Origin: a virus
Length of the DNA stretch: 34,311 bases
IMG/VR virus record: IMGVR_UViG_3300042384_000043
Coordinates: 1 to 34,311 of that record
Reading direction: 5' to 3' (one strand)
This document shows, piece by piece, positions 1 to 34,311 of this stretch. The position numbers and the translations under genes are program-made. The notes beneath the pieces are model-generated. The model saw nothing but the letters and a program-made list of their open reading frames with translations, was not told where the DNA came from and made no database searches. How positions within the stretch are numbered: the first letter of the stretch is position 1; each line of letters opens with the position of its first letter.

Positions 1-2697
1 AATGCTGTCAGGCTCTTCACCGTAGTTATACGTCTGCTTTGGTGGTGCTTCTTCACCATTCATTTTTGCCGCCAATATAGCCGCTAAACGAGGGTCTACG
101 CCTTGTTGCATCATTTCATCCTTAGCCAATTCTTGGCGAGCTTTATTAAATTGCGCCAAGGGGTCTTTAAAGCTGTCCTTGGTCATGTAAGTCTTAAGGA
201 GGTTTTCCTTTAAGAATTCATTCGGTTTGCCTCTAGTACCAGTTGCAGGGGTTCCTGCCGTAAACGATCCAGACGTAACTGTTGGCGGTTTTGTAACTAC
301 TGGTCTGGTAACAATTTTAGTGATCGTTTCTGTCTCTGTGTCTGTCAGAGTGTCGGTAATAATAATTTCGGTAATTGTTTCAGACTCTGTATCTGTCAAT
401 GTCTCGCTAGAGGTTGTGACAATAATTTCTGTAATTGTTTCTGATTCAGTTTCAGACTCAGTATCAGTAACAGTCTCTGTTATTGTTTCACTTGAGGTAG
501 TGACAATGATTTCGGTTACTGTTTCAGACTCAGATTCTGTTTCACTGGAAGTCGTAACAATCACTTCCGTTATAGTTTCAGTCTCTGTCTCTTTTTCGCT
601 CAAAGCTGTAATGGTCACTACAGGTATTATTTCAGTCTCAGTCTCAGTTTCTTTTTCACTGAAAGCAGTAACAGTAACGACTGGTATTGTTTCCGTTTGA
701 GATTCTGTTTCTTTTTCACTGAATGCAGTGACAGTAATTACAGGTAATGTTTCTGTTTCTGACTCAGTTTCTTGACCTGTTTCTCTTCCACTTGTAACGA
801 TCAGCTCTGTACCAGTCTCAAACTCAGTTTGCGTTTCAAAGAACGAATAAATGTTTGTCTCAAAATCTGTGTCTATATTTGTATCTGTGACAATTAGCTC
901 AGCTTCTGTTCCTGTATCGGTCACCACAGTAGTCTTACCACTTGCCAAGTTAGCGGCGGCAAGCGCCTCAGCATCCGTAGCACCAGAGACCTTAGCTTGT
1001 CTAAACGCGAGAAGACCAACATCATCCAAACCAGATGATTGGTTGTTTAAGTTTTCCAAGTAGGCAGAGATCTGAGAGTTGTTCAGACCCTGACCACGCA
1101 AACTTGTAATCAGCAGATCTTCAAATTGATCTGTAGTTGTTGCTGTAGTCAGCGCACCATTTAAACTACGAGTTGTACCAGTCAAACCACTGGTTGTGGT
1201 TCCTGTGGTGGTGTCATCACTGCCCATAGAACTACCAGTTAAACCACTGGTTGTCAGAGAGGTAAGGTTTTTGATAGCACGGTTGTAATCACGTAGACCA
1301 GCAACACCACCTTCTTGATATACCCGCAACTGATCTGGAGTTAAATCTGCAATCTCTTCGTCAGTCAAAGGAACGCTATCTGATACTGTAGTTGATCCTG
1401 TTGTAGTAGGTAATCCACCACCACCACCAACAGAATTAAACGCAGACACCGCCATATTTAAAGCGCTAGGATTACCTGACTCAGCCGCCTGCAAAACAGC
1501 AAGAGCTCTGCCAGCAAGCACCGTGTCAGGGCTGTTGATCAAAGCGCCAGCGTTGGCAATAATGCCAGCGTAGTTACCGTTTTGTGAGGCGGTGTACAGA
1601 TTAGCCGCGCTAATAGCATCTTTAGCTGTGTAACCACCAATCGTTAAGTTGTTTGCACCAAAGTAATTTTGCAGATCAGAGTTGCCTGCAAGCGCAGTGA
1701 TTGCACCAAATGGGTTGTCTTGCTGAACCGCTTGACCAACTCGCAGAGCGGTGTTGACGTTCTGCATGCCCGGCATCAGCCCCGTAGCACCCACCGCCGC
1801 TTGTAACAAGTTACCAGATCTCAGCGCATCAGCAGTATTGATGACGGCAAGGATTTGCCCAGCGCCGGGGATAAACGACAGACCAATTTTTAGCAGGTCT
1901 AGATCGCTAAAAGTGTTGTTCAGACGACGATCTAAAACCGCACCGTCATCTTTGCGGATGAAGTCGATGTAGCCGGGCACACTCGACGTCTGCCAACTCG
2001 CATACTCAGTTGGAAGCTGAGCAATCTGTGTCTCAATATCATCGCCCTCAATTACTTTTTGACCCGCAACTCCAGTTAATCCAGACGTAGGTTTTGTATA
2101 ACCAGTTGACGTTATGTTGTCAGCAGGAGCGGTTGTTATATTGTTGAGCGTTGTCAATCCGCCTGTTGTAACGGGATTACCATAAGCATCAAGGATAGTG
2201 CCGTTTGGCAGGCGGTATGTTCCATCACCTAATGCAACCAGTGTGCCAGATTCGTCTACACGAGTTGCTGTTGTAGGAGGTAGACCTGTGGTATCTGTTT
2301 TGTCTGGAACAAGATCAGTGACAGTTGATAACCCAGTTGGCGTAAGATTTGTTGAACCAGTTGTTGCACCAGTTGTTACACCTGCTGTTGATCCAGTAGT
2401 CGAGGCAAGATTGGAGGTAGTGCCTGTAGTTAGATTGGACAGTCCACCAGTATCACCAGTAGTCGTAACATTTGTATCGGTGGTTGTTGGTAAACCAGTA
2501 ACGGCTGTTGTGGGGGTTGTGTATAAGCTGTAGGCTTGATTGATTGATGGTGTAGCAACACCTAAATTGTTTAGATAATCAAGAGCTAATTGTTGATTAG
2601 TGGCATTATCACCACCAGCCAAGCCCGTGAACTCTTCGTAAGCATCCGCAATCTCTTGAGGTGTGCTTGAGGCTGAAAGTCTTTCAAACAGTGCCAT
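1..2697 (-). CDS. Giant Thr/Glu-repeat phage protein, cut by the left edge
   Basis: An unbroken frame of 899 codons starts at the ATG at 2697 and leaves the window without a stop. I checked the frame through to base 1. The N-terminus is Met-Ala-Leu-Phe-Glu-Arg-Leu, followed by Thr/Gly-rich low complexity (about residues 55-150). At 265-430 lies an Ala/Gly/Leu-rich, amphipathic helical stretch that could touch membranes. Residues about 600-800 are tandem acidic units: Ser-Glu-Lys-Glu-Thr-Glu followed by Pro-Val-Val-Thr-Val-Thr-Ala, and Thr-Glu-Ile-Ile-Val-Thr-Thr-Ser-Ser-Glu. The last visible 65 residues are helical and charged. The gene sits after the nozzle gene. It may be an ejected or tail-associated virion protein, but its function is not known. 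Confidence 0.75.
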   Translation of the reverse strand, partial: MALFERLSASSTPQEIADAYEEFTGLAGGDNATNQQLALDYLNNLGVATPSINQAYSLYTTPTTAVTGLPTTTDTNVTTTGDTGGLSNLTTGTTSNLASTTGSTAGVTTGATTGSTNLTPTGLSTVTDLVPDKTDTTGLPPTTATRVDESGTLVALGDGTYRLPNGTILDAYGNPVTTGGLTTLNNITTAPADNITSTGYTKPTSGLTGVAGQKVIEGDDIETQIAQLPTEYASWQTSSVPGYIDFIRKDDGAVLDRRLNNTFSDLDLLKIGLSFIPGAGQILAVINTADALRSGNLLQAAVGATGLMPGMQNVNTALRVGQAVQQDNPFGAITALAGNSDLQNYFGANNLTIGGYTAKDAISAANLYTASQNGNYAGIIANAGALINSPDTVLAGRALAVLQAAESGNPSALNMAVSAFNSVGGGGGLPTTTGSTTVSDSVPLTDEEIADLTPDQLRVYQEGGVAGLRDYNRAIKNLTSLTTSGLTGSSMGSDDTTTGTTTSGLTGTTRSLNGALTTATTTDQFEDLLITSLRGQGLNNSQISAYLENLNNQSSGLDDVGLLAFRQAKVSGATDAEALAAANLASGKTTVVTDTGTEAELIVTDTNIDTDFETNIYSFFETQTEFETGTELIVTSGRETGQETESETETLPVITVTAFSEKETESQTETIPVVTVTAFSEKETETETEIIPVVTITALSEKETETETITEVIVTTSSETESESETVTEIIVTTSSETITETVTDTESETESETITEIIVTTSSETLTDTESETITEIIITDTLTDTETETITKIVTRPVVTKPPTVTSGSFTAGTPATGTRGKPNEFLKENLLKTYMTKDSFKDPLAQFNKARQELAKDEMMQQGVDPRLAAILAAKMNGEEAPPKQTYNYGEEPDSI
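300..840 (-). repeat. Tandem coding repeats in the giant left-edge protein
   Basis: Degenerate in-frame repeats. The stretch 541-780 has a 60-base period (20 aa: Ser-Glu-Lys-Glu-Thr-Glu, then Pro-Val-Val-Thr-Val-Thr-Ala). The stretch 300-540 has longer, uneven units ending Ile-Ile-Val-Thr-Thr-Ser-Ser-Glu. Copies differ mainly at synonymous or conservative positions, so the repeat is maintained as protein. Length variation by slippage or recombination is likely. Confidence 0.75.
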
Positions 2698-2699
2698 GT

Positions 2700-2960
2700 T
2701 CAGTTCACCGATGGGTTAACAGCGTTGACAAGGGCTTCAGCCCATTCTTGCCAGTCGTCGTAGATGAAGGGGCCGGGGATGCCCTCATTCGTAAACACAT
2801 CAATAGCCTTCAAACCAGACGCCCAATCTTTCCAATTTGTGTTTGCATCTGGAATAGCTAGTTGCTGTGCCGCGTACTGCTCGCACATGAGCGACGCCCA
2901 CGACTCAAAGGTGTGATACCTTGGGTCGTAGACTGGATTTGTGTTGAGTATGGTTGCCAT
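2700..2960 (-). CDS. Small protein between nozzle and giant gene, 86 aa
   Basis: Begins Met-Ala-Thr-Ile-Leu-Asn-Thr-Asn-Pro-Val-Tyr-Asp-Pro-Arg-Tyr-His and is rich in Trp, Asp and Ala, with two Trp-x-x-Trp-Ala patches (about 43-47 and 70-73). Mostly helical by composition, without membrane segments. The ATG shares a base with the nozzle stop. It may be a tail-completion accessory; no family recognised. Confidence 0.65.
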   Translation of the reverse strand: MATILNTNPVYDPRYHTFESWASLMCEQYAAQQLAIPDANTNWKDWASGLKAIDVFTNEGIPGPFIYDDWQEWAEALVNAVNPSVN

Positions 2961-5200
2961 TATGGTCTCACGTCACCTAAGTCGGCGTCTAAGAGGATTT
3001 TACCAACTTGATAATTTCCACCAGCCACGTTAGAGACAAACTTCAACCTCAACTCACGTCGTTGTTCACGCATGTCAACCTTGCCTGTGTTTGGGCTAAA
3101 TGTGTACGCAGAAGACGTTACGTCTTGGGACTGAGCAAATGATCGTCCAGTAACGTACAGCTCCATGTCTCCGCTTTGAATGAAGTCAGGTTCCACACGT
3201 TCTAAGCGTAGCCACTTGTTCTCACCGACTGGGGAGGGCTGGGAGGGGCCTCCTGAGACTAACCCCAAGTCATTTGTCTCAAAGTAAGACTCAATCGCCA
3301 CCGAGAGAGCGCCACTAACCTTGTCTGTACCAATCTCGTTTTGATACAAAGACACAAAGTCCATTAGAGTAGCAACAGTCAAGACAAACCCAGCACCGCT
3401 CGGAATTGATGCAGACAGGGTGTTACCGACTGCATAGTTCTTGCCATGACCATTGATCACTACAGAAGTCACAATACCGCCTGCAACCGTGATATTTGCT
3501 GTAGCCAATGTGCCAGCACCGCCAGTTAAAGGGGTGTTGTTGTACGTACCATTGGTGTATCCTGCGCCACCGTTTGTGATGGTCGCAGTTAAAATACCGC
3601 CCACAGCGTTGATATTCCAATCAGCGGCGATTGGGAATTGGAAGATTTGGGAGAAGTACCCAGCAGAGCGCTGAGCACCTGAAGCTAAACCTGTGTCGTA
3701 CCAAGTGTTCTCACGCACATTGTAGATGACTGCATCTGTACATTCAGTAGCAGTACCACGTGGATAGAACCACCAAATTTCACCAAAACGAGGAACTTTG
3801 GTAACCCAAACCTTTTCGCGCTGGGCATAGTTTAGGTTGTCAAAGAAGTAGTTCTGGTTCATGTTGTTTGGGATCTCTTTCACAACACCGTTGTAGAGCA
3901 AGAACCTGTCAACACCACACCAATAATAGATACCGTCATACTCAATCACAGACTGAGAGGACAGGATAGATGACTGAGAAGAGATCAAGTCATAGCGCCA
4001 AAACTGAGGGGGTGTACCAGCACCACCGATGTAGGACACACGGATCAGTGAGTCAAGGCTCCAAAACAGCCCAGAAGGCGCGTTTGAACCGCCTCGCACT
4101 GGTAGCCCTTGGACAATCTTTCCTGTGGCTACAGAGACCTCATTTGCATCAGCAGAAACCCAATCTTGGACATTACCCGCGCCTGAGTTCCTAATCAGCC
4201 CGTCATTGCCGTACACAAAAACGTACGGGTGAAGAGTTACCACGCCACCAGACACCGAGACATTGTTGTCAAACGTAAGCGTAGAGGCGCCAGAAGTTGT
4301 GGCGGCGTTAGAGATCACCACGTCTTGAATTTGACCCATGGTGAAGACCAAACCAGTCGTTGTTCCCGCCGTGGTAACAATTGCCCCACCGCCAGAAGAC
4401 GCTGACAAGGTGAAGGTCGTGGAGAAGTTAGTGGCGATGATGAAGTACGTCACGCCAGAGGTAATACCTGTAGCGGTACCAGTCAAAGTACCAGAAACGG
4501 CTACTGTTTGACCAACATACAAACCAGTTGTTGCGGTGCAAGAACACTGACCAGCAATGCCCGTAACAGCTACAGCGTTCAACACAGGAACTCGTAGGTT
4601 CGTAGACACAACCGTTGTGTTAGCAGGAATACCTGTACCTGAGATGCTTTGACCAGCACCAATCAAAAGATCTTGGGTAGACAAGTACATTGTCGTGGTC
4701 GAATTCAAGAACACGGAGCTTGTGAACACGCCAAGAGCCGCCAATGACGTGCCAGTGATATTGCCACCCAAGACAGGGGTGTTGACGTTGTTGTCAATGA
4801 TGGTGAGGTTGCGACCGGGGTGCGCCAACAGCAAGTTATCCCCAGACCCACTCACGTCATAGAACGTATCAAACTGCCACAAGTTATCCGCGTTTGCTGT
4901 AAAGTTAGACAGCGTCATGTCCGTAATGCCAGAACCAATACCGCTGTTGTTGATTGGAAGCAACTGCAAGCCACCAGAATACCCACTGAACACGTTGTTA
5001 AAGGTCTGTTGAGGGTTAAGGTACATCCCACGAGAAGGGCCTGCCAAGTCGTTCACAATCTCACGAAACCCACCCATCTTACGTGGGCGACCACGTTGGA
5101 AGCGAACCCAACGACCGTCGTTGTAGAACTCTTTGTCAAAGACAGTTCCATCGCGCTGGATGCCCGGCTTCGTGTCAAGCGCAAATACCTTCTTGGTCAT
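2960..5200 (-). CDS. P22 gp10-like nozzle protein with inserted beta modules
   Basis: 746 aa; P22 gp10 is 472. Gp10-like proteins form the tail nozzle and hold packaged DNA in place. The N-terminus has Gly-Arg-Trp-Val-Arg-Phe-Gln-Arg-Gly-Arg-Pro-Arg-Lys (29-41). A conserved core at 325-525 includes Phe-Trp-Ser-Leu-Asp-Ser-Leu and Trp-Cys-Gly-Val-Asp-Arg-Phe-Leu-Leu-Tyr-Asn-Gly. Two segments look inserted: 205-315 (Gly-Leu-Tyr-Val-Gly-Gln-Thr-Val then Thr-Tyr-Phe-Ile-Ile-Ala-Thr-Asn) and about 532-612 (Gly-Gly-Ala-Gly-Tyr-Thr-Asn-Gly-Thr-Tyr). Such beta modules are common in environmental phage virion proteins. The start shares a base with the previous stop. Confidence 0.78.
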   Translation of the reverse strand: MTKKVFALDTKPGIQRDGTVFDKEFYNDGRWVRFQRGRPRKMGGFREIVNDLAGPSRGMYLNPQQTFNNVFSGYSGGLQLLPINNSGIGSGITDMTLSNFTANADNLWQFDTFYDVSGSGDNLLLAHPGRNLTIIDNNVNTPVLGGNITGTSLAALGVFTSSVFLNSTTTMYLSTQDLLIGAGQSISGTGIPANTTVVSTNLRVPVLNAVAVTGIAGQCSCTATTGLYVGQTVAVSGTLTGTATGITSGVTYFIIATNFSTTFTLSASSGGGAIVTTAGTTTGLVFTMGQIQDVVISNAATTSGASTLTFDNNVSVSGGVVTLHPYVFVYGNDGLIRNSGAGNVQDWVSADANEVSVATGKIVQGLPVRGGSNAPSGLFWSLDSLIRVSYIGGAGTPPQFWRYDLISSQSSILSSQSVIEYDGIYYWCGVDRFLLYNGVVKEIPNNMNQNYFFDNLNYAQREKVWVTKVPRFGEIWWFYPRGTATECTDAVIYNVRENTWYDTGLASGAQRSAGYFSQIFQFPIAADWNINAVGGILTATITNGGAGYTNGTYNNTPLTGGAGTLATANITVAGGIVTSVVINGHGKNYAVGNTLSASIPSGAGFVLTVATLMDFVSLYQNEIGTDKVSGALSVAIESYFETNDLGLVSGGPSQPSPVGENKWLRLERVEPDFIQSGDMELYVTGRSFAQSQDVTSSAYTFSPNTGKVDMREQRRELRLKFVSNVAGGNYQVGKILLDADLGDVRP

Positions 5201-6432
5201 TAGAACGTACCCCCAGCAATACCTGTTGAGAACGTACCTGATCCAGTAACTGTCACGCCAGTTGCGGTTGCTTTAAACCTTTGCGTACCAAGCACTGAAA
5301 CACCAAACTCACCTGCCGCGGGTCGATACACGCCAGTGTTTGTTTCCGCCGCAAAGTTTAGAGAAGGGGTTCCCACCGTGCCATCCAACAAACTCACCGT
5401 AGAGGCGCCAGCTTGGGTGGTGTTGGCGTTAAGAAAGTTGGTTCCGTCGCAGATAAGGGTGGCTTGTTGCCCCGGTGGTATCGTTGCCGTAAACCCCAAC
5501 CCTGTCGTCACCGTAAGGCTAAAACCGTTGTCCGTTGTTTGGTTCGAGATGACGTACAAGTTCACAATAGGTGGGAACGTCACCACCACGTTGCTTGTCA
5601 GATTACCAACGTACTCTTGGATGTTGTTTGCCGCCTCGTTGTTCGTCAGCAGAACAGCTCCACCAGTCACGCTCTTTGTAAGTGAAGTAAACGCAAACTG
5701 TGAACTAACGCCATAACCAACGGTTACGTAGGCAGTTCCTGTACATACAATAAATGCTGACTCTGTTGGGTTAAACGTCTTAGTAGAGTTACCATCTATC
5801 AGCTCAGCACCAGTACAAGAGATCGTGAAGGATCCAGTACCGTTGTTCTTAAACAAAGTAAACCAGTTATTGCCAAGGGTGGCCGCGGCTGGGAGCGTTG
5901 CCACACCAGATCCGCCAGACCACACACGAGTCTGCGCTCTGTCGGTTACCGCAAAGGTAGTTCCTGTAGTAATCGCAGAACTTGGGTGGCTTTGATTAAG
6001 GGTAGCACCGCTGGCAACCAAACCGTACCCAGCTAGGGTAGCGGCGTCAGCTCCAGATGAACCAGCACCAAAAGCAATGACACCCCAAGTACCCTGAGCG
6101 TTTGCGTTGGTAGTGATGTAGATGTACTTGGACTCGCCAGCGGCTACAGACACAATCGTGTTTACGCCTGCGTAGTCTTTGACCGTAAAAGTGTTCGCAC
6201 CAATGTTGCGGATCAGCGCGTCGTTGCCAACCGAGGTTTGATTAGCGGGAGGCATAAACAGGCTCAAGCTACCAGCAGTAGCGGTCACCTGCATGATGCG
6301 GGGGGCAAAGTCGGTGCTTGTCGTGCTGTTGCTAGGCCAGTTTAACTGCGTGTTAGCAGACAGCGTAACCGCACGAAAGCTTACGTCCGTTGGCTGGATT
6401 ACGTCACCAGTGAAGGGGCTTACATAGCTCAT
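5200..6432 (-). CDS. Beta-rich tail protein with fibre-like C-terminus
   Basis: 410 aa, rich in Thr, Ala, Gly, Ser and Val. Residues about 10-130 and 160-330 look like repeated beta domains. The C-terminal 60 residues have Asn-Phe-Ala-Ala-Glu-Thr-Asn-Thr-Gly-Val-Tyr-Arg-Pro-Ala-Ala-Gly, a pattern found at the end of many phage tail and fibre proteins, and finish Gly-Ile-Ala-Gly-Gly-Thr-Phe. It lies between the adaptor and the nozzle gene. A short fibre or tail-accessory protein is likely. Confidence 0.7.
   Translation of the reverse strand: MSYVSPFTGDVIQPTDVSFRAVTLSANTQLNWPSNSTTSTDFAPRIMQVTATAGSLSLFMPPANQTSVGNDALIRNIGANTFTVKDYAGVNTIVSVAAGESKYIYITTNANAQGTWGVIAFGAGSSGADAATLAGYGLVASGATLNQSHPSSAITTGTTFAVTDRAQTRVWSGGSGVATLPAAATLGNNWFTLFKNNGTGSFTISCTGAELIDGNSTKTFNPTESAFIVCTGTAYVTVGYGVSSQFAFTSLTKSVTGGAVLLTNNEAANNIQEYVGNLTSNVVVTFPPIVNLYVISNQTTDNGFSLTVTTGLGFTATIPPGQQATLICDGTNFLNANTTQAGASTVSLLDGTVGTPSLNFAAETNTGVYRPAAGEFGVSVLGTQRFKATATGVTVTGSGTFSTGIAGGTF
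5210..5214 (-). promoter_or_regulatory. Ribosome binding site inside the 410-aa gene end
   Basis: The Gly-Gly codons near the end of the 410-aa gene give a run of G residues nine bases before the ATG at 5200, which shares a base with the stop (TAATG). The spacing is identical to that at 14427-14431. It couples nozzle translation to the 410-aa gene. Confidence 0.55.
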
Positions 6433-7064
6433 GAATCCACCGCTATAGCTTGACGATCAGCCACACGCAACTTGTCCTCAGCCGTCAAAGTATCCATGAT
6501 CAGTTTGTATTGAGCCTGCCACATAGGAATGCGGTCGTCATTCTTAAGGAACGGCATCGCCTGAAGCAAGGAGCCATAAAGCAACGCTTGAGGAGCGTAG
6601 ATGGTGAACCAATTGGTTTGGTTAGAGCTGTCCAAAGGCTGAACACGCTCGTAGTACAGAACCTCAAAAGCGTAGGCTACGTCAGGCGTAGGAGCGATGA
6701 GCCAATTGGAGTAGTCGTAGTCAGCGTAGTAGACAGGAGTGCCTGTCGCAGTCGGAGAAGGCCAATATTCCCTCAGATACTCATACTTGCGAAGCAAAAC
6801 TGGCTGGCGCGCTCCACCAACTGTGATGTTCATAGACACCGTTTTGTGCCAACGAGCTGGCTTGGCTATGGTAGAAGTCCCAATCACCATGTTGCTGGTG
6901 TTGACCGTCAAGTTACCCAAAAACTTGATCTGAGAGGCTATAACCTGCTCAGCCAACATGATAAACAGAGGGATCTTGTCCAGCGTGGCGGTGTCATTAC
7001 GCTCCAAATAGGATTGGATGTTTTCGACCAAGCTGTCATAGGTCATAACACTTGCAGTCGCCAT
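6429..7064 (-). CDS. SU10-type head-tail adaptor
   Basis: 211 aa. The N-terminus Tyr-Asp-Ser-Leu-Val-Glu-Asn-Ile and the helical run to residue 50 (Ile-Pro-Leu-Phe-Ile-Met-Leu-Ala-Glu) match adaptor proteins of SU10-like podoviruses. A beta part with Lys-Pro-Ala-Arg-Trp and Leu-Leu-Arg-Lys-Tyr-Glu-Tyr-Leu follows, then Trp-Leu-Ile-Ala-Pro-Thr-Pro and a C-terminal helix with Trp-Gln-Ala-Gln-Tyr. It would dock under the portal. A GAGGTG site precedes the ATG, and its end overlaps the next start (ATGA). Confidence 0.78.
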   Translation of the reverse strand: MATASVMTYDSLVENIQSYLERNDTATLDKIPLFIMLAEQVIASQIKFLGNLTVNTSNMVIGTSTIAKPARWHKTVSMNITVGGARQPVLLRKYEYLREYWPSPTATGTPVYYADYDYSNWLIAPTPDVAYAFEVLYYERVQPLDSSNQTNWFTIYAPQALLYGSLLQAMPFLKNDDRIPMWQAQYKLIMDTLTAEDKLRVADRQAIAVDS

Positions 7065-7091
7065 GCGTTCACCTCTTAAATTCGTTGAGAC

Positions 7092-7120
7092 ATTTTAGTA
7101 TGCCTTTTAACTTGTGACAA
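7092..7120 (-). promoter_or_regulatory. Possible sigma70-type promoter upstream of the adaptor gene
   Basis: On the minus strand TTGTCA (7115-7120) and TAAAAT (7092-7097) are separated by 17 bases; each hexamer matches the consensus at five of six positions. It lies in a 58-base gap after the 3-TM holin and ahead of the 211-aa gene, whose GAGGTG ribosome site follows. It could start a separate tail-completion transcript. Two hexamers alone can arise by chance. Confidence 0.45.
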
Positions 7121-7122
7121 GG

Positions 7123-7560
7123 CTACTTGCTTGCCACGCCCTTAGTCTTCTCAAAAGAACGCATACCAGCGATTCCAAGGATCCCAGACAGGATGACCCA
7201 AAGTTGGTCAGCATCCAGTACAGGAGGAGGATCCATGCCAACAGGAACCCAACCCATAGCCTGCAAGTACTTCCAACACCATTGGAAAAGCGGGTAAAGC
7301 AGGAACTGGTAGCCCATAGCCGCCACGCCGATCCAACCGATGGCAGGTCGCCAGCCACTGACAAACACGCTACTGGACGAGGCTTCGATCTTGTTGACCT
7401 CAATCTGGGCTAAGTCTGTAGCCTGATCAATGCGCTTCTCTTCCAGATCGAGCTTTCGTTGCTCGATCTCCATTTCCATCTTCTCTTTGTCAGTGGTGAT
7501 CAGGTCGCCTGCAACCTTACCCACGGCTTCAATAATGGATCCAACAGCTAGTAAGCTCAT
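7123..7560 (-). CDS. Holin of the 3-TM family (GTA_holin_3TM-like)
   Basis: 145 aa. Residues 24-60 form a charged helix rich in Glu, Lys and Gln. The segment Val-Phe-Val-Ser-Gly-Trp-Arg-Pro-Ala-Ile-Gly-Trp (65-76) is the hallmark of this family. Hydrophobic segments lie at about 70-92 and 118-134, with a weaker one at the N-terminus. Holins form the lesion through which endolysin reaches the cell wall. It overlaps the endolysin stop by four bases. Confidence 0.82.
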   Translation of the reverse strand: MSLLAVGSIIEAVGKVAGDLITTDKEKMEMEIEQRKLDLEEKRIDQATDLAQIEVNKIEASSSSVFVSGWRPAIGWIGVAAMGYQFLLYPLFQWCWKYLQAMGWVPVGMDPPPVLDADQLWVILSGILGIAGMRSFEKTKGVASK

Positions 7561-8072
7561 GCTAGACCTTTCAGTGTGCGATTGATCCAGCCCTTAAGGA
7601 ACTTGACCTGCACAGGGTTTTTGTTGCAAATTTCAACGTAACGAGCAATTTTTGCCAACGCATACGATTCTTTGAACCGCTGACCATCCGTAACTTGGTT
7701 GAGCTTTTCGATGGTTTTAGCCCCTATCCCACCGTCAGGGGTAGCTCCAACAATCAATTGCGCAAGCTTTACAGCCATGCCCATGCCTGCATTTACCCCA
7801 AAGTTAAAGATGGTATTCGCAACCTCTTGGTTGTTGATCTCGTTCCCACGCATCTTGTCCCAAAACTCCACGCGGTAGAACTCACGCACCATAGGGGTCA
7901 GGGAGCCGCCAAATTCTTTCTTGTCCACAAGCGCCCAACCGTTCCATTGTGGGTTCTTGTTACGAGCAATTCCTGCATAGGTCATACCCCCAGTGTCGCC
8001 TGCGACTTCATGGAGGACGTAACCGCCCTCATCCCTAATCATTTGCTCAAAGGCTGGTTCAAACTGTGCCAT
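7557..8072 (-). CDS. Endolysin, GH108-type lysozyme
   Basis: 171 aa. It hydrolyses peptidoglycan to release progeny. The N-terminal GH108 domain has the catalytic Glu15 in Asp-Glu-Gly-Gly-Tyr, followed by Gly-Asp-Thr-Gly-Gly-Met-Thr-Tyr-Ala-Gly-Ile. The C-terminal part, from about residue 110 (Ala-Thr-Pro-Asp-Gly-Gly-Ile-Gly), matches the peptidoglycan-binding domain that normally accompanies GH108. The ATG at 8072 is chosen because a longer in-frame reading would run into the 2-TM gene and add residues not seen in the family. No signal peptide is present, so export depends on a holin. Confidence 0.88.
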   Translation of the reverse strand: MAQFEPAFEQMIRDEGGYVLHEVAGDTGGMTYAGIARNKNPQWNGWALVDKKEFGGSLTPMVREFYRVEFWDKMRGNEINNQEVANTIFNFGVNAGMGMAVKLAQLIVGATPDGGIGAKTIEKLNQVTDGQRFKESYALAKIARYVEICNKNPVQVKFLKGWINRTLKGLA

Positions 8073-8073
8073 G

Positions 8074-8370
8074 TTAGTCTTTCTTACAAGGTGCTTCTGA
8101 CTTTTTAGAGTCGTCATTTTGCATGAGTTTGATACCAGACAGGAACCCAATCATGCCGCCGATAAGAGTAGAAAAAGCGGGTGAAATCATCTTGAAAATT
8201 TCTGCGTTGTCCACTTCCTTTGCCCACAGACCCAACATAAAGCTGACCACCATTGCCAACACGGAGATACATAGGGTTGTGCTTACCATGAGCGTGACGT
8301 ACAGAGTCAGCTTGTCCCTCGTGTCTGGTGTGGGCTTGGAGGGAGTTTTGGGTACTGGCTTTCTGGTCAT
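8074..8370 (-). CDS. Two-TM holin-like membrane protein
   Basis: 98 aa. Residues 1-20 are basic and Pro-rich. Two hydrophobic segments lie at about 22-48 and 60-82 and are separated by a short charged loop; the C-terminal tail is Lys- and Asp-rich. It sits directly ahead of the endolysin gene, with one base between its stop and the endolysin ATG. Position and topology suggest a holin or antiholin that controls endolysin release. Confidence 0.65.
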   Translation of the reverse strand: MTRKPVPKTPSKPTPDTRDKLTLYVTLMVSTTLCISVLAMVVSFMLGLWAKEVDNAEIFKMISPAFSTLIGGMIGFLSGIKLMQNDDSKKSEAPCKKD

Positions 8371-8606
8371 ACAAGTTTGTCAATCTCGCGTTTAAGGTTT
8401 GTGATGTCAATGTTCAGCGTTATCTGCCTCATCCTATATTCATAAATCTCATACTCATACTGGTGAAACTTCTTCACCGTATTGTCAATCTGCACCTGCA
8501 AAGCGTGTTCAGCGTTTTGCTTTTCCACCCTTTTTATGAACAGCTCCTGTTGCACCATCGCTTGAGGCTGTACGACTGGATACCACTTGTCGTAACTGAT
8601 CTTCAT
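8367..8606 (-). CDS. Small coiled-coil protein, 79 aa
   Basis: Predicted to be almost wholly helical after the first 15 residues, with Val-Glu-Lys-Gln-Asn-Ala-Glu and a Leu-Lys-Arg-Glu-Ile-Asp end. It has no membrane segment. ATG and stop overlap both neighbours (ATGA), so it belongs to the lysis operon. It could partner one of the membrane proteins; no family recognised. Confidence 0.6.
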   Translation of the reverse strand: MKISYDKWYPVVQPQAMVQQELFIKRVEKQNAEHALQVQIDNTVKKFHQYEYEIYEYRMRQITLNIDITNLKREIDKLV

Positions 8607-8890
8607 TTCTTTTCACGTTTAAGCGCCTCTTCATAACCACGCAAAATTAAAGCTCGAGCTTCTGCCGAGTCTGCTGTACCCGCCCACATGGGTAGGTTGT
8701 TCCAAATGACCACATAGTCTTCTGGTTTGCAATACTGTGCGTTGTTCTTTAGCCATGCAACCATTTGTTGATGGCGCTCGGATGGGTTGTGGATTGTGTA
8801 ACCTATGCCATAGAACTCTCGGACGTGACAGCCATTCTTGGCTACGGCTCCAACTAGCCCCAACAGCAGTAACAGAAGAAGCCATCGCAT
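8603..8890 (-). CDS. Lysis-region protein with N-terminal signal anchor, 95 aa
   Basis: The first 17 residues are Leu-rich and hydrophobic after Met-Arg-Trp, giving a signal peptide or signal anchor. There is no convincing lipobox at Cys21. The periplasmic part contains Gly-Ile-Gly-Tyr-Thr-Ile-His-Asn-Pro-Ser-Glu-Arg, Val-Val-Ile-Trp-Asn-Asn and Trp-Ala-Gly-Thr-Ala-Asp-Ser, a conserved pattern known to me from lysis regions of environmental phages without an assigned role. A spanin-like job is possible. Its stop overlaps the next ATG. Confidence 0.65.
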   Translation of the reverse strand: MRWLLLLLLLGLVGAVAKNGCHVREFYGIGYTIHNPSERHQQMVAWLKNNAQYCKPEDYVVIWNNLPMWAGTADSAEARALILRGYEEALKREKK

Positions 8891-8893
8891 TTA

Positions 8894-8986
8894 TCACACT
8901 AAAGTCCACGCAATTATGTACGTGCCAAATATAACGAAGGCAACCATAAGAGTCGCCGCAATAAATGCTTCGACCCAATCCCACAT
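8894..8986 (-). CDS. Single-pass membrane peptide, 30 aa
   Basis: A 30-residue frame made almost entirely of one hydrophobic segment (Ala-Thr-Leu-Met-Val-Ala-Phe-Val-Ile-Phe) with an N-terminal Met-Trp-Asp-Trp-Val-Glu. It starts one base after the XhlA-like stop and fills an otherwise empty 97-base gap before the next gene. Small membrane peptides of this kind occur in lysis modules as holin regulators. Its size makes the call tentative. Confidence 0.5.
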   Translation of the reverse strand: MWDWVEAFIAATLMVAFVIFGTYIIAWTLV

Positions 8987-8987
8987 G

Positions 8988-9185
8988 CTATAGCCCCAAG
9001 ATCTTTTTGACGAGCTCTCCAGCAACGCCCGGGCCGAACAGGACGCAAATAATTACCCCATACAAGAGGTACTCAATCTTGGTCATGCGCTTGTCCCCAT
9101 CACGCAAAGAGCGATCTATGCTGTTATAGCGTTCGGTACAGATGGCTTCATGCACGGCAAGCTTAGTCTCCAGTTGTTCCATCAT
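8988..9185 (-). CDS. XhlA-like small membrane protein, lysis module
   Basis: 65 aa. The N-terminal 38 residues are a polar, charged helix (Glu-Gln-Leu-Glu-Thr-Lys, then Asp-Arg-Ser-Leu-Arg-Asp). Residues about 39-58 form one hydrophobic segment. This layout matches haemolysin XhlA-like proteins, which sit in phage lysis cassettes and help holins. The start may be either of two adjacent ATG codons; a Gly/Ala-rich AAGGT site lies upstream. Confidence 0.65.
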   Translation of the reverse strand: MMEQLETKLAVHEAICTERYNSIDRSLRDGDKRMTKIEYLLYGVIICVLFGPGVAGELVKKILGL

Positions 9186-9309
9186 CTACCTTTGGAGGCT
9201 TGACTGCTTCTTGAATAGCTTGGATCAATTGGTACACCTCTTGGTAGGGGCGTGTTCCAAGGTAACCAAGAATTTGGTTTACTGTTTCGATGTCCATGTT
9301 TAGCTTCAT
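9163..9309 (-). CDS. Hypothetical helical protein, 48 aa
   Basis: Its ATG overlaps the preceding stop (ATGA) and its end overlaps the next gene by 23 bases. The product has an amphipathic helix with Glu-Thr-Val-Asn-Gln-Ile-Leu-Gly-Tyr-Leu, a Pro-Tyr-Gln-Glu-Val-Tyr-Gln-Leu-Ile helix and a Lys-Pro-Pro-Lys turn. No family recognised. Codon pattern and tight coupling favour a real gene. Confidence 0.55.
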   Translation of the reverse strand: MKLNMDIETVNQILGYLGTRPYQEVYQLIQAIQEAVKPPKVDDGTTGD

Positions 9310-9533
9310 GCTGTTGGCTCCGATGGTGTTTCCGCAGGTGTTTCAACAACTGGAGGCTCAACGTACTGCGCTGGGACATACTCCCAATCCAGTGGAAGAC
9401 CTACCCAGTTGACATGATTCCATACCCACTTGGCTGTGATGTTCTCATCAGGAGGTGCAACATCAGTTGAGTATGGAATCTGCTCTTCAGAAGTTCCGCA
9501 GTACAAGCCAGAGATTTCAAATTTGTAGTACAT
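9306..9533 (-). CDS. Small protein following the propeller gene, 75 aa
   Basis: Begins Met-Tyr-Tyr-Lys-Phe-Glu-Ile, then has a Trp-rich centre (Trp-Val-Trp-Asn-His-Val-Asn-Trp) and ends with a Pro/Glu/Thr-rich tail. It occupies the same place after the propeller gene as the 57-60 aa proteins do after the fibres, but it is not clearly similar to them. The stop overlaps the next start (ATGA). Role unknown; a fibre accessory is plausible. Confidence 0.6.
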   Translation of the reverse strand: MYYKFEISGLYCGTSEEQIPYSTDVAPPDENITAKWVWNHVNWVGLPLDWEYVPAQYVEPPVVETPAETPSEPTA

Positions 9534-9536
9534 GAT

Positions 9537-11228
9537 TTATCCTACCCTTACATAAGCGTTTGAGCCAGTTCGTATTGGCGTAATGCCTGTTACTCCAGTT
9601 CTGTAAAACGCACCACCAGCAGTTATGTCTGCTTTTAGTACGTTAGTAGAATTGGCAGAAGTTAAACCAGCCGAACCATAAGCAAAAGCAACACCGCCAG
9701 CATCTGGTGTTGTGAAAACGTTTCCTACGTTCCAATTTCCACCAGTATTTGCATTTGTGTATTGGCTACCTGTCCAAGTTACACCCCCATCTAGAGAATA
9801 AATAGCTTGGTTATATCCAGAATTACCATTGTAACCAAGCAGAATAACTGTGTTGGAATCACCTGCATATGTAATAATTCCGTAACCCCCCTGCGTAACA
9901 ACGATACTTAAATCAAATGCTTGTGGTAAGGTTACAAGTGTCCAAGTAACAGCATCTGAAGATGTTAATAGTTGCGACTGACCAACAACACCAGCATAAA
10001 ATCTATTTGCATCAGCAAAAACACACAGTTGAGTTGATAAGACACCAATTGGGAATGTTGGCGTTACCCAAGTAACGCCATCGTCTGTTGACACTTTGTA
10101 AAGAGCGCTACGATTAGAAAAAACAAGAGTAGAGCCTTTATAATATAAACCACCATTAGTACTACCTGAAGGTAGTGGTCTATTTGCTGACCACGTTGCG
10201 CCAGAATCAGCCGTGTAATATGCTTCAGACGAACTGATTCCATTTGTAATAATTAGTTTTGCGGGGTCTGTTGTGTTGTACTGCAAAATATAATTATCGG
10301 GGTTTAAACCCCCAGAAGCGGCAAAAGTGCAGGCCGCCCACGTTACACCGCCATCAGTTGTAAAACGATACGCACCGCCCACATTTAAAAAACAACTGTT
10401 GCCATTGCGATAAAATTGTATCTCGTCAGCTTGAGTGGCCGCCCCTGCACTTCCAAGAATAGCAGTCGTGTTATCACCGCCAAAGGTAAAACCATCAGTT
10501 GAAAGAGAAGCCACAAAGTTTATTCCGTCTGGGGCAAGCAACAAAAATCTTGCACCGCACCAGAACACAGCAAATTGTGAAGTAGCGGTTGAGTTTCTTT
10601 TCCAACCAGTCGTTGCCGCAAACGTGTTGTTGCTACCTCCAGTGCTTTGTGAAGCGTGTGCAATTGTTGCGGAAGTAGTCGAAAAAGTAGGCAACCCAGT
10701 AACTGTTTCAGTTGTCCATGTTGTGCCATTGGTAGTAGACTTAACACTTAACGCAGTTGCAGATGAAAAGCAATAACTAAATATTTTTGTATTATTGCTT
10801 GCGACAACACCATTTGTTCCACCACTTGCAGTATTAGTTCTATTACTTGTTTGACCCGTACCTACTGCTTGCAAACCAGCGGATGTCATTACGCCGACAC
10901 CAACATCAGTTGTGCCGTTATAGTACGCGGGTACTACTGAAATACTACTTGCAGATATTCTTGCAATAGGATAAGTTGCGTGAAACCCAAAACCATTATA
11001 AGAAAATGATAAAGCGCTTTGCGCTAAAACTGTTGGAGCGGTCGAAGTTCCAGCCGCCGCAAGATTTGTTTTTGTGGTTGTGCTTAAATTACTAGACGCT
11101 GTTGATACGCCAGACTGTAACCACTTGCTACTTCCAGCATCGTAAAAGGCAGGAACGCCTGATAAATCAACAATCTCGCCAATTGAATATCGGCTTAAAT
11201 CGTCAGGTGTATTATTGTTAAATGCCAT
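9537..11228 (-). CDS. Asp-box beta-propeller tail protein (probable receptor- or glycan-binding)
   Basis: 563 aa. After an N-terminal domain with a Tyr-Asp-Ala-Gly-Ser-Ser-Lys-Trp segment (about 29-36), the protein carries seven Asp-box-like motifs (Ser/Thr-x-Asp-x-Gly-x-Thr-Trp or close) near 164, 243, 290, 339, 380, 423 and 478. They are spaced 41 to 79 residues apart. Asp-boxes sit on turns of beta-propeller blades in sialidases and related proteins. No Arg triad or other sialidase active site can be identified by eye, so binding rather than hydrolysis is the safer guess. It closes the fibre region. Confidence 0.75.
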   Translation of the reverse strand: MAFNNNTPDDLSRYSIGEIVDLSGVPAFYDAGSSKWLQSGVSTASSNLSTTTKTNLAAAGTSTAPTVLAQSALSFSYNGFGFHATYPIARISASSISVVPAYYNGTTDVGVGVMTSAGLQAVGTGQTSNRTNTASGGTNGVVASNNTKIFSYCFSSATALSVKSTTNGTTWTTETVTGLPTFSTTSATIAHASQSTGGSNNTFAATTGWKRNSTATSQFAVFWCGARFLLLAPDGINFVASLSTDGFTFGGDNTTAILGSAGAATQADEIQFYRNGNSCFLNVGGAYRFTTDGGVTWAACTFAASGGLNPDNYILQYNTTDPAKLIITNGISSSEAYYTADSGATWSANRPLPSGSTNGGLYYKGSTLVFSNRSALYKVSTDDGVTWVTPTFPIGVLSTQLCVFADANRFYAGVVGQSQLLTSSDAVTWTLVTLPQAFDLSIVVTQGGYGIITYAGDSNTVILLGYNGNSGYNQAIYSLDGGVTWTGSQYTNANTGGNWNVGNVFTTPDAGGVAFAYGSAGLTSANSTNVLKADITAGGAFYRTGVTGITPIRTGSNAYVRVG

Positions 11229-11230
11229 GA

Positions 11231-11536
11231 TTAAACTCCGTAAACATTGACTGAAACATTGGCTGTGTTAGAGCGCACAACCACCAATTTTGCACTGCCC
11301 GATGTTAGACCAGACAGTTGCATAACCTCATTTGCTGGAAGCAGGGTATCGTAAACAAAGTACTCCGCATTTGTGGGCGTTGCCGAAGTTGACAAAGGTG
11401 CAATACGAATTGTTACGTTTGATGCGTTACGATTGCACACGTTGACCGTGAAGGACTGTGATCCCGCTGGCAGTGTGCAGATTGTTGTTAGTGTGTTAGC
11501 GGCAAGGTCTGCCGAACCTAAAAGTCCTGTTGTCAT
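11231..11536 (-). CDS. Small beta-sandwich tail-region protein, 101 aa
   Basis: Beta-rich with Thr-Val-Asn-Val-Cys-Asn-Arg-Asn, Ile-Arg-Ile-Ala-Pro-Leu-Ser and a Val-Val-Val-Arg-Ser strand; no membrane segment. A consensus AAGGAGC site precedes the ATG. Proteins of this size and pattern often lie next to fibre genes in environmental phages and may be fibre or collar accessories. No named family is recognised. Confidence 0.65.
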   Translation of the reverse strand: MTTGLLGSADLAANTLTTICTLPAGSQSFTVNVCNRNASNVTIRIAPLSTSATPTNAEYFVYDTLLPANEVMQLSGLTSGSAKLVVVRSNTANVSVNVYGV

Positions 11537-11545
11537 GTTTGCTCC

Positions 11546-11803
11546 TTATAGGTTAGCGTAGTAGAAAAGATCAATGGCTGAAACACCTGAAGGCGTTGAC
11601 CAAGTAGGGGGTGCGCCTGAACCACCAGAAGTCAAGATTTGACCTGCCGTGCCTGTTGAGTTACCAGAGCCAACACCCAAAGCCAATGACGTGTTAAGCG
11701 TAAAGCCTGTAGTGCCACCAGACAGAAGTGCTAGTACACCAGACCCGTCGCCTGAAACGACCGCTCCACCAGTGGATGTGTCCGCATTGATTGTGGTTGC
11801 CAT
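11546..11803 (-). CDS. Short fibre-module protein, 85 aa
   Basis: Contains Gly-Thr-Ala-Gly-Gln-Ile-Leu-Thr-Ser-Gly-Gly followed by a Pro-Thr-Trp-Ser-Thr-Pro turn at about 51-71, the same module found in the shafts of the 287- and 293-aa fibres. It ends soon after with Asp-Leu-Phe-Tyr-Tyr-Ala-Asn-Leu and has no tip domain. It starts three bases after the copy 2 stop. It could be a functional minimal fibre or the remnant of a third fibre that lost its tip. Confidence 0.6.
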   Translation of the reverse strand: MATTINADTSTGGAVVSGDGSGVLALLSGGTTGFTLNTSLALGVGSGNSTGTAGQILTSGGSGAPPTWSTPSGVSAIDLFYYANL

Positions 11804-11806
11804 GTG

Positions 11807-11989
11807 TTACTCCAATGCCTGTATTTTAGCCGTGAGTGCTGTAAGTTCAGCAAGCAATTGTTCTTTGGTTGGTGCAGGTGGGGCAACAGGCGGTACGTAT
11901 GCCGCATCACGGGCTTCCAACTCAGCGATTTCTTGAGTCGTCAGATCAACCCGAATGCCGTTAACCATGTTGTGTGTGTATTGGCTCAT
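11807..11989 (-). CDS. Small fibre-associated protein, copy 2 (60 aa)
   Basis: Homologue of the 57-aa protein: Met-Ser-Gln-Tyr-Thr-His-Asn-Met-Val-Asn-Gly, a Glu-Ile-Ala-Glu-Leu-Glu helix, a Pro/Ala linker, then Thr-Lys-Glu-Gln-Leu-Leu-Ala and a closing Ile-Gln-Ala-Leu-Glu. The ATG at 11989 is chosen because it makes a four-base overlap with the fibre stop and aligns with copy 1; a longer in-frame reading runs back into the fibre gene. The C-terminal heptad-like helix could bind the trimeric fibre. Confidence 0.75.
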   Translation of the reverse strand: MSQYTHNMVNGIRVDLTTQEIAELEARDAAYVPPVAPPAPTKEQLLAELTALTAKIQALE

Positions 11990-12849
11990 GTTGTAACTCC
12001 ATAAAGAGATGCTGTTCCAGACGCAATGTTGCCAGACGTCCATAGAATTTTGATAGCAGTTTTAGCTGTTGTGTTAGATGTATTTCCATTACCAAGACCC
12101 AAAACAAACATGTTATTAACTTGATCTTGGTATGACGCCGCATAATCGGCAACTGTTATTAAAGAGTTTGTCATGTTATAAAACGATGCGCGACCGCTAA
12201 CATATGATGTAGAACGAACACCTATAGTTGCGCTTGCGCCAACTGTAATAATGCCTGTAGTGTTATTGTTAATTGAGTTAGTTTGCGCACCATTACCAAC
12301 AATTGCAAAATCATTGTTAATGTAAGAAGAAGTTACATACGTTGGCCCCGCCCCCGTGCCAACTTGAAAAAGTAAATAAGCATTTGTGGTTGATGGGGCA
12401 ATTCCATCAAAAATAATAATGTAGTTGTTGTACCCACTTAGACCCGTCCAAGATAAAGATGCGGAACTAGAGGCTGTCACGGTGCTAATCAATGTCATTG
12501 CCGCAGGACTAGCTGTTACCCAAGACGGAGCCGAAGCGCCATTGCTCTGCAAAAGTTGACCTGAACTACCTGCCGTTGTAACCGCTTGTGCAGTACCAGT
12601 GCCATACACAACACCGCCAGCGGTAGGCGTAGCAGTCGAGTTAGTACCACCATTAGCGATAGGCAATGTGCCTGTCACGCCAGTAGCAAGATTGACTGAT
12701 GCTGGTGTAGCCCAAACAGGAGCAGAAGAACCTGCCGAAGTTAGCACCTGACCAGCAGAGCCTGACGCTGTGTTTGCGTACTGAGACCCATCACCGTAGG
12801 TTACGCTACCAGCGGTGGGTGTGTTGTTGCCGTTAATTATTACTGCCAT
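11986..12849 (-). CDS. Tail fibre with C-terminal tip domain, paralogue
   Basis: 287 aa. The shaft half carries Gly-Ser-Ala-Gly-Gln-Val-Leu followed by Ala-Pro-Val-Trp, then Ala-Asn-Gly-Gly-Thr-Asn-Ser-Thr. The tip begins with Met-Thr-Leu-Ile-Ser-Thr-Val and ends Ser-Gly-Asn-Ile-Ala-Ser-Gly-Thr, like the 293-aa gene. Between these anchors the two tips differ in length and sequence. That pattern fits receptor specificity diverging after duplication. Its stop overlaps the 60-aa gene start (ATGA). Confidence 0.75.
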   Translation of the reverse strand: MAVIINGNNTPTAGSVTYGDGSQYANTASGSAGQVLTSAGSSAPVWATPASVNLATGVTGTLPIANGGTNSTATPTAGGVVYGTGTAQAVTTAGSSGQLLQSNGASAPSWVTASPAAMTLISTVTASSSASLSWTGLSGYNNYIIIFDGIAPSTTNAYLLFQVGTGAGPTYVTSSYINNDFAIVGNGAQTNSINNNTTGIITVGASATIGVRSTSYVSGRASFYNMTNSLITVADYAASYQDQVNNMFVLGLGNGNTSNTTAKTAIKILWTSGNIASGTASLYGVTT

Positions 12850-12852
12850 GGT

Positions 12853-13026
12853 TTACTCCAGTGCCTGTATCTGTGCTGTCAAAGCCTGCACCTGTGCAAG
12901 CAGTTGTTCTTTAGTTGGTGTGGGTGGCGTAGGCAGGACATACGAAGAGGCTTGCGCTTCAAACTCAGCAATCTCTTGAGCAGTTAGATCAACCCGAACG
13001 CCATTAACCATTTTATGTGTGTACAT
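12853..13026 (-). CDS. Small fibre-associated protein, copy 1 (57 aa)
   Basis: Begins two bases after the 293-aa fibre stop and ends three bases before the next fibre ATG. It starts Met-Tyr-Thr-His-Lys-Met-Val-Asn-Gly-Val-Arg-Val-Asp-Leu, continues with a Glu-Ile-Ala-Glu-Phe-Glu helix, a Pro-rich linker and a Lys-Glu-Gln-Leu-Leu-Ala helix ending Ile-Gln-Ala-Leu-Glu. It is homologous along its whole length to the 60-aa gene at 11807-11989. A role in fibre assembly or as a fibre chaperone is an inference from its strict pairing with fibres. Confidence 0.75.
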   Translation of the reverse strand: MYTHKMVNGVRVDLTAQEIAEFEAQASSYVLPTPPTPTKEQLLAQVQALTAQIQALE

Positions 13027-13028
13027 GA

Positions 13029-13910
13029 TTAACTAATCCCGTAAAGTTTGAATGTTCCTGAAGCAATGTTGCCAGAACCAAAAAAGAAACGAATTGCATT
13101 GACTACGCCGGATGTTGCAAACCGATACCCACCACCAACAAAAGCGCCCTGTTGAGCAGAGTAACCATTTTCAAACCCTATAAGGTACCATTGAGTTCTG
13201 TTTGAAGCAGAAGGGTTTGCTATAGTCATAGTAAAAGACTGGCCACCATAACTAGCAGTATTATCTTGCCCATAAAAATTGATGTAAAAACGATCATCAG
13301 AAGTTTGCCCATAGTTCCAAGTTGTATCACCAAAATTAGTATGCGTGCTGTAATAGTTATTAGCCCCTGAATCATAACTAGAACCATTATTGGTTGAAGT
13401 TCTAAACACTAAAGCGGCGTTGTTTGTTGCAGGAACAGCATTAGTGACAATCACCACATAGTTTTTGTACGCAGAAGTCAAACCAGTAAAATCTACTGTT
13501 GCGCTTGAACTTGCTATAGTGGTTGAAATAAGCGTCATTGCGCCAGCACTAGGCGTAATCCAACTAGGCGCACCTGCACCGTTTGTTTGAAGCACTTGAC
13601 CTGCCGTACCGACTGCCAGCATCTGTGTTGTGCCTGCGGCTGATTGATAAGGAATCGTGCCATTAGAACCGCCAGCAAGGTTTGTAGCTGTTGTGGCTGA
13701 TGTAGCAGTACCAACAGTAACACCGCTCAAACTTGTAGCACCCGTACCACCAGAGCCAACGGGCAAAGGTTGAGCCAAAGTTACAACTTGGTTAGTGGCA
13801 ATAGTGACAGCGGTGGTTGATCCGTTTGTTTGTAAAACTAACTGACCAGTTGTGTCGCCTGTCTGAACTAGCGCCGTTCCGCTTGCTGTTCCTGCTGAAA
13901 TTGTACTCAT
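13029..13910 (-). CDS. Tail fibre with exchangeable C-terminal tip domain
   Basis: 293 aa. Residues 1-125 are a Gly/Thr-rich shaft with Gly-Gly-Thr-Gly-Ala-Thr (about 54-59) and Gly-Thr-Ala-Gly-Gln-Val-Leu followed by Ala-Pro-Ser-Trp (about 103-120). The C-terminal half starts with Met-Thr-Leu-Ile-Ser-Thr and ends Gly-Ser-Gly-Asn-Ile-Ala-Ser-Gly-Thr, a jelly-roll-like tip seen in many phage tail proteins. The interior of the tip (about 170-260) is rich in Tyr, Asn, Gly and Phe, as expected for a receptor-contact surface. It is paralogous to the 287-aa gene downstream. AAGGA lies ahead of the ATG. Confidence 0.75.
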   Translation of the reverse strand: MSTISAGTASGTALVQTGDTTGQLVLQTNGSTTAVTIATNQVVTLAQPLPVGSGGTGATSLSGVTVGTATSATTATNLAGGSNGTIPYQSAAGTTQMLAVGTAGQVLQTNGAGAPSWITPSAGAMTLISTTIASSSATVDFTGLTSAYKNYVVIVTNAVPATNNAALVFRTSTNNGSSYDSGANNYYSTHTNFGDTTWNYGQTSDDRFYINFYGQDNTASYGGQSFTMTIANPSASNRTQWYLIGFENGYSAQQGAFVGGGYRFATSGVVNAIRFFFGSGNIASGTFKLYGIS

Positions 13911-13919
13911 GCTATGTCC

Positions 13920-14417
13920 TTAGAGAATGACCCAGCGCTGACCGCTTGGCACTGTTACTGTGACACCACTGTTGATGGTGATGGGGCCAACGCTGAAGCC
14001 GTTCTTAGCCGTTGACAGAGTGTAATTGGAAGTCACAACTAAACTGTTCTCCCAAATTACACCACCAGCAGAAGCGCCTGTAAATTCCCAACTAGCGGCA
14101 GTACCGTTTGTAAACAAGAACTTGCCTGCATTGCCAGTTTGGCTTGGAAGTGAGCTAAGCGTAGTGAACGACAAAACACCAGAACCGTTGGTGACCAAGA
14201 CTTGATTGGATGTGCCGTCAGCAGATGGGTACTTCAAGCCAGCAGGGTTGTTGATCAGTCGAGTGACAGTACCAGTAGCGTTCTTGGCATACAGCGCCAT
14301 CTCACCGTCATTGATGTTGATCGCTAACTCACCGTTAACCAAGTTCCCAGAACTAGGAGCCGTAGCTGACGTCGTGCTGAAGTACAGCGATATGGGTGTA
14401 AATCCAGCTTGAGCCAT
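13920..14417 (-). CDS. Fibre-like tail protein
   Basis: 165 aa. The N-terminus has the block Gly-Glu-Leu-Ala-Ile-Asn-Ile-Asn-Asp-Gly near 29-38, widely found at the start of phage fibre and collar proteins, followed by a Met-Ala-Leu-Tyr-Ala-Lys strand. A Gly/Ser/Thr-rich beta segment and a C-terminal domain (about 110-165) with Ser-Gly-Gln-Arg-Trp-Val-Ile-Leu complete it. The protein is short for a fibre and may be a fibre base or a tip subunit. It is coupled to the 684-aa fibre by TAATG. Confidence 0.7.
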   Translation of the reverse strand: MAQAGFTPISLYFSTTSATAPSSGNLVNGELAININDGEMALYAKNATGTVTRLINNPAGLKYPSADGTSNQVLVTNGSGVLSFTTLSSLPSQTGNAGKFLFTNGTAASWEFTGASAGGVIWENSLVVTSNYTLSTAKNGFSVGPITINSGVTVTVPSGQRWVIL

Positions 14418-16471
14418 TAGAATGTTCCTCCAAAGATGCCAGTTGTTGCCGTTACTGTCGTTGCGGCTACAGTGGTAAATGCGCCAGTGGTTGGTGTTGT
14501 AGCACCAACAGTTCCGTTAATGTTAATTGATGCAGTACCCGTTAAGTTTGTAACTGTACCGCTTGATGGCGTACCTAGCGCACCATTGAACGTCACAAAA
14601 GCGCCAGCAGAGCCTACGTTAAGCGCAAGAGCAGTTCCAACACCTGTACCTAGTCCAGTAATAGATCCGACCGCTGGAGTTATCGTGGTATTGCCTGCCA
14701 AAGTCAACTGACCCTGCTGGTTTACCGTGAATGTACCTACCTGCGTAGCAGAGCCGTATGCACCAGCAGTTACCGCTGTGTTTGTAATGCTGAACTGAGT
14801 ACCCGCAAGGGTCAGACCTGTACCTGCTGTGTAAGAGCCTGCACCTGTGAACTGTATCCACGTAACAGGGCTTGTACCAACAATCGTTACTGGGTCAGTC
14901 TGAACCCATCCAGTGCTTCCGTACAGCGTACCGTAAGTGATAAAGGTAAAGTCACCGCTTGCCATCTCAGGCGCGGTATCAAAGTCAGTTGCACGAGTTA
15001 AAACCGTACCACCAGTTGCCCATGTGTAAATACCGTTGTTGGCTTGCGTAGCCTCGTTTTTTACAAGAACACGGTCGCCATTCAAGAGCGTGTAGCCATC
15101 TAAAACAGTCAACGCAACAGACAATGTCAAAGTAGCGCCAACACCAGCCGTGCCGTTGTTGTAAGTTACCGTGCCACCAGTGATAGATGCAAGCGTATTC
15201 GGTGTTGCCGCATTACAAGACGGATGAACGTGAAGTCCCTCAGCAACTGCATCTACATACTGCTTGGTGGCTAAGTCAAGCGCCGCAACTGGGTCTTGCG
15301 TGACCGTCACAGATGTAAGACCAGCAAGTGTCAGGCTAGTAGCGCCTAATGCAATTGCTGTAGTTCCTACTGTAATTGAGCTGTTTGTCAATCCAGCATT
15401 TGGAATAGTGGCAACAGCAGTGACAGGGCTTGCTCCATTACCAACTAAATAACCAGTCAGCGTAGTTGCACCAGTACCACCATTAGGGACACCTAAAGTC
15501 CCTGCAAGAACGACTGCTCCTGTAGATGCGGTGCTTGGTGTAAGACCAGTAGTCCCAGCGCTAAAGCTTGTGACACCACCAGCCGCACCATTTGCCGCGG
15601 CAGTGATCTGACCTTGAGCATTGACAGTGATGTTGGCAGAAGTGTAGCTACCAGCCGTCACCGTGGTGTTAGCGATCGAAATAGTTCCAGTTGAGGTGAT
15701 GGGGCCGCCCGTGAGACCCGTACCCGTAGCGACCGATGTAACGCCAGTACCTGTGACAATTGCACCCCAAGCGTTATTCGCATAACCCTCAAAGGTTCCT
15801 GTCGTGGTGTTATAGCGAAGCTCACCATTATTTGGAATGGCGGCGCGCTCAGCGGTTGTGCCGATGGGTAGGGTGACGCCCTCAGTGCCGGGCAACTCTG
15901 GGTTTGTCGTAATCGCAAACGTAGGGTTACCAGCGGAGCCGTTTCCGTTGGTTATCGTGATCTGGTTTGCCGTACCCAAAAGGTCACGACCAGACACCGT
16001 CGTACCACCACCAGTCATGGCAAGCATACCTGTGCCAGACAACCCAGCCACAGAAGCCGCAACACCGCTCAAAGCAAATGTTGGGTTGCCTGATACGCCA
16101 TCGCCATTGGTTATGCTTAAACCGTTGCCAGAGGCTGTCAAAGTACGAGCTACTACCGCGCTACCAGATTTGGCAATAACACCGTTAGACGCCGTTTCAA
16201 GGCTTCCTGAGACAGCATTTAGGGTGATCTGAAGGGTAGATTGAGCTCCACCATCAACCAAGCCAATACCAGTACCACCAGACAGCGCTCTGCTGTTAGC
16301 AAGTTGAGGTGTTTGGACAACGGTAAGGTACTGATAAGGTTGTGAAGGAGACGCCGCAATAGCGCCTGTCGTGGTGCGTACGGTTTGACCATTCTGGACG
16401 ATAGGAACAGATTCTGAACCAGTAATCGCACCAGCGGCAGGTAATTGTGTGATCGTTACTTGTGCGGACAT
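14417..16471 (-). CDS. Large tail fibre-like protein
   Basis: 684 aa, rich in Gly, Thr, Ala and Ser, as in trimeric tail fibres. The N-terminus (Gln-Val-Thr-Ile-Thr-Gln-Leu-Pro) resembles the virion-binding end of such fibres. Repeated shaft modules are visible: Ile-Thr-Asn-Gly-x-Gly (about 119-124 and 172-177), Val-Thr-Ala-Gly-Ser-Tyr with a Gln-Gly-Gln-Ile-Thr end (271-290 and a second copy near 566-590), and Asn-Gly-Gly-Thr-Gly-Ala-Thr (330-336). Residues about 455-540 carry a Gly-Asp-Arg-Val-Leu-Val-Lys-Asn segment common in phage fibres. It ends in Gly-Ile-Phe-Gly-Gly-Thr-Phe, whose codons include a ribosome site for the next gene. The receptor cannot be inferred. Confidence 0.78.
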   Translation of the reverse strand: MSAQVTITQLPAAGAITGSESVPIVQNGQTVRTTTGAIAASPSQPYQYLTVVQTPQLANSRALSGGTGIGLVDGGAQSTLQITLNAVSGSLETASNGVIAKSGSAVVARTLTASGNGLSITNGDGVSGNPTFALSGVAASVAGLSGTGMLAMTGGGTTVSGRDLLGTANQITITNGNGSAGNPTFAITTNPELPGTEGVTLPIGTTAERAAIPNNGELRYNTTTGTFEGYANNAWGAIVTGTGVTSVATGTGLTGGPITSTGTISIANTTVTAGSYTSANITVNAQGQITAAANGAAGGVTSFSAGTTGLTPSTASTGAVVLAGTLGVPNGGTGATTLTGYLVGNGASPVTAVATIPNAGLTNSSITVGTTAIALGATSLTLAGLTSVTVTQDPVAALDLATKQYVDAVAEGLHVHPSCNAATPNTLASITGGTVTYNNGTAGVGATLTLSVALTVLDGYTLLNGDRVLVKNEATQANNGIYTWATGGTVLTRATDFDTAPEMASGDFTFITYGTLYGSTGWVQTDPVTIVGTSPVTWIQFTGAGSYTAGTGLTLAGTQFSITNTAVTAGAYGSATQVGTFTVNQQGQLTLAGNTTITPAVGSITGLGTGVGTALALNVGSAGAFVTFNGALGTPSSGTVTNLTGTASININGTVGATTPTTGAFTTVAATTVTATTGIFGGTF
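14427..14431 (-). promoter_or_regulatory. Ribosome binding site inside the fibre C-terminus
   Basis: The two Gly codons near the end of the 684-aa gene read GGAGGA on the minus strand. They sit nine bases before the ATG at 14417, which itself shares a base with the fibre stop (TAATG). This couples translation of the 165-aa protein to the fibre. Confidence 0.7.
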
Positions 16472-16472
16472 A

Positions 16473-16820
16473 TTATGGGCTCAGTTGGTCTAGGTTACCG
16501 TTATTCTCAGGATCCTGAGTGTTACCCTCTGTCGAGATGATAAAGCTACCACCAGTGATACCGTTTTGGGTAGTGACAATGTTGTTGTCATTGGCGGCAA
16601 CGCTCACATCAGGGCGTGGGAATCTGATCGTTATTCTCTCAGTTTTTCGGGCTGGAAGTCTATAGGGATCTTTCTCATCAGCGCATCCTTGCCCACAGAC
16701 TTGTAAGCCGGGGAAATTGGGGTCAGGTCTCATCTGATCATGGTCGCGTTTCATCTTGCAACGATCACAGATCGCTATCGATAAAGTAGCGTTGCCACGA
16801 GTGTCGAGGAAGACTGGCAT
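16473..16820 (-). CDS. Zinc-ribbon-like phage protein
   Basis: 115 aa. Two Cys pairs, Cys18-x-x-Cys21 and Cys42-x-x-x-Cys46, separated by 20 residues with Asp-Pro-Asn-Phe-Pro-Gly, suggest one zinc site. This is followed by Asp-Pro-Tyr-Arg-Leu-Pro-Ala-Arg and a Phe-Pro-Arg-Pro-Asp-Val strand. I have seen this layout in phages next to tail genes; its role is unknown. The C-terminal 35 residues are polar and probably flexible. It starts in the same base that ends the endonuclease gene, and the fibre gene begins two bases after its stop. Confidence 0.72.
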   Translation of the reverse strand: MPVFLDTRGNATLSIAICDRCKMKRDHDQMRPDPNFPGLQVCGQGCADEKDPYRLPARKTERITIRFPRPDVSVAANDNNIVTTQNGITGGSFIISTEGNTQDPENNGNLDQLSP

Positions 16821-17335
16821 TAGTGAGTTCTCCCTTGCGCGGCAAGAGTAGCACTGCGAGAGGCAACACGTTTGGCAATCTGCTCTGGCGTTTGCTTGCG
16901 ACCTTTGCCAGCTTTGCCGCCCTTGCTAAAGAAGTTTTCAGGCATAGGCTTTAGTTTGCCAACCAGCCATGGTGTTGGGCGTGGTATGCCCTTCAGTGGG
17001 CTGACATAGTCTTCGCCACGAGGCTTGCTCATTGGGGGCTTAAAACCACCAACAGCAATGTTCCAGCCAATCAATTGTTCAGGGCGAAGCTTGCTTTCAA
17101 TGTCGTAGCAGTATTCAAGGTCTGAAACCAACACAACCTCTTTAATTAGAGTGTCCCAGCCGTATTTGTTGATTGCGTTTGACAAGATTGCATTGTCATG
17201 TCGCTTGTTCTTATGAGCCCACTTGTGACCGTAATTCCAACGCTTATCTGCGTCTTTGGACACGCCAACATAACCCTCAGTTAACATATCACTGTGGTGT
17301 GGTGCGCGGATCCAATAGACGGAGCAAACGGTCAT
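16820..17335 (-). CDS. GIY-YIG homing endonuclease, free-standing
   Basis: 171 aa. GIY-YIG enzymes cut DNA at a specific site and spread their own gene. The degenerate signature is Val-Tyr-Trp-Ile (6-9) and Gly-Tyr-Val-Gly (21-24), followed by Arg32, His37, an Asn-rich helix, the metal-binding Glu80 in Tyr-Asp-Ile-Glu, and Asn92 in Gly-Trp-Asn-Ile. The C-terminal Thr-Pro-Glu-Gln-Ile-Ala-Lys-Arg (149-156) looks like a NUMOD-type DNA-binding motif. The ATG overlaps the adaptor stop (ATGA), so it rides on late transcription. No intron boundary is visible around it, so it acts as an intergenic mobile gene. Confidence 0.82.
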   Translation of the reverse strand: MTVCSVYWIRAPHHSDMLTEGYVGVSKDADKRWNYGHKWAHKNKRHDNAILSNAINKYGWDTLIKEVVLVSDLEYCYDIESKLRPEQLIGWNIAVGGFKPPMSKPRGEDYVSPLKGIPRPTPWLVGKLKPMPENFFSKGGKAGKGRKQTPEQIAKRVASRSATLAAQGRTH

Positions 17336-18402
17336 CGTGTGTAAACTCCTATGTTGGGTGCCAAATAGATCGGACTACGATCACGCTCTTCCTGCTCCAC
17401 TTGGTTCAGGTACTTCTCGGCTTGACCTTCAAGGTATTGGATGCGCGCCATGTCAACGCCCGGCAACTCGAGCGCCATCCTATGCGACAACATCATCAAC
17501 GTCGCCTCATACCATCGAGTTGGGATGTACAGCTCGTTTGTCAGCGAGCCAACGTCCATGATCTGTTTGCTGTACCACACGGTAATTTGTACAAACGGAT
17601 CACTGGGGACGGGCCACAAGTACAGCGATGGCAAGGGAATAGTGCGATCAAACCAGAATTGGAAGGGTTGGTTTGATGTGAAGTTCTTGTTTGGCAGGTT
17701 CGTGTAGTCATCGCGATTCAGGCGGGACATAGTGATCTCAGTGGAATTATTTCCAACGTAGAACTCACGCAAAGCCAAGGTAGTCCCACCAGAGGCGCGA
17801 ACGCGGTAGTACTGCACGGCTTGACCGGGGTTTATGTCCGTCCAGATCCACTGGTTGTCCGTCACAGCCACGGCGCCAAGGTTTTGGAGGGTAGTCCACG
17901 TACTGTTATCTGTTGAGTACTCAAGGGTCAACGTCCATGTAGCGCTTCCACCACCTGCTATGTACGGCAGGATACCGATGGAGCCAGCATAAATGTCTTG
18001 GTTTGTCCCAAAGTTAGCTGAAATGTTGCCGTTCGCGCTTGTCTGTTGGCAGAACGTGTCTACGTCGTTATCACCCACGTTGCCAACCGTACCACCCGCA
18101 GAGGATGTGTAGCTCGCGCTAGGGCGGTTCATGGTGCGATAGAGCACGTTTAGAGCGTCGTTTGCACCTGCGGGTAGGGTGTATATGTAATTGTTCGGAG
18201 AAACGCCCAAAACGATCTTATCGATGGCGAAATACTGTATTCCGATGTTGATCAGGTTCTGAAGAAGAAAGCTCAAAGACTGACGAGCGGACACAAGTTG
18301 CTCAGAGGTCAACTCTTCGGCTAATTTGCCTGCACGTCTCGCACCATGATCAATCAGGGTTTGTACGTTAACTGTCTGACCGTATGTATCTGAGTACGCC
18401 AT
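17332..18402 (-). CDS. Head-tail adaptor (gp4-like) with inserted discoidin-like domain
   Basis: 356 aa. Residues 10-60 are helical with the Gly-Ala-Arg-Arg-Ala-Gly-Lys-Leu and Ala-Arg-Gln-Ser-Leu pattern seen in gp4-like adaptor proteins, which bind below the portal and receive the tail. Residues 255-335 hold a second conserved half: Trp-Pro-Val-Pro, a Tyr-Ser-Lys-Gln strand and Thr-Arg-Trp-Tyr-Glu-Ala. Between them, about 94-216, lies a beta-rich segment with Trp-Thr-Leu-Thr-Leu-Glu-Tyr-Ser-Thr-Asp, Trp-Thr-Thr-Leu and Tyr-Tyr-Arg-Val-Arg, typical of F5/8 type C (discoidin) domains. An AAGGAAT site precedes the ATG. Its stop overlaps the homing endonuclease start. Confidence 0.75.
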   Translation of the reverse strand: MAYSDTYGQTVNVQTLIDHGARRAGKLAEELTSEQLVSARQSLSFLLQNLINIGIQYFAIDKIVLGVSPNNYIYTLPAGANDALNVLYRTMNRPSASYTSSAGGTVGNVGDNDVDTFCQQTSANGNISANFGTNQDIYAGSIGILPYIAGGGSATWTLTLEYSTDNSTWTTLQNLGAVAVTDNQWIWTDINPGQAVQYYRVRASGGTTLALREFYVGNNSTEITMSRLNRDDYTNLPNKNFTSNQPFQFWFDRTIPLPSLYLWPVPSDPFVQITVWYSKQIMDVGSLTNELYIPTRWYEATLMMLSHRMALELPGVDMARIQYLEGQAEKYLNQVEQEERDRSPIYLAPNIGVYTR

Positions 18403-18411
18403 TTGTATTCC

Positions 18412-18663
18412 TTACCAGCCGGGGCAGTTCCACCGTTGCATCGATGCGCGTGATCGACTGCCCTTTTCGCTCTTTTCTGCTACTGCCCCCATTCTCGCGC
18501 AAAACGCATCTCTACGCGAGCCCCCTTGGGGTTGTGGAGCCTTTAAATTTGAGCCAGTCTCGCGGTTGTACTTAGCGCGACCTTTGGCTGTAAGTCCAGC
18601 TCCTTGTTTGGCAGGGAGCTTCTCACCGCGACCGATTGCAAGACTTACGTTCTTTTTGCTCAT
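18412..18663 (-). CDS. Small basic protein with Ser/Arg-Phe-Cys-Ala-Arg-Met motif (DUF6321-like, tentative)
   Basis: 83 aa, very basic. It contains Gly-Leu-Thr-Ala-Lys-Gly-Arg-Ala-Lys-Tyr-Asn-Arg at about 23-34 and Arg-Arg-Asp-Ala-Phe-Cys-Ala-Arg-Met at 50-58. That second segment is the hallmark of a short family seen in cyanophages and many environmental phages, which I believe carries the DUF6321 label. Its role is unknown. It is translationally coupled to the 92-aa gene, and the two probably act together. Confidence 0.72.
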   Translation of the reverse strand: MSKKNVSLAIGRGEKLPAKQGAGLTAKGRAKYNRETGSNLKAPQPQGGSRRDAFCARMGAVAEKSEKGSRSRASMQRWNCPGW

Positions 18664-18938
18664 TTTACTTTGGCTGTTCTGGCGGATTGCTTGAAGGCTT
18701 TAGCCGTTGGCGCACCTTCGCTACCCACTCTACGCATCTTTTCCCCAGAGCCTTCAGCAATTCTTTCACGTTTTGCATTGATATTTTCATACAAGCCGCC
18801 TCCTTTAAATTTCTTACCCTCATCAGCCTTGGCAAACTCTTTGCCGACCTTTTGAGAGATACCCACCTTCTTGGCGAACGCAGGGTTGTGTGCGACCGCC
18901 TGCATCAAGTTGTGTTGAGAAGATGATTTGCTTGGCAT
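18660..18938 (-). CDS. Small basic protein of phage structural regions, 92 aa
   Basis: Starts two bases after the preceding stop and overlaps the next ATG (ATGA). The sequence begins Met-Pro-Ser-Lys-Ser and has His-Asn-Leu-Met-Gln-Ala-Val-Ala-His-Asn-Pro-Ala-Phe-Ala at 9-22, followed by a Lys-rich stretch and a Gly-Ser-Gly-Glu-Lys-Met-Arg patch near 63-69. I know very similar short basic proteins from environmental phages, always of unknown function. Its net positive charge suggests contact with DNA or acidic virion proteins. Confidence 0.7.
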   Translation of the reverse strand: MPSKSSSQHNLMQAVAHNPAFAKKVGISQKVGKEFAKADEGKKFKGGGLYENINAKRERIAEGSGEKMRRVGSEGAPTAKAFKQSARTAKVK

Positions 18939-18940
18939 GA

Positions 18941-19720
18941 TTAGTCAGGGTTCTTGATGTAGATGCCTTCAAACTCAGCAGACACATTGGAAGTTCCTGC
19001 TGAAGCAATTGCCCTAATTTCAATGTCTGTCTTTTCAGCAAAAGCAAGCGGTGTGTGCAGATCAAGCACGAAGTCTCCGTTGCCGGGGATACGCGCTGAA
19101 CTTTGTATTCTAAACACACCACCCAATGGGCGTTGAATCAATTGAAAGTTGGTTGATGCGTTTGCGGTTGAGTTTGCAGATGTAAAGAAAGTTCCCATTA
19201 AATACAGTGTGTACCCAGCAGGGACAGTCCAAAACGCCATCTGTGTTTGGTTTGCGGTAAGGGTAATCATGCCGTAAACGGTTGCAGGTACACCAGAAGT
19301 AACAGTACCTGTGCCAGCATAGATAGTGCCTGCGGCAGTTGCACCAGAACCAGCGGTGGTTACATACATACGAGAAATACGCAAGTAACTGTTGCCAGTA
19401 TTGACTGCTGTTTGCCCATCTAAAAGGACAGACTCGCTAATTTCGTTGTAATTTGCATCAAGACCAAAAATAGCAATTGTTCTTGCGCCAGTTCCAGCAG
19501 AAGTATCGTCTGCGCTTGAGCTAGAGATTTTCATTACAGTGGCAGAAGCGGGGTATGCATACGTTCCGCCTTGTGCCCAAACTGTTTCTACGGATGTGCC
19601 GACATCACCGTTGATGCCAAACTTAAATAAGGCTTTGTGACCATCAACTTGCCCACGGGCTACTTGCAGTTCAAATGGCTCATACGCACCTTGGCGTGTT
19701 GCAGAAGAATAAGTTCCCAT
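18941..19720 (-). CDS. Beta-rich minor structural protein, function unknown
   Basis: 259 aa when started at the ATG at 19720, which has a GGAG site six bases upstream; an upstream TTG in frame overlaps that site and is less likely. The N-terminus is Met-Gly-Thr-Tyr-Ser-Ser-Ala-Thr-Arg-Gln. The body is beta-rich with Gly, Ala, Thr and Ser and regular hydrophobic alternation, and it ends with Ile-Tyr-Ile-Lys-Asn-Pro-Asp. It may be a neck or head-surface protein. No named family is recognised. It is the first gene after the strong terminator. Confidence 0.65.
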   Translation of the reverse strand: MGTYSSATRQGAYEPFELQVARGQVDGHKALFKFGINGDVGTSVETVWAQGGTYAYPASATVMKISSSSADDTSAGTGARTIAIFGLDANYNEISESVLLDGQTAVNTGNSYLRISRMYVTTAGSGATAAGTIYAGTGTVTSGVPATVYGMITLTANQTQMAFWTVPAGYTLYLMGTFFTSANSTANASTNFQLIQRPLGGVFRIQSSARIPGNGDFVLDLHTPLAFAEKTDIEIRAIASAGTSNVSAEFEGIYIKNPD

Positions 19721-19740
19721 GTGGGTCTCCAAAATTCAAA

Positions 19741-19768
19741 TTAAAAGTGGGAGCCGAAGCCCCCACTT
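19741..19768 (-). terminator. Rho-independent terminator with UUCG tetraloop
   Basis: On the minus strand a 10-pair stem (one G-T pair) with arms AAGTGGGGGC and GCTCCCACTT encloses a TTCG loop and is followed by TTTTAATTT. It starts five bases after the stop of the glycine-pair repeat gene. This is the clearest terminator in the window. No good promoter is visible between it and the next gene, so downstream genes must be reached by read-through or antitermination. Confidence 0.82.
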
Positions 19769-19772
19769 AGGT

Positions 19773-20852
19773 TCAGCACTTTACTGATCCACCACGTTTC
19801 TTTGCAGGGGTGACAGTCACGGACTTCTCAGTCTTGGTGACAGATCCGTTTGCCTTTTTAGCGATGTCTCGCTCTTTATCGGTAACGGAACCCATGCCAG
19901 AGAACAAGCTCTTAGCACCCTCATATAGCTTGCTAGGAATGTTACGGATGGCTTTTGCCATGTCCATTTCACTCTCAGATGGGCCAATCGATTTGTCGTA
20001 AGCGCCTTTGGATAGGTCAGTTACTTTTCCGCCATCTTGATACTTCAGGTTGCTCTGGGCTTTCGCTTGCTTCATCGCTGTTGCGTTCTCAGCCTTGAAG
20101 GCAGATTGCTCTTTCTTCTGGGCTGGGGTCACACTGCCACCCTTTTTAAAGGTGCCTGATTGACGATCATTGCTGACAGGAGCAGATGGTTTCTTAGCTG
20201 GGTATGCTACGGCGCGACCGCTGTCGTTAACAGCTCCCCCCGTAGCGAAGTGCTTTTTTGTTGCACCGCCTTTTTTGTAACCACCGCCGTTACCTAACTT
20301 GACATCACCTGTGGGGGCGCTGTTGTTGTCAGGATGAGCTGTGACCATCTTGGTGTTGCGATATGCACCGCCTTGACCTTCGGTGTTGATGATGCCATCT
20401 TTAGCAATAGCGCCACCCTTTTTGTAACCACCTTGACCATTGACCACGCCACCTGTGGCGTAACCGCCGGGCTTCGTAGACTTGGCAATGCCACCAGTAG
20501 CAAGACCTTTGTGACCCTTGCTTGCAGGCTTAGACTCGTGAGACTTCAGTTCTTTTTCAAGACCCTTCATCTTCGACATCTCAGCCTTGTGCGTAGCCTT
20601 GGACTCGCCGCCGTCTTTCATTCCGCTTGGCATACCCTTCATCCCAGCCATAGCCGCACGACGTGCCGCCATAGAAGGACGCTTAGGACGAGCAACGGGC
20701 ATCATGCCACCGCGAGCAGGCATAGCAGACATCGCAGATGGCATAGCCATCATTCCGCCGTCAGCCTTTTTCACGGATCCGCCTTTTTTGAGCTTTAACT
20801 CAACTGTAGGCTCAGTGGTCATCATTTTGACCATTGGTTTAAATTGACCCAT
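19773..20852 (-). CDS. Glycine-pair repeat protein, Lys/Met-rich, function unknown
   Basis: 359 aa with low complexity and a strongly basic, Met-rich first 100 residues. It carries at least a dozen Gly-Gly pairs in short units of the form aromatic/Leu, Ala or Lys, Thr or Lys, Gly-Gly, small residue. Examples are Leu-Lys-Lys-Gly-Gly-Ser-Val (21-27), Tyr-Ala-Thr-Gly-Gly-Val-Val (131-137), Tyr-Lys-Lys-Gly-Gly-Ala at 143 and 192, and Phe-Ala-Thr-Gly-Gly-Ala-Val (202-208). The C-terminal third is less repetitive and partly helical. The protein is probably disordered and could bind DNA or coat other virion proteins. I do not recognise a characterised relative. A strong terminator hairpin lies five bases after the stop, ending this transcription segment. 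Confidence 0.7.
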   Translation of the reverse strand: MGQFKPMVKMMTTEPTVELKLKKGGSVKKADGGMMAMPSAMSAMPARGGMMPVARPKRPSMAARRAAMAGMKGMPSGMKDGGESKATHKAEMSKMKGLEKELKSHESKPASKGHKGLATGGIAKSTKPGGYATGGVVNGQGGYKKGGAIAKDGIINTEGQGGAYRNTKMVTAHPDNNSAPTGDVKLGNGGGYKKGGATKKHFATGGAVNDSGRAVAYPAKKPSAPVSNDRQSGTFKKGGSVTPAQKKEQSAFKAENATAMKQAKAQSNLKYQDGGKVTDLSKGAYDKSIGPSESEMDMAKAIRNIPSKLYEGAKSLFSGMGSVTDKERDIAKKANGSVTKTEKSVTVTPAKKRGGSVKC

Positions 20853-20863
20853 GATCGTGCTCC

Positions 20864-21313
20864 TTAAACTTTCTGAGCATACACAACGGTCAGGCGGATA
20901 ACGCCTTGTGTTGTGCTGATCGTGCCATCAGGGTCAAGCGTAACAACAACAGAGGTATTAGTACCAATGTCGCTCATTGCAAGCAACTGTGCGGCTGTAA
21001 AAGTTAAAGCAATACGACCACCTGCAAACACATCTGTCGAGGACACGTATTGTGTACCTGCGGCGGCTGTGCCAACGGTCATTGCGATTGCTGTAGCTGT
21101 TCCGCCACCCACCGCCTCATTCACAACCATGTCAGCAAAAAAGCTGATGATTTGTGATGAAGCAGGGAGAGTCAGAGTTGCGCTAGTAGCGGTGCCCGCG
21201 GCGGCGGTTGTGACAGTAGTTGTCTGAGACATGACGACGAAACCGCCGTCAACAGTGTCAGTCAAAGTGCCAGAACCAGCGCGCAGGGTAGAACCAAAAT
21301 AGGTTTGTGCCAT
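20864..21313 (-). CDS. Small beta-rich structural protein, function unknown
   Basis: 149 aa composed mostly of Thr, Ala, Gly, Ser and Val in alternating patterns that suggest beta-strands. It has few charged residues, no signal peptide and no membrane helix. A strong AAGGAG site precedes the ATG. It follows the capsid gene directly and has the look of a head- or neck-associated protein, but I recognise no family. Its TAA overlaps the ribosome site of the next gene. Confidence 0.6.
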   Translation of the reverse strand: MAQTYFGSTLRAGSGTLTDTVDGGFVVMSQTTTVTTAAAGTATSATLTLPASSQIISFFADMVVNEAVGGGTATAIAMTVGTAAAGTQYVSSTDVFAGGRIALTFTAAQLLAMSDIGTNTSVVVTLDPDGTISTTQGVIRLTVVYAQKV

Positions 21314-21332
21314 TGTCTTTTCTCCTTAAAGC

Positions 21333-21352
21333 GCGGGGGGCGAACCCCCCAC
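21333..21352 (-). terminator. GC-rich hairpin after the capsid gene, possible partial terminator
   Basis: On the minus strand, six G residues and six C residues enclose a TTCG tetraloop, extended by a G-C and a T-G pair. The stem begins about seven bases after the capsid stop and is followed by only three T residues and the ribosome site of the next gene. It could be a weak terminator or a stabiliser of the capsid mRNA end. It could also lower expression of downstream genes relative to the capsid. Confidence 0.6.
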
Positions 21353-21358
21353 TTGGTT

Positions 21359-22276
21359 TTAGACGCCAGCAGTGCCGTACATCGCACGAGGATCAGTGAA
21401 GCCCACGTCGTAACGCTCTGTCGCTTTGTAGCGCATAGAGTCAGTTTCGAAGTCGCCTTCCATGGTCTTCTCGAGCTTACGACGCATCATGAGCTTCATG
21501 CCTTCTGGAGCGTCGGTTTGTACGAAGAATGCTGAAGCATTGGTCAAACGTGACAACACAGCCGCGCCTTCGTCCAACAGACCGATGGACTTGACAGGGT
21601 TGATGTCGTTGTTTGCATTACCTGCGCGCAACACGGATTTCAAGAGGACTTCAGCTTGGAAGACGTTGCCGGGGGCGACCACCAATTGGCGGGGCACAAG
21701 GCGAATCTTCTTACCATTGTTGTCCACAGCTTGACGAATCTGAATCAACATCTGCTCAAGCGATGTCTGTGACAGATTGGCGGCTGTAGCCAATTGGTTG
21801 CTGAATGTACCGCTGACGATAGGGTGCGATGTGCTGATCAAAGCAACGCCGTCGCCACCTGCTGTAGCACCGCCAGTGAAGGCGTTGTTCAACACGTTAG
21901 CAGACAAAGTCTCTTTGGTCTCAATCAATGACTGAGCCAAGTGACGTGCGTACACCTGACCGATACGGATGTGGTCACCGTCTTCAACCAAAACTTTGGT
22001 CAAAGCAAATGCCAAGCCGTACACAGAGTACACATAGCGTTTCAAGAACAGAACACCACCCTGTTGGTACGACACTGGTGTGCCGTCAGGCAACTGAGGT
22101 GCCGCGCCGAAACCGTACAAGACGGGTTCTTCGTGGTAGTTACGTGGAATGCCGTCTTGTTCCGTGAAAACACGAGACCATTCATCGGCACGTTGGTCGT
22201 AGACACCGTCGAAACATTCATTCAAGATAGGTTCGACGATGCTACGAAAGTCGGTACTGCGCATTGGAGCGGCCAT
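21359..22276 (-). CDS. Major capsid protein (HK97-fold expected)
   Basis: 305 aa. It forms the shell of the head. Residues 8-45 form an N-terminal arm and 85-130 a long helix with Ala-Leu-Thr-Lys-Val-Leu-Val-Glu and Leu-Ile-Glu-Thr-Lys-Glu. Then come a Gly-rich loop (133-142), a Ser-His-Pro turn, and a strand with Leu-Val-Val-Ala-Pro-Gly near 195-201. The C-terminal Arg-Tyr-Lys-Ala-Thr-Glu-Arg and Asp-Pro-Arg-Ala are typical of capsid proteins related to the Mu gpT-like group. A consensus AGGAGG site lies ahead of the ATG. No prohead protease gene is seen in the window, so maturation cleavage may be absent. A GC-rich hairpin follows the stop. Confidence 0.88.
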   Translation of the reverse strand: MAAPMRSTDFRSIVEPILNECFDGVYDQRADEWSRVFTEQDGIPRNYHEEPVLYGFGAAPQLPDGTPVSYQQGGVLFLKRYVYSVYGLAFALTKVLVEDGDHIRIGQVYARHLAQSLIETKETLSANVLNNAFTGGATAGGDGVALISTSHPIVSGTFSNQLATAANLSQTSLEQMLIQIRQAVDNNGKKIRLVPRQLVVAPGNVFQAEVLLKSVLRAGNANNDINPVKSIGLLDEGAAVLSRLTNASAFFVQTDAPEGMKLMMRRKLEKTMEGDFETDSMRYKATERYDVGFTDPRAMYGTAGV

Positions 22277-22292
22277 GATTCATGTCCTCCTA

Positions 22293-22868
22293 TTAAATTG
22301 CCGTACCTGCCGCACCAGCAAACTGGTACTCGGCAATAGTGGCACGAACGATGGTGTAAGAATCACCCCAAGCATTGTCAGGGTACGGAGCGAGGTTGAT
22401 GATTCGCATTTGTGCGCTGTTGCCAGCACCAGCTAAGGTGGTTGACAAAGTGCAAGCAGACAAACCAGTGGTTGTTGAACCAGCAGTTGTGTTGCTCAAA
22501 TCAGCCTCATCGCCAATGGAAGTCTGCGCTAGTGAACCAGCGGCTTGAATTTCATAGACGATATTAGGGTCGTTGTAGAAGTACGCAATGCATGAACCAG
22601 TCTGGTATGCCGTGTTGGCAGGCCAATAGTTCGACACGCGACGACGACCAGTAGTGTCCGTAAACTCGACGCCTGAGAAGCAACCGAGGAACGCATCACC
22701 AGCGGCGGCGACCTGAATAACACCACCTGTAGCCATCTTGACGGGCTGACCCTTCAAGATGTCGGTGTTGTACGTAGAGAGAATACCGTCAGCAAGCGCT
22801 GATGCACGATCCAACCCAGAAGGGTGGAATGCAGGTCGCATACCGAACGGAGCATTTGTAGAAGACAT
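22293..22868 (-). CDS. Probable capsid decoration or stabilisation protein
   Basis: 191 aa. The N-terminus Ala-Pro-Phe-Gly-Met-Arg-Pro is typical of small capsid-associated proteins directly ahead of major capsid genes. The rest is beta-rich with many Gly, Ala and Thr, no signal peptide and no membrane segment. A strong AAGGAGT ribosome site precedes the ATG, suggesting high expression, as expected for a protein present in hundreds of copies. A decoration protein binding the capsid surface is the likeliest role; it could also be another head protein. Confidence 0.6.
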   Translation of the reverse strand: MSSTNAPFGMRPAFHPSGLDRASALADGILSTYNTDILKGQPVKMATGGVIQVAAAGDAFLGCFSGVEFTDTTGRRRVSNYWPANTAYQTGSCIAYFYNDPNIVYEIQAAGSLAQTSIGDEADLSNTTAGSTTTGLSACTLSTTLAGAGNSAQMRIINLAPYPDNAWGDSYTIVRATIAEYQFAGAAGTAI

Positions 22869-22886
22869 AGTCTTACTCCTTAGAAG

Positions 22887-23438
22887 TTAACCCTCAAAAA
22901 TGGGGGCGCGATTAGATTGAGATTGGTCAAACCTACCCATACCTTCGCCTTCCAACCGTACCAGCGACTTACCGCTACTGTCACGCTGACCTTGGAGATT
23001 CTCAAGTTGAATACGGACTTTGTCCGCCTCTTCTTGGGGAGCTTCAAAGTGCAGTTGCGTCATGACGTCTTGGTAGACATCCATGGGCAATTTGAACAGC
23101 AACATCTCGTTGCATGATATGTACCCAACGTGTTCGCCAGCCTTGACTTTGTAGTTGTCGAACCCAGACATTTCGTCCGCTTTCACGGGTGTATATCCAA
23201 GTCGCACCCTTTTATCAATGGTGTCGTATGCGTTGGTGGTTGAGAGCCAAATGAGGTGCCAGCCCGGCATCTCTGGTACTTTTGGCAGTGCTGATTGGTT
23301 CCATTCATCACTCCACATCTTTCGACGTTCCTGTGAGCTTACGAACTTTGTTTCTGGAGCGGCGCGACTTGCGTCCTCGCTTGCGCGATCATTGCGTCCA
23401 CCTGCATTCAGAGATTTTTTCAAACGTGATTCGGTCAT
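22887..23438 (-). CDS. Conserved phage structural-region protein, function unknown
   Basis: 183 aa with the ATG at 23438, which has a good AAGGAA site seven bases upstream; a longer reading would overlap the scaffold gene and lacks such a site. The first 50 residues are polar and disordered. A folded core at about 60-130 is rich in Trp, Tyr and Gly (Gly-Trp-His-Leu-Ile-Trp-Leu-Ser, then Gly-Tyr-Ile-Ser-Cys-Asn-Glu), followed by a helical Glu/Gln segment. I recognise this as a protein common upstream of capsid genes, without a known role. A minor head or assembly factor is possible. Confidence 0.7.
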   Translation of the reverse strand: MTESRLKKSLNAGGRNDRASEDASRAAPETKFVSSQERRKMWSDEWNQSALPKVPEMPGWHLIWLSTTNAYDTIDKRVRLGYTPVKADEMSGFDNYKVKAGEHVGYISCNEMLLFKLPMDVYQDVMTQLHFEAPQEEADKVRIQLENLQGQRDSSGKSLVRLEGEGMGRFDQSQSNRAPIFEG

Positions 23439-23448
23439 ACTTGTTTCC

Positions 23449-24396
23449 TTAGTAAGAGTTGTTTCGAGCTTCTTGCGCATATCGCTTAATCATCTTGGAT
23501 CGCTTATCGGGATCATCCCAAAAGCCTGCATCCTTCATGGCGCGCACTTGTTCTGGTTTCAAAACAAATGTGTTCCTGTTGGTGCTTCCGTTGACGCTTT
23601 CGCGACCAGAACTTGTTACAACACTCCTTGGTCTCTTAGTAGACGAACGTACGTCCGTGCTGTCATTGTACTTGTGTGGCAAGTACTTATGCAAGCGATT
23701 GTCAAGTTCTTCCCAATAATCTTGGCTGGTGGGGTTCCAGCCTTCGGCTACTAGGGTCTCGTCAATCTGCTTTGCAATCTTGGAATCGGTATCCCGACCG
23801 CTTGGGTCGTACCAATCATTCTTCTCCATCCAGTTCGCCGCCAAGCGTTGCAGGCGTGGATCTGGGACGTTTCCTTGGGTCTGACGTGGCTCAACAGCAG
23901 ACTTCTTGAAGGATGACAGCGACTCAATCTGACGACGAGCTTCGTACATCATCTCCTGAGCGTCGGTCATAGCGGCACCGTCAGCGGCGGTTGCCGCCTC
24001 AGCGATCTTCATCTTCGCGTACTGCAAGCGAAGTTCTTGGTCTTCAATAGCCTTGTCAATACGAGCTAGGTCAGCAGAGTGCGTTTTGCGCTCCACCACG
24101 GACAAACGCTCCATCAACTCTTGGTTCTTGCGTTCCAATAGCTGGAGTTTCATGTCCTTCTCTACGCCAGTCTTCTTGGCTAGATCCCGCTTGGCGCGTC
24201 TTTTCTCACGACGAGCACGTTGGTACTCCGTCTCGTCTTCAGGGGCTACATCGTCGTCTATAGCGCCTCCAGACGCCATGTCGCGGTCGTCGTCTTGCTC
24301 GTCAGGGGACTCAATGCTGTCAGGAAGGTCGATAACGGCTGAACCGTCCGCCTCTTCCGTGACTTTGATCTTGTCAAGTTCGTTTTCTGTGGTCAT
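23449..24396 (-). CDS. Capsid scaffolding-like protein
   Basis: 315 aa and highly charged. The N-terminal 60 residues are acidic. Residues about 58-165 are helix- and coiled-coil-prone with many Glu, Lys and Arg. A Trp-rich segment at 189-225 (Trp-Met-Glu-Lys-Asn-Asp-Trp-Tyr) resembles the conserved patch in head assembly proteins of podovirus-like phages. The C-terminal 40 residues are basic and helical, as in P22-type scaffolds where that end binds the coat. Its place between the portal and capsid genes supports the call, but scaffolds diverge strongly and the evidence is composition and position. Confidence 0.7.
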   Translation of the reverse strand: MTTENELDKIKVTEEADGSAVIDLPDSIESPDEQDDDRDMASGGAIDDDVAPEDETEYQRARREKRRAKRDLAKKTGVEKDMKLQLLERKNQELMERLSVVERKTHSADLARIDKAIEDQELRLQYAKMKIAEAATAADGAAMTDAQEMMYEARRQIESLSSFKKSAVEPRQTQGNVPDPRLQRLAANWMEKNDWYDPSGRDTDSKIAKQIDETLVAEGWNPTSQDYWEELDNRLHKYLPHKYNDSTDVRSSTKRPRSVVTSSGRESVNGSTNRNTFVLKPEQVRAMKDAGFWDDPDKRSKMIKRYAQEARNNSY

Positions 24397-24836
24397 AAGA
24401 ATGCTTTCATAGCTAAGGGATCACCAATGACTTTGGCAATGATTTCGTGGTCGTTCAAGATCATGAACAAGGCTGGATCTTCGTGATCGCTCTCGCCTGT
24501 GACCTTAACTTCCCAACGATCTCCGCCCCATTTAGGGACTCGGATGTAATCGCCAACTTCGCACCACGAGCCTTCAGGCCAGCCTTGCATGGTGTCTCGG
24601 TTTTTAAATGCGAGGGGGCCAACTTCGATGACTTTTGCCACCATGTTGTTCCACTTCTCGCTCTCTTTGGTCTCTTCTACCAAAATGATCCCTGCGCCTG
24701 TCGTTTTCTGCTTTGTGCGACGTAGTTGCACCAAAATTCGACCACCTAATGGCTTAGCACCCGGGCTCACAGCGGGGAATGCCCACTTCACTTCAGCGTT
24801 TTCCAACACTTCGGGGTTATCGCTCATCTTCTTCAT
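24393..24836 (-). CDS. GroES-like co-chaperonin (Cpn10 fold)
   Basis: 147 aa against about 97 for bacterial GroES. The Cpn10 pattern is recognisable. Pro-Leu-Gly-Gly-Arg-Ile-Leu-Val starts the first strand (29-36). A mobile-loop-like Thr-Thr-Gly-Ala-Gly-Ile-Ile-Leu lies at 45-52. Ala-Lys-Val-Ile-Glu-Val-Gly is at 67-73, Glu-Val-Gly-Asp-Tyr-Ile-Arg-Val-Pro at 93-101, and a closing strand with Ile-Ile-Ala-Lys-Val-Ile at 132-137. GroES caps the GroEL chamber; phage versions such as T4 gp31 help fold the major capsid protein. Extra residues sit at the N-terminus, in the loop after residue 76 and at the C-terminus. The start is uncertain: ATG at 24836 or the in-frame ATG at 24827. The stop overlaps the scaffold start (ATGA), which fits a capsid folding role. 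Confidence 0.85.
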   Translation of the reverse strand: MKKMSDNPEVLENAEVKWAFPAVSPGAKPLGGRILVQLRRTKQKTTGAGIILVEETKESEKWNNMVAKVIEVGPLAFKNRDTMQGWPEGSWCEVGDYIRVPKWGGDRWEVKVTGESDHEDPALFMILNDHEIIAKVIGDPLAMKAFL

Positions 24837-25008
24837 CTTCCTTTAACATTTTGTTAATGAGATCGAGGGTTTCCTGCAATCCCAAGTTTGTGCCGACCGT
24901 GCGTTGGTACGTCTCCCATGACGCGACGTTTCCAGCCGCTAAGGAAGAAGCTATGTTAGCTTGACGCACCTTGATTGCGCCGATCAGATCACTCAAGTTG
25001 AATATCAT
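24817..25008 (-). CDS. Small hypothetical head-region protein, 63 aa
   Basis: Starts at an ATG sharing a base with the preceding stop and ends inside the start region of the GroES-like gene. The product is predicted to be mostly helical: an amphipathic N-terminal helix, an Ala-rich turn, a second helix with Leu-Gly-Leu-Gln-Glu, and an acidic tail of Glu, Asp and Arg. Similar small helical proteins occur beside phage portals, but I cannot name a family. The coupling to both neighbours suggests co-translation. Confidence 0.6.
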   Translation of the reverse strand: MIFNLSDLIGAIKVRQANIASSLAAGNVASWETYQRTVGTNLGLQETLDLINKMLKEDEEDER

Positions 25009-25163
25009 TATTTCTTCTTAGCTTGCGATAGTGCGCCTCCTTGTTTTTTAGCTGGCGCTGTGTTGCCAGAGGACTTGAGGGACGTGCCATCAAGCTTCTC
25101 GCCAGCGGCAATACGCTTGTGCATAGGCACGGCTTCGTTGTGATAAGGGTTAGATGTAGCCAT
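25008..25163 (-). CDS. Small basic hypothetical protein, 51 aa
   Basis: A short frame whose ATG lies inside the end of the portal gene and whose TAA shares one base with the next ATG (TAATG). The product begins with Met-Ala-Thr-Ser-Asn-Pro-Tyr and ends in a Lys- and Gly-rich tail with Lys-Lys-Gln-Gly-Gly and a final Lys triplet. No domain is recognised. The overlaps on both sides, and the fact that it fills an otherwise empty 140-base gap, support it as real. It could be a small head-associated protein. Confidence 0.6.
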   Translation of the reverse strand: MATSNPYHNEAVPMHKRIAAGEKLDGTSLKSSGNTAPAKKQGGALSQAKKK

Positions 25164-27708
25164 TTTGATCTCCAAGGGTTTGTTGAGCTTCTTTTTGAAG
25201 CGCCAGTGCAGTTTCTGCCTGCTCGTTTTGCAATTTAGCCGCGTCTCGCGTCAGTTTTGCAGATTCAATGCGTTCTTTCGTCAGGTTGTCAGCCGAATTG
25301 GTGGACATCTTGACGCTGTCTTGCTGTTGTTGCTTTGCCATCTCCATTTGCATCCGTGCGGCGCCCTCTTGACCCTCTTGTGTGAGGCGTTTGTCCGCCA
25401 ACTGTATGTCGGCTTGGTCTTTCGCGGCACGGCGCTGGGTCTCTGCCATGCTTGTCTGCATGAGAACCTGTGCTTCGGGTGGTAAGGGTTGCTGTTGCTT
25501 GCCCTGTTGCATCATTTGGATCATCTGCTGGATGATAGGCATGACGCCCTTGAACGCTTTCTCGCTGTCCATGGCGACGTGCTGAGACGCCAAGGCGTAT
25601 ATCTTGTCAATTTCGGCTGTGTACTTGGGATTAGCGTAGTCAGCTTGTTGTTTACCAGTTGACTTGGTCACATAACCGTTCATGCGCTTCAAGTACCACA
25701 AGGTAATGTGTTGTTTGACGTGCTCCATCATCTGTGGGATGAAGGCTGGCGCGATCATGGGGTTTGCACCAAAGGCTGGATCCTTGGCAAAGTCCAAGTG
25801 ACCCTGAATGTGAGCCAAGTGGTCTTGATCGATGAAGGCAAAACCTGTCTGACCAAGAGCCATAGCGACGTTTTCGTCTGCGACTGGGCGCTCTTCGGGG
25901 TTGGGTACGTCTTTCATCAGCTCATTGATGCCGGGCACCTTGATCTGCTTCAAGAACCTCTCCAGCACCACCTTGCGGTTGAACAGATCTGGGTTCTTGT
26001 CCATCAACGCCATCACCGCTTGAGTCTGCGCCATGCGCTGAGTCTCAGAGAAGATGTGCGGATCAGAGACTGGGATCACGTCTGTGTTAGATGCGAAGTC
26101 TTCTTTGCTGATTTCCAGATCTGCAACCACTTCACCCTTGCGTTGCTCGTCGATGTACCAACGATTCAGACGTCCAAGGATCTTCAGAACGCGACCTTGT
26201 GACTCGTGCAGACGTGCGTGGATGGCAGAGAACACCGCGGCTCCCTGCTCGATCAGTGCTTGGGTGGTTCCAACAGGGGTGTTGGAGTTCACGTCAGCGA
26301 TCTTTTCCTCAGCGGTGGTCACGACACCCTTAGCCGCGCTGTCTAACCAGCCCAAAAGCGAGAATAAAACTGGGGAAGGGGGGTTGAAAGGCATAGGCAT
26401 GGCAATCTTGCGGATGTCATCGACCCCGGGCATCCCCTCGATCTCACAAACCTGCGTCACATCCACCTGTTGGGACTGACCAGAGATCTTCGCTCCCTTG
26501 AGCTTTAGCATGGTCGCCGCGTTGTTGATATGAGCAGAGTCCAGCAAAGCGCGCAGAGAGCCTGTAAGAGCCGCTGACAGCCCTCCTATGAGCTGTGGTA
26601 AGCCAATAGCGTAGGCGCCACGCCATGGAATGAACTTGAACTCAACCAACCAATCAAGCTTGGTCATGGTCTCGTCGCCCTCTTCCCAGTTACGGTAGAG
26701 ACCAACGCACTCATTCTCGTGCTCGTCAACCATCAAGATGTATGGAGCTGACTCACCATCTGTCAGTGGGTCGTCATCAAGCTCCAACCATGTGTAAATG
26801 TGGTAAACCTTACGAAGTCCGTCTTCGTTGTCTTCAAACTTACGACCTTCGATCTTGTTGTTTGCCTTCTCAGAGTGAGTTTCCTCTGGCTCAGCAGATA
26901 CGCGGATCAGGTCGATGTCACGGTACAAGCCAGAGCGAATGCGGTTCTTGAACTCCCACTCAGTCAAAGTTTGCATCTCAGTGACGCGCTGGGCTGTGTA
27001 GAAGTTAGCCGCGGCAAAGGGCAACAGAATATTGTCGATTGGCATGAACTCAGCACAGGGACGCTTCTTCTTGTCGTCGTACCAGAGTTTCATGTACTGT
27101 GAGCCACCCAAGGGAAGCTGAGTCAGGAGCTGTTCCTGCTCGTCGCGGAACTCTTCAATCTGCTCAGTCAACTGCCAGTTCATGAAGTCGCGCTTGCGCT
27201 CGGCTTTGCTAATCTTGTCCTCGTCAACCTTGCCCAAGATCTTGGTGCGGGTTGGGCCATCAGGTGGGAACATCTCCTTGATGGCGCGTGAGGCGAAGTC
27301 TACGCAGGCTTCAGCCATGACAGGGTGCACAACCTTGCTGGCGCCCATGAAGGTAGCACCGCCGGGGGCATCATTCCCCATACCCGTACGGCGTAAACCC
27401 TCTTCGTACTTCTTATCGCGCTCCTCACGAGACTTCTTGTCGTTCTCGACCAAGTCCATGTAGCGCAGAGCGATCTTGTTCAAGTCATAGGGGTCAAGCA
27501 CCTCAGCCAAGTTCTGATAGAAGTCCTCGTCCTCCATCGGGCCTTTGGTTGGCATACGCACAATGGCAGACCCATCAGGTAGCTCCTCGATCTCTTGGTC
27601 GTCGTCAGGCATCTCAAACTCCATGCCTTCGTCAGCTTCTACCTGCTGATCCTTTAACCCATCGATAAAACGACCAGCGTTAGGATCTTGTGGGAATTGT
27701 GTCGCCAT
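25150..27708 (-). CDS. Portal protein (P22-type, head vertex)
   Basis: 852 aa, close to the length of large podovirus portals. The portal dodecamer forms the DNA gate of the capsid and docks the terminase and later the tail adaptor. Recognition rests on the overall pattern: an acidic N-terminus, a segment near 120-150 with Gly-Ala-Ser-Lys-Val-Val-His-Pro then Ala-Ile-Lys-Glu-Met-Phe-Pro-Pro, a core with repeated Trp/Tyr and Pro residues, and a Gln-rich helical C-terminus from about residue 720. That C-terminus would fit a barrel helix like the one known in P22. A ribosome site AAGGAA precedes the ATG. The stop overlaps the next small gene by 14 bases. It sits just ahead of the scaffold and capsid genes, as in related phages. 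Confidence 0.88.
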   Translation of the reverse strand: MATQFPQDPNAGRFIDGLKDQQVEADEGMEFEMPDDDQEIEELPDGSAIVRMPTKGPMEDEDFYQNLAEVLDPYDLNKIALRYMDLVENDKKSREERDKKYEEGLRRTGMGNDAPGGATFMGASKVVHPVMAEACVDFASRAIKEMFPPDGPTRTKILGKVDEDKISKAERKRDFMNWQLTEQIEEFRDEQEQLLTQLPLGGSQYMKLWYDDKKKRPCAEFMPIDNILLPFAAANFYTAQRVTEMQTLTEWEFKNRIRSGLYRDIDLIRVSAEPEETHSEKANNKIEGRKFEDNEDGLRKVYHIYTWLELDDDPLTDGESAPYILMVDEHENECVGLYRNWEEGDETMTKLDWLVEFKFIPWRGAYAIGLPQLIGGLSAALTGSLRALLDSAHINNAATMLKLKGAKISGQSQQVDVTQVCEIEGMPGVDDIRKIAMPMPFNPPSPVLFSLLGWLDSAAKGVVTTAEEKIADVNSNTPVGTTQALIEQGAAVFSAIHARLHESQGRVLKILGRLNRWYIDEQRKGEVVADLEISKEDFASNTDVIPVSDPHIFSETQRMAQTQAVMALMDKNPDLFNRKVVLERFLKQIKVPGINELMKDVPNPEERPVADENVAMALGQTGFAFIDQDHLAHIQGHLDFAKDPAFGANPMIAPAFIPQMMEHVKQHITLWYLKRMNGYVTKSTGKQQADYANPKYTAEIDKIYALASQHVAMDSEKAFKGVMPIIQQMIQMMQQGKQQQPLPPEAQVLMQTSMAETQRRAAKDQADIQLADKRLTQEGQEGAARMQMEMAKQQQQDSVKMSTNSADNLTKERIESAKLTRDAAKLQNEQAETALALQKEAQQTLGDQNGYI

Positions 27709-27711
27709 AGC

Positions 27712-30492
27712 TTATTTCCTTTTGAGCTTCTTGTTGCTCAGTTCCATGAACATAGTATCGCGGTTCTCGGTCATTCTAACCTTACCGCTTTTTGTGTCTT
27801 TAACTTTAGGTTTAACTACCCCGCCTTTTGCGTAGACATCAGGCAGAATGATTGGTGGACGACCACCGAGCATAGGCTCGGATTGTGGCAACACCAAACC
27901 ACCAGACAACTCTAATTCTTTTTTCATTGCCTCAATGAATTCTTCTTGAGAGCGCCGTGGCAATCCCTCACGCAGATCCATTGTTGGGGTTATACCAACC
28001 AAGTTACGCTTCTCACCTTTGCCAGCCAACGCTCTACTGCGGTGGCGACCTTCATGACCTGAAATGTAGGGGAGTAGTGGCAGACCAACTTCTTCTTTTG
28101 CCAAGTTAAGGTAAGGAACGCTATCAAACATAGCAATTCGCTCAAGGTGTTTGACATACTCATTTGTTGGTACGGTGTACTTAGTAATTTCACCTTGCTT
28201 GGCTGACTCCGCCGCTTTGGGGCCAACGCTAGTCTTGCCTTGCAACTCAGACGCAAACTTCTCAAAGTCCGCTGGACTCATGGTCATCAAGGCTTTTGCA
28301 TTGTCGCCAAGGAACCGCTCTTTGAGCGCATCTAGGGTGTACAGGTTCTCAAGGTTTGGCACTTCGTCAGACGCACGTTCTACTCGCCTTGCGCCGTATC
28401 CACCCTTCTCTTGCTGGACAATCTTCTTCAGCTCTGTCAATGTGCTGGGCTTAATGATCATTGGGGCTTTAGCCGCCATACGCTCAATCTCTGCCTTGAT
28501 CTCAGCGTTGGTCAGTGAGTTAGGGACAACGTCGGCAAGGTATCTGTTCTGATCCCTAGCGATTAAAGCTTTAACAGCCTCAGCTCTGGGCGCCATTTCT
28601 TCCTTCATCTTTTTCATCTTGGCAAGAGCCGCCATCTTGGCAATTGATCCGCCCTTGCTGTATTCAGGCTCTTCTTGTGGCTCAAGCATCTGGGATGCCG
28701 CGCCAGCGCCAGCAGTTGGGATGCCAACCTGTTGGTACAGGGGTAAGCCCTTCTGCTTGATGGACTCACGCATCTCTGGTGTGATGGGGAAGTTGTGAAG
28801 TTTAATCTGGTTGACCGTATCCAGCTTTTGAAGTTCTTGTGCGATGCGTCGTTCAGAGTCCGCCCTCAGCATTCTGCCAACCAGATCGTTTTCACCCGTT
28901 TCTGGATTGCGCCTAAACAGCTCCACCATGCCATCAAATGGCTCACTTAAATCTTGGCTGGTCATAAATGGGTGATCACCTTGACCACCGCCCCAAGATG
29001 TGCTCTTGGGGTCTCTGGTAGATACAGGAACACTGTTCATCTGAACCTGAGCGCCGTAGGACTTGCCGTAGTTGTTTAGGTAGTCTGGAAGCATCTTGTC
29101 GTAGAAGCCCATCATGCCTTCACCACCGACTTGCAGGTCAACACCTCGCAAAGCAAGATTGCCAGAGTCATCAGGAGAAGCTTCAAGAATCTTCTGAGCC
29201 CCTTCTTTACCAATGTAGTCGGGTAAAGTTTCCTTGGTCACGCCTTGTTGAGCAACCACCATTTTGCCTTGTGGGTCACGACCAGACAGATAACCAGATG
29301 CAGGATCAAAAACAACTTCGCTTAATTGCTTGCTTAAGTCATAACGCTTAGCCTGCTCCGCGCCGGGCGTTATGGCGATGCTGTCATACCCGTTGTCAGC
29401 GGCGTAGTTCAGCAGGCGCTTCATAGCCAGCTCGTGCCAATTCTTTTTGAATGGGGCGTCAGGCACACCGTAGTTAATAACATTCTGCATGTTGTCCCTT
29501 TGCTCCTGCAATTGCATGAGTCTGGGTGTAATGCTGTTTGCTTCATCAACTAAGGCTCTGTGTCCTTCACCTCGATAACCTATACGCTCAGCTTCTCTAC
29601 GTAGTTCACCGCGCTTGTTAACTAAATCTTTAAATTCTTTTTCTAGCGCATTGCTTTGCTCTACATAATCAGCGGGTTTGTATCCCTTCTTGCGCCCAGA
29701 TTGATGCCAATCAGACTGAATCTCTTCAACGTGCAGGATCTTTTCACCATTGGGGCCTATGCGGTCTTGAACGCGCATGTGGGCTAGGACGTTTGGGTCT
29801 TCTTTCCAATGATTGGAGCGATACATGGCGCGATCTTCTGCAAGCGCGCCGCTCTCTCCATATAGATTTTTGTATTCACGCTTCACAGCCAAGCGCATTT
29901 TTGCCATTGCAGATGTGTCACCTGTCAAGCTTGTATATGGCACTCCATGCAAAGTCATAGAGATCTCGTTTAACCTTTTAGCGTCGTCTCCTTGTACTGG
30001 CAACTTAAGAAGGATCTCTCGGTAGTTCTCACCATCTGGCGTCCTGTACCTTCCATACTGAGTGCCGCTATCGGCTTCCATACGTTTGTAAACCTCATCC
30101 GAGACCTGACGATGCCGAGCACCACTGAAGCCAATATCGCTGTATGGCACACCAAACATCTCTTGAGAAACCATCTCTCGAAGGTCGTCTTCATCTATAG
30201 CGGATGCCTCGTCGTAAATCTTCTCTTTGACTTGAGGTGGAGGGTTATCAGCTAGGACTTGCTGTGCCTCTTCCTTGGTCATCTTGCCCTTGGCTTTGAA
30301 TGCCTGCTCAAGCTTACGGTCAGCAATCTCCGCCTTCTTGACGCCCGGCTGTTTAAGCACCTCAGTCAGGAACTCAATCCCTGTGCCTTTGGGTCGCTTT
30401 AGGTTAGCCAGTGCCTCGTCCACAGCAGAGTAAAAGGGCGCTGTCTTTTTAGCGGCTTTAGCGCCTAACCCACCTAATTTGACAAGGCTCAT
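27712..30492 (-). CDS. Large polyvalent-type phage protein (LPD-like)
   Basis: A 926-aa protein whose ATG overlaps the stop of the 1247-aa gene (ATGA). The N-terminus has Lys-Gly-Thr-Gly (35-38) and an Asp-Arg-Lys-Leu segment. The centre has a Glu-Glu-Ile-Gln-Ser-Asp-Trp-His motif at 256-263 followed by a Lys-Lys-Gly-Tyr turn. At about 346-382 is a block with Ala-Pro-Phe, Trp-His-Glu-Leu, Lys-Arg, Ala-Ala and Gly-Tyr-Asp. I know this combination from large polyvalent phage proteins, where function is unassigned. Near the C-terminus is Gly-His-Glu-Gly-Arg-His-Arg (812-818), vaguely like ParB or sulfiredoxin-type nucleotide-binding turns. It ends with a Gly-Gly-Val-Val and an Asn-Arg-Asp-Thr-Met motif shared with the upstream protein. 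A packaged or ejected protein is an inference from position. Confidence 0.78.
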   Translation of the reverse strand: MSLVKLGGLGAKAAKKTAPFYSAVDEALANLKRPKGTGIEFLTEVLKQPGVKKAEIADRKLEQAFKAKGKMTKEEAQQVLADNPPPQVKEKIYDEASAIDEDDLREMVSQEMFGVPYSDIGFSGARHRQVSDEVYKRMEADSGTQYGRYRTPDGENYREILLKLPVQGDDAKRLNEISMTLHGVPYTSLTGDTSAMAKMRLAVKREYKNLYGESGALAEDRAMYRSNHWKEDPNVLAHMRVQDRIGPNGEKILHVEEIQSDWHQSGRKKGYKPADYVEQSNALEKEFKDLVNKRGELRREAERIGYRGEGHRALVDEANSITPRLMQLQEQRDNMQNVINYGVPDAPFKKNWHELAMKRLLNYAADNGYDSIAITPGAEQAKRYDLSKQLSEVVFDPASGYLSGRDPQGKMVVAQQGVTKETLPDYIGKEGAQKILEASPDDSGNLALRGVDLQVGGEGMMGFYDKMLPDYLNNYGKSYGAQVQMNSVPVSTRDPKSTSWGGGQGDHPFMTSQDLSEPFDGMVELFRRNPETGENDLVGRMLRADSERRIAQELQKLDTVNQIKLHNFPITPEMRESIKQKGLPLYQQVGIPTAGAGAASQMLEPQEEPEYSKGGSIAKMAALAKMKKMKEEMAPRAEAVKALIARDQNRYLADVVPNSLTNAEIKAEIERMAAKAPMIIKPSTLTELKKIVQQEKGGYGARRVERASDEVPNLENLYTLDALKERFLGDNAKALMTMSPADFEKFASELQGKTSVGPKAAESAKQGEITKYTVPTNEYVKHLERIAMFDSVPYLNLAKEEVGLPLLPYISGHEGRHRSRALAGKGEKRNLVGITPTMDLREGLPRRSQEEFIEAMKKELELSGGLVLPQSEPMLGGRPPIILPDVYAKGGVVKPKVKDTKSGKVRMTENRDTMFMELSNKKLKRK

Positions 30493-33400
30493 AGTGGTCT
30501 CTCTTCAAGGATTAGATCGTCGCCAGATACTTCACCACCTTCGGCTTTATGGACAGCTCCGCCCTCCTTGAGTCCGAGCTTCTGCAACTCGGTCAGGATG
30601 TCTTCGGTGATCAACTGTGTGGGTGGGTTACCTCGGGCGTAGTCCATGTAGCCGGGCATCCGCTTCTTCTCGCGCATAGTCTTATCAACAAAGTCCTTCA
30701 TGACAAGGTTGCGCTCCACTGGGGTAAACGTCAGACCCAAGTCCTCACCTTGCAAGATTGCGGGGAAGGCTGGGTGTAAGTCAGGGCGATCAATGATCCC
30801 GCCGCTAAGTGTAAACAAACGATTACCCAATGCACCAGTAGGTTGATCTATCAAGGCTGGATCTGTCGTACTGCGAATGATCTTGTCATAGTCAATGATC
30901 TGACCCTTCTTGCCGCCAACCTGAACACCGCCCATCAAATGACCAGCAATCGAGCGACGACTGAACGTGTCAGCTATATCTCTAAACTTTTTGTCCATGA
31001 TGTCAACGTCGGCAGGGAACACTGGGTTGCCCTTCTTGTCAACAGCCGAGGCTAAACGCATGTTGATGAGGTCGCGCAGTTCAGGCGTCAGCTCACCACG
31101 CTTAGCGGCTTTCTTGAAGTCACCGTAAAGTTTGTCAAACACCATCTGGTTTGATTGGTGCTGGGTAGGCGTACCGATCATAGCGGCGTAAACAGCGTTG
31201 TCACCCTTCTTACCGCCACCAAGGATGGTCTTAGCTGTGCCTGCGTTCTGAACGCCCCATGCCGCCTCAGCCTCACGGTATCTAGGGTCTGTAAGTTGGA
31301 GTCCCGAGAAGCCGGGGCCTCCCAAGTAACCCTCACCAACCTTTGTGCGATCAGACTGCGTGATCTTCAGTGGTCGACCTTCAATCTTGCCTAGCGCCTC
31401 AGACGCTTTCATAGGCGTGACGTTCTTAACGCTTGCACCAACAGGCAATCCTTTGGTCAAGGGGCCAATCAGTGGGTAGGCTTGTGCGGCTATACCTAAT
31501 CCAAAAGCAGGCTCAGCCACGTCTTTGATTGCTTGGTAGTCAGGATGCAGGACACTAAAACCCATCTCATCTGGGCGTTCACCCATTAAGCCAGCCATAA
31601 CGGCATAGGTTTTAGGATCTCTCAGTGTGTTCACATTACCTTGCTCAGCGCGTTTCTTAGCGGCGGCGTACTTCTTAGTACCAGCACCGCCGAAATAAGG
31701 CTTGGTGTCGTCCTCAGAACCACCTTCCTTCATGCGCTTGTTGCCTAGCTCTAGCATCATGGTGTCTGGGTTGTTGGAGATGACCACACCGCCACGCTTC
31801 ATGCCCCCAAGATCTGGTGGTACGTCAGGCTTAGGTGGGTTCTCGGCTTGGTATTGCTTGCGCAGGATGTCTTCCCATTCACTGCGGTTGAGGTACTTCT
31901 GCCCTTCTGGAAACAAACCTGCTTGCTGGGCACGGGTAAGCAGGTCAGAGCGCTTAACTGGTAGGTCTTTAAGGTCTTCAGCCATAGGCAAATACATGCC
32001 CAGTTCATTGGGGTCAGCTTTGTATAAACCAGTGTTTACAAAATCTCCAAGGATGTCCCAGTTACCGCTTCTCACAAAATCCTGTGTGTAAGGATCGTAC
32101 TTCTCAATCGGACGAGCGTTTTGCTTACCTTTAACTTGGTAAATTGCAGGTGGTAACGCTTCTCGGGCGGCAAGATATTCTGGGCCTTCGTATATGTCGT
32201 GATTTTTGTCTTGTATTCTTCTTTGGGCAATTCTGTTTTGAACTTCTTCTGGTTGTTTATTAAACCAAGTGTTGTAATCCAAATGCTGTTGCGGTTTTAC
32301 TTCGACCGTTACATGAGGCTCGCCACGTCTGTCGCGCAAGCTAAAGATTCTGCTTCTTCCAGCAACTACGTCAGGACAGTAACCACCAACGCAGTGACCC
32401 ATAGTGTCGCCTTCGTACCTGAGAGCTTTTTCTAAACGCTTGTCGTGGTTTTTGTTGAAAAAAGATATTGCTTCATCTGGAGTGTCAAAGTCCATGCGAG
32501 ACAGTGACTCCCCGTTTGGATCAACGACTTGATAAGTTTGTCTAGCCTCATCTTGCACAACCTTATATCCAGAAGGCAAGTCCTTTGGCGTGGTCAGTTC
32601 AATCCATTTATACCCCGCTGGGTATTCCTTGTAAGTAGGGAAGCCTTCAGTGTTTTTGATGGCAGTCTGGCGCATCTTGACACCCGCCTCACGATCAAAG
32701 TTGGCGGCGCGCTCAATAGCCTGATCCATTGTGATTTTGCTTAATTGCTCAGGGGTGATAGCACCAGAGCGTACGTCTTGGCGCAGTACGTCTAAAACAT
32801 GATCGATACCTGTATCCTTATTTAAGTCGCTCATCGTTTTGTAGACCATGGCTTCTGGATCAACCTTCTCAAGCCATGGGTAGCGCTCTACGGTTTCAGG
32901 CAATCTTCCTATGCGTCCAGCCTTCTTCATACCAAGCAGGCTGTCTGTCAGGTTTTCCCAGCCCTTGCCAATTGTGGATGTAGCCATTCCTTCAGTTGGA
33001 AAACCCCTGTCCTCACGAACGCTTATTACTCCGTGTGCTGGGTGTCTTGCTTCATTTTCTAAATATCTGATGTGACCAATTGTTTTTTCAGCATTGCCAA
33101 CATCAAAGTTTAAATCTTCAATCTTGTCTTGAATGTCGCGCTCAAGGTAAGCAATCGCTTGGTCTCTCTCCCTGCTTTGTGGTTGAGCCTTAGCATTTGC
33201 CAGCTTTGTTTCCAGTTTGGTAATGTCTTTCTCGTACTTAGCTTCTAGCTTCTCTACGTCTTCTGTGCGACGGTCAAACATCTTGCGCACCCTGTCTTCA
33301 GGTGTCGCCATCTCGTTCTTGACGTAGTTTTTGTATGTGTTCTCAAGCCAATTGTTTAGAGCTGACTCCTGCTTGTTCAGGGCTAAGTCGCCTTGCAATC

Positions 33401-34232
33401 TGCGGATGTTGTCCTGCACCATCTCGTTTTGAAGATTACCACTTCGTAGACGCTCAATCTCACCTTCAAGATAAGCTACATCCTCGTTAGAAAACGGAAC
33501 GCCTCTGTCACTCTTCTTTAAATCTTGAACTGACCTGTTTAAGTTATCGTCAAACCAGTTACCACCCTTGGGCTTGATCACGTTGGACTGCGTGTTAGCG
33601 CCCATCGCCATGACCATCTCACGAGGCAAGCCACCACGCTCTAAGGCGCCCTTCACAACGGGCTCCATGCGACGCTCGATAGCTCTGCCAGCCTGCTCTG
33701 CGCCTCTGCCTGCTGTTTTCATGGCTTGGGACGTGGCAGGGCCTGACAGGTACTGCAACGCAACCGCCTCGGGCAAGATAGGTGGAAGCTTGTACTGTGT
33801 TTCAAGGCGATCAAGGAATTCGCCTACATCACCTGCGTACTCATAAGCCAAGGGTTGCTCAGGCTTGTACATGCGGTCTTCTATGAACTTCTCAGCCGCG
33901 GCATCACCATGCACCATTCTGGTTGGCAGAGAGTTGATGGCTTGCGTCAGGGCTGAACCCATGAGCCGTACTGTCTGTAATGCACCAGCCGCCTTCTCTA
34001 GCGGAGATGTGTCAGCACTTTGCTGGCGCTTTAGGTCAGCATCGCGCTGAGTCATGCGTCTACCTAGCTCTAAGTTAGCCTTGGTAGGCTGGCTCAGATC
34101 TACGTCGCCATACTGAGGCAACTCCATCGCTCTTGGATCATCAATGAACGGCATCGGCTTAGCAGGCTTGAAGTTCTTTGCCTTGATGTTCCCAACTCGT
34201 GGGTAGAACGCTGGTTTGTTTTCGTCAGCCAT
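30489..34232 (-). CDS. Giant polyvalent-type phage protein with PcfJ-like core
   Basis: A 1247-aa protein of unknown role. Visible parts: a charged N-terminus; a long helical, coiled-coil-prone region at about residues 225-400 rich in Glu, Lys and Arg; a segment at about 605-650 with His-Cys-Val-Gly-Gly-Tyr (613-618), then Ile-Phe-Ser and a Val-Thr-Val-Glu strand. This arrangement resembles the core of PcfJ-like proteins. A Gly-Gly-Val-Val plus Asn-Pro-Asp-Thr-Met motif lies at 814-826. A hydrophobic stretch sits near 905-930. A Gly-rich segment around 970-1010 opens a C-terminal domain I do not recognise. The start is the ATG four bases after the upstream stop, with a weak GCGGGA ribosome site. 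Proteins of this size beside the portal are often packaged and ejected, or act as polyvalent proteins; which applies here cannot be seen. Confidence 0.75.
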   Translation of the reverse strand: MADENKPAFYPRVGNIKAKNFKPAKPMPFIDDPRAMELPQYGDVDLSQPTKANLELGRRMTQRDADLKRQQSADTSPLEKAAGALQTVRLMGSALTQAINSLPTRMVHGDAAAEKFIEDRMYKPEQPLAYEYAGDVGEFLDRLETQYKLPPILPEAVALQYLSGPATSQAMKTAGRGAEQAGRAIERRMEPVVKGALERGGLPREMVMAMGANTQSNVIKPKGGNWFDDNLNRSVQDLKKSDRGVPFSNEDVAYLEGEIERLRSGNLQNEMVQDNIRRLQGDLALNKQESALNNWLENTYKNYVKNEMATPEDRVRKMFDRRTEDVEKLEAKYEKDITKLETKLANAKAQPQSRERDQAIAYLERDIQDKIEDLNFDVGNAEKTIGHIRYLENEARHPAHGVISVREDRGFPTEGMATSTIGKGWENLTDSLLGMKKAGRIGRLPETVERYPWLEKVDPEAMVYKTMSDLNKDTGIDHVLDVLRQDVRSGAITPEQLSKITMDQAIERAANFDREAGVKMRQTAIKNTEGFPTYKEYPAGYKWIELTTPKDLPSGYKVVQDEARQTYQVVDPNGESLSRMDFDTPDEAISFFNKNHDKRLEKALRYEGDTMGHCVGGYCPDVVAGRSRIFSLRDRRGEPHVTVEVKPQQHLDYNTWFNKQPEEVQNRIAQRRIQDKNHDIYEGPEYLAAREALPPAIYQVKGKQNARPIEKYDPYTQDFVRSGNWDILGDFVNTGLYKADPNELGMYLPMAEDLKDLPVKRSDLLTRAQQAGLFPEGQKYLNRSEWEDILRKQYQAENPPKPDVPPDLGGMKRGGVVISNNPDTMMLELGNKRMKEGGSEDDTKPYFGGAGTKKYAAAKKRAEQGNVNTLRDPKTYAVMAGLMGERPDEMGFSVLHPDYQAIKDVAEPAFGLGIAAQAYPLIGPLTKGLPVGASVKNVTPMKASEALGKIEGRPLKITQSDRTKVGEGYLGGPGFSGLQLTDPRYREAEAAWGVQNAGTAKTILGGGKKGDNAVYAAMIGTPTQHQSNQMVFDKLYGDFKKAAKRGELTPELRDLINMRLASAVDKKGNPVFPADVDIMDKKFRDIADTFSRRSIAGHLMGGVQVGGKKGQIIDYDKIIRSTTDPALIDQPTGALGNRLFTLSGGIIDRPDLHPAFPAILQGEDLGLTFTPVERNLVMKDFVDKTMREKKRMPGYMDYARGNPPTQLITEDILTELQKLGLKEGGAVHKAEGGEVSGDDLILEERPL

Positions 34233-34235
34233 GGC

Positions 34236-34311
34236 TTATCCCGCTGAGTTGCTGTTGCCCCAATGATACCTTGGGTATTTGCATTCGTCCATCATGCGGC
34301 GTACGGGTTCT
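34236..34311 (-). CDS. C-terminal end of a gene cut by the window edge (possible terminase large subunit)
   Basis: An open frame enters from the right edge and ends at a TAA three bases before the next start codon. Only 24 residues are visible, including a Met-Met-Asp-Glu-Cys run followed by an aromatic-rich stretch and an Asn/Ser-rich end. Too little remains to recognise the family. The tight spacing to the next gene and the position upstream of the portal make a terminase large subunit a reasonable guess, but this is inference from the usual phage gene order only. Confidence 0.4.
   Translation of the reverse strand, partial: EPVRRMMDECKYPRYHWGNSNSAG

Follow-up and report, generated by a model that had tools for sequence, protein, structure and literature searches.

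A tag of approximately 25 residues, with the consensus [KR]xGGxVxISxNPDTMxxELxxK, is common to two giant proteins, A and B, encoded side by side in an uncultivated virus (IMG/VR record IMGVR_UViG_3300042384_000043; the whole stretch analysed, 34,311 nucleotides, is referred to as the window). It is conserved in their relatives in one particular gene position, between terminase and portal, and it probably serves as a docking or loading (cargo) tag by which polyvalent effector proteins, themselves quick to change, enter the procapsid.

Proteins A and B and the register of the tag

The first-pass annotation had called A and B as open reading frames of 1247 and 926 residues, and both stand as called. 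A (30489..34232, minus strand) is a polyvalent protein with a PcfJ-like domain at residues 602-658 (PF14284; 31.9 bits against a curated cut-off of 25, a partial match to profile positions 75-135 of 147). B (27712..30492, minus strand), whose gene adjoins that of A with a 4-base overlap, has no PF14284 match and no domain recognised by Pfam; it comprises a conserved core (about residues 20-590), a variable middle and the tag at its C-terminus. A family annotated as endolysin (phrog_7348, 2564 positions) matches B residues 224-488 (E 5e-14), but the match covers the core domain and not the tag, and "endolysin" is the annotation of a multidomain family, not a description of B. As a candidate GNAT acetyltransferase fold, the core had Foldseek matches mostly to acetyltransferases, but with E above 0.1 and low probability, a weak resemblance. 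The portal gene (852 aa; 25150..27708, minus strand; phrog_1216, E 8e-22) starts 3 bases past the stop of B, and relatives of this portal have 65-98% identity. The same head module includes a GroES-like co-chaperonin (24393..24836, minus strand; PF00166) and the major capsid protein (21359..22276, minus strand; PF25209, PF10124). The GroES-like gene is part of the head module in this phage group, its position being kept from pelagiphage HTVC027P to Caulobacter phage RW. Behind the capsid gene lies a 359-aa protein (19773-20852, minus strand) with dense KKGG/ATGG repeats and no family match, and similar KGG-rich proteins occur in relatives (L277). Elsewhere in the window, the SU10 adaptor family matched the genes at 6429-7064 and 17332-18402 (minus strand), the second below cut-off and with an additional, sub-threshold F5/8 type C-like match.

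The first copy of the tag (31728..31799, minus strand; A residues 812-835, KRGGVVISNNPDTMMLELGNKRMK) is internal, separating the PcfJ-like half from the C-terminal domain, and reads K812-RGGVVISNNPDTMMLELGNKRM-K835; the second (27715..27792, minus strand; B residues 901-926, KSGKVRMTENRDTMFMELSNKKLKRK) is C-terminal and reads K901-SGKVRMTENRDTMFMELSNKKLKR-K926, both placements being as first proposed. In a BLASTP comparison of A with B, the tag stretch was the only significant match (14/32 identical, E 5e-4; next 0.38), in agreement with the earlier view that the remaining domains are unrelated, and full-length paralogy was thereby rejected. The best ungapped 20-mer of the pair scored 54, compared to a mean of 36 (sd 3.7, maximum 58) in 300 shuffles. 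Judged from these two sequences, the pair by itself is only moderately beyond chance, suggestive and not decisive; it is the relatives that settle the reality of the tag. The register also needed revision: the Asn-x-Asp-Thr-Met part was correctly assigned, but the KGGVV of B (residues 889-893; 27814..27828, minus strand) is a separate KGG element some 12 residues upstream, and the true counterpart of K-R-G-G-V-V in A is K-S-G-K-V-R, directly before NRDTM. GG is present in that register in many relatives (e.g., AKGGRVRMTKNRDTM). An NRDTM in the GroES-like protein of the window was dismissed as a coincidental match.

The C-terminal tail of A (KEGGAVHKAEGGEVSGDDLILEERPL; 30492..30569, minus strand) is likewise kept in relatives. 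With the form GGxVxGDDLILEERPL, it is a second short conserved tail on C-terminal domains that otherwise differ, and its layout, GG-x-V/I-...-D-x-h-x-E, recalls that of the main tag. The ribosome-binding site of B probably lies in the last codons of A (DNA GAAGAGAGACCACTATGA).

Conservation and copy number in the terminase-portal slot

Scans of IMG/VR with A and B gave a first set of 96 loci with 112 motif matches, nearly always one internal in a relative of A and one C-terminal in a relative of B, and nearly all relatives of the two proteins keep the tag; the motif is thus real and stronger than had been claimed. A degenerate-codon pattern (GGxV-x4-N-x-D-[TA]-M-xx-E) found at least 120 stretches in viral contigs, while the same codons in reversed order found none, and a chance motif was accordingly rejected. 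Random occurrence in cellular proteins, which would have spoken against the original proposal, was not seen either, the strict pattern having no match in approximately 85,000 bacterial and archaeal genomes. Divergent copies in metagenome-assembled genomes (MAGs) were found only on phage-like contigs beside the same terminase/portal, and the consensus peptide gave no convincing match among named phages or plasmids; the tag bearers are an uncultivated group of aquatic phages. In an ungapped seed of 161 distinct copies, in which the search itself imposed N, D, M and E, the conserved positions were V at -5 (159), G at -7 (145), P at +1 (128), T at +3 (120) and S at -2 (115). None of these five was demanded in fetching the first set, although some of the copies came from a pattern that includes GGxV. 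Seven of the 15 invariant columns of a 688-aa alignment of A fall in the tag, which ranks third in conservation among 675 14-residue windows (flanks 0.15 and 0.03), and past residue 586 of B the only invariant columns are V905, N910, D912, M914 and E917 (34 sequences).

The gene order in relatives is terminase large subunit, slot, portal, GroES, three small head genes and capsid; in Caulobacter phage RW, terminase and portal occur without a giant protein between them. The expectation that the motif would lie near portals was borne out, as every mapped match of the strict pattern falls in slot genes (the window and five relatives with converted coordinates). At the DNA level, this pattern matched twice in 7/9 tagged records (window included) and once in 2/9, with none for the control. 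The slot of tagged clades holds one or two giant proteins and as a rule two tags in all, one after the PcfJ-like half and one near the end. Among 111 slots surveyed, exactly two HMM-level copies were counted in 49 of the 58 two-gene slots, and in 14 one-gene slots both copies reside on one protein; several slots with one HMM-level copy also hold a variant second copy. Exceptions are L090 and L156 with three copies, and L101, L171 and L176 with apparently one. Some of the loci behind these estimates were found by way of A, B or the motif, but the less biased subset fetched through the portal gave the same two-copy rule in tagged clades.

Domain exchange and linkage to the head module

Ten phages with portals nearly identical to that of the window (about 94-98% where measured) were compared. 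In this set, the N-side and C-side of A vary independently, with the tag as the boundary: between L206 and L048, the N-side is 89% and the C-side 31% identical (tag 86%), whereas between L001 (the window copy) and L048 the values are 42 and 85% (tag 64%). Over the 22 residues compared, the tags of these phages are 55-100% identical in A and 73-95% in B. In B, the stretch separating the core from the tag has been replaced or is absent. Shortened forms of A (547-606 residues) retain the tag but no longer have the PcfJ-like half. In L058/L219 and L070, the B core (26-528) is followed by a D-T-M tag (about 536) at the junction and then, from about 577, by a domain of approximately 690 residues that is typical of an untagged sister clade; its relatives in L257, L261 and L263 belong to that untagged portal clade.

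Giant proteins of unrelated elements contain the core domain of B as well. Among 46 genome-contig homologues of the B core that could be tested, the tag was present, C-terminally, in 5/5 beside the same terminase or portal and in 0/41 elsewhere (Fisher p 7e-7), and the B-core proteins of four other phages lack it. Since it is found only beside the same terminase or portal, the tag is tied to the head module and not to the activity of the B core. That core (EEIQSDWHQxGRKKGY, APFKKNWHELAMKRLL; about 20-590) is found again in MAGs of many phyla, as part of giant proteins 2000-5000 aa long.

Copies within a genome have variants in common, the forms NPDTM..EL, NLDAMYMAV (NLDAMYMAVNDAKF), SQDAMRMAL and NLDTMRLAL each recurring among the copies of one genome. 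The similarities of copy 1 and copy 2 are correlated across genomes (Mantel r 0.78, 0/2000), and tag similarity is greater within than between genomes (0/2000); common descent alone could produce part of this matching. The tag type follows the portal tree, with D-x-M tags through nearly all of it outside one well-supported clade of 26 portals, which has mostly GG tails such as KKGGLVKKSGLSVLNKAII and otherwise unrelated tails. Slot proteins of this clade (L228-L276) end in GGL or SGLSxL, e.g., RGGLSSIK or KKGGAVQSGLSALQR; these tails, which resemble encapsulin cargo peptides, are possibly an alternative tag. That this sister clade manages without a D-x-M tag speaks against a loading function.

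Proposed docking and its alternatives

AlphaFold placed the tag in low-confidence linkers of both A and B, as an isolated short helix. Fold searches say little because the fragment of A and the tag region were predicted with low confidence; in the Foldseek viral library, matches were mostly to uncharacterised phage proteins, some named polyvalent or ART-PolyVal-like. A strongly amphipathic helix was considered and rejected, the hydrophobic moments (0.08-0.22) being unremarkable. We propose that the tag is a short linear docking motif in flexible linkers of polyvalent proteins from the terminase-portal slot, its first part, GG-x-V-x-I-S, being strand-like and its second, N-x-D-x-M-x-x-E-L, a short helix. 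Bound during head assembly to a part of the procapsid interior (portal, scaffold/core or capsid protein), it would carry A and B into the head; both would later leave with the ejected DNA and act on the host. The domains around the tag could then be freely exchanged, because only the tag would have to be kept. From gene position and established knowledge of T4 internal proteins and polyvalent proteins, we infer that A and B are carried in the virion, with the tag as the cause, a head component as its partner, and ejection to follow. A docking or loading tag is the best explanation of the position, the module exchange, the link to the head module and the matching of variants. The earlier suggestions of a packaging signal or a docking site on a common partner fit the comparative evidence best; that of a processing site was weakened.

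The main rival is self-pairing, in which the tag would pair with another copy, thereby linking A with B or one end of a fused protein with the other. Two copies per slot whatever the gene number, and variants that match within a genome, are what this unlikely arrangement would predict, but it sits poorly with the slots of three or apparently one copy, and alone it leaves without explanation why B-core proteins are tagged only beside the terminase or portal of this group. Cleavage, a DNA element and chaperone or host docking come next. A phage or host protease that cuts at the tag would free the halves of A and trim the end of B, for which a position between domains, at a terminus and in predicted flexible linkers would be suitable. 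We regard this as improbable: proteases of the S78, S49 and ClpP families were found neither in the window nor in ten near-complete or complete relatives (11 records; positive controls detected, that of the S77 search silent), and some 20 conserved residues with a helix exceed typical cleavage signals, which are shorter.

Constraint on the DNA rather than the protein, whether as a homology anchor for domain shuffling or through the 3' end of the B gene hitch-hiking on the portal ribosome-binding site, is very improbable. The tag does mark the exchange boundary of A, the codons of the C-terminal copy are unusually fixed (CGC 28/28, AGC 30/30), and AAAAGGAAA in the last codons of B, before the portal ATG, is probably the ribosome-binding site of the portal gene. 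In the internal copy, however, residues are fixed while the codons for Gly, Pro, Val, Leu and Thr differ (codon identity 0.28-0.48), which indicates selection on the protein there, and different nucleotide versions of the tag encode the same residues. Copy 1, as its codons indicate, is a protein motif, and a DNA element is largely refuted for it; the C-terminal copy may be under both constraints, part of its conservation perhaps reflecting the portal start region given the unusually fixed codons. We give as little credence to a role in the host cell or in folding, e.g., as a host-target motif or a chaperonin-binding loop: although the module has a GroES-like gene (phage GroES loop TTGAGIILVEE), whose mobile loop the GG-hydrophobic segments of the tag presumably recall, the most conserved half, N-x-D-x-M-x-x-E, has no GroES counterpart, and B-core proteins outside this head module lack the tag.

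To our knowledge, the selection of large injected proteins for packaging is understood in detail in only a few phages, chiefly T4, and an internal placement is unlike the terminal targeting signals that we know of. The T4 capsid-targeting sequence (CTS) is a short conserved sequence on highly diverse injected defence and effector proteins, the internal proteins and Alt (PMC3012670, PMC5694885). Like it, the tag is the only conserved part of otherwise diverse proteins, kept while flanking domains are exchanged, and as a docking tag it would work in a similar way. The CTS, however, is N-terminal, 10-20 residues long and cut off by the prohead protease, whereas the tag is internal or C-terminal (812-835 of 1247; 901-926 of 926) and about 25 residues long, in phages in which S78, S49 and ClpP proteases were not found (S77 control silent). 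Encapsulin cargo-loading peptides (PMC7355545) are short, mostly C-terminal and conserved among cargo proteins whose genes neighbour that of an HK97-fold shell; the tag differs in sequence, is longer and also internal, and occurs in phages, with shell binding putative here. The slot proteins, being large, multidomain and mosaic in a late/virion gene context, correspond to the polyvalent proteins of phages and conjugative elements described by Iyer et al. (2017), large multidomain mosaics whose genes adjoin virion genes and for which packaging and injection are predicted; the terms "linker" and "short motif" are absent from the searched text of that article (PMC5512222). In the literature searched, there was no match for NPDTM and nothing joining PcfJ with polyvalent proteins. 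Head-loading tags are a known kind, but that literature yielded no description of this sequence, of its placement both internally and at the C-terminus or of its two-copy rule. With somewhat less than even confidence, we propose an undescribed portable cargo tag in a large group of uncultivated phages, present twice per delivery array (internally and at the C-terminus), apparently uncleaved by known prohead proteases and clade-matched to the head module, with effector domains swapped like cartridges. If so, the tag would let delivered effectors in metagenomic phages be recognised by sequence alone and would provide a testable way to load foreign proteins into phage heads.
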